This document shows, piece after piece, positions 1 through 64,000 of a DNA stretch of 64,000 bases. A model generated the notes under the pieces. It worked only from the letters and a program-made list of their open reading frames with translations. It was not told the DNA's origin and searched no databases. Origin of the DNA: Paramecium tetraurelia (lineage: Eukaryota > Ciliophora > Oligohymenophorea > Peniculida > Parameciidae); NCBI RefSeq assembly GCF_000165425.1, contig NW_001799017.1, forward strand, positions 124,001 to 188,000. The letters are read 5' to 3'. Each line of letters begins with the position of its first letter. Position 1 is the first letter of the stretch. A program made the position numbers and the translations under genes.

Positions 1-243
1 AAGTTAAAGATTTTCAGTACTCAATTTACCATATCTAGCTTCATATGAATCAATAATTTTGATGTTTTCCTTCTTTCTTAAATTCGGAGATTAATCCTAC
101 TTTCTTGCAGGAGAAAAAATTCTATCAGCTTATTTTATATAAGTATATATACTCAAATTATAGGATTTCTCTAAATGCTAAGAGGATCTCAAGTGAAAAT
201 TCTGAGAATCCTATCTCCTCAGTTAGTTTTTGGGATTCTCCAT
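1..243 (-). CDS. Unknown protein, N-terminal part, runs off the left edge
   Basis: Not recognised. The minus-strand frame opens with ATG at 243-241 (MENPKNQLRR...) and continues without TGA to base 1 once a 24-nt GTATAT...TAAG intron around 140 is removed. About 73 residues are visible. They are hydrophilic and rich in Arg, Ser, Gln and Asn, with SPARK and SPNLRKK short basic stretches that could be phosphorylation or disordered regions. No domain is visible. The composition and the use of TAA/TAG as Gln match the neighbouring genes, so I treat it as a real gene cut by the window edge. Confidence 0.6.
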
Positions 244-495
244 AACACTTAATTATTAAACAGCCTCATCGTTTCTGACTTATTTTGCCACTTATTAGCT
301 TGGAATAGGATTGTTATCTTGCTCTTTTTGTCTTTTTGGTGTATTGGAAGTTCGCTATCGTTTATGTGACGATCTGTTCATTTAACAGAAATATGATTAT
401 AATAAATTTATAAATAGTGCAAAGTGGAATTCTTATAATAAAAAATGTAGGTAAGAATACGTAATGTTAATTATTTATAATTTCAATAGAGTAAA

Positions 496-2138
496 TCATT
501 TTTTCATTGTTTTGCTTTTTGGTTTTATTTTTTAGACATATAACTATTAAACTGAGACTTAGGTTTTTTTCTAAGAACTGGCACTCTTCTGAGCACTAGT
601 AATTCTTTGAGTTTCAATGTTAGATTGTGTTTTTTGTTTTGAATTGATTTTTGGACTTTCAAGCATGGCCTTATACTGTTAGAATGGAGTCTTAATATTT
701 AAATTATTCATATTAAGTTGATTGATATTGATGTTGATATTAGCTGACAGAGGAACAGATGATTGGGATGTATAGATTTTGAAGAGTTTTTCAGAAGATT
801 TGGTATGTGTTAATGACTACTTGGCATCTTATCCCATATTAGTGTGCATTTTCATAGAGAGGTGCTTCTAATGCTTATTAGGAGAGTTTATCTCTGTATA
901 ATGAGTTTATGTCTGACTTTTCTTATGAGTAGGAATTACTAAATTGGGACTATTGCTTTATTTCAATGGTTATTATGATTATATTAATTTTAATTGCTCT
1001 GAAGATATGCTTCTAGTACTAGTGATGTAATGAATGCTGTTTTGTTTAGATTGATAATTCGATATGTGATTAGCTTTTCCTGATTATTTGGAACTGAATA
1101 GACATGGATTTGCGTGATTAACAGTTAAAATCTGTTATTTTAAGAACTTTTGTAAATCCGTATCTCCATTGCTGCTATTGATAAGTTTATTGGAAGAAAC
1201 TAAGGACTTTTGGGAAGTATCTTTACTTAAGGTCTTGAAATGTCCTTTTTGTTGAGGAGACTTTTAGACTGGCCTTTTACTTATTCCTGCAGCATAGATA
1301 TTTTATTTGTCCTTATAAAATTGAGTATTTTTGGATATTAGTTATTTAAGTAATTTCAAGTTAGGGGGATACTAAGATTTCTATTGCTATTATTGAGTCA
1401 TAGTCATCCATGTTGCATCAATATTCTAATATGAGGGGAGATATATTTACAATAATTTCATCACTAGCCTTAGACTTTAAGATCTCTCTTAACACTGAAA
1501 GACTTGACACTTGAGTCTACTGGGTTATGCTATTTAATACTTTGATGTCTTCTTTGAGCTTCTCATATTCTAATTATTTTGATGTGATTACATGTGCAAT
1601 TACTAGCATCTTCCACTGGAATACCAAGCATGAATTTTATCTTCCTATACTCTATCTATCTAATGGTTTAATCTAAAAATAATGTACTTCTTTTTCTCAT
1701 AAAAATAGATTGCCAAATCAGACACTCTTGGCATGAACATTCTTGGAATATCTTTGTGATACTTGTAGTATTCTAACAATTACTCAAACTTCATAGGTTG
1801 ATCATTTTGTGGGTAAAATCTATGAAGCAACATTAATTATCCTGTATATACCTTTTTAGAAATTCATCATAATCTTCAAGAGTCAATCTATCTTTGAATT
1901 TAATAACCCATGATATTGGCTTTGTTGAAAATAAATCCTCGTATTTTCTTCCATTCCATTGCGATTATGAGTATTTCGTGTACAAAGCCTAAATGCCATT
2001 TTGATTATCACTTACTCTATTGAGGAGCGGGGCAAAATTTATTTTATCAGTTGTTACTCTACCGTATTTCTAACAAAATAGACAATCCTCCTCCTATGTG
2101 TATTTCTTCAATTTTATTAGAGCATCGCCCTTTTTCAT
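496..2138 (-). CDS. Unknown ciliate protein, disordered Ser/Gln-rich C-terminal half
   Basis: Not recognised. Start ATG 2138-2136, stop TGA 498-496. Three introns of 32, 35 and 25 nt (all GT...AG) join the exons into 516 codons; without them the middle section falls into the wrong frame. Residues 1-150 look folded, with patterns such as EDCLFCQKYG, KPISWVIKFKD and HKDIPRMFMPR. A short helical part follows (YEKLKEDIKVLNS). The last 300 residues are low complexity, rich in Ser, Gln, Asn and Lys with repeated NINI, and are probably disordered. The two Cys in CLFC are not followed by another pair, so I do not call a zinc finger. Confidence 0.75.
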
Positions 2139-2429
2139 AACTGAATATAAATAATATTATGTATAAAAATATCAATAGCAAAAACAAATTCAAAGCTAGA
2201 AATGATGATTAAAATAGAATTAGCGTACCATTAAAATATATTATATATTTCATATGAATAACCACATCAAGTAGACACAAAATTATAATCTCGAAGGAAA
2301 ATTAACTTCTTTATATTGATTTAGCTAAAAATAAGTTCGGATAATTTTTCATTAAATATAATTATATTTTTGATTATGTTAGAATCAATAATTGAATTTA
2401 TTAAAGTATTAATTGATATTTGATAATTT

Positions 2430-4014
2430 TCATTTTTATATTAGTGAAATGATGTAGCTTATGTTGTACTCTGGGTAAAAATAGGCATATTCTTTCACAC
2501 AGTCAAAATCATCAACACTTAAGAGTTCTTGAAATTTATATTGGGAAGAGTTTAAAGGGATACTTTTAAAATCCGGTTGTATTATTTATGCAATTTGCTA
2601 ACTACTAGTGTAGATAGATGGTTATAGTTGTATGTTTTTATGACTACTCCTTAATTATTCATATAATTTATCGGTAATGTATTCTACATATCCATCCTTT
2701 TAAATTGTAGGAATTTATATATTTCCTTTGCTAGTTAAAATAATGTTTTTCTCAGTAACCCTTTGACTTCCACTTCCTTCATCAGCATATACTTCAAACT
2801 CATCTTTACTATCACTTGAACTGCTATCACTCTAATCAATGGTTGCACTATCATTTTGCTTGCAAAGTCTCTTAAATATATCAAAATGAAATTTTACATA
2901 GGTTTTATAAGCTCTTTAACTTTTACTCTGGAATCTTTTTTTTAAATGACTTCTAACATTATTCTCATTTTAGATAGCAAAGTTCATTTACACTTTTATA
3001 ACTGAGCATCTTCTTTCTTAATGATACCCATTACAAATCCAACATCTATATTCTATCAGATTTGTTTCACCTTCGAAAATGATTTTATGTTTTATTAGAT
3101 GAAAGGATTCCTAAAATATTTAATTAGTTTACAAAATCCTAACTTAAAGTAAGACTTTATGAAAAATCTTCAGAACTTATATATAATAATAAAAAGTGAT
3201 CATCCAATTCTAATTCAACATCGGATATATTCCTCTGAAAACAATTTATCAATCCAAATTAGAATTATTTTGAATCGATTTCTTTTTGGCCTTTAAATTA
3301 GTTTCCTAATCTGAGGTACCCCTTTCCTTCCAAAATCAAATATAATCCATATCTATCTAATTTTATTTTTTCCTTGCACTTTCTTATTGATTTTAGTTTT
3401 TACGATAAATTTGTTGTAAATTATTTTGAAAAAATATTAAGAACTTTTAAATTGTCCTTTAAAATGGATTAATAAATTTTTTTAATAATTTCTTATTAAG
3501 CCAACTTATATTTATAATAAAAATTACCTATTTTTATGTCAATTCTTTATTCGAGATTTATTGATATAATTTTAATTTTTTTAATAATTATCCCTTATGG
3601 TTCCAAAAGTAATATTGTAACACATACACATCAAATTATATTTAATTTTCAATGTAACCATTATTTGATCTTATTTGAATTAAAACATCAATTGTATATA
3701 ACATCAGAAGCAATGCAATTATTTAATTAATTATTACTTCAAAATTCAAGGTTGATTCCTAGACTTGGTAATTTGCTTGGAAAGTTATAAAATTTATGTT
3801 GATTATTAAGGAATCCTTATATTTTTATAAATAATCTCCACTTTCTGTTGACTGTTCAAAAAAACATGAGAATAAGTGCAAGAAGTAAATATAATAAATA
3901 ATGGCTTTGGAAATTGCGAGAGTTTTATAGAACTTTTCTAATAAATAATTTTTATAGCATACTTCTTTTAATAATTAGCAAAATAGTAAATATTTCTATC
4001 CTCTAAAACCCCAT
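2430..4014 (-). CDS. Cyclic-nucleotide-binding-like domain protein with a Cys-rich segment
   Basis: Putative regulatory protein with a degenerate cyclic-nucleotide-binding (CNB) fold. Three introns (25, 23 and 22 nt) give about 504 codons. Mid-protein, RYGLYLILEGKGYLRLG followed by FGLINCF and an acidic SDVELELDD stretch resembles the beta-roll of a CNB domain, but the phosphate-binding cassette (RAAT-type) is not clear, so ligand binding is doubtful. A Cys/His segment (RCWICNGYHQERRC) follows, then a Ser-rich acidic tail. The N-terminus is hydrophobic (LLYLLLALILI), possibly a signal or membrane segment. The start at 4014 is the first in-frame ATG I see; another upstream exon cannot be excluded. 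Family assignment is inference from pattern only. Confidence 0.6.
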
Positions 4015-4513
4015 GAAGAAGTAATAAAATGATATTAATAAAAGAATTTGACTCACATTTTCTATAATGTATATTAATAAAATGGATATGACTGTTAAAT
4101 TCTTCAAAGTAATTTAATTTAATAAACTAAACTTTTATTCATTATGTGTGTTTGAGGTTTTGAGTATTTGTATATATGAATAAAGATTTTAAATAAAGAT
4201 AAAGAGTAAATGAAAAAATACTAGAAAGTAAAGTGTATTGCTAATATTTTGATACTCCTCTCTGAGTTAAAGATAAGGAATGTAAATTCCGCAAAAAAGG
4301 TTAAATATGGTGTTCAAAAAATCAATCGAATATTTCATAAAGAGCAGTATTTAAATAAGAACAGAAAACTATGATAATTTTTTTCTTATTTATTTTTTCC
4401 TGGAATGTGGTATGCATTAAGTTGACTCCGAAGTTTCCACCCATTTCTCACAATTCTCAACCAAGAATTGATTTATTTAATCTTGCTTAGTTTCTTTTAA
4501 GTTATCATATGAT

Positions 4514-4789
4514 ATGATTGAATTTACTAAGAAAAAGCTTTCACTAAAAGAAGGAGGATTCAAGCATTCCTCAGGGTTGCTCTTTGGTGAGTTTTTTATT
4601 ATTTTCTTAAACTCAAGTTTGTGCAATACTAACAATAAATAAATTGCTACCATCTTCTTTGTTAGAATTCATATTAAAAACTTAGATAATGAATATAATT
4701 TCAAATACTAATTAATGTAAGATGAAAAATACAAAGCAATAGCATTGAGGATTGCTTAATTCTTTTCATATACCCAAAAATAAGTCTGA
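4514..4789 (+). CDS. Possible small protein, 91 residues
   Basis: An uninterrupted frame from ATG 4514 to TGA 4787-4789. It starts with a Lys-rich stretch (KKKLSLKEGG) and has no recognisable domain. A TGA-only frame of this length is expected by chance several times in AT-rich DNA, so this is a weak call. It occupies the otherwise empty interval between the CNB-like gene and the coiled-coil gene. The rest of 4015-5095 is AT-rich with nothing I can support. Confidence 0.25.
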
Positions 4790-5095
4790 AAGATTAGCAA
4801 TTATAATGTAATTGATGATAATTTAAAGTATAAATTCAGTAACTTAGAAACCATCCGCTGAACAAAATACAATAACTCAAAATGAGAATAAATATTTATT
4901 GGAAAATGATAAAATAAATGATATTTGAATAAAATCTGATTCAATATTTTTATCAACACTTATTTGAGATTTCGAATAACAATACAAATGGTGAAATATT
5001 TACAAAAAATTATTTAAAAAGTTAAAAAAAAAAAATCAGAAATAGTATTCTTTCATTCAGAAACATGAATCAAAATTAAATATTAAAAAAAATCT

Positions 5096-5858
5096 TCATA
5101 TATTGCAAAAATTATTATGGGATTATAATAATTTATACTTAATGATTACATTAGGTCCTTCTTTTCTAACTATTTTTGTAATCTTTCATACATCTGGAAC
5201 TAGGTATTGGAATATAAAAAGACTTTTATTAAAAACTTTTGGCTTCTGGTCCGATTGCATATAAACCTTTATTTAGCTCATTAATCTTTGATTTTCTAAA
5301 GAATATCTAAACTTCCCTCTTATTTTTTCTTTTTTATAATTTTATTAAACTTATATCTTCTTCTAGTAAATTATTTCTTTCTAAAAATCTTAATTTATTA
5401 TTATTTTACTTAAGTATTTCCATTTCACTTGATATTCAATTACTTAAATGGTTAAATATTTCCTCCTACTAAATATATTATATTTTTCTTATAAATATAC
5501 GGTTCAATTCGATTTCGAATATATTATTTCTAATTATCTAATCTTCGCATTTGGACATGTGATTACTTACAAATTTCTATCAGTTTCATGATATAAGAAG
5601 GTAGCTTTAATCTTCAAATTCATATATAATCTTTTCTGTTTTATATTTTGTATACTCAACATGAGTGTATATGAGAACTTCTCTTTTATCTCGATTTAAA
5701 TATTCTAATTATTCAATTCTAAATTAAATTATTAATTTAATACTTTCCATAAACCTAGCATTTTCTTCAGTTGTAATTTCTAGATGAATTATAGGTCTCC
5801 TTCCTGTTCCCTATTTTAATAGTTTATTTTTGACTGCTTCTGTTGATCTACGATTCAT
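5096..5858 (-). CDS. Small coiled-coil protein
   Basis: Not recognised. Starts at ATG 5858 with a basic N-terminus (MNRRSTEAVKNKLLKQ) and becomes coiled-coil in the second half (LRFLERNNLLEEDISLIK, with Leu/Ile heptads). It ends at TGA 5098-5096 after a 22-nt intron. Four introns of 25, 29, 42 and 22 nt would give about 214 codons; the 42-nt one is longer than the others in the window and is assumed only because the same frame contains one TGA. Exon structure in the middle is therefore uncertain. Probably cytoskeletal or structural, which is a guess from the coiled coil alone. Confidence 0.5.
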
Positions 5859-5923
5859 TTTATTTCACTTTCCATAGATGAAAAAGATTATTTTCAAATC
5901 TTGATGAAGAGGAAAGTGAATGG

Positions 5924-6811
5924 TCAAATAGCCGCTTGTAGTTTTTGATGTATTAAGATATCAGGAGTATAGGCTGCAGTACAAACAAATTCTTCAAATA
6001 ATAAGGAATAATAAATATTACTTAAATTGTTGTCAGTAAGAAGTATTTATTAATTGTTGACCCCCAACTTTTACTTCTAAAAATTGAAGGATTAATTCTG
6101 ACAATACAATCAATAGATTGTCTAAACACTTGGCTTACAAAATTAAGAGATTACATAAATTATTATTATTTTGCTATAATATTAGAGGAGTGAAAATAGA
6201 GTATATGCAACTTATAAAATTATTTGATATATTAAAAACAATAGATAGTCTTAGTGCAATCATTTTCTTAGATTCTGTAAATATAGCTATTTTTGTTTAA
6301 GTGCTCCGTATCCAGCTTATATAAAAGTATTTGAATTCTGGACTGGATTAACGTTCTTCAAATATCTTGAATAATTTTGAGTTTTAATCATTTGCTAACT
6401 CTGGCCTATTAGCGAACTTGCCATGTTATTAATTCCTTTATTCATTATTGGCACATGTGAATGAGTCATTGAATGTTTCTCACCCTCCAAAACCTTTTTT
6501 GGAATTGCAACAATTTCATACTCATCTAAATTCAATTTTTGGAAGTCCTTTCTAAATTTATAAGATGGATATTCAGATCTGGTTGAAGGTGTTAAATCAA
6601 CATCAGTCTCTGATTATAACACCTTCTGAGCATTTCTTTAGAACTTCTGATAATAGTACGATGGAGGATTTTAATTAGCATTCATGTTTGTTGTGATGAT
6701 TTGCGGTTCACTATTCTTATTGATTGGTTTTGATGTATTTGATACAATTCCTATAACACCATTTTTATCCATAGTAGAAGTTCTCCCTTAGAATCGGGTT
6801 TTAAAATCCAT
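5924..6811 (-). CDS. Unknown protein, 3' exons uncertain
   Basis: Not recognised. ATG at 6811. The first about 150 residues are clearly coding: many Ser, Thr, Asn and Gln, then a better ordered piece with FRKDFQKLNLDEYEIVAIP. A 28-nt intron (GTCCAG...ATAAG) near 6320 changes frame and gives a plausible continuation. Past about 6130 more than one splice solution works, and one ends at TGA 5926-5924 after a coding-like stretch (EEFVCTAAYTPDIL). I give the longest supported extent. It is divergent from the small plus-strand gene beginning near 6850. Confidence 0.5.
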
Positions 6812-6849
6812 TCACTTTTTATTATATTAATTATACGTCAGTCAATTAG

Positions 6850-7206
6850 TTTCAATTTTCATAACTTCACTGACAGTTCTTATTCCACCTTTTCAATTCA
6901 TTTCGTAATTATTCCCATGCCTGTTTAAGACTTATGATTTAAAATATTCGTCTGAATTTAAGTAAAAAATTGGAAACGCATACGATTTTAGTTATCTCTC
7001 AATAGGCTATATGACATTGAAGGAGTTCAAAAATTACAAGGAGTCTAAAATATACATTGTATAGTAATAATAAATCAATTCAGATTAAGGAAACCAATAG
7101 AGATAAATATACTAATTTTCTGGTGAATAAAACAACTATTGAATAGATCTGGAGAGACTCAGATGAAATAAATACATCTAACGATATTTAAAAATAGTAA
7201 ATATGA
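6850..7206 (+). CDS. Small unknown protein, start not resolved
   Basis: Not recognised. The 3' part is convincing: ATG 7011, then MTLKEFKNYKESKIYI, a 25-nt intron (GTATAG...TCAG) at about 7059-7083, and a Thr/Asn/Asp-rich end finishing at TGA 7204-7206. That alone gives 56 residues. Upstream the same frame stays open with a coding look (YDLKYSSEFKQKIGNAYDFS), and a 25-nt GTAATT...TTAAG intron near 6905 would extend it further, but I find no start codon there. Either the protein begins at 7011 or a first exon is missed. Confidence 0.4.
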
Positions 7207-7264
7207 ATTTAATATGGAGTTAGTTAAAAACTAAGAAATAAAGAAAAAATGAGTTATAATTCAA

Positions 7265-8862
7265 TCACATTGTATTTTCTACTTCTTCATCACATTCTTT
7301 CATTCCCAAAAGATCAAGAGTTGAAATAAGTTAATTTTATCTATTGTTTGAACCAGTTTCTTGAATGCTGTCTGTTAAATTGATATCTATACTGCATTCT
7401 ACCTTCCCACCAATCTAGTTTACAAATTATTAAAGTGGATTTCTCCTCTTTTCCTCAATTTATATATAGTTTCCTGTATTGCCTAGATCGACGCTGGATT
7501 ATATATTACAAAGATCTCCAAAACAATCTTATACCTAATTTTCAGCAGATACTTATTATATAGGTAAATATTTACATATACTCTACGAAGACCCTATCCC
7601 TAAATTGCATTTTCCATTACTATTGTTTGCTTCAATTTAGTTATTACCAGAACTATTACCAAGAGAATTGATTAATTATATTAGACCTGGATAATTTTCT
7701 CCATTCCTCTTTTAGACTACATGAATATTACCAAGTTCGTATATTAAATCTTCAATTACTATGTCTTAATATTCTAATCCAAGATGCAAAGTTTTTAATG
7801 CTCGATGCAAATTCTATTTTTAATTAATAGATAAACTGGTCTATAATGATTTGCACTTATTTGCTAATCCTTCATCTTCTTCAATTATCTTTGTTGACGA
7901 AAGCATTGCAATAGTAGTATATATTTGATTTTTTTCTATAAAAGGATGAGCTAATGCCTCCATTGGAGTAATTCTTTTTTTTGGATCAGCTGACAAAAGT
8001 CTAGATAATAGATTTTAAGCACTAAGGGATTCTTCCTTAACTCTGTTCTTGAAATTCCATTATTCAGGCTTCTTTAACAAATCAATTTAGTCATTAATAG
8101 AATTCGAATGTAAAGGCAATTCACCTGTCATACATTAAAACATAATGACTCCTACGCTCCATACGTCTACTTCTTTAGAGTAATGTGGCTAATGGTAAAT
8201 TTCAGGTGCGCAGTAATATATGTTGCCTGTTTTAGTGAGCATTTCAAGGTGCTAACTTTTTTATATAAACCTTCTTGAAACACCGAAATCAAGCAATTTT
8301 AATTCACAATCGCCCTCAATATTGACCAAAATATTATCCGGCTTTATATCTCTGTGGCTTATTCCTTTATTATGGATGTGTTGGATTGCAGTCAATAACT
8401 GTTTGATGACTTATCTAGTTTCTTCTTCTCTTAAAATTTTCCTCTATACTAATATTGATTCCAAAGTAGGATAAGGACAATATTCCATAACCAAACACGC
8501 ACTGCAATACTTTTCATTTATAAACAATTCTATCTCCTAAATTATGTTTTGATGTCGCAAACAACGAGCATTATAAAATGTTCTCTTAACATTATTATAT
8601 ATTTCCTCATTATTCATTCTCGTTACTTTTACTGCATATAATTCATTAGTTTCTTTTCTCCTTGCCAATTTTACTACTGCATGTGCTCCCTATCCTACAA
8701 ATCACTAAAATTCTTACCCAGCACTTACAATGCCTCATATCTATCTTCAAATTTTATAGCATCATCAACCACACTCAAACTAATTATTTCTGGCTTCTCT
8801 TCGTCTTCACCAAATTCTATTTTGCATTTCAGTCTCTCTTTTAAAGATTTATCTTACAACAT
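7265..8862 (-). CDS. Ser/Thr protein kinase, CAMK-like
   Basis: Protein kinase that should transfer ATP phosphate to Ser/Thr. Start ATG 8862-8860, stop 7267-7265; a 23-nt intron near 8704-8726 restores the glycine loop, giving 524 residues. Visible motifs in order: VLGQGAHAVVK (ATP loop, about residue 50), YAVKVTR (catalytic Lys), HRDIKPDN (catalytic loop), DFGV, then TGNIYYCAPE (activation segment and APE) and DVWSVGVIMF. The domain ends near HPFIEKN, a typical CAMK-type end. A C-terminal region of about 190 residues, helical then Asn-rich, has no EF hands that I can see, so it is not an ordinary calcium-dependent kinase. All catalytic residues are present, so activity is expected. Confidence 0.92.
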
Positions 8863-9102
8863 AATAATTATATAAATTTATGATAAAAATACTTGTAATA
8901 TCATATCTCATTCAATTAAGACAATTTTTTATTAAATTATACTGATTCAATTTCGTGTTGATTGCTTAAGATAATATTTCAATTATTATCACTTTAATTT
9001 ATTTTTAGATCAATTTTATTTCATAATTCTACTATGTAAAATTCTTATCATCCTAACAATCATTTAACTATTAACATGCATACTATAGACAAATTGATAG
9101 AT
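8863..9102. other. AT-rich spacer upstream of the kinase gene
   Basis: No gene or structured element is visible. It should hold the kinase promoter, because the kinase start codon lies at its left edge. Confidence 0.5.
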
Positions 9103-9363
9103 TCATCCCTTTCTAAATTTGAATTTTGTTTTTTAAATTATTATAACCGCTTTAAACAAAAATTAATTTATGTTCCCTTTAATAAATTGAAAATCCCAAT
9201 GAATTGCTGGGATCAAGCTATTACAATTAAAATGACTTATTAAAATTCTATTAATATCTTCATTACTTAAAATCTCTTCAGCAATATTATAATAATGTCT
9301 TTCCAAAGTATCTAATTTTTTGATACTTCTTAATTTACAATATATGTACTTGGCAATTATCAT
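9103..9363 (-). CDS. Possible small protein crossing the duplication edge
   Basis: A TGA-only frame of 86 codons from ATG 9363 to TGA 9105-9103. The first 57 codons lie inside the duplicated block and the rest outside it. The N-terminal part looks coding (DTLERHYYNIAEEIL, SNEDINRILISHF); the C-terminal end is Lys/Phe-rich and less convincing. In the second copy the same frame begins at 15045 but is diverted at the breakpoint 14874. No family recognised. Confidence 0.35.
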
Positions 9364-9507
9364 TATGCTAATTTAATTATTTTTCGAATTCCATAAGACG
9401 ATTAATAAATTTAAAAGATTTAATTTTTTCCTTTAATATCCAAGAAATAATAATAATATCTAAAGGCTATTTTTATACTTAATTAGCCCTTAATAAAATT
9501 ATTATAT

Positions 9508-9618
9508 TATATCAGATCTATTTTTATTTTTATATTTTGTTTTTAAAACTCTTCAATTAATTATAAATTATTTTAATCATGTTAATGCTAAATCAATTCT
9601 TCTACTACTTTTAGTGTA
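9508..9618. mobile_element. Candidate retained internal eliminated sequence (IES), 111 nt
   Basis: This segment is present in copy A and precisely missing from copy B. It can be drawn so that it begins with TA and is followed by another TA (T9619-A9620), leaving a single TA in copy B, which is the signature of Paramecium IES excision. The left end TATATCAG agrees with the known end consensus TAYAGYNR at 7 of 8 positions; the right end read inwards, TATACACT, agrees at 5 of 8. It is very AT-rich and has no open frame. A simple deletion between short TAT repeats would leave a similar scar. Confidence 0.5.
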
Positions 9619-10018
9619 TATGTATACAACTAGTGTTTGCCAAAAATTATATACTGTCAAATATATTTTTAATTTATTATATTCTTAATTCATTTGGTGA
9701 GTTTTTCTCGAAAAAATTATATTCACAATATTTCAGCCAATCAGAATCAAAATTACAAATGTCTCAAAGATTCTTTCATTCAATTCTTATGCTAAACAAT
9801 TAATTCTTGTGTTAACCAATTCATTCAATGTTTACTTATTTGTAATCCTAAAATATCTGAAAAATTAATCTTAATTAGAGAATAAAAGCTATTAAATTAT
9901 TATATTTGAATACTAATTTTTTTCAATAAAAATGAATTTTTGACCATTAATTACTAATGAAGAAGTTTGGAATCATTAACATTACTTATAAGTATATATT
10001 AATTTAATTTAATTCCTT

Positions 10019-10577
10019 TCAAAATTAAATACAAAAATTTTAATTTAAATTTTCATTTTCCTTTTTTTTTTCATTTTTTTTTTCATTTTTTTTTTCATGC
10101 AATAAGAGTCTATATGGTCTCACATCTTCTGAATTATTAACAACGAAAAATTGTTTTGATTTCATCATTTTACTTTATTTAATTTTCTTGGGATTTACTC
10201 TTGACATAAAAATAGGTGCAAATTATTTTTCACCAACCTAAGTGTATTTAGCATATTAATTATCAATACAGACCTTAATATCATTTGAAAAATAAATTCC
10301 TTTTCCAACTTTAACTTTCTCTCCAAGCTCATTAATACATTCATCATTTTAATGATGTTATTTCTCACCACTTATTAAATTGTTTTTTATAATTGAATTA
10401 ACAGCACCTTAATTGGTACCATGATACATAATTCTCCATTCTTTTGGATTACCATCCATTTTTAACCAATCATTTCCATGTTCTTTTACCTACTTTTCTA
10501 CATTTAACCCAAATCCATAGCAACCTATTGGAAAATAATAATCATATCTATGATAAGGAGGCCCTCTCTATTTTTTT
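10019..10577 (-). pseudogene. 3' fragment of the ADP-ribosyltransferase-like gene, cut by the gap
   Basis: Copy of codons for the C-terminal domain of the intact gene at 15590-17268, with the same stop (TGA 10021-10019) and the same A-rich repeats near the end. The frame enters from the N gap; the upstream coiled-coil half of the gene is not here. Beyond the gap the next coding sequence belongs to a different gene, so as assembled this is a fragment. It may be an assembly duplicate rather than a true partial gene. Confidence 0.75.
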
Positions 10578-10727
10578 NNNNNNNNNNNNNNNNNNNNNNN
10601 NNNNNNNNNNNNNNNNNNNNNNNNNNNNNNNNNNNNNNNNNNNNNNNNNNNNNNNNNNNNNNNNNNNNNNNNNNNNNNNNNNNNNNNNNNNNNNNNNNNN
10701 NNNNNNNNNNNNNNNNNNNNNNNNNNN
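10578..10727. other. Assembly gap, 150 N
   Basis: A run of exactly 150 N. Both flanks are T runs (seven T before, four after), so the join lies in a homopolymer. The gap separates the ART-like fragment from the 3' end of the next minus-strand gene. Confidence 0.99.
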
Positions 10728-12202
10728 TTTTCAGTTAAATATTTCCTTTACAACTAATTAGCACTGACTATAATTTTTCTTAAGTAGGATTAGAGCTTTT
10801 CGCTAGAGGAGATAGTTATCATTTTTTCCATATTTTACAACATTTCTAAAGGTTCAACTAAATTTGCTCTTGGACCTCCATCCATTTTGTCAGGCAATAG
10901 AGCTTTAGATTTACTAGTCCAATCACTATATATTTATAGTATTTTCTTAAACAAGTTCAAATACATATCCTTATATTGTTCGTAATCTTAATCAGGTGCA
11001 TCTTATTTATTAGAGGATGATTTAAAATCCATATCGTATTGATGTTTGCTAACTTATTGTTTGATTTCTAAATCCTTTTGTAGATGCAAAAGTTATTTTT
11101 CAAGTTAAATGTTGTCGAGCTCTAAATCTGACACTCTTTTGGTGAGAATCAAGTTTTAATTCTCAAAATAATCATATTTATCTATGAATTTTTCAGCTTA
11201 AAAGTTTTCGAACCTCTTAGTCATAATGTTGAATTAAGGAATGAACTTTTCAATTTCAACTGTGCTCCTCTTGAGTTCGTCTAATTATTATTTGGGAAGC
11301 TTGATTTCTTTGAGAAGTTGAATATTCTTAAAATTCAGACTTTCCATTCGAACTCTACAATTCAAAGATCTTCCCCTTAGCCATTTCTAATTAATCCACA
11401 AGTTCTTAGCTAATTATAGATAATAGGGTACTTTTCTCTTGTAAATTTATCGATGTAGATGAGCATTTATTGTGTAACTTACTCTAATTAGAGCCTTGGA
11501 TTCGCTCAAGACTTTTTCTTTGGCAAGATTATTGATCATCGTATAAAGAGAGTTCTCTGCCTTTTATTTGATTTCCAGAATGGCTCTTCTTCTTGGATTC
11601 ATTTTAGCCATTTCTGAGGTGCTTTTGACCAAGTTTTCAATGGTTTTTTTGGGTTGGAAACTCTGAGTCTTGATTTACAGTTTTTTCTTGAGACTGCTTG
11701 AAGTATGCTTTTGCGTATTCAATGCTGACTTAGTTTACAAATATATATTACAGAAACTTAAAGTTTAAATTCTTCATCAATGGGTCCTGGTTTGGTGTAA
11801 ATATAATTTCCGAAAGCATCAAAAACAATTCTATGAAAGTTTTTTTTGAATTGCTCATATTCATCCTGATTAATTTACACTTCCTTTTCGAAATAGTCCT
11901 CTGGTGGATCAATTTCAGCCTATTCTTTTGTAACCCTCAAATTGCACGATACATTTTCAGATCTTGCTCCTACATTGACTTTCTTCTCTTGCAACTTGAG
12001 CAAACTCCTTGGTGTGAGACTTGTAGCGGCAGTATATTTGTTGATTAATAGTTATTGATCTTGATCATCATTTGGAATAGATAGTCTAAGATGCAATATT
12101 TATTTACTGAAATTGAGGTCTTCGAGGGCTTGTCACAGCTGTTTATGGTCTTGTGCGAGCTGAACTTAAGAAAGAGCTCTTAGGACTTGTGTGAACAGAC
12201 AT
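10728..12202 (-). CDS. Coiled-coil protein, 3' end lost in the gap
   Basis: Not recognised by name. ATG 12202-12200; introns of 22 nt (GTAAAT...CTTAG) and 23 nt (GTAATA...CTAAG) join the frame, which stays open into the gap, so the C-terminus is missing. The first 80 residues are Ser/Thr/Arg/Pro-rich. A short ordered block follows (DAFGNYIYTKPGPIDEEF), then a long helical part with heptads (for example LILTKRVSDLELDN, ELLKEIKLPKQQLDELK). The C-terminal visible part, DWTSKSKALLPDKMDGGPRA, looks folded. The overall shape is that of a cytoskeletal or ciliary coiled-coil protein, which is inference. It is divergent from the phosphagen kinase with 198 nt between start codons. Confidence 0.75.
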
Positions 12203-12400
12203 TTTAATAATAGTTATATTAATAAATGAAGATTTTGTCATACTAGTTGAGTGGAGTATTGTTGGAAATCATTAGAAATTAAGGAGAAAATCAAAGTATT
12301 GTAAAAGGGAAGTTATGTATTCCCATTATGTTTAATTAATTTGGTGAATTTATATACGTTTTTAACAAAAATGAAGTGATAAAGTTATTTATAAATTGCA
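12203..12400. promoter_or_regulatory. Shared divergent upstream region
   Basis: The 198 nt between the start codons of the coiled-coil gene (minus) and the phosphagen kinase gene (plus). AT-rich. No specific motif can be named, but both promoters must lie here or overlap the coding ends. Confidence 0.5.
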
Positions 12401-13588
12401 ATGTCTTAACACAAAATCTTTGCTAAATAGGATGTAAGGAAGCTCTACTTAGATGAACAAGGGAATGTTGATTTTAATAAGATATAGGCCAGATGGGATG
12501 AGTTGAAGAATATAAAGGTGAGCTTAGCCAACAAACATTATACTCAAGCAGTAGTTGAGAAGGTGAAAACAATGTCTGCTGAAGACTAATAACGATTCTT
12601 AGATATAGTGATAGCCGGTCTAACAAATGATGATAGCTAAGTTGGTATATCAGCCACAAGACCAGAGGATTATGATGTTTTTCTGTTTTATCTAGAACCA
12701 ATAATCAGAGAATATCATAAGATCGAAGGGGAGACGAAGCAAGAACATGATTGGAATATCCCAGTTGGTGAATATGTATTAACAAAGATTGATCCTGCAT
12801 TGGAGAAGGTTTCAATGAGAGCCAGAGTGGCCAGAAATGTTGTTGGTTACAATTTACCATCATCAATGGATAAGGATGAGAGGATCAAATTTGAGAATCA
12901 AATGGTAACTGTGTTTGAAAACTTTGGAATTCCAGGAAATTATTACAGTCTAACACCAGGTCATAAGAATTTTATATCAGATCAAAAGGCTGATGAGTTA
13001 AGGAAAAGGCATTTCTTATTTATAGATATGACAAGTGACAATCATTTAATGTCGAATGGTGTAGCATCAGATTGGCCATTTGGAAGAGGAATCTGGATAA
13101 GTTAAGATGAGAGTAAAATGGTTTGGGTAGGAGAAGAAGATTAATTAAGAATTATTTCAATTGTCTAAGGAAATGATTTAGGCAAGGTTGATTAATCCCT
13201 TCATGAATTATTAAATGGTATTGAAAAGAGTGGTCTCAAATTTGCTGAGCATCCAGTCTATGGTATCATAACAACATGTCCAACCAATATGGGAACTGGA
13301 AAAAGATAATCTATCTTGGGCAAATTCCCAAATCTTAGTAAAGCTGGAACAGACGAAGCCAATTTGAAAGATAAAGCAAAATCAATTGGATTATAAGCAA
13401 GAGGAATCGGTGGTGAGCACTCATCTGTGGATCAAGAAGGAACTGCTGACATTTCCCCATCAGCAAGATTTGGTGTCACAGAAGCTATTGTAACCAAGAG
13501 GTTATTTGAAGGATTAATTGTGCTCTATTAAATAGAAAAAACAACAGTTCCAGAAAAGGCTAGAAATAATTGTTGCACAATATTTTGA
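12401..13588 (+). CDS. Arginine-kinase-family phosphagen kinase
   Basis: ATP:guanido phosphotransferase, which reversibly moves phosphate between ATP and a guanidino compound, buffering ATP at sites of high use such as cilia. Intronless, ATG 12401 to TGA 13586-13588, 395 residues, near the usual family length. The reactive-Cys motif reads TTCPTNMGTG. Other blocks match: SMRARVARN (nucleotide-binding arginines), WPFGRGIW, WVGEEDQLRIIS and GIGGEHSSV. Changes from animal enzymes, such as SMRAR for STRVR and GVASDWPFGRG for ANACRFWPTGRG, prevent me from naming the substrate. Paramecium is known to have ciliary arginine kinases, so arginine is the best guess. No targeting extension is visible. Confidence 0.92.
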
Positions 13589-13711
13589 ATATCTTAATAC
13601 AAAAATATCAAATATTTATTTCAATGTTGTTCTAATTAAACTCAAATTTAATAGCAAATATGATCAATTTAAATATAAATAATTAATTTTATTGATAATT
13701 TTAACAATAAA

Positions 13712-14873
13712 TCATCTCAATTTACTTATTTTCCATTAGAATATAGAATTGTCTTCTCCGCCAATACTAAACAAGTAATGATCTTCCATTGACCAAGCAA
13801 TGTTGGTAATATGAGATGAATGTCCTTTTCCTAAGATGTATGCTGATTCTTTCTTAACGCAAGGATATCTATATTATTACATTTAGCATATACCTAAATA
13901 CTTTGATTTATGAGTTATCATCACCAGTTGCAATCAAATGATAATTATCAGGGGGTTTATCCTTTTCATTATATGTCTTATTTGATCTGACAGCAGCATT
14001 GATATCACTGCCATCTTAGATATCTGGCCATATTCCTTAAACTGGCCATCCGTATGGTGTAGTCCAAGTCAACCATTTCTCATCTCTTAATTAATTTGCT
14101 CCATTTGGCAATTATTTACCAGTTTGAAGTTCCCAAAACAATAGTTCATATCTGAATAACATAAGTATTAATTAGATACCCTCCGCAATTGCTATGAAGA
14201 TGATTTCCATCTATGGAGAAATCAATATGAGTAATGTAGCTTGAATGTTTCTTGAGTGGTTTGTAACGTTGTTTCATATCTGGGAAACTGTAGATATATA
14301 TGGAATTATCATGAGATCCAATTGCAATCCAAGATTGATCATGACTGAATTTGATATCACTAATCCACTCTTTGGCTAATCTATTAACATATTTTTATTT
14401 GAATTCTTTATCATATATCTTAAGTTAATTACTTATAAAATACCCTAAATGTTCCATCCTTAAATCCTACGCATATTGAAATACCATCCAAAGAAACAGC
14501 TATACATCTACCTTTTGTATTATCAGGCAATTCACCAACTTCATCTTGTTTGATTTCTGCTCCATTAACATCAAGATTGGTTTTGATGCAATTGAGCATT
14601 TTCTTTTGACTGATAGACCAAGATCTTAGAGTTCCATCATCTCCACAAGTATAGTATTGATCAGAATCTTGTGGATTAATAGCCAAACCCCAAATTTCAT
14701 TCAAAGATCGCTTATTTGGAGAACAATGAGATTTCATTAAGGTTTTAGAAACAGCAAATTTGGAGTTAATATTGATTTTGGCATCTTTAGTAACTAATTC
14801 AACAATATCTCCAGCATTAGTTGATATAAGTAAAGTCTTCTAATCATACCCTAACGATATGGACTTGACTTCT
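13712..14873 (-). CDS. EML-family WD40 protein, 5' part missing
   Basis: C-terminal beta-propeller of an echinoderm microtubule-associated protein-like (EML) protein, a family that binds microtubules. Ends at TGA 13714-13712. Introns of 25, 28 and 25 nt join about 361 residues of WD repeats. Diagnostic blocks: EVKSISLGYDQKTLLIST, TCGDDGTLRSW, GYELLFWELQTGK, WLTWTTPYGWPVQGIWPD, ATGDDNSQIKVFRYPC and SIGGEDNSIFQWK, the last four being the classic EML C-terminus. At 14874 the sequence switches to duplicated copy B and the EML frame soon meets TGA, so the N-terminal propeller and HELP motif are absent from this assembly. It converges on the phosphagen kinase gene, with 123 nt between stops. Confidence 0.9.
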
Positions 14874-15045
14874 AATCCCAATGAATTGCTGGGATCAAGC
14901 TATTACAATTAAAATGACTTATTAAAATTCTATTAATATCTTCATTACTTAAAATCTCTTCAGCAATATTATAATAATGTCTTTCCAAAGTATCTAATTT
15001 TTTGATACTTCTTAATTTACAATATATGTACTTGGCAATTATCAT
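14874..15045 (-). pseudogene. Truncated copy of the small gene at 9103-9363
   Basis: Same first 57 codons as the copy at 9103-9363. Past 14874 the frame runs into the EML sequence in a different reading frame, so the original C-terminal end is lost. Whether this is a real chimeric junction or a mis-assembly cannot be decided here. The 540 nt from 15046 to 15589 hold no gene that I can see. Confidence 0.4.
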
Positions 15046-16148
15046 TATGCTAATTTAATTATTTTTCGAATTCCATAAGACGATTAATAAATTTAAAAGA
15101 TTTAATTTTTTCCTTTAATATCCAAGAAATAATAATAATATCTAAAGGCTATTTTTATACTTAATTAGCCCTTAATAAAATTATTATATTATGTATACAA
15201 CTAGTGTTTGCCAAAAATTATATACTGTCAAATATATTTTTAATTTATTATATTCTTAATTCATTTGGTGAGTTTTTCTCGAAAAAATTATATTCACAAT
15301 ATTTCAGCCAATCAGAATCAAAATTACAAATGTCTCAAAGATTCTTTCATTCAATTCTTATGCTAAACAATTAATTCTTGTGTTAACCAATTCATTCAAT
15401 GTTTACTTATTTGTAATCCTAAAATATCTGAAAAATTAATCTTAATTAGAGAATAAAAGCTATTAAATTATTATATTTGAATACTAATTTTTTTCAATAA
15501 AAATGAATTTTTGACCATTAATTACTAATGAAGAAGTTTGGAATCATTAACATTACTTATAAGTATATATTAATTTAATTTAATTCCTTTCAAAATTAAA
15601 TACAAAAATTTTAATTTAAATTTTCATTTTCCTTTTTTTTTTCATTTTTTTTTTCATTTTTTTTTTCATGCAATAAGAGTCTATATGGTCTCACATCTTC
15701 TGAATTATTAACAACGAAAAATTGTTTTGATTTCATCATTTTACTTTATTTAATTTTCTTGGGATTTACTCTTGACATAAAAATAGGTGCAAATTATTTT
15801 TCACCAACCTAAGTGTATTTAGCATATTAATTATCAATACAGACCTTAATATCATTTGAAAAATAAATTCCTTTTCCAACTTTAACTTTCTCTCCAAGCT
15901 CATTAATACATTCATCATTTTAATGATGTTATTTCTCACCACTTATTAAATTGTTTTTTATAATTGAATTAACAGCACCTTAATTGGTACCATGATACAT
16001 AATTCTCCATTCTTTTGGATTACCATCCATTTTTAACCAATCATTTCCATGTTCTTTTACCTACTTTTCTACATTTAACCCAAATCCATAGCAACCTATT
16101 GGAAAATAATAATCATATCTATGATAAGGAGGCCCTCTCTATTTTTTT
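14874..16148. repeat. Duplicated block, copy B (lacks the 111-nt insert)
   Basis: Second copy of 9192-10577. The site of the missing segment is near 15190-15191, where the sequence reads ATTATGTATAC. Its left edge abuts EML coding sequence; its right edge continues without a break into the intact ADP-ribosyltransferase-like gene. It also carries the start of the small gene of copy A (ATG at 15045), whose frame is diverted at 14874. Confidence 0.9.
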
Positions 16149-17268
16149 TCATGAAAATTATCCCAGCTCATATTGTGTGAAGGATTCAAATCATCAAAAG
16201 AAAGAGTGACTCCTTTTGATTAGCTATTTGCTTGATGAAAGTATTCTACGTAATCTACATTTCCATTACAATACTCATATAAGAATTTCTTTGCTTCTGG
16301 ATTTTAAAACTATTATGAAATCCATTTCCTACTAGCTCTTATAATATTAAAGCAAATTTTCAAACTACCCTTTGATACTCCTAAAATTTCAATTTAATCA
16401 GTTGAAATATTGAGTGAACTTGATAGCTTTTACTTAAATTCTAATAAATGTTATTACAATAATTGGTTGTCATTCACAATTTTATCATAATCAAGATTTG
16501 TATTTCTTACTTTTAAACAATATTAATCTTAGCCATAATATTCAATTATTGAATCAAATCCAAAGGAATATTATTTACTTGTTGCTAATAATTCTCGATT
16601 TTGATCTCTCAATAATGATTCTTTTAAAACAAAAAGTGCCAATTCAGGATTTGAGACTTCAATATTCTATTTCACATGAGGAATTGATTTAGTTTTGCCA
16701 TAATCTTTTAATTTTGTAATTAGTTATTATTAATATTAATGTTTAAGGTATTATTTTTAATTATTTGTAAGATTCTTATTATTATCTAATTATTTAAGTT
16801 CTTTATTTAATATATCAATTTATTCCTCAATTGATTTTGAACGAATTTCTTATTATATATATATTTATTAACAAACTAATAATAAGTCTTAATTAAAAAT
16901 TTCCTTTTTCTCAAATTAATCTTTCAGTTCGGTTACAACTTTTTCTTATTTAATTAAAGTTGATTAACTTGTTGTTTATAAGTCTTATTAAAGCATTCGC
17001 TTCAATTCAAATACACATTTTTCATTATCTCCTAAAATCCTGTTTAATGTCGTTCCATCTATGCTTATATTTTTATTAAAAGTGGGCAAGAAAAATTGAT
17101 AATCCTTGCTATTTCCTTACATGCTAACATTAATTAAAGTTCTGAATACTTTAGAAATTTTATTGTTAACAATTCAAAAAGGTCTAAAGTAGAGGTAGTT
17201 TTTGCTAAAGAAGCTTAAGATTTGACCTCAAAGCAATAAATGTCGATTTCATAATATTCTGGCAGCAT
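15590..17268 (-). CDS. Coiled-coil protein with a C-terminal ADP-ribosyltransferase-like domain
   Basis: Start ATG 17268-17266, stop 15592-15590; two 22-nt introns near the 5' end give 544 residues. Residues about 70-230 are helical and Gln/Lys-rich (coiled coil). The C-terminal 200 residues have the layout of the PARP/ART fold: RIMYHGTNQGAVNSI (His of the triad), GKGIYFSNDIKV (Tyr), and FFVVNNSEDVRPYRLLL where PARPs carry the NEYVVY-type Glu strand. Here that position is not Glu, so mono-ADP-ribosylation or loss of activity is likelier than poly-ADP-ribosylation. The tail is KKNEKKNEKKK, encoded by three ATGAAAAAAAAAA units. A nearly identical fragment of the last 185 codons lies at 10019-10577. 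The assignment rests on motif layout only. Confidence 0.75.
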
Positions 17269-17450
17269 CAAATTGTATTAAATTATTAATATTTAAACAA
17301 AATATGAATAGGCCTTATTTATTGTTTTAATTTTATAAATAAACTAGTGTTTCTAAAAATAATATATTAAATCTGTCTAATTAAATGGAGCAGCATTAAT
17401 TAGATGCTTATTCATAAATGAATTTTTTATTTTGTATAAAATCCAATCTA

Positions 17451-19333
17451 TCATACACAAATAAAAGAATGTGAATTAATCGCTGAAATTTCAGCTTGAT
17501 TCTATTCTCTTTAAATAGTCTTGATCCACAAACCGCATTCTTCCTTGGTTTTAGTTTTAAATTTATAAATTTTGGAATCTTCTAACTAGATCTTAAAATT
17601 CGCAGGTTTCTATGATTAGGAATGACTTCATCCATATTTTGAAGGATGATTTGTTTTATGCCTCTCTTGAATTGGAATTGATATACCAATACATAAACCC
17701 TTTCTAATTCTAATATATCTATAATCCCAGGCTTTCGATTATGGTTCCTTCTTATATAGATAGCCTTCATCTACAAATTCTTCCTTTTCAATTAAGTTTC
17801 GTTATTATTATTTCTAGGGTATCTATAATTATAATATATATGTTTACATATTGAATTTCTTGATCATTAAAATCTAATTTAATATCTGCTCCTCTGATCA
17901 CTTATTCTTACCATTAACCAGTTTCTTATTGATCATCCTCTTAGCCTAAAAAGTCCATAATTCTAACACTTTCATCCTCTATAGGTAGTGTTTTATTGAT
18001 ATCCTCAATTAGAGTATTGCAAATTTCGATAGTGTCTTTCTTTTACTATTTATCCAATTCTATTCTTAGGGTCATAATAGATATGATTGTTTTCTCTGAA
18101 AATGCTCTACAAAAATACTATCGTAAACTTTTACAAGGATCCAGAATACTCAGAGATTCTTCATTTAAAAATGATTCTGTATTATTTGTGGAATTTTCAA
18201 ATACTTCCTTAATTGTGAATTTAAATTTAATTTCTAAATCAACTAACTATTCTTCTTTATCATATCATCAAATGGTTTCATAGTTGCTTAAAATTACTCT
18301 CAAAAATGAATTTTTCTAATTCTTAGAATAGAATATCTTTGTCAGTATCTAATTTTCTGATGAATTCATTAAGTAAAGTAGTAGAGAATAATGGAATCAG
18401 TAAGTTGTTTCCAGATTTTCCTACTAAATCTGTCATGAAATTGTGATAAGGTTTCAGTGGCTGGCTCAATTATGGATTTAACAGTATCTATAATTTTGAT
18501 TTGGAGATAAGGTTTTTAAAATGAGTGCCTATCCGACTGAAATAGAATACGAATATTCCTTCCTTACAATTACTGGCAATCTAATCAAAATTCTTGGTGA
18601 TTTTCTGTGGTATTATCATGCAAAGCCAAAGTGTTTTACATATGGCCACTTATTTAGGAACAGAGAGTTTGTGTTCATCAATGATTTCTTGAATCCCACC
18701 TTAATATTATTATAGGATAACTTTGCCAAACCTCCGAATCTGGGTATTGTTTCTTTACATGAACATAATTTATATGCCATATCAAAGCCTTCTTTTACGA
18801 TTTTAAACAGATCAACAGAAGTCTAAGTAATTAATTGTTCTTATTCATTCTAGAATGGCTCTTAAATGCTATGAGTTGTAATTCCGGAGACTATTTATGA
18901 TATTACCTTTAATTACTTATATTTTCATGTAAGACTAATCCCACAACTTTGTAATTCTACTACAATTTTTTCATGATAAATATTGCATTGATTCCAACAT
19001 ATCTTATCACAGATGGGTCAATTAATTAAAAAACTTATTCAGATCTGCATCCTCTTCTGTCAAGATGGCTGCCATGTCTGATTCTAAATTCTATTGAATC
19101 TTTTCTCTCCTAGCTAGTAATTGAGTTTCTTCTTCATAAAACTTGATTAATGGGTCAATGTTCTTTTTTATTTTAATTTTTAATGGGTTATTGATTGCCT
19201 TAGTTGTTCTGATAAATTTACTTAGAGCAGATTGCCACTTTCTACATTCCAATTCTGAATCAGCTATGAGATGATATAATCTATCTCCCATATTCAATTT
19301 GAAGGTGTATCCACTTTCTTTTGATTTGGACAT
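17451..19333 (-). CDS. PH-domain protein, probably two PH regions
   Basis: Likely membrane-associated regulator. The visible start at ATG 19333 gives the end of a PH domain (YTFKLNMGDRLYHLIADS, then ECRKWQSALSKF with the invariant Trp helix), so an upstream exon with the first strands may be missed. The middle has helical segments, including FSRKIWKQLTDSIILYYF. Near the C-terminus a second PH-like region starts EGYLYKKEPQSKAWDYRY and ends KTKTKEECGLWIKTI, finishing at TGA 17453-17451. Several introns are needed (for example 25 nt near 17840, 26 nt near 18920). Inside the second PH region two reading frames each look coding over part of the length, so either a splice was missed or there is an indel. 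Confidence 0.6.
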
Positions 19334-19521
19334 ATTTTTAAGGCAGATCTCTTTTTTTGATAATCATTAGACATTCATATTAGAATAATAATTAAATCAT
19401 TCGGAGTAGATCACATTGCTATGGAGTCGTAAATGAGTGTAATGAGAGAGAGTGCTATCATAATAATGCTAATCATAATAATGCTATCATAATATTAACC
19501 AATTATTTTAATTAATTTAAA

Positions 19522-21889
19522 ATGTTCCCCTCCCTCAACTCAATCAAGAAGCCGAAGAAGAGTTTCAATCTGCTGCATCTTGAGACACAAGAGTAATATT
19601 TCCTCTCCCTCAAAGTGGCACTAATACCCAGTACAAGAAGTGATGAGTAACATATTTGTATATATCGATTCCAAAATCAGAATTCGAGGCAATTTGCATC
19701 TATGTTCTCGTTCCTTGGTTTTCGAGCCCAAATCCTCGTAGTTGCCCCTCATGAAAATGAAGTACAGCAATGGACTCTTTATGAAAGTCCTCAAAAATTT
19801 CGAACCCAAATCACTTGGTCATCTGCTCAGTATTCGTTGGGGTCATCAATTAATGCAGGAGGAGATCGATCAACTCGATTTAGCATCAGTCTTGAACTAA
19901 TAGAAGGGAGAATAAGTTTCTACTATTATTGATTACTAAATTAGAAATCGAATGAACTCTTAGAAAAGCTTTACAATAGATAACGCAAGAACATCATATA
20001 ATTAGCATGCAACTGCTTCTTCATCAAGGTCGATAAACTCTTTATCGTCAATCGCAATCCCATCAGTCCCTACATCACCGAAACTGTAATAATCCCTAAT
20101 TCTCTGTCTAGTGCGATGACAACATTGTGTTCACCATATCCAAATCTAATTCTAAGCAGACCCTCATTCGATTTCTTAAATTATACCAAGGAATTAATCA
20201 AGCCGAGGACGAGTTCACCTTCATCAATCAAACAATCCAACAAACCTTAAATGACAGTCTACTTGAACATAAACAAAATGTAGGATCTGAAGGCCACAAA
20301 ATAGAATTTATTCATAAAGGTACACGCTCTTCTCTATTATGAATAGCCAGACTCATTAAACCTGAAGGAGTGATCTTTGGGTTGTTTAGCATTCAAAAAG
20401 AAGAGATACTCCAATTCATTCCATTAATCAATTCACCCAAAGGCAAAATCATGTAATTCATGTTCACTGACATCAAATACTTCATCAAATACAGATATAT
20501 GTTCAAAAACAACGGAATCGAATTCTGGATGTACAACAAAAAGAGATCCTATCTCTTTGTCTTTGATGACCAAAACACCTAAGAATCTGTCTTTAAATAC
20601 TTCCAGAAGAAGGCAACAAAACGTTGTCTAACCGCTTTGACCAAAGAAAAAGTAGCTGAAGAATGGACAAGTGGTAATATGACTAATTTTGATTATTTGA
20701 TGGCCTTGAATACTCTGGCCAACAGAAGCTTTAACGATCTCTCCGCCTACCCTGTATTCCCATGGATCATTGCTGAATATAATGAGAAAGAATTCAGTGT
20801 CAACTCCCCGGCATTTTTCAGAGATCTATCTAAACCCATGGGGGCCCTCAATAAACATAGACTCTAAAAATATAAAGTAATCTCATTGTCATACTCATGT
20901 AGGCATTCTATAAAGATCAATTAAAAGATAAGAAATAGGATCCTAAACCTTATTTATACCCCACTCATTATTCCAGTCCTGGAACAGTCGTCTATTATAT
21001 GATCAGGAAAATTCCGGAATTCGTTATTAAATTATAAAATGGTGTCTTCGGACCAACAGACAGAATATTCAGAGGCATTGATTCCACTTGGTTTACTACT
21101 CTCAATCTTCATGCTGATTCCAAAGAACTCATACCAGAGTATTTAACCACTTTATACATTAGATTCTACGGATTAGATAGTGACTTTCTAGTTAATTGTG
21201 ATAAATTAGAATTGGGCATAACCTAAGATGGAGAAGTGATTGATGATGCAGTCATACCAGCTTGGGCTGACAATGCAGTAGATTTCTTAGCCAAAATGAG
21301 GATTGCTTTGGAAAGTCCATATGTTTAGGCTAACCTACCTCAATGGATTGATTTGATTTTTGGAAATAAATCCTCTGGAAACGAAGCACTTTTAAATGAC
21401 AACTTATTCTACCCTTACACTTATGCAGAAAATGTCAATTGGGATAAATGCAAAACTGATATTGAAAGGCAAGCTCTAGAAATCTAAGTTACTGAATTTG
21501 GTCAAGTACCCTTACAATTATTCTAAACAGCACATCCTTAAAGGAAGTTGAAAATTCAAGGAAATTTGAAATAATTAGAAGATGAAAAGAGGGAACTCAA
21601 ATTAATAAATTAGAATTTATAAAATAAAATTCAAAAATTAACCCAGTAGATCTAATAAAGTTAAGATAAAGAATTAGTTACATAACTGCAAACTCAATTG
21701 GCTGCACTTTAATGGGAAAACGAGAAACTCAAATTCAATCTTGAAACCTTTAAATAAGAAGTGATGGCAAGCAAAGAAGTTATACAAACATTTAATTCAC
21801 AATTTGATTAGGAAGAATTTGATAAAAATGGTTTCGACTTTTTAAATGACGATAGCCTCTTGGACAGTTCAAAAAAAGCCAATTAATGA
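19522..21889 (+). CDS. BEACH-domain protein, FAN (NSMAF)-like
   Basis: BEACH proteins act in vesicle traffic and membrane events. The N-terminus FNLLHLETQEQYFLSLK matches the start of FAN-type proteins, and KVDKLFIVNRNPISPYITET suggests a GRAM-like strand. A PH-BEACH linker follows (IEFWMYNKKRSYLFVFDD). The BEACH core is clear: NFDYLMALNTLANRSF, YPVFPWIIAEY, FFRDLSKPMGALN, YSSPGTVVYYMIRKIPEF and DRIFRGIDSTWF. The C-terminus, instead of the usual WD40 repeats of FAN, is a coiled coil ending QEEFDKNGFDFL. Introns of about 26-29 nt near 19910, 20085, 20312 and 20877 are needed. Length is about 750 residues. The lack of a WD40 propeller is the main oddity. Stop TGA 21887-21889. Confidence 0.85.
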
Positions 21890-22274
21890 ATGATTCTAAT
21901 ATAGATATAAATTATTAGTTTTTTTACTTTGTCATATTGTTTTTTTGAAGTTTTTCTAATTCTTGAATTACTTTTTAATCACTTTACATAGACTAAGTTT
22001 TAATTCTCTATATGTTTGGAGATACCCTCATTTTCATAGAAGTTGAAAAGTAGGTGATGAAATATTTTGGTATTAGATATCGATAGAAAAAATTTATGAA
22101 ATTTAATTCAAATAAATATCATTCTAATTAGACTATTTAGTAAACTAAATATCGACATCTATTTTTATGAATTAAGTAAATAAATAAAATTTATATATTA
22201 TATATTTTTGTAAAAAGTTGAACACCTATTATAAATATTGGAGAGTAAAAAGATTTATCTATTGAAAGGTCATA
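21890..22274. other. AT-rich spacer
   Basis: 385 nt with no coding frame or structured element that I can support. Confidence 0.5.
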
Positions 22275-22849
22275 ATGTTAGTAATAATTGAATTGAGAAT
22301 AGCTAGTAAATTTAGAAAAATATTATTATAAATAGGCAGGATCACAGCGAATTAATTTAGATTTGATTCTTTGAAATTCAATCAAAATCAATTGGACATT
22401 AATAAAGATCAGTAATATAAGAGCGATATTATATTTTAGTAGGATAACATCTAAGATAAAAAACTAAATATTTTGAGAAAATATAATTAATTGAAAGATT
22501 TAATAAATAAATTGAGTCCTTAGAGAGTTTAAAAATAATTATGAAAATTAGAATATAGATAGATTGATAGATATATAATATATATGAGATTACTATAATT
22601 TAACTAAATATGTTAAAGGAAAGAAATAATAGAAAAATTTAGTCAATAATAAAGTGGATAAAGATATTAAGAATGAAAATAAAATAAGAACAAAAAAGTT
22701 GGATTAGAAGATCAAATGAATACTAAGTACATAATTTATCATTGAGAGTATAACAAAATCTAAACTATAATATAAGAATGGAGTATGAATTGATTTAATA
22801 TTAGTATAAAAATACATATGTTGAAAACTGCATTTAGATGGATTATTGA
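22275..22849 (+). CDS. Small coiled-coil protein
   Basis: Not recognised. ATG 22275, then a 30-nt GTAAAT...AATAG intron joins MLVIIELRIAS to a Gln/Asn/Lys-rich helical stretch (LNILRKYNQLKDLINKLS). A 25-nt intron (GTTTAA...ATTAG) follows, and a further unresolved junction leads to the last exon (LSLRVQQNLNYNIRMEYEL), ending at TGA 22847-22849. Probably about 150-170 residues. The DNA is so AT-rich that it looks intergenic at first sight. Followed by two MORN genes on the same strand. Confidence 0.5.
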
Positions 22850-23021
22850 TTCAAATATACATATTTAAAGAAAAGAAGAGAGAACAATAGCAGAGAGGCT
22901 CTGATGTTCAAGGAGAGTAAGGTTAATCGTTATAGGTCGTCTTTTAGAGAAGAAAATTAATGATGGAAGATTTTGCTTTTGATATTGAAATATCAACTGA
23001 AATAAAATTAATTAAAGTTAA

Positions 23022-23582
23022 ATGGGTTCTTGTTGTCAAGCCAGTCAAGTAGCTCGGGATTAGTATGTGTTTCCAGATGGAGGAGTGTATACAGGAGAGT
23101 TGAAAGATGGAATACCAGTATGATTGATGATCATCTTTAGCATGGTGTTGGAGCAATATCCTTTGATAATGGATAATCCTTTGAAGGGCATTTCGAGAAT
23201 GGAGTGAAAAGTGGCAAGGGAGTTTATAGATGGAATGACAATTCTTATTATGATGGGGAATTTCTGAACGATGCATTTAATGGTTACGGCGAGTTTTATT
23301 GGAGCAATGGCAAATGGTACAAAGGATAGTGGGTGGAAGGGAATATGCAAGGAGAAGGACAATTCTTTTCTGATGGTAAGACTTACAAGGGTGAGATATT
23401 TAATTTTAATTTAAGGTGAATTTGAAAATGATAAGAGGAATGGAAAGGGAGAGCAAATTTGGCCCAATAGACAAAAATACAATGGAGAATGGAAAAACAA
23501 TAAGATGCATGGAAAAGGACAACTGACAGAGCCAAATGGGAGAGTAATCGAAGGGGAATGGGTAAAGGGAAAAAAGAAATGA
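23022..23582 (+). CDS. MORN-repeat protein with acylation-type N-terminus
   Basis: MORN repeats bind membranes or organise cortical structures in protists. ATG 23022, introns 23118-23140 (23 nt) and a 25-nt one near 23390, stop 23580-23582: 170 residues. About seven MORN units are seen, for example YTGELKDGIPHGVG, YYDGEFLNDAFNGYGEFYW, YKGEFENDKRNGKGEQIW and YNGEWKNNKMHGKG. The protein starts MGSCCQAS: Gly2 for myristoylation and Cys4/Cys5 for palmitoylation, a typical dual-acylation signal. No other domain. It lies 37 nt upstream of a second MORN gene, probably a diverged tandem duplicate. Confidence 0.9.
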
Positions 23583-23619
23583 TTATATCGTATATTTAAT
23601 TTTTATAACATATTGTGCT

Positions 23620-24704
23620 ATGGGTAGTGTTTGTCAGCTAATAAATAGAACTTAAGGAGGGACTATGTGCATTTAATATACAGAGTAAAACCCCGACTAT
23701 GAAATCTAAGGTCCTCTAGCAGAAGTGAAGGTTATGAGCGCAACTAAAATCTAGGCTTGTTATCGACGCTATTAAGCAAGAAAACAAGTAAATAAAAAAT
23801 TCTATGATTACAGGAAAAAGAAATCGAAGAGTCTTAAGCTCCTCTGAAACACATAGCAGTCCCAACTGAGTAAGTTCCTGAGATTGTGCATCAAGTTGTT
23901 TCAAAAGTGCTTCTTCAATTAGGTCCTTTCGATTATTCTAAGTGTTCTACTTTGATTGCGGCTAAATTTCTTTCCGCTTATTAATTTCTTAGCAACGGAG
24001 GGATCTATATAGGGTAATGGAAAAACCACAAAAGAAACGGTAGAGGAAAATACATGTTTCCTGATGGTTCCCTGTATGAGGGTTTTTGGGTCGATGATAA
24101 AGCCAATGGATATGGAAGACTCATAGTTACTAGTGGAGAATATTATATTGGAGAGTGGAAGAATGATAGGAATGATGGGTATGGAGTTTATGTACATGCT
24201 GATAAGTCAAGATATGAAGGGTTTTGGAAGGATGATAATAAACATGGGGAAGGAACTGAAACATGGGAAGGAACTGAAACATGGGAAGATAAACCAGCTG
24301 TTTTTAAAGGCAACTATAACATGGGTCTAAAGGAAGGATTTGGAATCTATAAGTGGGCTGATGGATCAATTTATGAAGGAGATTTTAAGAACAACCAATT
24401 TTAAGGGAAGGGAACTTACATTTGGCCTGATGGCAGCAAGTAAGAGGGATTATGGGAGAATAACAAGATGAATGGCGAAGGGGTGATGACTTGGGAAGAT
24501 GGCAGAAAATATATAGGTATCTTTTCTTTTTGATTAGGGGGATTTAAGGATAATGATAAGGATGGTTATGGAGAATTATATTGGGCTGATGGCAGGATTT
24601 ATAAGGGATAGTGGTAAAATGGGTTGTAGCATGGAGAGGGAATCTACATTGATAAAAATGGGAAATAAATCAAAGGAGTGTGGTTTGAGGGACACAGGAA
24701 GTGA
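23620..24704 (+). CDS. MORN-repeat protein with IQ motif and acylation-type N-terminus
   Basis: ATG 23620, introns of 26 nt (near 23785) and 21 nt (GTATCTTTTCTTTTTGATTAG, near 24515), stop 24702-24704: 345 residues. It begins MGSVCQLINR, fitting N-myristoylation with a nearby palmitoylatable Cys. Around residue 45, TKIQACYRRYQARKQ is a good IQ motif, predicting calmodulin or centrin binding. From about residue 120 there are nine or so MORN units, such as YIGQWKNHKRNGRGKY, YEGFWVDDKANGYGR and YEGDFKNNQFQGKG. An 18-nt in-frame tandem duplication (24249-24284) adds a second GTETWE. The combination suggests a calcium-responsive cortical or membrane scaffold, which is inference. Confidence 0.92.
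24249..24284 (+). repeat. 18-nt tandem duplication inside a MORN repeat
   Basis: GAAGGAACTGAAACATGG occurs twice head to tail without a mismatch. It is in frame and inserts six residues into one MORN unit. Confidence 0.95.
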
Positions 24705-24759
24705 TTTAATATTGCAATTACGTAATCATTCTTAAGTCCTCCTGATTTAATATATATAA

Positions 24760-25734
24760 ATGAAAATTGAATAATAAGATTTAAGATTTCGCGACTCTAA
24801 CAATTTCCAAAGTATTCCCTAACTGTAAGTATGCATAGAGCAAAATCATTTAGATTCTGGTTTTAGGTGATGGATCAACTGGCAAAACTTCGCTCCTCAA
24901 TATACTAACATAAAGAAAATACCCAATAAAAATCAAATCGGACTAATCTAAGATCCCAATTAAAACTCAAGGATGTGATATCAAAATTGCAATGAGGAAT
25001 TATTCCAATAAAAAGGTTCTCCTTAAAATGATCGATCTTTCTGGAGATAAGTCATAGAGGCAATATCTGGATGTTTACATCTCCAGACTCAAACTGGACG
25101 CAATAATCTTCTGTTTCGATGTCACCAATCTTAAAACATTGGACCATTTGGGAAAATGGATTAAGAGACTCACTGTAAAGGATGCCATCGATCAGGAAAT
25201 GGAGGAATTCCTAGATACCGATAGAAGCGATTTTTCTCTTGGAAGCACTACAGCTGTTTCTGATGGATAAGACTCTCTATTGAATTACCATAATTACAAC
25301 GGAATTCCAATGAAAAGGATCCTTCAGACACCATTTATATTTATTGGTTGTAAGATCGATCTGATTCCTTCTGATAATCACATCCCATTGAGACAATAAG
25401 TTTAGAAGAGAGTAATTATGTATTGAATAATAATTAGATTCAATAATTCTACAAACGATCCAACACAGTGATTTTATTAAGTACAATAAACCCTTCCGTA
25501 TATTCTGATCAATTTAATCTATTAGAAAATTATATAACTAGAATATATCAATGGGATATGATTGAGGACTTCTTTATTTAGGATCAGATTCAATCAAAAA
25601 GAATACCAATAGATGAGTCCTTTTGGAAGGAGACAATTTAAATAAAATTGCAAAATAAATTACAATATTTGTATGTGTTTGTAAAGCATTTTTGTTAGAA
25701 ATTACTTTTTAAAAAGATGAAAAGAGATGATTGA
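24760..25734 (+). CDS. Divergent Ras/Rab-like small GTPase with C-terminal extension
   Basis: Probable GTP-binding protein. The strand KIIQILVLGDGSTGKTSLL contains a perfect P-loop, DLSGDKSQRQY is the DxxG motif with Gly but no catalytic Gln, and FIFIGCKIDL stands where NKxD is expected (CKID). A serine-rich, acidic insert separates them, and about 110 extra residues follow. ATG 24760 fits only if a 16-nt intron (GTAAGTATGCATAGAG) is removed just before KIIQ; with a 26-nt intron near 25410 the total is 310 residues, stop 25732-25734. The unusual guanine-specificity motif and missing Gln suggest weak or altered GTP binding and hydrolysis. No prenylation Cys at the C-terminus (ends KRDD). Confidence 0.75.
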
Positions 25735-25967
25735 TTTGTGTATAAAAATATCGAAAATAATAGCATCATTCTATATTTCCAAGATTAGCATAATGATAAT
25801 CAAGCTCTTTTTGGTAACACATATTATTATATATTAATAATTTTACTAACTGAACAATTATATTTGAGGAGACAAATTAACAACACTAAAGAAAGTCATT
25901 TTAGTTTGAATTTCTTCAAATGATACAATTCTTATACAATCATATAATATATAATTACCAAACTAAA

Positions 25968-27566
25968 ATGTAAGACGATCGAGTTTTGGAGCGCAGTCCA
26001 TAAGATACATTGCGAATCCCGCCGAGATTATCGATGATGGAGAAGAAATGCAGTGGTCGTTTCACGTTTGTGAAGACCCAAGCTGAGGAACAGAAAGAAG
26101 TAGTTTAAAACAATATGAATCGAATAAAGTAGCAATTCAGATGTAAAGATCAAAAATTAAGAATAGGTTAACTCAACCACATAATAAACAAGCCAACTTA
26201 ACCTCTCTAGATGAGAGAAGAACAATTGTTGGAGTTGGGTAGGAAATTGGATATTGAAATAACATCAAGTGATGTTGAAAACATTGTACCGAATACAAAA
26301 GAGTTTTTTGAAGAATATGAGATGCATGAAAGATTAGGTGAAGGTTGTTTAGGGTTGGTTAAGAGAGTAGTATTAAAGAGAACAGGACAGGAATTCGCAG
26401 TAAAAATTGTGGCTACCTAAGATGATGAGATTATAAGGAATGTAAGTGATATTTGAAAATGCTTAGATGATTCACGAGTTTAAGAGATTAATCAAATTAT
26501 CACATGCCAATATAGTTAAAGCTTACAAAATGTATTTGGACTTTGATAATGGATTCTAATCTGAGAGTCAGGCCTATGTGATATTGGAACTCATAAAGGG
26601 GAAGGAAATGTTCGAAGTAATAAATGAGGCAGGACATTATAGTGAGAATGATGCAAAAGAATTATTCAAATAGTTGCTTAGTGCAATTGAATATATGCAT
26701 AGAAATGGCATATGTCATAGAGACTTGAAACCTAACAACATTCTCTGTCTCTCCGGTATTGTAGTAGCTTATACTAAAAATAGATCGGAAACTGATAAAA
26801 GTCACAGATTTCAATGTTAGTAAATTCAGTGATTCTTACAAAGAATTTGGCAATTTGTAGGATACTGAAAAAATTGAAATGTGGACTTATACAGGAACTG
26901 TGGCATTTTCAGCCCCCGAAATATTCACAGGTGAAGGATACAAGTACAATATTCATTGTTATTATTATAGTCAAATGGTAGACATGTGGAGTGCAGGATG
27001 TATTTTGTATTCGATGTTGTCTGGTCAATTGCCATTCAATGCAGATTAGTACATTTTAATTAGATATTCTAAGTTTGAATGATCTAATCGAGTCTATCAA
27101 ATTAGCCAAATATGAGTTCCCTGAAGAAATCTTCCAAGAAGTCTCGAGTGAAGCCAAGGATCTAATCCAGTAGTTGCTTCAAAAAGACCCAGGTCTCAGA
27201 CCCCATCCTGATGAGGCTCTCAATCATCCTTGGTTCGCAGAGAGCATTGTTATACGAAAAAGCTTAAGACACCTGACAATAAATAAGAACATATCTCATC
27301 TTTCTTCTAGGAACTCGAACAAACTAAGATAAAGGACCATCCTTTTATAGAGAGGCTATTATGGAGGTTCAAGTGATGGAGATGAAGGATGTACTACTGT
27401 ACAGGAGATGAAAGTTAAGGGGGCTGCTCGAAAAAGTCTGTTTAATACTGCATTGGCACCAATGGAGTTGTTATCAGACAATAAATGCTTGAAGGTGTAG
27501 AATGCAGTACTTCGCAAGTCAAATACAACTCATATACATGATTTTACATAAAATGATGAATAGTGA
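25968..27566 (+). CDS. CAMK-like protein kinase with DFN in place of DFG
   Basis: Ser/Thr protein kinase. ATG 25968, four introns of 25, 28, 27 and 25 nt, stop 27564-27566: 497 residues. Motifs: RLGEGCLGLVKR (ATP loop), EFAVKIV (catalytic Lys), HRDLKPNN (catalytic loop), VTDFNVSKF in place of DFG, TYTGTVAFSAPE, and VDMWSAGCILYSML; the domain ends HPWFAES. The Asp that binds magnesium is retained and only the Gly is changed to Asn. DFN also occurs in some other protist kinases, so activity is plausible. About 120 N-terminal residues precede the kinase, with the conserved-looking VPNTKEFFEEYEMH just before it. The C-terminal tail is Ser/Lys-rich without EF hands. Confidence 0.92.
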
Positions 27567-27682
27567 TATATATAAATTAATTATATAAATAGTTTTGGTT
27601 ATCCAAAAATATCTTATTTTAATCATTTTGCTATTTTTAAGTGAACACATTATTTCTTTCAAATCATTAATTAAATTTAGCA

Positions 27683-28076
27683 ATGCAAAATAAATCAGTC
27701 TTCGATAAATTAGGAGGATAAGCCAACGTTGATGCTGCAGTTGTCAAGTTTTATGAAAAAGTTCTCTCAGATCCCTCTGTTAGTCACTATTTCAAAAACA
27801 CAGACATGAAGAAATAAACTGAAATGCAATAGAAGTTCCTTGGTATGGCTTTCGGAGGACCAAATCATTACACTGGAAGAGTAATCAATTCACATTTATA
27901 TAATCTAGGATATGAAAGCAGGTCATGCTGGACTTGGAATTACCACCGCAGCATTTGATACTATCGTTAAACATCTTGGAAACACTTTGAAAGAGATGGG
28001 TGTACCTGCTGAAGTCATTGCTGAAGCTGCAGCTGTTGCTGAAACCACAAGAGCAGACATTGTTGAAATCAAATGA
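27683..28076 (+). CDS. Truncated haemoglobin (group I, Paramecium type)
   Basis: Small 2-on-2 globin that binds oxygen through haem in the cytosol. ATG 27683, one 28-nt intron at 27881-27908, stop 28074-28076: 121 residues, close to known Paramecium haemoglobins. Visible family features: [27 protein letters not shown], the [15 protein letters not shown] segment ending the first exon, then the proximal His in KAGHAGLGI and [13 protein letters not shown]. The intron sits right after the GGPNxxTGR motif. Confidence 0.95.
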
Positions 28077-28611
28077 TTTAATCACATTACATATTTGCAT
28101 CCTTATCAATATTATCAACCATTCAAATATTCAAGCACAGAAATTCATTGCAACATCTATGCATGATATCCAAAGATGATAACTTGTTCATACAATCAAA
28201 TTATTAAACATTATCAGATATGGTATTAATTTGTATGGTATCTATGACACCTTGCTTTCAATGTAGGATATCGTTGTCTTATTATACCTTTATAAGTGTT
28301 TGAAAAAGTACGAATCCTTAATCACTTATATAATAATGTCAGATAAATTTGTCAATATCAAATTATACCAAAAGAATGTAGATATAAAACACATAAAACT
28401 AAGAAAGCATAAATTAAAGAGATATTCAAATCTGAGAGTGTGTTATATCTGACTATATACATGGGATAAACAAATAGAAACAAAAATAATTATTCATAAT
28501 AAGAGGTGATGATAATTTATACTGCAATGATTAATTCATATTCTACTAATAGATTTGGTGACATTGACCATATGGAAGTCATTTATAATTGACTTTACAT
28601 ATCTATATTTA

Positions 28612-28663
28612 ATAAATGATATTAAAAAATATATATTTATAAATGATATTAAAAATATATATA
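28612..28663. repeat. AT-rich direct repeat, about 24 nt twice
   Basis: ATAAATGATATTAAAAA followed by an AT run occurs at 28612 and again at 28639, nearly identical, separated by a few bases. Simple AT-rich duplication with no evident function. Confidence 0.7.
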
Positions 28664-29121
28664 TTTTATAATATAAATTCTTATATCTGCAAAAGTAGCT
28701 TTACAAACATGGCTGCTTATATGAACCTACATGTAAATTGATTATTCAATCAATTTATAGTATAAAGTAACCAAATTAGTAAACGCAATAATTCTAATTG
28801 ATTTTGGGAAACTAGTATACTAAATTGGTTGCCATTGAATATGAATGAATGCTTATAGATATTCATAATCCTTATAATTTACTAATTAAAATTATTAAAT
28901 GATTGTTTTTATAGCGCACATAATTTTTGATAAACTATCTAACTAACTATCAATAAATCCAAATATCTATATCTATTGAATTCCCTATCCATAATCAATC
29001 CTAGTTCCAGTAGGACTGCAAAGGAATTAAATTAGCAAGTCTCAAATTTTTGTTTTATTCATATGCAAAAAAAATAGTTCATGGGATAAGTACTTCTAGA
29101 CCTTAGAATTGGATTTCACAA

Positions 29122-29496
29122 ATGCTAAATCTGCTTAATTTGTCTTAAACTTAAAGTTTCCACCTTGATATTGCAAATCAAATTAGTGTTGTTGTAAGGT
29201 TAAATTATTTTTCCCTTACACTTAGATTATGCAAAGGAAAAGGTAATCAAAATTGGGTTAAGAATGTCTTTAATGGTTTGGTAAGAATACACTCACATGT
29301 GCATGTTGGGAATACTGAAATAGGAGAGGTATGTAAATATCCTATAGGAATGCAGTTTTTATTCTTAAAGGAGCAAAAGGTGGGGATGGAAAGAATTTGG
29401 ATGGGTTTATAATAAAAGTAATTGGACACGTTTCGGGATGGTAATTCTATAAGGAGGATGTTGAATGAAGGAATGTATTTATAATTGTTTGTGTGA
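29122..29496 (+). CDS. Doubtful open frame, 124 residues
   Basis: Uninterrupted TGA-only frame from ATG 29122 to TGA 29494-29496. Composition is less AT-biased than the spacer around it and includes Trp, Gly, His and Met (for example NWVKNVFNGLVRIHSHVHVG). No family recognised. The length alone is not significant under a one-stop code. It would converge on the profilin gene, stop to stop within 10 nt. Confidence 0.25.
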
Positions 29497-29506
29497 ACAT
29501 AAATAC

Positions 29507-30002
29507 TCAATATCCGGAATCAGCAAGGTACTTTGCCATATCAAGGACACGTTTGTTGCAATCGCTAGCATTCTAAGGTGCTCCATTTTCAGCATTGATG
29601 GTTTGGGAGAATGAAGCAAAGACAACAGCTGAATTGGTCCAAGCAACACAAGCTCCACCTTTATTCTATGATAATGAATGTTTGATATACCTTCTTTAAG
29701 TACCAGCTCTTGTTTTCTCCATCAAATTATATTGTGTAATACTTTTGGTTGTTGATTCTAACTCCAGCTGGATTTCCTGTCTCTCCTTTGTGAGCGAGAG
29801 CATGAATAAAAGCAGCCTTTTCATCATAAGCAACTTTGGTTGTGATGTCTGGATTTTTCTCATCTGGCACTTCGGCTTAATAAGATGGGAGGGCGGCAAC
29901 TCCGAAATTGCTAGCCCAGATGTTTCCATCTGTTCCAATGATGGCAGCATATTCAAGCGCGCCATTGGCTGTCAAGTTAGTCACATAAGCATCCCAAGAC
30001 AT
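29507..30002 (-). CDS. Profilin
   Basis: Binds actin monomers and poly-proline, promoting actin assembly; also binds phosphoinositides. ATG 30002-30000, one 25-nt intron (GTATATC...ATAG) near 29670, stop 29509-29507: 156 residues, a little longer than the usual 125-140. It begins MSWDAYVTNLTANG, the profilin signature with the conserved Trp and Tyr, then AAIIGTDGNIWASN. The C-terminal helix is NKRVLDMAKYLADSGY. The extra length is an insertion around VPDEKNPDITTKVAYD, a feature also seen in other ciliate profilins. Confidence 0.93.
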
Positions 30003-30084
30003 TGTATGTTAATATAATTATTAAAAAACATATCTTCGTGTAATGCAGCATATATAATGAATTTAATTTAAGATACTAATACTT

Positions 30085-30357
30085 ATGTAATTATGTAATA
30101 TTCTCGATTATAGGGATATATTAATATGCCATCCATTACATAACTCCGTTGATTTCCTATTGTGCATTCAATCTCCTAACTTGTTTGAAACTCCAAAGAT
30201 TCCAAATATAGTGTCTCTCCAAAATGCAGCAATCTATTCAAATTTAAATGTTCTCCCCAGTTGGAATGCTCATTTTGACGATATTGTTGTTCGGGATGAG
30301 AATGCAGAAAATATATAATAAATATATGATTATAATATTATATCCATATATATGTGA
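30085..30357 (+). CDS. Small open frame, weakly resembling the end of a Y1 (REP-type) transposase
   Basis: Intronless TGA-only frame from ATG 30085 to TGA 30355-30357, 90 residues. Coding-like composition, with two TAA read as Gln. The stretch SWNAHFDDIVVRDENAEN followed by IQQIYDYN recalls the WQxxYYDHIIRxExxxxxIxxYIxxNP block of bacterial-type IS200/REP tyrosine transposases, and TPKIPNIV precedes it where those have their linker. The HUH and Tyr motifs themselves are not seen. It may be a fossil piece of such a gene or a coincidence. It sits alone between profilin and RAMP4. Confidence 0.35.
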
Positions 30358-30483
30358 ATTCCTAATATACATTTATACTCCACTTAGTTAAGAAGATAAT
30401 TTATTTAAGAAATATTTAATAAACTTTATTTCTTATTGAAATGGTATGACAGTATGCTCATAATCTAGCCATCAGCCTAAACC

Positions 30484-30713
30484 ATGAAATTGAGAAATAA
30501 AATTAATAGAAACAATGTCCACAAATAAGGCAAGGTACCAAAGTCTCTGATGGTAAATGTTTGCATTAACTCAGAAAACTGAGGAAGCTGCAGCCATGGG
30601 TCCTATTCTCCTAGGAGTGTTTCTTTTTGTGGTTGTTGGATCAGGTATGCCATAACTATAATGTAGCGATCTTCTAAATTTTGAATGTCTTATCTAATGG
30701 TAATGAGGTGTGA
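30484..30713 (+). CDS. RAMP4/SERP1, ribosome-associated membrane protein
   Basis: Small tail-anchored protein of the endoplasmic reticulum, associated with the Sec61 translocon and stabilising membrane proteins. ATG 30484, two introns of 22 nt (30553-30574 and 30645-30666), stop 30711-30713: 61 residues, the normal family size. The N-terminus INRNNVHKQGKVPKSLM matches the family pattern (KNVxKRGNVPKSxK), and the tail GPILLGVFLFVVVGSAIFQI is the conserved membrane anchor. Easily missed because of its size and two introns. Confidence 0.93.
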
Positions 30714-30852
30714 TTTCGCGAGTGATAATATAAATTGTTTATTTATAAATTAACAAACAAACAATAGAACCCATAGAAATGTATATATGATCCCCATCCA
30801 AGTATACATGAAGACACAGTAACACCATTAGATCAATTGTCTACATTTCATA

Positions 30853-31238
30853 ATGGAATCTTCTAGTAGAATTGAAAAGAGATTAACAAGTAGAACAAGT
30901 GTAAATCACAATTAATTCTCGTTTGAAATTGATAGATATAGAAATGATATGTTAAGAAATATTAGCGTGAATAATAGTTCACTCTAAATATAATAATTAG
31001 AAAAAGTATTTAGAAGAACACTATAAAATCAAAATTCTGTTTATATCAAAGGATAAGTATTTGCTATTTGACCCACAATATGAAATAGTATAGACATCTG
31101 AAACAATTCACTCAAATAATATTTATTAAACCTTTAGTCTTTATTACTATAAAGCTTAAGATCAAATATATACCTATGTAGGATCAATTAACTAAGATAG
31201 TAACATAAGTCCAGTCAGTTGAGGAAGCAGAAGGATGA
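30853..31238 (+). CDS. Unknown small protein
   Basis: Not recognised. ATG 30853 opens a hydrophilic frame (MESSSRIEKRLTSRTS, then FEIDRYRNDMLRNIS). A 32-nt GTATTT...AATAG intron near 31053 would remove a TGA and give 117 residues, ending at TGA 31236-31238. The second exon is less convincing than the first. The 156 nt to the next gene look non-coding. Confidence 0.4.
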
Positions 31239-31394
31239 TGTTGATTATTAATTCTAAAAATATAAAGTTAGAGTGATTATTTAAGAATAATCTTTTGTGC
31301 ATCATCCAATATAAAATGAAGATCAATATTGGATGCAAGATATTCTCTGTAGTTTTGGGATGTATAATAAATAATTATATAATTACGAAAATAT

Positions 31395-32586
31395 ATGCTT
31401 TCCGATCAAATTAAATAGGTGTTGTCAACAAGCTCTTCATCTTTTCTCGCCCCTAGGTTCTCTCGAAAAACTACGCTACTTAAGAAGAAGAACAAAGCTC
31501 TTTCGTCTTGCAGTATTGAAGACATCGCTACGTACACTTAATAAAAAAGCTCGCAACAGCCTTCATCCAAGTAACAAATAGTGAGATCGGAATCATAACA
31601 CAATCCATTAACTCCAGTGGCAACTCCTCAATAGAGCAATTCAGTGAGTTGTCAAACCAACACATCTCTATTCGATGAACAACTCCCTGACATTCCTGCA
31701 TCTGATCCAATTTGGCTTGAGATTATCCCACAGGAGGTGTTGCAGGGAGCATCAGTAGAATAACTTCTCGAAGACAACAAAGATTACTTCTATTATTTAT
31801 TGGGATTGTATCTACAGGAATAAATGCATGGAGATTTTAACATGAACAAATTTATGTTGCCAACCAAATGGTAGAGTCAATATGGACGCGATTTTCCACT
31901 CAAGTTGAAAGAAAGATAAGAAATTATCAAAAACACTGTCTATGATGATTATAAGTCTCCTTAAACTTCAGAGTTTTCAAAGACCAGCTATAAAAGTCAC
32001 TTCTCAGCATACCCACCAAAAGATTACAATCCCAAGTTAGAAAGGAGAAAATACGAGAAAAGTGAATTACAATTCGCTACTTTGACAACTTATAAAGTAT
32101 CATAAATTCCCTAATAGGCCAATCATTTTGATTTCCAAACCAATTTCAAACCTGAAAAAGTAACCGCATCTAAACATTTGACAACAGGAGGTCTCTCACT
32201 CTCCAGTTAGTCTCTTTATAAAACAGAATATTAATGGCCTCAACCAATAGAATAACCCACCAATTGTAAAAACATTTATTCAAAATTGTAAAACATTCTC
32301 ATTATTCTAAATAAGAAATCCAATTCAATCTTCTGGAATCTTCTTCGATAAACAACGAGATGTCTACAGTTAATTCCCTGTTGATCCAATTTGTAAATAG
32401 ACTCCCTATTCACAAACTCCAACCTATTAGAAATAGTATGTCTCAACAACTAAAAAGTATTATGTGTTATCATTATAAACTAGTGATTTCTAAGGATCAA
32501 GACTCGGGGAAGTTACTCAAATGAAAAACTGGAGACAAAGTGTCATTAGGAGAATGAATTAATTGAGAAAACAATCGCAAATATGA
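31395..32586 (+). CDS. SAXO-like axonemal microtubule-associated protein
   Basis: Likely ciliary microtubule-binding or inner-lumen protein. ATG 31395, one 28-nt intron (GTAAAAC...AATAAG) near 32290, stop 32584-32586: 387 residues. A disordered Ser/Gln-rich first third is followed by short repeated patterns typical of SAXO/FAM154 proteins: TSYKSHFSAYPP, FATLTTYKVSQIP, FDFQTNFKPEK and SQSLYKTEYQWPQP, that is an aromatic-Thr-Thr-Tyr or Leu-Tyr-Lys unit followed by Tyr and Pro. GC content is slightly higher than the neighbours. It converges on a PIERCE-like gene, with ten bases between stop codons. Family call by repeat pattern only. Confidence 0.65.
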
Positions 32587-32596
32587 TCTTTAATTG

Positions 32597-33074
32597 TCAA
32601 TATTCATCTAATTTCTTATGAACTTTTGAGAAGGCTGTGCTAGTGTTCAGTCCATCAAACTTGAAGGTGTCTCCCAAGAAGGCCTAAGTGAATCGAGCAT
32701 CTCTAGGATAGTATTTCTCAATCAACTCAAACGAGGTTGGATTCAACTGTCCATATTACATATTAGATGTTTCATAGATTGGTAGTCCTTTTCTCAATCA
32801 TGAACTCATACCGACATTGATTCCCTAAGGAGGAGCCTTGTACTCCTACTCGGTGACATGAAACTTCTTTGAAGGCACCTTATTATCTAATTTCCTGCGT
32901 TGTTTTTCTTCCTCAGAAATAGGTTGAGATAGTTCAAGGCCAATTGTTTGTGCAACCAGTTTATTTTTGAGTAGTTTCTCAGCTCTTCTAAAGTCCTAAG
33001 CTTGTAAATAATGGAATGATCACCTGCATTTGACGTACAATTTCAGCGTAGGTAGGCACAGGACATGATGTCAT
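32597..33074 (-). CDS. PIERCE-like microtubule inner protein
   Basis: Resembles PIERCE1/2 (C9orf116 family), small proteins that sit inside ciliary doublet microtubules. ATG 33074-33072, introns of 28 and 24 nt, stop 32599-32597: 141 residues, near the family size. The conserved part is LPIYETSNMQYGQLNP, then YYPRDARFTQAFLG and FDGLNTSTAFSKVHKKLD, matching the YRTSNxxYGxxxP ... YP ... FS ... LNTxxxxSxV pattern. The N-terminal half is helical and Lys-rich. Confidence 0.75.
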
Positions 33075-33171
33075 ATCCACCTATTGTTATCCATTGTGTA
33101 ATAGCCAACCATCACCATATGATTAGTTATTAGTAATGTAATGAGCTGATTGATTTTTATTCATTTTATTA

Positions 33172-34605
33172 ATGAAACATCATGCCAAATTATTAATCCT
33201 ATGTCCATTTAATTCTATTGGATATTAGCTATTGGATCAGAAAATAGAGGAATACCTCAAAACCAACCAAGAAGAAATAGTTCTCTACTTGGTAGGAACC
33301 CCAATCACATATCTTAAAGTCTATGAACAGATTTTATTTCATCTTTATGGGAGAACACAACATTATCCTACTAAATTCAATGTGATTTTCGATCTATTCA
33401 ACAAGGAATTCAGAAACAAATACCAATTCGATTTGGTAATCAATTTGGGCACTCATTTAGAAGGCGATTTCAATCTACATTTTAAACTCAATCATGAAAT
33501 TTAAAAAATCCACTTTTCTTAAGAGGGCCATAAAGTAAATCAATATAAAAGAGGTGCTAATGGTGGTACTTTTGATCATTTGCATATTGGACACAAAGTG
33601 CTTCTAAGTCTGAGTTTGTTAGCAGTCAGTGAGCATTTGACCATAGGAATAACTGGTGAAATGTTATAACAAAAGAAGAAATTGAAAGGTTTCCTCTAAT
33701 CCTACAACACTCGTCTCAGATGTGTCTAAGAGTTTTGCTCTATGTTCAGACCTGATATCGATTTGTATTTCTCTGAATTAACTGAACCTGCAGGTCCAAC
33801 AAGAAATGGACAATACGAAATATTGATTACCACAAAAGAGTGTCAAAATTCCTTAGAGTACATAAATAATCTGAGGAAGCAAGAGAATCTGAATGAATTG
33901 GAAGGATACATAATTGGTATGATTGAAAATGAGAATGTTTAAGGAGAGGCTAAAATATCATCAACTTAATATAGAGAATAAATTTCAGAAAGGAATAGAT
34001 TAACCGAATATGAGTATTTGGAACTCAAGACAGAATGGCTGTCAATAAGTGACAATGCATATTGGTTTGAATCTATTCTAGTGGATTATTATTCGTAACC
34101 CTAGAGACACTATCACACTTTAAGACACATCTACGATATGTTAAGATAATTAAAAGGAACCAAGAACATAAGGAATGTTAAATTGGCAACATTCTTCCAT
34201 GATGCAATATACTACCCTAAAATTCACGATAATGAAGAGAAGAGTTGCTTGTTGTTTTAATAGTTTGCCAAGGAATGCAAGATTGATTCAGAGGTAGTCT
34301 CAATTTTCATTTTGTAAACTAAGAGTCATCAAACTGATGTGCCATTCCTACCAGAGGACGATTTGTCAGATCTGATGATATTTTTAGATGCTGATATGTC
34401 AATCTTAGAATCTGATGCTTATCCTATTTATGCTCAAGATATAAGAAAGGAGTATTCGCATTTCCCAGATAAGGAGTACAAAACTGGTAGGATTGCTGTG
34501 TTGTAGAAGTTCCTGGAGTCTAAGATATATAATTTGAGGAGTGAAGAGAAGGCAAGAAAAAATATTTAAGAGGAGATTGAAATATTATAAAATTGGGTAG
34601 TGTGA
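33172..34605 (+). CDS. Phosphopantetheine adenylyltransferase fused to an HD-type phosphohydrolase
   Basis: Intronless, ATG 33172 to TGA 34603-34605, 477 residues. The middle is the eukaryotic coenzyme A synthase-type PPAT, which joins 4'-phosphopantetheine and ATP to dephospho-CoA: GANGGTFDHLHIGHKVLL carries the nucleotidyltransferase (T/H)xGH signature, followed by ITTKECQNSLEYIN and KISSTQYREQI, where many PPATs have SST. From about residue 285 a predicted metal-dependent HD domain follows: RHYHTLRHIYDML, ATFFHDAIYYP (HD pair), NEEKSCLLF and FLDADMSIL. The two domains together form one enzyme, perhaps coupling CoA synthesis to removal of a phosphorylated intermediate or nucleotide; that coupling is inference. 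No dephospho-CoA kinase domain. Confidence 0.85.
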
Positions 34606-34632
34606 CAATGAATTAATATCATTTATTAAAAA

Positions 34633-35979
34633 ATGATTAAATTTTAAAAATTAGATCAGCCATTAGCCAGTCTAGAAACAGTTAAAGTCACATCTCCTTA
34701 GAATAATCGATTTTTTATTGTCCATCCATCGCCAATCGAAATCTAGACTCAAACTCAAAATTTCTTTTGTGGATCCTCAGAATTGCTAAGATAAATACCT
34801 CCTCATGATAAAGGACCTAAACTTGATTCTAAAGGGTAGATCATAAGACACACATTAGTTGGTTCTGTCCAACAATTTACGCTTGAAAAATAAAGAAGAC
34901 AAAGCACAGGCAAGAAACCTTAAGTCAAGTTGTAAACCTAACTACAACCTGAAATCGAGGTTCCACCTATGATTAATAATAGTTACACAAAATGTAAATT
35001 TATACTCAATATTCTTAAGTAACTGAATTTATGTCAAGTAAGGATCTTGTCAAAAAATCCCCAAACAAAGTCAAATCTAAAGAATACCAACTGATCTAAT
35101 TAAATGAGGAATAAGTACAGTAAGAAATAGTTGATGTTGAGAGAAGAGTAAAAATCAATTAAGCTGAAGTAAGACATGCCCCATGATTTAAGACTGCCAA
35201 ATTGAATCAAGAAATCAAATAGCAGCTCAATAAAGGAGATCAACTTAAAATGGATGCATTTATTAGGGCCATGACAAATTATGAAAACACTCAAACTGAT
35301 TGGGAATAAACTAAAATTAAGGTGAGCTCTAGAATCTCCAGAAAAACTGGCTAATCCATGAATGACAAGATTGAATAATTCAGAGTCAAATAAGAAGTTA
35401 AGTAATTGCTTGATCATATCACGCCCATTGATTAAAAATTAGGCAATGATTATTGGGTAATTTATTGTCTCTATACAGAAATAAGGATTAAGGTCGCAAG
35501 AATCAACTCTAAAAAGAAGGAACCCCTACAAGTACATAGACAAATTAGAAGAGGATCCCAATTATCAAATTGACAAAAAGCCTCCGGTTATAGAGATCAT
35601 CAGAAACTAGAACTCGAGTGCCAAAGGATTTAGACCTTATTCATCATTCACCTCTCGCTTTTATTTGGATAGAAAGTTGAAAGAGAATGAAGAACTTGTT
35701 AAGAAACTCATCCCTTAAAATTTAGATGAGATTGATCAACTTTCATTAACTGGATAGAATGTGATGAAATAAGAAATCAACTCTGTCAGAAATCCAAGGG
35801 ATAGTTTTGTGAAAATCACAGGCTCTTTAGCAAATAGTTAAGGAGGCTTTAAAACATATTTTAAGAAAGTACCAATAAAATAAGAACATCAACAACCTGA
35901 TGAAGTGATAGTTTAAAATTATGATAAGAAGAAAATGTTAAATACAGGATAATTCGGAAGTTTGAAAGGATATTTTTGA
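34633..35979 (+). CDS. Unknown protein, Lys/Gln-rich with helical segments
   Basis: Not recognised. ATG 34633 lies 27 nt after the preceding stop. Introns of 26, 24 and 22 nt give 424 residues, stop 35977-35979. The first 140 residues are polar with Pro-rich pieces. A helical region follows (LNKGDQLKMDAFIRAM, then DWEQTKIKVSSRISRKTG), and the C-terminal part has FRPYSSFTSRFYLDRKLKE and ends FGSLKGYF. Composition resembles ciliary or cortical proteins in the same window, but I cannot assign a family. Confidence 0.7.
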
Positions 35980-36135
35980 ATAAATTTTTATCATAAGTTT
36001 CAAGCTTTGACTATTTCTTTTTATATTATATATTATTTTGATAACTGCACTTTGTTAATTGTGATGAGATTAATTATATAATAAATAATATAACTAATCA
36101 TTTTTAAGATTATGAACTTAAAATAAATCTTATAA

Positions 36136-38893
36136 TCATTTATTTTGAATCTTTTAAAAACTTCTAAATAATTAATTATTGTTATTGTCAACAGTTGCAT
36201 CAAACTAAAATATAATATAAATAGAATAGGATCCCTCTTATCTTCAACAATTTTACAGTTTTTTTTGGATTTTACTTCAATAGTTCACCCTATAGATTGT
36301 TGAACCCTTCTCTAGCTTTATTGAATTAATTATATAGATCTGAGCATTATTATTGAATTTTCTACTTCTCCTTTTAAAGTTCTGAAATCTTTATTTGTTA
36401 TCATTATAAACTAATCAAATCCCTTGATCTCTTTGTTCCTATATATCAGACTTGAATATGCAACTTGTTCCTTTTTGTTTTCCCCATTAAAAATTCTAAA
36501 ACTCCTTGGTGATTTTAGACAAATTTAAACTACAAGAATTGATTCTGAAAAGCTTCCTTATCCTCCTATCATTACTTAATCTAGTCATCAATGAATACTT
36601 AACAAAATCTTTGTTTAGTTATTATATTAATAATTATATTATAAATTCTCAATTTTGAAGCCTATTAGTAAGATTAATCTCAGATAATACCTAGTATTGT
36701 TTAATAACACTTGAATTATTAACAACTGATTCAATCTGTTAACCATATAGTTCCAATCTATTTTGATAATTTTATAACTGTACTTTTTATTTAATTCTGA
36801 ATTTAAAGTTTGCTGTGTTTACAGCTCACTCTTCAATTAAACTAATTCTGATTTCAAAGTATTTTCTTTTTAACTTAGCTTCTTCTTTGTGTTTGCTAAT
36901 TCTTCATTCTAACTAATTTGCAATGACTAAACTTCTTGTTCAGTCTTATGCTTTTCCTCTTCCAATAAATTCGAAAGTGTATTAGTGGTATCCTATAATT
37001 CACTCTATAATTTGTGAAGATTCAATTCCTTTGCCTAAATCTAAATTCTCAACTATTCAATTGTCTAATCCTTCTCTCTGCTTTGATTCGATAGATTTTT
37101 TATCTATCTTTCTGCATTCATTTTTTCTCTCTACAAAGTCGATTAAAGAGATATTAATTTTTACTCTTACTCTGCATTAAGCTCTTTTTCTAATGCTATT
37201 TACTCTTCTAATTCCTCTATATATTTTTAGGTTTAAACCTTGATCTATTCATTCTCATTAGTCACTTAATTCAACTTATTCTAAACTCTAAATAATAATA
37301 ATACTTATGATTAATTATTCAATTGCTTAAACTAAGTTAAAGTTGTCTCATATTATCTCTCTTTCAATTCTATTATTTGATTTAAACTTTAAATTTATTA
37401 AGACAATTAATTCATTAAAGCTGATTATTGTTGGTTATAATTGATCAACTCTTACTTTTATTATTCATAATCTCTGTAGTTTTTCTGGATTTAACCTTAA
37501 TATTCTTCTGATTACTATAAAATCTATTGAAAATTCATAAAAATATAATACATCTTTTTTTAGATTATTTATTATGCTTTATGCTTTTTCTTGATCCTTT
37601 TGGTTGTTCTAAAGAAGTTGTTAACTATATTTTTATAACTCATTTAACTGATTTTATTATTCCAATAATTAATTCTTCTAATGATTGATTTAACCTTCTA
37701 GGATTTTAATTTAATTATTAAAATCACTCTTCTACTTCTCCATATTTCTGTCATGTGAATTACTTAAATGCCTCTCAGCATTCTGCTAATCTTCTAAATT
37801 CTTCTATTCATTTCTAACCATTTTCTATTCCAAAATCTCAAATTAACTTCTTATTGTCTAAGTTTCCTCTTCAAAATTAGCTCTCATCCTCTTATTCTAC
37901 AACAATAAGGTTTCTATCTCAGTATTCTTGATATCCAATAGACCCTTTAATTTCTCAATTTCTGAATCCATGATCTCTTATTGCGTTAAATACTATTTTT
38001 TTAGATTCTCTATTTATCCCTAATAAATAATATCCTATTTCTGTCTCAAACTGTTCACATCCAAAGAAAATTCTGTCTCTTAATCCTACAATCTATTTCT
38101 TAAAATATCATTCTCCTTTAGTAGCTAACTCTCAAAGTATTCCTTCTCCTACAAAATTTGATTAAATTTTAATTCCAAACCATCCATCTCTTTATCCCTC
38201 ATATCTGCATACTCTCTTAACTTTCTTACTTAGTTCTACAAAAGATCTATTTATGTCAGATAACTATGTTTTTGCTATTCACTTTAAACTAAAAATCTTT
38301 ATGAAATAATGATACTTGAAAAAGTGGTCTTAGTGGCTTCTACTTCTTATGATCTCTCTTTTTCTAATAAATTGTTTCTCTCCTCTAATATCTTTAATTC
38401 ATTGCTTAACTTTTTCAAATCCAACTCATATTGTGCTTTTACTAAGATTTTTATTAAATAAGTGCATACATTATACTGCGCTATTCAGTTATTGCTCATA
38501 CTTGGATTTCCACAATTCGCATTCAGTCTTTTTTTAAGCATAACCTTTTTGAAGCTTATCCACATCTTGATTAAGCATTTGATTCTAATGTAAAATGTAT
38601 TCGGTCTTATCATCTAACGTTCCTTGTTTACTCGTTCTTATCATCATAGCATCCAATTCATTTTTCAGTTATCTAGAATAAATTTCAAGGTCTGCACTTC
38701 TGTTCTTGTAATACTCCAATTCTTCATTAAATATTTGCGGATCCGTATTTTACCTATTCTCTTTGATACTTTTAGCAGTGAAAGAGTTTCTGACAGAACC
38801 ATTTGTATCTATATATTAAGGATATTGCTTTTTGTATTATGGACTTTGTGTGTATAGCTTATCTGATTTCATATGAGGCGATGAATTTAACAT
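36136..38893 (-). CDS. Large coiled-coil protein, about 880 residues
   Basis: Probable structural protein, for example of basal bodies, cortex or Golgi; the location is a guess. ATG 38893-38891, stop 36138-36136 after FDATVDNNNNQLFRSF. After a polar first 60 residues, almost the whole length is amphipathic helix rich in Glu, Lys, Gln and Leu, such as NEELEYYKNRSADLEIYS and YILHQNQMLNQDVDKLQ. Several introns are implied by frame changes and I did not place them all. No motor, kinase or other domain is seen. Gln is encoded almost wholly by TAA/TAG, so on the forward strand the region is dense in TTA and CTA. Confidence 0.75.
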
Positions 38894-39529
38894 ATTTGAA
38901 TTCGTTAAAATAAATAAAAATTAACATCTTCACATTTCATAATTAACTAAACTATTTTCAATTAACTAAAATTATTTTGATGTTCTATCATCAAAACTCC
39001 ATTGTTTTACATTTGAATTTCAATTTACTTTCATTAGAGTTAATAATTTAATAAAATATTCTTCATTTAGAAATTTTACATTCCTAAGTAAAGTGAAGAT
39101 CTCTGAAATTATCAATTATAGTAACCAGCTAGAGTCTAAATTTGAACTTAATTCTTAGATTATAAACTTTCTTATACTGTTATATCTTACCTTAAGGTTT
39201 AATTATTTTTGTTTTAGAATATGATGCAATATAAATCTTTGTATATTTTTTGTTAATTTTAGTATGAAAAATACTAATTATAGATGCTTAATAAAAATTT
39301 GCTAAATATATTGAAATTATTTATTATCAATTTCTCATGATTTTTGTATTCTTACTGGGAGAAGAAGAGTACGTTGTTCAAATTAAACTTCTGGAGAGAT
39401 TTCATAATCTCCTAGATCTATTTATGATCTAAATAATAAAAAATAAGTAAATATATAGGAAAAATTGTTAGCATTATTTCTTGTTTTGATTATTGAAATC
39501 TTTGAAATGTGTTTAATGATAATAAAATT
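38894..39529. other. AT-rich spacer
   Basis: 636 nt upstream of the coiled-coil gene. One 50-codon frame starts at ATG 39337 on the plus strand (MIFVFLLGEEEYV) but is too short to support. Nothing else seen. Confidence 0.5.
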
Positions 39530-39874
39530 TCAATCCTGTATTATTTTTTTGCACTTTTAAACTTTTTTATGGACCTTTCTTTTTCTTCTATGAATTTCTT
39601 TCTCATTATATGGAGCTGGTATAGGTTTGAGGATAGTCCTTCTCTTTTTAACAATTTTCTTCACTTTAATCCTCTAATCGTCGTGCTGTTCAACCATTTC
39701 ACCATCCTATATTTTTTGTTAATGTTCAACTAAATCATCTTGATCTTATTATAATAGTCGGGTTTAATACTAATTTTATGTAAATATCGTTTAATGGATA
39801 AGCTACTTCTTCTGATATCGTTATCTTATATTTTGCTCTAAAGATTATCCTTAACAGTTTATGATGATGAACAT
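39530..39874 (-). CDS. Small basic protein, 114 residues
   Basis: Not recognised. Continuous frame from ATG 39874 to TGA 39532-39530. Gln-rich first half (QRYQKKQLIHQTIFTQ), then a strongly basic second half (RIKVKKIVKKRRTILK, KEIHRRKRKVHKKVQK). Such a composition suits a nucleic-acid or microtubule-binding protein. A 27-nt GTTTAA...ATACAG intron near the 3' end is possible and would shorten it by nine residues. Confidence 0.45.
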
Positions 39875-41077
39875 AATCAGAAAAACGATAAAATGTTTCA
39901 TGAAATAAATTAATTAAATCTCAAATTATGGATCATATTTCATCTCTGATTTTGAAATTCGTTAACTCACAAGTTTAATTTTGAATAGCCTAAAGTGTGC
40001 ACTGATGAAATTTATTGATTGTGCAAAACGACTTTATTTAGTAATTTGACCACTACTTAACTAAAAGGGTTAAAATATAGATAAGTTATGTTTAAGATTT
40101 AAATCTAATTTAATGTTGGACAAATATAGTTTATATCAACAAATGATTAATTAAATAAATGAATCTCTGAGAAATCGAAGGTTAAATAGAATGTTTTGTC
40201 TCATGTGATCAAATGCTTCAGCCTTTTAAGTTAATGTTCTAATCTTTGATTCTTTTAAATATTATATTAATAAAGATGTCATAATTCAATTAGCAATATT
40301 TTTATTTGATTTCAGATATATTTTTGCCATATAATGTTTGGTTATTGAGAGTAATCAAATAATTATTGAAATTTTTGGTTAATTAATGAGGTCATCATTG
40401 AGAAAAGAACATCATTAGATAGAATTTATTAATCATCTAACTATCATATAAATAAAGATGAAATCTCTCAGTAAATTAGAAAAACAACTAATATTTAATA
40501 AATACTTCATAATACTCATACTTAAATACTAATTATTCAATATAATAAATCAAAGAATTTTTAAATGATAATAGTGTTTATTTATATTAATTGATTGACT
40601 ATGTGATTATCACAAAAAATTTATCTTAAAATCACAGAGATAATATTTAAAAAATATAAATGTATCATTTAAATCAACATTTAATTAGACAAAATATTTA
40701 AACTGTTGAATCTAGGACTATTAAATTCTCAGTCAGCATTAAAATAGTCTTAAATTATCTTAAAAATCTTTCATCAATTAGAAGTATCATAATTTTTACA
40801 CCAATTTAACCCTAAGAATTATCACCTGAGACTAGTAATAATTGATTACATAAACATTTTGTGAATAAATCTATACTGAAATAGAGAATATATGTTAAAG
40901 ATAAGAATAAATAATTGTGCGAAACATGCTTGGATATTGGATAATGATTAATCACAATATAAATAATACTAAATTCCAAGGTTTATCTCAATATTTCAAT
41001 AAAATAAAGTAAATAATAATGAACATTAGGAAATATTGACTTTAACTCTTGATAATATGTATTATTATATATATAGA
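39875..41077. other. Long AT-rich spacer
   Basis: 1.2 kb with dense stops in all frames even under the ciliate code. I see no gene, RNA fold or repeat. Confidence 0.5.
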
Positions 41078-42397
41078 TCAATTATTCTCTTACTTTTTCA
41101 TTTTATTTTAATTATTTTTCTTTAAATTTATCTCCAATTAGACCAAAGGGGAATCACTTCCCTCCTGATTTTTCTCTAATTTTACTTTTTTTTGTTTTTA
41201 ACTGCTTTTGTTCAAATTGTAAAGGGATTCTTAGCCTTGTTCTTGTGAAGCTTAAATTTAAGCATCTGTTTTATTTAGACAATGCTCACACTTGCATAGA
41301 TCATTGCATTTCAAGTTCTGACTGTAACATTCACAATATTTTTTTTTGCATCCAGATTTTTTACAATTACATCCCTTGTGTACGACACTGGAGTTGTCTT
41401 TACTTGGTTCTTTTATGGGTTTATCTTAGATGAAATTGAATATACCTTATTAAACGAATTGTGGAGCTCCTTTTGTGGTAAAACATTAAGCAAATGCATC
41501 TGAATTTCTTAACAAGGCTTCTTCGATAGCTTTTGATCGTTCTTGAGGGTTATCTATTCTGTTTTTACATTCTTGGCAATTACAACTCTATGAACAAACC
41601 TTTTTGTAAATAATAAGGAAATCATATCATACCCCATTGTTGGCAAAGCATTCGCAATATAGTTTGAGACATTTACTTTTTTTACAGTTGCACTAAAAAT
41701 CAGAAACTTTTTGATATTAGACTAATTGATAGACTTTACTTTGAAGTTCCTTAGAAACTGTATTCTGACATTGTAAACCATCATACATAGGAGGATAGTA
41801 ACAATAAGGTGGCATCATTTATTACGGAGGTCTAGGTTGATACCATTGTTGAACCATAAACTGTTGTCCAGAGGGGTATTTCATCATCATAGGTTAGGGT
41901 GGGTATTTCATTGGATAGAAGCCGAAGGGGTAGGGATTTCGATGTGGATCATCATCCATTTGATCAAAATGGGGAACTTCACCTAATGAATATTTTAGAA
42001 ATGCTTAGCTACTTTGACCCTTTTTGTCGCTATTGAGATATTTCTAAGGATCATAGTCATTGAAGCCTGATTAAAATGCCGTAATACCTTTGTTTTCTAG
42101 ATCGAAGTGAGGAGGAATATGGGGAAATAATTATGAATACTGCATAGGAGTAAATCGTGGCGATGGATTCATAGGCCAATCATCTGGATATTCTTGAATT
42201 TTCTTATTATTCTCTTATTTCCTGTGGGGCTCATTTGAATTCTCCCTTCAAATAAATTAATTCAATGTCCAATACCTATTATTATCCTCCGAATATGCAC
42301 ACATAAATTAATTTATTTAATCACTCAAGATATTCAAATTAATGATTAATTAAAACTGCTTGATCCCATCAGAATAGATAATCAACTTGCCATCCAT
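41078..42397 (-). CDS. CXC (tesmin/TSO1, LIN54-type) DNA-binding protein
   Basis: LIN54-like proteins bind DNA through two Cys-rich CXC motifs and act in cell-cycle gene regulation as part of MuvB/DREAM-type complexes. ATG 42397-42395, introns of 30, 33 and 21 nt, stop 41080-41078: 411 residues. The first CXC motif is [18 protein letters not shown], completed after the intron by [13 protein letters not shown]; the linker contains [16 protein letters not shown], the usual RNPxAF region; the second motif is [18 protein letters not shown] then CKCEHCLN. The N-terminal half is Pro/Tyr/Met-rich, probably disordered. Both motifs look complete, so DNA binding is expected. The 5' end could extend further upstream. 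Confidence 0.9.
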
Positions 42398-43122
42398 CTG
42401 GGCTAAGAAAAGGTCTGAGTAGATGACATTTAGATTTTTGTGACCAATTCAAGAATGGATATATTTAGTTTAATTATTGATATTACACAACCAATAGATG
42501 ATAATTTAATACCTTGTAGAGAGAAATTCAATCATTTATTTAAAATTACAAGTAAAGTTACTACTTTTAAATTACAAATTCTAACTTTATCTCTTTTAAT
42601 CAGCTAATAGAATAAATCAATCATTAATAATCTAAATTTTTATCGAGTTTAATTATTTTGAATGAACTTTTCAAATTTAATTCAAATGATAACAATTTTA
42701 TTACCATTTTTAATATTAACTATTTTAAGTATAAATTGTTTAATATTTTAAATCGAATATTTGTAAAAAATTTTAAATTTCCTATTTTGAATTTTTATAA
42801 TTAAATTAGAAACTTAAATAGTAATTATATAATTGAATAGAATTACTCATTCAAATAAGAATATATTAATAATACAAATCATTAGAATTCTTTAAGAATG
42901 CTCAAATCTAATTTTAGGTTCATTTGAATTACTATAAACATTTAATGTATAATCAAATTTTGATATATTATTTCTTTTCTTAAATTCTATCCTAATTTTA
43001 AAAATTAATAAAATTTATGTGCATGAATAAATCATATATGTTATCATAATATAAATATCTAAAATATAGAGTGATGATCACATAAATTTAGAAGCTATTT
43101 ATATTGAATTAATAATTTGATA
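42398..43122. other. AT-rich spacer
   Basis: 725 nt between two minus-strand genes; no frame or structured element that I can support. Confidence 0.5.
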
Positions 43123-46100
43123 TCACCAATCATCTTTCTGCATAAGATTTCCTTCATTTTCATCCTTTAATTCTAGAATTCTCACAACAGGTACGACGAA
43201 AGATTCGATTACAGGTAATATTTCTGAAAATGAGTATTATAATAATCTTACATTCTTCAGTTAAAGTATTATAATTGTCAGGTAGATTAGATTATCTCCA
43301 TTTTTAATACTATGAGATCTAATCGTCATATTCAAAGCATGCTTTGATCAAGTATTTTAACTAAGCTTCTGACAATATAATCTTTTATTTAGGCAACTAG
43401 CCTTTGTATAGAACTGATTTTTCCTAATTCTGCTCAATTGATTGTAATGGTAAAATAGTACCATCACATTAATTATCAGGTATAATCTTAAAAGAACGCT
43501 AAGAAAAGCTATCGTCCTTTTCTCTATTCTAAATTCTAGATTATAATTTCCTAAGTTTAAATTTGAGTTCTTCAATCCTTGTATTACTTTCTAAGTTGAA
43601 ATAACTTAATTTTTATTTCGATAAATGCTTTCCTTCTTCTATTTGCTACATTAATCTAGTGTATTTTAAATAAATGTATTCTGACTATTGTATTAAGTTT
43701 GTATAAATACTATGATTTATTTAGAAGAATTTCTTTGGTCAAAATAACTGTGTTATTTCTTGGGTTTCAATTATTCTTAATATTTTTCAATTAGATCTCT
43801 AAAATAATTCAATTTTATACTCTTCATTGAACTCCCTATCTTTGATTGGCTTGTGTAAATGAAAGATGCGATAAATAAGAAAACAATGAAATATTAGTCT
43901 AACATTATAAGACCAATGAATAAAGAATTTGAAAGCTAGGTTTTCAAAGATCATGTCAGTCAATTCTTTCTTAAGGTCCACTATATTTTAAAATTGTAAA
44001 ATACCTGGAAATAATAAATAATTGGTGTAGATCAACTCTAAACATTTTGCTATGATTAAAGCATGTTCACTTTGAGATAGAATAATTCTGATTCCTTTTA
44101 AAAAGTATTTTTGATCTAAAAACGACGGCATACTTAAATTAAATTGACTTATTTTTTAAAAGCATTTATTTAAAAGATCTAAACAATGAACTACATTGTC
44201 AGAATTATATAAACTAACCTTATTGAATAAGATGACAATTATGGTATTTAATAAATTTGTATTTCTGAGTAAATAACATAAAGCAATTTTTAAAGCTTCT
44301 GGATAATTGCATATTTCTCTTGATTTTAATTCTAAAAAAAATGCCTTAACAAGTTAAAAGTATCCCGGTAATTAATGATACGGAACATTTTTACTGTTAA
44401 CTATGTAGGTATTTAGTAAATCACACCATTCTTTGAGAAATAAAAAGAAAGCAATTCCTCTTTTACCTAATCGTTTTTGCCACAATGTTTAATTAATAGT
44501 TTCATTCATTTTATGATTATTGGCATAATATTTTGGATCTTTCATAAGATATTCATAGAAGTGCTTATTCCAATCAAAAATATCATTAAATTCTAAATTA
44601 GAAATCCCCCCACTTGATTTAGTTAGAGATCTCCACTCTGGTATTTGTTCATCCTCAGCTCTTTAAACACTGGTGATTATTTTATTTCTGAATTCTGGTA
44701 CTCTGAAATAAGCATTAGCAAAAAAGTTCTCAACAAAAGATCTTTCATTTTGTGCCAATGACTTTTACTTTAGTTTCTCCAAAATAGTGGATAGCCCTTT
44801 TTATAAAAAGACTTGATAGCTCAATCCGATGTCCATCTTAAACCTAAATAGTTTTTCATCAGTTTTTTGTGTTTGATCTGAAAATCCCAATTAAGACAGA
44901 CTGAGTTCTCCTCTATTCATTAGTAGTTTAAGTATAGCATAATATTATTCTCGTAATTGTTCCTATTGTTAATCTGCTGTTTCTAATAGTCTTATTGCGA
45001 GATCAATCAATAGTTTTTAAGAATTAAAGAGATCCTATTAAGTTTTATATTCAAAACAAACCATAGATTGTTTATGGCTCAACTTTAAATTTTCAACGAT
45101 CTGATTGATGTAATCATTTTATTATGTAATTAAATTCTAATCAGGTTCTGACTATAATAATTTTAATAATTGAAATACTTTGCTTAAGATAATATACTGC
45201 AAGTCTAATAAACCTTATCCAGCTGAGCTCAACTGTTAAATTTCCTTTATACTGGCTTTAGCTTAATTGATCACTCTGGTTCCTTAGGATACTCCCTTAT
45301 CAGTTCTAACTCCCACAATTTGCTATTTCAAATGAAATGGCAGGATGATTTCTAAATGATAATTTAGCATTCCTTCTTATACCCCATGGTTCCAAACTCT
45401 TCTGTTATTTTGTTTCCAGTCTATTTTATATGATTTTATTCCTTTTTCAATGATCTAAATATTGTATCATTTAATAAGTACGCATTCGGTTTTTTAGGTT
45501 AAAGCATAATTTAAATTTACATATGCCTCACATTCTATTTCTTTTTTACCATCCTTAATGATATGCCATAAGGATATTTAAATCGAAGAGGAAGTAATTT
45601 CGATTAAAGGTACTTCTACTTCCATTTCTACTTTAGAATCATTCCATACTATTTATTTATTTGATTATAGTGATTGTGGTTTGTGTAATAACTAATTTTA
45701 AAATGCAGGTGAATATTCTGAATGAAATTATAATTATGATGTCAGCATCCTTAATTAGAAACAATATTCATTGTGACTTAAAGGTTCCTTCAAGTTGAAA
45801 TCAATTAACTTTGGAATAAATCTGACAACTAGAATTTGAGCCATTTTGAAATCCAAACTCACTTTTCCGTGTTTTCTTGATCCTGCTTAAGAAAATTCAT
45901 AATCAATATGAAATGGACCTGTGGCTATTTGATATAGATTCATTTTAAATGCTGATATCTATTCTCCGTTTTCATTTTGTATTTCGACTACAACAAATTT
46001 TTATTTTAATTACTCCTCTGTTGTTTATAATTAAAATTTATGAATGTATTTAAACTAAAAATATTATCATTAAATTACATAAAATTACCCTTAGTTTTCT

Positions 46101-46317
46101 TTCTCGACTTCAGTTTCAAATGTAGAAAAGTGTGATATTATCATTACTACTTTGCAACTTTACTTATCATAATTACTAAACTTTATACAATATCGTCCAT
46201 TTTCACTTTAATGTTTTCGATAATTACATCAAATCCAAGTTAACCCCTAGTTAACAAAGGAATACTATCAATATCTGTTAATAAATTTTCTCTCTATTTA
46301 CTAGAGCAGATACCCAT
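43123..46317 (-). CDS. Large protein with C2-like N-terminus and acylation motif, possibly DUF1765-related
   Basis: ATG 46317-46315, stop 43125-43123, about 1000 residues with several introns (for example 26 nt near 46170, 36 nt near 46060, 27 nt near 45470, 28 nt near 43240). It begins MGICSSK, a myristoylation/palmitoylation-type start. Residues about 25-170 are strand-rich and look like an N-terminal C2 domain (GFDVIIENIKVKMDD, FKMNLYQIATGPFHIDYEF, GKVSLDFKMAQILVVRF). The rest is helical with conserved-looking blocks (NERSFVENFFANAYFRVPEF, EWCDLLNTYIV, FFIHWSYNVRLIFHCFLIYR). The last block recalls the DUF1765 family, but from memory only. Probably membrane-peripheral; function unknown. Confidence 0.6.
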
Positions 46318-46574
46318 CCAAACAAATTTATATTTAAGTTATTTAAAATAAACAATTCATTTAGAATTAGATAAAAATAAGATTAATCATTTTTCAAAAT
46401 ACCTTAAGAAATGCTTTACTTAGATATATCACACTATTAACAATGATATTTGTATGAATTAATATTATTTATATCACAATCTCCCATATATCCATAAGCC
46501 ACATAAACCACGACAGTAAGACTAACAAAACAAAAATTGAATTATACAACTATATATCATTCAAACAACCAAAG

Positions 46575-46915
46575 ATGTTAACAAATAAATAGGAATAGAT
46601 ATTAGAAAATTCATTTTTAGAAGAATTAAAAAACAACAAATCTGGCTTACAAATTAACCAATCCAAGGTAAAAGTGAGAAATTCAAAATCATTGGGTAAA
46701 ATATGAAGAGCAATCAGCACATCTGAGAATAATGAAACTGAATACCATTAATAAATAGCCTAAAGAAACATTTTATATATTCAATTTGTCACCTTTTTTC
46801 TTATTTATTCAATCAATTTATTGTATAGGTTGAAGGTATGTTGCTTATTTCAACTAGCATTAGACAAAAAACATCATAGTATCAAACTGATTCTTCATCC
46901 ATTTCAAGTGGATGA
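46575..46915 (+). CDS. Possible small protein
   Basis: ATG 46575 starts a coding-like stretch (MLTNKQEQILENSFLEEL, NNKSGLQINQSK). A later stretch in another frame (SQYQTDSSSISSG) ends at TGA 46913-46915 and looks like a natural C-terminus, preceded by a 22-nt GTATGT...ACTAG intron near 46836. The connection between the two is not resolved, so the gene model is tentative. It is divergent from the large C2-like gene. Confidence 0.3.
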
Positions 46916-48046
46916 ATACTCATTTCAGGTTAACATTCTCTTCTAAAGTAATTTAGATTTCAAATTACATATATATATAATTGATTAACAATTTCAAAAG
47001 GCTTAAATAAATTTATTATATTATTTATTTGTTTTGTAACATTATTTATTAACAAATAAAACAAAAATTTGAGATCAAACTCATTATATATATATTTAAT
47101 TATGATCATTTGATATATGATTAATTGATCAAAATACATACTTCTATCGAAATTCTTTTTCAAATAATTTAAGGCAAATCCTAATTCCACATCTCAAGAT
47201 ATACAGTACAGTATTAATAGTTTAAGCAACTTCATTTTTATGATTAGATAGAGTGATTTACTTATAAATTTAGTTAGTATTAAGATTTGATAAGCTATAA
47301 CTCTGATTTTACTTTTCAAAAAGAAAATAAGTAAACCATCTTCATTCATGTATAGTGGTTGATTTTCTTTATGTTTAATCCTTAAAAATTAGAATTATCC
47401 AAAATATGAGAATTCAAAGGTATTGCAATTAAAAAGAGTTACAACTATTCCTAAAATTAATTCAGCTTTTTAATTGGTTTCATGTTAAACTCCATTTACT
47501 CTTATTTAGTTATTCCTCTATTTATTGTATTGGGTAATTATGCTAAAATAATAAGAATTTTTATTTCTTAACAGTAAAATAACAAAACTGCTAATAAAGT
47601 TAAGAAAATAGAGCCAATAATATTTAAAGAATGTTTTGGACATCATTATTTTTATCATCTTATAAGAACAATATAATTTGTTATTTGAAAATCATTTACA
47701 CTAATTTTTGACACTGAAAGTTGTAACAATTAAATTATATATCTGATACTAGGCATAATTATTAGAATTCTTTTGTTATAAAAGGCAATGATGATTGTAT
47801 TTATTATTACTTGAGGTTTCAATACAAAATTAGGTGATATATTATTGACAGGAATAATCAAAAATAATTATTTAAAATCAATTTATCGTTTTATTTAGCT
47901 ATTTTTGGGAATGGATATTTAAAAAAAATAGTTTTCTTTGAAATTAGAAAATGGATTAAATAAAAGGAAATTAGAAAATTGGGTTGTAGATAGTTTAGAG
48001 TGGTTTGAATGAAAAATGAATAGATTTATAATAATAATAGTTTTGA
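46916..48046. other. AT-rich spacer
   Basis: 1.1 kb. A minus-strand open stretch near 46960-47190 lacks a start codon and is mostly Ile/Tyr/Asn, so I do not call it. Nothing else seen. Confidence 0.45.
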
Positions 48047-48947
48047 TCAAGCTGGGATTATGATTGGATTAACATCGACCAGTTCATAATCATATCTAAT
48101 TTGATCATATTTTTATTTTTCAACAATCAATCTGCAATTGAAGAGACTCTTAGTTCTTTCGCATTTTCTCTTAGTTGAATCCATTTCAATGTTTTTGAGT
48201 TGTTCTTTGGTGGTTTTTCCAGTGATAATGAGAAAGATATGAAATACAAGTAAACCAAAGACTAGCAGTATGCATATTCCAAAGGGAACCATCAAAATAA
48301 TGATCAGAATTTGCTGAACTTTTTCATCGTTTGTTGCAATGAGGATAACGAAACATAAAAACTCAATTCCAAATGAGATGGCTGCCATAGTAAGGGTGGA
48401 TATGAAGGATATGAAGTAAGCATAATTACGTTTGCCAATGCAATTGTTAACAAAGGGACAATGATGATCAAATACATCCACACAATTATCACATTCTGCA
48501 CAATGATTAGAACGAGGAGGTTTCTTAATCATACAAGTAATACAGATTCTAATGTTATAATTACTATTATCAGCTTCGGTTGGTATTAAATGCAGAAGAT
48601 TCTCGTCTTTCATTTTTTCAATGATGTCTTTTCTAGGTATAATACCCTAAGTTAATAGATATAGTGATTGTTACTGGATCAGTGAATTAAGTTAGAAACA
48701 GGAATAGCACACAGCTGAAATACATGACATACGAGATGATTGGGAGAGAGGGATGTAAGACAATCCAAATCTGGGGTGAGATGTAGACAATAAATGGGGC
48801 ACCAATCAACAGGATTAATATCCATGTAATTAAATTCGTTGTGTGATCTGCGCTCGGTCCTGTCATTAAGCGACCTCGACAAAGGAATCTATTATTCGAC
48901 GGCCATAGTTAGTATAAGTGCACTAGTTATTATTTGTTTTAATTCAT
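48047..48947 (-). CDS. DHHC-type protein S-palmitoyltransferase
   Basis: Transfers palmitate to protein cysteines from the membrane of the Golgi, endoplasmic reticulum or plasma membrane. ATG 48947-48945, one 28-nt intron (GTAACA...CTTAG) near 48640, stop 48049-48047: 290 residues. In order: [19 protein letters not shown] (conserved pre-membrane motif of the DHHC9/14/18 group), two membrane segments ([33 protein letters not shown]), TDPGIIPR, the Cys-rich domain [20 protein letters not shown] with [17 protein letters not shown] (catalytic DHHC complete), two more membrane segments, then a TTKEQLK motif (the TTxE type). All zinc ligands and the catalytic Cys are present. Confidence 0.95.
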
Positions 48948-49121
48948 TAAGGAAATTAAGTATTTTAAATTGCAATTTAAGATTATCAATGCATTTTCTA
49001 TTTCGGAGAGAAGGGTCTATTATATTCCTAAAGTTTCCTATCTGAGTTCTTTACAGACAAAGGCTCTCGTATCTCATGTGGGCCTGACTTTATTGAAGAC
49101 TATTTCATGAGAGGCTTCTCT

Positions 49122-50051
49122 TCAACTATCGCATTTAGCACAGAAGCCTTGATCTGAATGGAATGGGGAGGCATAATCTAATTGAAATGAGGAAAGAATC
49201 TATTGAATTTGTAGAAACTCAGCATCTTGGTTTACAATGATTGACACTAATTTTGTAGTTTATTTTACTTCCTTATACAACTCCAACAGTTGTTATTTGT
49301 TCCCTATCAAACTTGGGTTCTTTTCGATAAGATACTTTACGTCTTTGAGTATGAAAATATAAATGTCCTGAATGTCAAAATAGAGGAACTTAACTAAATG
49401 TGCCATCACCGGATTGGTTTCATGATCTTAACTTATTCTTTCTATCAAATGTTACATACTCATTCCGATGTAGCATTAATTCGACAACGTAAAGTAGATC
49501 ATTAGATCTTCTTAAGGTTTATTGAATTCTTCATTTATCAAAGTGGTTTGAGCAGCCAATTTATATATATAACAGTAATAAGATTGGCATAATTATCCAT
49601 ACACGTTCTCTGAGTCATCTTTGCTCTTGATATTTATTATTAAACGAGTATTGATAATCATTTTTGAGAATTCAGCCCTTGCTACTTAAGAACTGATGAT
49701 AATATGAACTAATAAGAGCATTTTTAACTTTATGAAGAAATTTTTCTCCTATTATAAGTACTCTCCTACTACTACTAATAATTATTTTAAAAACTAAGAC
49801 TAAATGGTAATCTATTAATTTACTTTTGATTGATCATTGGCAAAAAAGTGTTTTAATCTCTTGCTTATTTCTGCTTATTATGTAAATTGAGTGTCATTGC
49901 TGTTTAATTTTAAATCTTTTAGAGCAGCCAAAATTGGATTATTTGCTTGTCCAGCAGAATTATCATTTATCAATTGTTTTAATTTTGTAATCATATGATT
50001 ATTTATATTTTCTGTTAAAGAAAATTTATATAATCGATGGGCAAACAGCAT
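49122..50051 (-). CDS. ANTH-domain protein (AP180/CALM-like)
   Basis: Likely clathrin adaptor that binds phosphoinositides. ATG 50051-50049, one 30-nt intron (GTAAAT...TCTTAG) near 49815, stop 49124-49122: 299 residues. The all-helical N-terminal domain is recognised from FIKLKMLLLVHIIISS (the KtLilIH helix of ENTH/ANTH domains) after a helical bundle start, and from the C-terminal ANTH half: NPVMAHLVKFLYFDIQDIY, LIEKNPSLIG and LLELYKEVKQTTKLVSII, which parallels ALExYKRFxKQTExLxEF. It ends in FHSDQGFCAKCDS, without the long clathrin-binding tail of AP180, so it is a short member. Confidence 0.75.
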
Positions 50052-50843
50052 CTATCATTCATTAATTATGATTTAAAGTATTCATCATCTTATCTGAAGG
50101 ATAATATCATTCATCCAACTTATTTTTATGAACATTCCATTATGGAATATAAAATCCTACAGAGATACTCTAGTTACTTAGAATCCAAATTATTTGTCTT
50201 ATGAATATCTAGGATTTTGATCTTTGATCATTTGAGTTCATTTTAATTGCAATTCCTTAGAATTCGATGACTTAACCAAATTATATATATAATAAATTTA
50301 TTAGTATCCAAATGATTAAATTTGTATATACATATCCTATCATTGTATTATTGATAGTGTTATTATCTTGTATTAAATGATACAATGTTAGAATGAATCT
50401 AAATCTGTATTAAATTAATTAAATAAAGATCAAATTTCAAGTTTTCAATTTTCATTTAGTTCTATCGACTTATGTTTTAATAAAGTTGTTACCTTACACA
50501 TTATAAGAAATTTAAATATTCCAAAGAATTCTAATAAACTATAAGAGTCTTATCTTTGCAAAATTTTACTAATATTAAAAAGCTAAAAGAAATCTTCATT
50601 ATTAGAGTAGTCAAAAAGAAGATATATTCTTATAAATAAGATTGATATTAATTCTTTCAAAATTGGATTAATAGCTTAAATTAGATACATAATTTTATTA
50701 CTAAATTACAAGGCAAATATTCTAATTAGAAAATATGGGAAAAAGATATGAAATATTTATATGAATATAAAGAATATCGATTGATTAATTTTAATATGGC
50801 ATTAAGCCTTAATGAAAAAAGGATATAAAACTAATAATTACTT
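50052..50843. other. AT-rich spacer
   Basis: 792 nt, no gene or structured element that I can support. It must hold the ANTH gene promoter. Confidence 0.5.
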
Positions 50844-51425
50844 TCATATTTATCCAAAGTTATGAGTAATATTAAACTGGTCGTTTTCTTAGAATTCTAG
50901 TTCTTCAATATAAAATTATTGACTCTAAAACTGTTACTAGAGTTGATCATTATAATTAATGAGATCTTGCAGTTTTTTTGCTAATATATTAATTTGTTCT
51001 TGAAACTAATCGATATTGATCTTGAATTACATGGCCTACTCAATCTTCTTGTTTTGTAGTTACTTGTATAATATTCAATCGAATACTTCTAGCTGCTATT
51101 CCATAATATTGCTTTTTCGAATTGCTTCCTAAAGTGTGTATTACATTGTATCTCTTTATTAGATTAGTTCTGAGATTTAATTTTGAAGTTCTTTCAAGGA
51201 GGAACTTTGACAAAATGAATTGCCAGGGATTCTTGTAAGATTCTCTTTGCTCGAATGAATAATAAGTTTCTAGCGATCATTGACTTATCCATATAGTTAT
51301 TTTTCATCAAATCGTTGTGGCACATTTAACTATGATCTGTTGGGAGTTGAATCGAGGCAAAATGATCTCACATTTGTTGGAGTGATGGCCAAACGAGTTC
51401 TTGGTATTTAAGCTTAAATAAACAT
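50844..51425 (-). CDS. Small coiled-coil protein, 185 residues
   Basis: Not recognised. ATG 51425-51423, one 24-nt intron (GTATTCGATTGAATATTATACAAG) whose length is a multiple of three and which removes an in-frame TGA, stop 50846-50844. The first 80 residues are Arg/Ser/Thr-rich (TRLAITPTNVRSFCLDSTP); from there to the end it is one Gln/Glu-rich coiled coil (LQNQISELIQQRDTM, INILAKKLQDLINYNDQL). Stop-to-start distance to the upstream neighbour is only 43 nt. Confidence 0.7.
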
Positions 51426-51468
51426 TTCTCTTTTTATTAAAATAACAGTCACTAAATTAAATATATGA

Positions 51469-53234
51469 TCATTCTTATTCATCCTTTATTTCTATCAATC
51501 TATTTTATTATCTATCTTGCAATGATTAGTTGTAATTTTCTCTGCTATTCTTGAATTTGTAGGTTGTACTCAAATCCTAGTAGGTAGATTTGGTCTTCCT
51601 AGACAAATAGTCAGCTGTTGAAGGCATCTCGATTGAATATTTTATCGGGGTTATTGATTTACAATTATTCAATCTGAGATTCACATACTTTTAAATTGTA
51701 TTTTGCTTTGGAGTTGGTGTCTGTGTAGGTGCTTCTTTCATTTTGAAGATCTTCACAGACTTAACCTATTTGAATAATTGAGTTGAGTTCAAGAATTGGT
51801 TAAGATTTTATTCTTTCCTTTGAAATTGCTTAGATCTCACTCTCGGAATACTAGTCTTCTCCTTGGAGGTAACTTCTTGCATAGCCATTTTCTCTTGATT
51901 TTCAACTACAAATATGGCATTACTATATACCCATAACGAAGTAACAATCTAAACAAACAGCGATGGTTTTGTACTTAAATCCTTGAGACTACTTGAACTC
52001 TTGGTAGTTTTGAATGTTTATTTGTTCGTGTAATTTCTAGAAAGTCATTGGGATTTAAGAAATGGTATTGACATAGGCAACCTTCTCTTGGTTGGCTCCG
52101 CTAAGTTTGACTTGCTTGGCTGATTTCTTGATTTCAAGAGGCCACTTTTCAACAGGAAGTGGATTTTCAGGTAAATCAATTAGGAAGTGATACGGAACTT
52201 CGATAAAGTTGGATCCCTTTTCCAATTAGCCACATCGAATGCACTTGTGTTCTCTATTCAATTATAGAGGTCTGGAATTATAGACAGACATCAGATTATC
52301 GATTGATTTTGGAATCTTGGTCAGTAGAAGATAATAATACTTTGATTTGAGATTGGGTGTAGAGATCTTTAGGTAGATTTTTGAGATGTTTGTCATCTTC
52401 AAATTTGAGATTGCCACAAAAAAGGAACCAACATCTGGCTTTCTTGTCTACTTTGAAATAGAAAGTGCCTTGTGAGATATTCAATTTTCCATAGGAGATG
52501 GCATCTAGATGGGAGATCATTTTATCTATTTGTTCAGAGATTCTCTGGGATTAGAAATCTTTGACTTAAGCTTGAATGAACTATGAAGAAGATGATGATA
52601 CTTGCTTCGCTGAAATATTCAGGTCCTTCAAAAGTGCAATGTCTTTCATAGATGTTCATGGACTTGTTGGTGAATGATTTCTTGCACACTCTTTTGGTGA
52701 AGAGAGTGACTGATTTACTCCAGAAGGCTTGGATTTGGGCTATGAAATAATGGATTGCTTATTTACAATTGCGATCGTCTGCTGGTTCAATGAATTGTTA
52801 GAGAATGCCAAAAGGTAATTCGAAGTGCCCATCCATAAATTTATTGAATCCTTCAACATCAAAGTATATCACTTGGATTTGGCCACTGATTTGAAACTTT
52901 TCTGGAGGGTAATTGAGATCTAAGTTATCACTTGCAAATTAGTAGGGAACAACGCATACATAAAATGTAAAAGATATGCTACAACACCGCCTCTGCCCAC
53001 TTGCTAATTCCAAGTTTGCTTGATATTTTGTTTGGTAACATTCTTCCTCATCTTCTTTTTGATTTCCCCAGTTTCTTTATCTGTATAATACCAATAGATG
53101 GGCATAGAACGAATAAGAATGACAGTGTCAGGAATGAGAATGGCAGGAGGATTAGCAGTTTCCGATTTCACCCACAGGTATTAATAGATTTTGTCATACA
53201 AAATATGCTCTTACATACTCTCACTGCTAAACAT
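51469..53234 (-). CDS. Unknown conserved-looking protein with two CxxC pairs
   Basis: Not recognised. ATG 53234-53232, stop 51471-51469, roughly 560 residues, with introns of 21 and 25 nt seen near 52600 and 51900 and at least one more unresolved near 52970. The N-terminal 300 residues look folded (ILIPDTVILIRSMPIYWYY, GQIQVIYFDVEGFNKFMDG, GTFYFKVDKKARCWFLFC). EHKCIRCGQLEK and, after about 100 residues, AVCLDCYFV make a likely treble-clef or ribbon zinc site. The C-terminal 140 residues are basic and disordered (TKSTYQDLSTTYKF). GC content is slightly above the neighbours. Confidence 0.65.
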
Positions 53235-53382
53235 TTTAAATAATTTTAATATATATTTTATTACATTAATGATTATTATGATAACTAACACTCATTTCTG
53301 ATGGATAATAATAATGAGGAATTTATTAATAAAATGAATATATCAACTAAAATTTTAGCCATCCCACTTTAATAATATTTTT

Positions 53383-54859
<1,477 letters not shown>

Positions 54860-54951
54860 TCTATATATGTATATTTTTAAGATAAATTGCTTTGTTTATT
54901 TTGGAATCCAAGGTTGTCAAATTTTATTCTAAAGATTATAAATATAAATAT

Positions 54952-55746
54952 ATGAATAGATTTAAATCTTAATCTAAATTACCACCCAAGTTGAGAACAC
55001 AACCTATTGATCCTCGGGTATCATATTATGAAATCAAATTACAAGAACTGAGTTCAGAACCTTCTCAAAAATACAAAATGCAATAAAGTATATCGCTCAC
55101 TCATGAAGGTTTTGTTCGTCAACGGAAAACCATTAGTGATTATAATAAACTCCCCACTCCATTACCTAAAATCTAGAATACTCGAAAATATAATGAAGAA
55201 TATAGAAATATATTTAGTTAAAGGAATCTAACCAGACTAGTTGGTGGACTACAATAATTGTTGTGATTGCTTATTAAAATTAATGATAAGAATTTTCATC
55301 TCTTTCCACCCCAAGTTATTCAAAATTAAACATGCTTATATATCTTGATTCTCAACCAGATATCTAATCTAGTTAAACATCTGTCAACCTATAAAATATT
55401 AATAATGATAGTTCAAAAATACCATTCAATTAAACTGAATTCATATAGCCAGCAATCTTCAATTGTTCTCACCTAGATCTTCGGTATCAATATACAAAAC
55501 CAACGAGACATACAATTTAAGAACACATTTGAGTAGCAATTACTGATGATTTGGATCCTCAAAATTGAGTCTAATTGCTAGATAAAAAATGTGTTTTATG
55601 AAGAATTTAATTAAATGAGAATGAAATAATATGTTAGTTATGGCAAGTAACTAAGATTTTAAACAAATCATATCAAAAATTCTGCTTAATAATAAGCAAT
55701 TACTTCTAAAAGGATTTAGTCTGTTTTGTAGATTATGAATCTATGA
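54952..55746 (+). CDS. Unknown polar protein
   Basis: Not recognised. ATG 54952 opens about 100 good codons (LRTQPIDPRVSYYEIKLQEL, SLTHEGFVRQRKTIS, YNKLPTPLPKIQ). After a probable intron of about 31 nt near 55265 the frame continues with Ser/Asn/Gln-rich sequence (PAIFNCSHLDLRYQYTK), and another shift leads to FYEEFNQMRMKQYVSYG and the stop at 55744-55746. The two junctions are not resolved, so length (about 230-250 residues) is approximate. Confidence 0.5.
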
Positions 55747-56597
55747 ATTTATGATTTTTGGAATTAAAAATGGGATTTAAATCCATTATACGATAGTATA
55801 TATAGATTAAATCTATCAATTAGAAGTTTAATTTTTCTTTAGGAAGAATTCTTTCTATATATACTACATTGTATTGATGAGTGGATTCAAATTATAAGAT
55901 ATACTTAATAAATTTTCATTCTTTTTACTTCTTCTTAACATATAAATCTATAAAACATACTAAATTACTATTAATAGGTTTCAATTAACAATTTTACTAC
56001 TTATTGAATAATCTTTAAAGTAAAATAAAAAGCATTGAGTTATCTCTCATTTGTTCATTCTCATATAGTAATGAAATTGTTATATAAGTAATTTAATTCC
56101 TCATTTTTTATCAAAATCACATACATTGTTAAATAATTGATATAATTTAAAACAATCAATAGAGTTAAAAACAGCATTGCTAATTTTTATTGTATACATC
56201 AAAATAAACCTATCTATGGAGTATAACAATACGTTCATAAATGGTTCATCTTAAGATTATATTAATTCTAAATTATTTTTTATTAATATTCAAATTAACT
56301 GGTCTAATTTACTTATAATATTTATTATTTTGCATTCTCTCATACAATAAGAGTTCCTTTTATTCCTTAATTATAATCATAAATAAGTTTGATAACCTTT
56401 GAATATTAATTCTAATAAATATATTCAAATATACATATAACTCATAAAATAGAGAAATGAAGAATATAATTATATTAGAATTACTTATCATTTCTAAGTG
56501 CTAGATATAACTACAAATATGATTGAACTAAAATAAGAACTTAAACATAATAATAGCATTTAATAAATAGATTGAAACTTATCATTATTAACTAAAC
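55747..56597. other. AT-rich spacer
   Basis: 851 nt between converging genes. No gene, RNA or repeat seen. Confidence 0.5.
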
Positions 56598-57008
56598 TCA
56601 AGCAAAGTATAATTAAGTTGTTGTAAAACACTAGTCCATATTACCAATTCTTTTGATAGGCACTCTTTATTTATTAAGACTACTGCAAGTATGTTTTGGA
56701 GTATATGATTTATTCGAAGGTGATCGGCTGCTACTGTTATGAAATCCTGTTTGATCTCTTGTTATGCGAAATGAATGTTATGTGGTGACAGTTCTTGGTC
56801 TTGAAGTATTCTCTGTTTCTACTTTGTTGGTGTATATTGATCTCAGAATTTTATTAAGCGCTCTGTTATTCATAACAGCTTAATCGCACAACTCTGTTAA
56901 TTAAATCATATCATTCAATTCTTCTTCTTGTTTCCTTAATTTGTATAAGGTTTTGGCTAAGTTTTGAGTTGAAGATGCATAGATGGGTTTCAATTTATTG
57001 GATTTCAT
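56598..57008 (-). CDS. Small unknown protein, 136 residues
   Basis: Not recognised. Continuous frame from ATG 57008 to TGA 56600-56598, no intron needed. Residues 15-60 form a helix (AKTLYKLRKQEEELNDMIQL); the rest is Ser/Thr/Arg/Lys-rich and probably disordered (FHNSSSRSPSNKSYTPK). Good codon use with Gln as TAA and CAA. Confidence 0.6.
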
Positions 57009-57178
57009 AATATGGAATTATTATAATGTATAAATGATTTAATCAATTATTTCAATTACTTAAAATAAATGAATCAATGAAATTCTAAGTATAATTTTTA
57101 GTTGTTTAAGACTTTCAAGACCAATGAACAAAAAGAATAAAACATATCATATCCCAAAAGTTATTAATTTATTAGAAA

Positions 57179-58468
57179 TCAAAAGTCCAATTCCTATTTA
57201 CTCTTTAATTATTCCACTTGGTCTGGATCTAACCATTAAGTTCTTTTGCCATCAGCCCAAATACCATATTTTGGTGGTTGATTAGGTAAGTAATAAGCCC
57301 CATAACCTTATTACTTGCCTTCAACCCAATTTCCTATGTATCTCCTTCCGTCTGGCCAGAGGAACTGACCTCTTCCATGTTTCAAATCGTCTTAGTAATT
57401 CTTAAATTATATTAATTGGTTACTCCAATAAATTAACGACCATCACTCCACTTAATTTCTCCAACTCCATTCATCTTATTCTATTTCCAGTTTCCCTTAT
57501 ACACTCTTCCATCCGACCATTCATAAACCCCATAACCATGGATTTCATTATTGGCAAAAAACCCTGTGTATTTGGATCCATCAGCAAAGTACAGTATTCC
57601 ATGGCCTTCTTTTCTGCCTTCTTGATATTCTCCTTCGTACCTAGCTCCATCAGGCCAAGTTTCAATTCCCTTTCCTGATTATTTATCATTGAACCACTTA
57701 TAAATAATATCATAATCATACTTAACCCTCATATCTAGCACCATTAACATGTTAATAAACTCCTACTCCATGAGCTTTATCATCGAGCCATTCTCCTTCA
57801 TAAACATCACCATCTGCATGAATCAATTTTCCTTTTCCACAGCACCTTCCTTCAACCCATTATCCTTCATAAATTGAACCATCCGGCCATATTTGCTTTC
57901 CTTGGCCATCGCGTTTTCCTTTTAACCATTCGCCTTCATAGACTGCTCCTTTGTCAAGTGTTTTTGCGGCTAATTTGATACGAACATCACTCAAGGTATC
58001 ATCTTATTCAGCTTTTTACACTTTTTGATTAAATTCCAAGTTTTTATTTTTTTTTTTTTAAAAAACTGAATTTTTGTTAGGCTTTTCTTGGAGATCATAT
58101 TTGGTGATGGGGCCATCATCTTCAAAATGTTTTAGTTTTGAGTTAGGAGTAGGAGTTTATTTATCAGTTTAATTAGATGCTGATTCTTTTTTTTATTTAT
58201 TTTTCTCATTTTCATTTTGGGACACTTTAGCATTATTTAGAATTTAATCTTCTTTGTTTTTGAGTTTTTTTTTCTCCAATTCTTATTGTTCATGCATGCG
58301 ATCTTCTTCAAATTTATCTCGTTGTTTTTAGATAGAATGATGAGAGAGTTTACCTTTGGAGTCTTCCATATCAGGATTGCCTTCATCCACATTTATCTCA
58401 CTTTTCTAATGAGTTCGTAAACCATATTCCTGGTCTTTGTTGCAACAATTTGTTTAGCAAGTACCCAT
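57179..58468 (-). CDS. MORN-repeat protein with acylation-type N-terminus and charged linker
   Basis: ATG 58468-58466, introns of 25 nt (near 57720) and 23 nt (near 57420), stop 57181-57179: 413 residues. It begins [15 protein letters not shown], so Gly2 myristoylation with three nearby Cys. Residues 35-150 are a Lys/Glu/Asn-rich linker with a helical start ([19 protein letters not shown]). Eight or nine MORN units follow: [68 protein letters not shown] and others. This is the third MORN protein in the window with the same kind of start as those at 23-24.7 kb, suggesting one family dispersed at two sites. Confidence 0.92.
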
Positions 58469-58484
58469 AAAATTATATATATAA

Positions 58485-58814
58485 TCAATTCAAAATTTTA
58501 ATTGTTTTACTTTTCTGAACATATACGAACTTTTCATCTTTGGAGAGATTACGCCACATGTGTTTGAGTGTTTCTAATCTCTCCTTGAAGCCATATTCAG
58601 GATGTTATTTTTTAACTTCCACAATATGATCAAGTTTGAACAATTTGAAAGCACTCTTGTTTTTTTGGTCTTTGGGAGTGAAATGCAAGGGAGGCAGTTC
58701 TTCAGGATTGAGACTATTTAGATGAAGATTCAATTACATTTGTTGGTTCTCAGCCCATAATTACCAATCCTTCATAGTTTTTTCACAATCTTGAAAGTGT
58801 TTGGTTTAGTTCAT
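58485..58814 (-). CDS. Small HMG-box-like protein
   Basis: Possible DNA-binding chromatin protein. Continuous frame from ATG 58814 to TGA 58487-58485, 109 residues. The C-terminal part SAFKLFKLDHIVEVKKQHPEYG followed in the same frame by ERLETLKHMWRNLSKDEKF and VYVQKS fits an HMG box (start SAxxxF, end WxxLSxxEKxxYxxxA). The first 55 residues include a Trp-rich helix (KDWQLWAENQQMQ). The stop lies 16 nt from the next start codon on the same strand, and the start is 6 nt from the divergent kelch start. A later ATG, 13 codons in, is an alternative start. Confidence 0.65.
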
Positions 58815-58820
58815 TAATTT
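58815..58820. promoter_or_regulatory. Six-base spacer between divergent start codons
   Basis: The start codons of the HMG-box-like gene (58814-58812, minus) and the kelch gene (58821-58823, plus) are separated only by TAATTT. Whatever starts transcription of each gene must lie inside the other gene's 5' end, unless one start is misplaced. Confidence 0.6.
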
Positions 58821-60773
58821 ATGTAATAGTTATTTTGGAAGAAAATTGAAATTGACAGCAGTATGTGATTAATTCAAATTTATAGAGAAACATGGTCGTC
58901 CACCAAAGTTAGAGGAGTGTGTTAATTTGGTGTATTTGATTGATCAGAATCGATATTTATACTTTGGAGGCAAGAATCCATTCAATATTAAGGATTTGTA
59001 ATAGGAAGGTATGCAATAGAATTTACTTGGTAGAGAAGTAGCCATCTCCTCCAAAAAGTGATGGAATATCATTTAAAATAGGGGCACCAAAGTAGACAAG
59101 AGTGAGTAGTCCATTTAGTAATCAAGAATGCTAAGATTATGTATACATTTTGGACCCAGCGACATATTCTTGGAGTATCAAGAAATGCACAGGTAAACCT
59201 CCTACTAGAAGAACAAGCGCATAAGTTTGGTATGAAGCACCTTTGTTGTATGTGTATGGAGGGATCACATATGAGAATAAAACTGTTAGTGATTTGTACA
59301 TATTGAATACAGAGAAGTTTGTGTGGAAACGATTCTTTTATTTGGAAGGTCCTCCAGGCAGATTGCATTTTGGATTCTCAACTTAAGGAATGAAGAAATA
59401 TTTAATGGGTGGAGCAAGTATGCCAGAAAATTTATTGATGGATGATGTATGGTAATTGTCTGTAAGCAATATTGGTAAATAAATTAGTTTGAAAATGTGG
59501 CATGGGAAACTCAATCACTGGAGTTACCAGGAATTACTTGGGAGAAACTTCCGTTTGATGATATGCCAGCTATCAAGGCACACACTATGATATAAGTATC
59601 AGATAAAGAATTGTTGGTCTATGGAGGATTTAATAAACAAAAATAATGTTAGGATCGTTGTCTTTTATTGGATATCGAGACTTATGATATAAGTTAATTA
59701 GAATTGAAAGGGTAATCACCTGGTTAGAGAGCATTTCATGTAAAATATGATAATATTTTAAGGAACTATTGGTTGTTAAGGAGAACTTGTTGTGTTTGTA
59801 TGGAGGATACAATGTGAATGAGAATTAGTTAAAGAATTCAGATCCTTTGAATGACTTATATCTATTGAATTTGAATGAAGGGTATTGGTCGAAACCCATA
59901 GCTGGTGGCTACATTCCAATTCCTAGATTTGGTTATGTGATGTCATGCAATTAAAATGAAGTACATGGAGAAATCATGTTGTTAGGAGGCAGATTGAATG
60001 ATGGGACTGTTGATTAAAGTATTTATGTTTTGCATGAATTGGACATGGAGGCAAGAGAGGCTTGGGATGAGAAAGATGAGAAGGAGAAGAATAAATATGA
60101 TACATATAGAGAATTAAAGAAGGAGAGTAAAAATGTTACTGTTCCTACCATGACATTAGTATTTGATGAAGCTGAAAAAATCATATTGGAATAGAAAAGA
60201 ACCATTGGTGAAAAGGAAAAGGATTTGAAATAATTGTAATAGAACTCGCATTAACTTGAAGAAAGAGCTGAGAAATTGTAAGAGTAAATCGATATTGGAA
60301 AATTGAAGATGGATTAAGATCTCGAAAATACAAGAATTGAAATCACTGAACTCAATCAGAAAGCCGATCAAAGTCTTTCAACTATCGATAAGATAATGTA
60401 ATTATTGGCTTTTGAAAGGAAAAAAAGAAAATTAGTATACAGAAAAGCTCTGGCTTTGGAAGATCTTTATAGAAAGACTTCCTTATACATATTTGAGATG
60501 GACAAAGTGTTTGTTAAGGGATAGAGTGAGAATCTTTTGGAAACATCAATAAATGAAGACATCCTGAATCTTATTGATTAGAGAAAACAAGAATATAAAA
60601 ACATTCTCATATCTTTTCATAAATCCTTTGAAGAGAGATACAAATAAGAAATGCAAGTAAGACAACAAATCAGAAGCAACAAAGACATTCTGAAATAGTT
60701 CCATAACATCAACGAAGTGTACAAAAAGACTTTGCTCAAAGAAGACAGAGAATACTTAGACAAGAAAATATGA
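58821..60773 (+). CDS. Kelch-repeat protein with C-terminal coiled coil
   Basis: Kelch beta-propeller, a protein-interaction platform. ATG 58821, introns of 25, 25, 26 and 23 nt, stop 60771-60773: 617 residues. Repeats: YLIDQNRYLYFGGKNPF, SWSIKKCTGKPPTRRTSAQ, LLYVYGGITYENKTVSDLY, KRFFYLEGPPGRLHFGFS, LLVYGGFNKQKQCQDRCLLL and LLCLYGGYNVNENQ. The doubled Gly after aromatic residues and the spaced Tyr/Trp are typical. From about residue 400 the protein becomes a long charged coiled coil (EAREAWDEKDEKEKNKYD, EKEKDLKQLQQNSHQLEERA). The shape resembles kelch/coiled-coil scaffold proteins of the Tea1 or RING3-like type; no catalytic domain. Confidence 0.92.
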
Positions 60774-60789
60774 TTTTTCATAATCTAAT

Positions 60790-62690
60790 TCATATATCAT
60801 TGTTAAGTTCTTATTCCATCTTATATGTTAAGCATAATCCCATTTTCTAGACCAATGCCAAGTAATTTCCTACATCCTATTCTTCATAAACTGCACAACA
60901 TGATGATGCTGATTACTCCACCAATAATTGAGGAGGTTTTGTCTCTGTAAAATCATACAAACCCACTTATTCCACTTATTTCTACTATATTTAATATCAT
61001 AACAATACTACATCAATATATGAAATCACCAAGATAGGCCATGTCTTTATGATCGACAACATGCAAATTTAACCAAACGAAACATCCTTAAATAATAGTA
61101 ACTCTCCTTCTCCTTTTTTATCATAAATCTTTATTTTATCTGCCAAACCCACAAATAATTTGGATTCATTAGTCAATATTTTATTCACTGTCTATTCCAA
61201 TCCTTCCATTTTGGTTAAATCTCCTGTAGTCTAATTCCAAATTTGAATTTAGTTGTTTCCCCCAATAAACAAGCATTTCCAATCGACATGAAATGCAGTT
61301 GCAGGTTCTTGCAACTATATCCTTTTCAACTCCTTCATTGTTTTCAAACACCAAACCTTTGCTATCATTTCTTGTCCTATACTGTATAATTATTCCTCCA
61401 CTGGACTAACCTAAATTGACAGTATTCCAGGCTTATCAATACTATGACTCCTACTCAAGCCTTCTTTAATTTTGATATTCCTTTCTCCTTCTGTTATTAA
61501 TTTAAAGATATTCCCTTTTTTGCTGGCTAGGTAAATATATCCAAGTTATTCATACGTATTGAAATATGCTAAATCTGTAAATTCTGCATCATTCTATATA
61601 GTAACAATCCCTTGAAGATTTTAATCCTTGCTGGAAATATCAAACATAGAAAACTTAGATCCAACTATCCCACAAATGATATATTAATTCATATAGAGCA
61701 TTTTAGTAAAATTTAATCCTCCAAGCATAAGTTGGAATTTCTTCTCTTCAGAAAATATCAGTGTCGTCTCTTTTTCTTATTAAATATCATTTTAAGGAGG
61801 TACTACAGGTTATCTCTAAATAAATACCTATTTAGTGTGGCATGTTGGAAATAAAAGTATTAGTATTTGATAATTTCTATTATTGTGGCATACCATCATC
61901 CATAATCTACATTAAAGATAGAACTTATTATTCATTAAATAAGGGTTAGACCTTATTAAAATGTTAAGTATCATTCTCTGATTCTATGAGATCTTTTGGG
62001 AATATGCTTGAAATACTCTTTTATAGAGTGTCATGCAATTGTTGAAATAATTTGGTAAATTTTCTAGTTGCACTTTAAAATTGCTAAACATCAATTTTCA
62101 TATTAGTAATTGATTCATCTGATAAGGACAATTATTGGGAAGGATCAATTTTCTTGATTGTGAATGAGAACAAGTCAGAATTTGGCATAAAGGATTCAAT
62201 TTGAGAGAGGAGACTGATAAAATTTTTATGAGATGGTTCTGATTCAAATTGCTATAAGATGAAACAGTAATTTAATAGTGAAGAACCAGAATGAGTCATC
62301 TAATGAAGGGACTACTTTGCACTAAATAAATTTGAAATGTACTTACTGTTGAATTGCTTATTTGATTTGATAGAACGTATTATAAAAGAATTTCTGAGAT
62401 TCAATTAGTGTTGCTTCGATTGAATCAAGATGAAGACTCAGTCTAAATGAAGAAGTGATTCAATACTCTAAATTCTATTATTTCAAAGTTTCTAAATTCT
62501 TGGTATCAATTTGATCTTTATACATCTTTATGAATCTGTTTAATGGAATTCTTTTGCAACTCTAATGATCTTATTAGCAATATGAACATAGCAATCGTCG
62601 ATTTTTGCATTCATGATCTATACAAACAATATTCAGAAACTCAGATTCATGTTCTGCTAATTCACAGGATGAATAATTATGGGGTTTCAT
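60790..62690 (-). CDS. B-box-like zinc finger and WD40 protein
   Basis: Member of a large Paramecium-type family with an N-terminal Cys/His segment and a C-terminal propeller. ATG 62690-62688; the segment CELAEHESEFLNIVCIDHEC, then LLCSYCQQDHQSC, is B-box-like. Helical middle part. WD40-type sequence is seen in the C-terminal half: EEQLYSIGQEMIAKVWCLKT, WKCLFIGGNNQIQIWNQTTG. The end is CAVYEEQDVGNYLALVQKMG, stop 60792-60790, 16 nt from the converging kelch stop. Introns were not all placed; length is about 600 residues. The first Cys/His set is complete for two zinc ions by count, but no RING precedes it. Probable scaffold; substrates unknown. Confidence 0.7.
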
Positions 62691-62754
62691 TTTAATTAAT
62701 AATAACTTTAAAGTAATGAAAATAATGAAAATGATAGATTTATATAAATGTTTA

Positions 62755-63704
62755 TCAAGCTTTTGTCTCAATTCTTTTCTTCCTCTATTAATTAGCATAA
62801 TATATATTGTTTTTAAACTTCTGTTTTAGAAAATTGATATCGTTTGCATTAGTATAATTTCGAGCTGAAGAGACCAATTTAATTTCAGGAAGAGGAGGAC
62901 AAACTACTTTTGGAGATATTTGTTTCCTCAAAGGAGAATTACTGTGCAATTGTCCATTCATCTCAGTCAGACTTTGACAAGACATGTAACTTAAGAAAGG
63001 ATTGCTATTTGTCAATTCTTTAGACTATAAAGTTTTCTCTGTTTTTTCATTAACATAACTCTAGATTGAAGCAAAGGGTTTTTTAGATTTTCGAGATATA
63101 TTTAAAACTACTTTAGGTTATTCAGGTTCGATGACCGATTATCTAATCTTCGTTTTTTTCACTTCCTATGATTACAGGAGAACAGGTTCTTCGATTGGTT
63201 ATTGGGATTATTAAAGCATTAATAATTAAATCTCGCTGTTCCTTTGATTATTAATACTGTTCTGATTCCCAATATTACGAAGTGTTGTTTAATGTTTAAT
63301 TAAGATACTCGACATGCGCTTAAAAAGAGTTTTCTTTCTCTCCTTTGTTTTCTGAATCTCAAGCAATAATATTTACTATTGCTAGACACAAGTCTTGGGA
63401 TATAAGCAATTAAGATGCATCTAATAACACAATTATTAAACTTCATTACTTGCTTCTCTGATAATGGTTCAATCCCACTCTTGCGTCGCTGTTATTTCCT
63501 ACTATGGTGAACAACTTTGAGATCGAAGCTTTTACTTACTCTATTTTATTCATTCTCCTGAGTCCGTATTCTTAGGCTTCTTAAGATTCTCATCCGACTG
63601 ATTGGTGACTCACTTTTGGGAATAGAACCAAAGTGACAATGCTAACTGTTACTTGACAGCAGATCGATTACTAAATCATTTAATTTTTGTACTTTTGGTT
63701 GCAT
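62755..63704 (-). CDS. Unknown basic disordered protein, 306 residues
   Basis: Not recognised. ATG 63704-63702, one 29-nt intron (GTAATGAAG...GTTATTAG) near 63440, stop 62757-62755. Rich in Ser, Arg, Lys, Gln and Asn throughout, with basic clusters (RMRILRSLRIRTQ, HHSRKQQRRKSG) and proline-directed Ser sites (SPISR, NSPLRKQISPK). One short helix (LLEIQKTKERKKTLFKRM). Probably largely unstructured; a phosphorylated cytoskeletal or nuclear protein is possible. Confidence 0.65.
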
Positions 63705-63811
63705 AGTTTTTGGAAAGGGTTTTATTTAAGGTTCTCTTGCTTCTACATTGGGTTTATTTTGAAGATTCCATTATCAAATTACTTAAAATTATAAATGTTT
63801 GAATTAAGCAA

Positions 63812-64000
63812 TCATTATATTGCTATAAGTTATTGATTCCATCTATTATTATTAGTTGATATATATAATAATTGAATCTTCTCTATTAGTAAGAATTATA
63901 TGTAGAATTCATGAGTTGTTAAACACAGAGATTTTGGTTGAAATCCCACTCTGAAAAAGACACAATATCTGCATTTCAAATGGTTAGGATAATTAGCTTA
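63812..64000 (-). CDS. Possible 3' end of a gene entering from the right edge
   Basis: A minus-strand TGA-only frame is open from base 64000 to TGA 63814-63812 (about 62 codons), including ANYPNHLKCRYCVFFRVG and a Leu/Ile-rich part. The Cys pair and Trp give it a coding look, but it is too short to be sure and may contain introns. Confidence 0.3.

What the first reader, a model, noticed from the sequence alone, without database searches (positions are those of the whole stretch)
9192..16148. A 1.3 kb block present twice, differing by one TA-bounded 111-nt segment
9192-10577 and 14874-16148 look identical over genes and AT-rich spacer except that 9508-9618 is missing from the second. The missing piece can be framed by TA dinucleotides with one TA left behind, and its left end fits the Paramecium IES end consensus at 7 of 8 positions. 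This would be a retained and an excised form of the same internal eliminated sequence side by side in one assembly, either as a real recent duplication or as two molecular forms of one locus assembled separately.
Basis: partly seen in the sequence, partly recalled or inferred. Interest (0 to 1): 0.8.

Follow-up and report, generated by a model that had tools for sequence, protein, structure and literature searches.

The report
One locus assembled twice, one TA-indel
The same 1.3 kb of ciliate DNA appears twice beside a sequencing gap, most likely because one place in the genome was assembled twice, and the only difference between the copies is a 111-base piece of the sort that the Paramecium DNA-cutting machinery is already known to leave in or take out by mistake.

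Summary
R1 thus ends because its contig ends, inside a PARP-like gene that R2 carries whole. R2's left edge falls inside an EML-like WD40 reading frame whose upstream part was not found in R2; R1's left edge lies in low-coding DNA beside a kinase gene. I therefore favour one locus (kinase, R, PARP-like) assembled twice, with a false or rare junction at 14873|14874, over a real duplication. The 111-nt piece is TA-framed and fits a Paramecium TA-indel, a known class of excision error. It is not shown to be an IES: the ends fit the consensus 7/8 and 5/8, 13.6% of TA-TA pairs in the window score as well, and the length lies between published size peaks. An ordinary microhomology deletion stays possible. 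No reads, germline data or own genome could be searched. Ordinary; low interest.

The parts
9192..10577 (.). R1: first copy of the block, with the 111-nt piece; ends at the assembly gap
   Evidence: self-BLAST; N run 10578-10727
9508..9618 (.). 111-nt TA-framed piece absent from R2 (equivalent placements to 9511-9621); 16% GC
10578..10727 (.). 150-N assembly gap, the only run of N in the window, directly after R1
10728..14873 (.). Y: 4.1 kb between gap and R2; carries an arginine/guanidino kinase gene (12380-13588 +), the C-terminal part of an EML-like WD40 gene (minus) and an ORF that runs to the gap (minus)
13608..14873 (-). EML-like gene in several frames (introns not resolved): second beta-propeller profile covered from 1 to 266 in pieces; frame open across the R2 junction for 22 codons without ATG; no first propeller or HELP domain found in 14874-15593
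14874..16148 (.). R2: second copy, without the 111-nt piece; runs on without a gap into the PARP-like gene
15590..17122 (-). PARP-like ORF from its first ATG (Pfam PARP match below the curated cut-off); its last 559 nt are repeated at the right end of R1 (10019-10577)
7265..8904 (-). protein kinase gene left of R1; ORF 7265-8701 plus an upstream exon with possible start ATG at 8862 or 8904 (exon join not verified); low coding signal from there to 9191

Best explanation
The window is a Paramecium-type macronuclear scaffold in which one locus, kinase - spacer (R) - PARP-like gene, appears twice. Contig A ends inside the PARP-like gene at 10577 and holds the form with the 111-nt piece. Contig B holds the form without it and continues into the whole PARP-like gene, but its left 4.1 kb (Y) is joined to R by a false or rare junction at 14873|14874. 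The two ends were not merged because of that junction and the indel, so the scaffolder set them side by side across a gap of N. The 111-nt difference is most likely a TA-indel: the piece is kept on some of the many macronuclear copies and cut out on others by the PiggyMac excision machinery, either as a poorly excised IES or as erroneous excision of ordinary somatic DNA. Shown: the identity, the indel, the gap, the reading frames cut at the edges. Inferred: the organism, the single locus, the misjoin and the excision machinery.
For: No substitution over the 1275 nt of R2, AT-rich spacer included. The only N run in 64 kb starts at the base after R1. R1 keeps 559 of 1533 nt of the PARP-like ORF while R2 carries it whole. 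R2's left edge falls inside an EML-like reading frame: the second propeller is matched in Y (PF23414, best frame E 1.1e-32), the frame stays open into R2 for 22 codons without ATG, a WD40-type match begins at residue 27, upstream of the first ATG codon at residue 69 (PF25172, below cut-off), and none of the 6 hits in six frames of 14874-15593 is an EML or WD40 family. R1's left edge lies in DNA of low coding signal upstream of the kinase gene. Genetic code: 30, 15 and 43 in-frame TAA/TAG codons in three ORFs that each end in a single TGA. Of four placements of the indel one is TA-framed. Nearly 2000 TA-indels between macronuclear assembly and reads, and one cloned IES assembled into the macronuclear reference, are on record for P. 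tetraurelia (PMC3464196, passages and sections 6 and 12).
Against: Assemblies also break at true repeats, so a gap at R1 does not exclude a real duplication. The EML-like ORF has an ATG at residue 69, before the propeller match at residue 83, and a 35-nt GTAATAG...TTAG stretch could splice an open R frame to it, so the gene might not be truncated. The DNA just left of R1 (about 9064-9177) gave a below-cut-off Pfam match when a TGA was read through (DUF7851, E 7.7e-4, 20 bits against 27), so 'intergenic' is not certain. The 111-nt ends are mediocre (7/8 and 5/8; 13.6% of 73,037 TA-TA pairs 60-159 bp apart in the window reach a sum of 12); neither end has the R of the TATNR preference reported for low-frequency TA-indels, whose cryptic class peaks at 26-30 nt, far from 111 (PMC4132734 passages). 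The length is 0.42 of a period off the IES peaks (peaks from PMC3464196). A TAT microhomology would serve an ordinary deletion too: 16% of 1275 positions in R1 have at least 3 nt.
Confidence: 0.6

Rival explanations
1. A real, very recent segmental duplication: R was copied near itself together with or into Y, cutting the EML-like gene; an indel then distinguishes the copies.
For: Both copies stand in one scaffold; an assembly gap at a true repeat is common; the EML-like gene could start at an internal ATG or be spliced from R.
Against: It needs a partial PARP-like gene at the gap, an EML-like gene cut at its upstream side, and a duplication so young that 0 of 1275 sites changed; the right end of the repeat coincides with a contig end. 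Another ORF runs into the gap from Y without a stop, though its end could lie in the gap.
Confidence: 0.2
2. A bona fide IES of 111 bp, retained in contig A's molecules and excised in contig B's, at a single locus (a narrower form of the best explanation; these odds overlap with it).
For: TA at both ends with one TA left; left end 7/8; for 689 of 739 residual TA-indels an IES was found at the site in P. tetraurelia (PMC3464196 section 12).
Against: Right end 5/8, no G at position 5 of either end; length between size peaks; [quoted passage not shown]
Confidence: 0.3
3. An ordinary microhomology-mediated deletion (or cloning deletion of AT-rich DNA) unrelated to IES excision, whether at one locus or two.
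For: TAT at both ends; 16% of 1275 positions in R1 allow a 111-nt deletion with at least 3 nt of microhomology and 6% a TA-framed one. Among deletions that use microhomology in such AT-rich DNA, TA framing is therefore common and discriminates little.
Against: Against deletions at random sites, TA framing is about 15 to 22 times likelier under the excision machinery (1 over 6.5% and 4.5%); TA-indels are common in P. tetraurelia.
Confidence: 0.25
4. The Y|R2 junction is a real rearranged macronuclear molecule (mis-repair between breaks at two loci), not an assembly or cloning fault.
For: Developing ciliate macronuclei join very many breaks (established knowledge, not from a call).
Against: The junction is not TA-framed on the R1 side: X|R1 reads GAA|AAT where Y|R2 reads TCT|AAT; chimeric clones and misjoins are, by general experience, commoner.
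Confidence: 0.08

Closest known systems
TA-indels of the Paramecium tetraurelia macronucleus ('residual' and 'low-frequency'; PMC3464196, PMC4132734)
   Same: Two forms of one somatic sequence that differ by a piece framed by TA, with one TA kept; weak resemblance of ends to the IES consensus
   Different: Known from comparing reads with the assembly; here both forms sit in one assembly as separate contig pieces, frequencies are unknown, and 111 nt is far from the 26-30 nt peak of the cryptic class
Paramecium internal eliminated sequence (IES)
   Same: Short, AT-rich, TA-framed, one end TATATCAG close to TAYAGYNR
   Different: Second end TATACACT fits poorly, length between the periodic peaks, no germline or PiggyMac evidence
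Unmerged overlapping contig ends in a draft scaffold (general experience, no call)
   Same: Identical sequence on both sides of a run of N
   Different: 4.1 kb of other sequence stands between the gap and the second copy, so one join must be wrong or rare as well

Membership tests
Paramecium IES | Bounded by TA on both sides, one TA left after excision | tested here: met
   placement 9508-9618
Paramecium IES | Inverted end consensus TAYAGYNR at both ends | tested here: inconclusive
   7/8 and 5/8; 13.6% of 73,037 TA-TA pairs in the window do as well in sum
Paramecium IES | Length on a peak of the ~10.2-bp periodic distribution | tested here: inconclusive
   111 bp is 0.42 period from the series 45.5 + 10.2k, built from the peaks named in PMC3464196. 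This speaks against an IES, but the peaks are a tendency and the histogram itself was not seen.
Paramecium IES | Present in germline DNA, retained after PiggyMac depletion, removed from the macronucleus | not testable with these tools
   No genome held for the window; no reads at hand
TA-indel | Both forms exist at one somatic locus, differing by a TA-framed piece | tested here: inconclusive
   Two forms seen and TA-framed; single locus only inferred from gap and gene context
TA-indel | End preference TATNR of low-frequency TA-indels | tested here: inconclusive
   Ends TATAT and TATAC share TAT but 0 of 2 have R at position 5; the preference is described as weak
Real segmental duplication | Both copies on one molecule with own flanks | not testable with these tools
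   R1 has no right flank in the assembly because of the gap

The most novel reading that the evidence does not exclude
A somatic chromosome on which a 1.3 kb block was duplicated so recently that no base has changed, with an IES kept in one copy and cut from the other on the same molecule, which would allow comparison of excision at two identical sites in different surroundings.
Probability: 0.06. Interest if true: 0.6.

Novelty: new member of a known kind. Interest (0 to 1): 0.15.

Why it matters
If the reading is right, the scaffold has a wrong join at 14873|14874 and a redundant overlap, which would mislead gene models (a doubled PARP-like 3' end and a cut EML-like gene), and one more TA-indel is documented. 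If both copies are real and on one molecule, they would be a natural test of whether excision depends on flanking context.

Tried and rejected
Whole-genome search of the window's own assembly: none is held. tRNA scan (bacterial settings) and Rfam scan of the window at gathering scores: no hit. Scan of the bacterial/archaeal genome collection for one 30-base piece of R, in case of stray Paramecium contigs: 0 matches. First coding model was trained on two ORFs only and gave negative scores nearly everywhere; discarded and replaced by a codon model from 16 ORFs. The idea that Y|R2 is itself an IES-type excision junction was dropped because X|R1 has no TA at the corresponding place. Macronuclear telomere repeats as a cause of the contig end: no two-unit CCCCAA/CCCAAA run in the window. 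PDB search with one EML-like ORF gave 3 chains, two Ciao1 and one WDR3, that is, general WD40 proteins, so the truncation argument rests on Pfam and the open frame. The likeness of the stretch EVKSISLG... to the end of the EML first propeller, and the usual order of EML domains, are recalled, not from a call.

Literature: one search found no paper. Searches gave listings (3, 25 of which 20 were listed, 4, 1 and 6 papers). Two papers were opened: PMC3464196 (passages; sections 6 and 12) and PMC4132734 (passages). The searches for misassemblies and chimeric junctions were judged from their listings only. The earlier paper that first described TA-indels (reference 29 of PMC3464196) was not seen. 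The species was not established.

Full report
What is there. Self-comparison of the window finds one repeat: 9192-10577 (R1) and 14874-16148 (R2), identical in two pieces of 319 and 959 nt with no mismatch. Cutting 111 nt out of R1 gives R2 exactly. The cut can be placed at 9508-9618 or up to three bases to the right, and only the first placement has TA at both ends.

What was overlooked. The window holds a single run of N, 150 long, at 10578-10727, and it begins at the base after R1 ends. R1 thus ends where a contig ends. The same base in R2 (16148) is followed without a break by the rest of a PARP-like ORF (15590-17173 minus, first ATG at 17122; Pfam PARP match E 1.8e-4, 21.5 bits, below the curated cut-off of 26.7). 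R1 keeps 559 of that ORF's 1533 nt.

Gene context. The code is ciliate-like: the kinase, arginine-kinase and PARP-like ORFs have 30, 15 and 43 in-frame TAA/TAG codons and end in one TGA each. Left of R1 lies a protein kinase gene (Pfam Pkinase E 1.2e-59) with a possible start ATG at 8862 or 8904 (the exon join was not verified), and low coding signal from about 8820 to the junction. One result qualifies this: with TGA read through, about 9064-9177 gave a below-cut-off match to DUF7851 (E 7.7e-4, 20 bits against 27).

Left of R2 lies an EML-like WD40 gene on the minus strand. Its second beta-propeller (PF23414) is covered from profile position 1 to 266 in pieces lying in different frames. The frame runs on across 14873|14874 for 22 codons to a TGA without an ATG. 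Six read-through frames of 14874-15593 gave 6 Pfam hits at E up to 1, all below cut-off and none of an EML or WD40 family. EML proteins normally have another propeller and a HELP region before this point (established knowledge, recalled), so the gene looks cut at the junction. Two results speak against a firm claim: there is an ATG at residue 69, before the propeller match that starts at residue 83, and a 35-nt GT...AG stretch could splice an R frame to it. On the other hand a below-cut-off WD40-type match (PF25172) starts at residue 27, upstream of that ATG. At the other end of Y a minus-strand ORF with coding signal from about 10818 runs into the gap without a stop, though the last 90 nt score low and its end may lie in the gap.

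Inference on structure. If the locus is single, kinase - R - PARP-like gene, the genes at R's borders are whole, and 10728-14873 is a fragment of another place joined at 14873|14874. If R is truly duplicated here, a partial PARP-like gene stands at the gap, the EML-like gene is cut at R2, and the duplication is so young that 0 of 1275 sites differ. I judge the single locus more likely (about three to one, a judgement). Whether the junction is a chimeric clone, a misjoin or a rare somatic molecule cannot be told from the sequence.

The 111-nt piece. It is 16% GC against 19% in 300 nt of flanks; the best 90-nt coding score inside it is 3.2, against up to 9.2 in the kinase and PARP-like genes nearby. 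Its TA-framed ends read TATATCAG (7/8 to TAYAGYNR) and TATACACT (5/8). Three of the eight positions (T, A, N) are given once TA framing is accepted, and both ends miss the G. By chance 4.5% of 198,908 random 111-nt deletions in the window and 6.5% of 718 positions in the spacer can be TA-framed. Given TA at both ends, 11.8% of 73,037 pairs 60-159 bp apart have one end of 7/8 or better and 13.6% reach the summed score of 12. The published size peaks (45-46, 55-56, 65-66, period 10.2; PMC3464196) put 111 at 0.42 of a period from a peak. Thus TA framing favours the excision machinery moderately against random-site deletions and little against microhomology-driven ones, and the end match adds almost nothing.

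Comparison with the known. In P. tetraurelia, 739 residual and 1090 low-frequency TA-indels were found between assembly and Sanger reads; for 689 of the 739 an IES was found at the site, 249 of the 1090 use a known IES insertion site at one end, and the authors state that TA-indels cannot be considered IESs without further experimental support (PMC3464196 section 12). One previously cloned IES had been assembled into the macronuclear reference (section 6). PMC4132734 (passages) lists retention, alternative boundaries and cryptic excision as the three error types, with a weak TATNR end preference and a length peak at 26-30 nt for the cryptic class; our piece shares TAT but not R at either end and is longer. 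The present case fits the class of TA-indels in outline, not in every trait. I could not establish the species, and no reads, germline data or own genome were available.

Verdict. The sequence observation is real. The duplication is probably an assembly matter. The indel is probably a TA-indel, and whether it is an IES is open. Low interest.

Noticed in passing
12380-13588 (+): Arginine/guanidino kinase gene with N- and C-terminal Pfam domains (E 6.7e-18 and 4.4e-55) in the 4.1 kb between gap and R2.
   Followed up: partly
15590-15740 (-), repeated at 10019-10169: C-terminal KKNEKKNEKKKENEN-type tail of the PARP-like protein, encoded by three runs of about ten T; identical in both copies.
   Followed up: no
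9240-9360 (-), repeated at 14922-15042: Short stretch of weak coding signal (TLERHYYNIAEEILSNEDINRILISH) in otherwise weakly or non-coding spacer; perhaps a gene remnant.
   Followed up: partly
11486-11710 (-): Below-cut-off Hsp70 match in the ORF that runs into the gap (E 5.5e-4; 0.0012).
   Followed up: no
9064-9177 (-): Below-cut-off DUF7851 match across a TGA, just left of R1 (E 7.7e-4).
   Followed up: no
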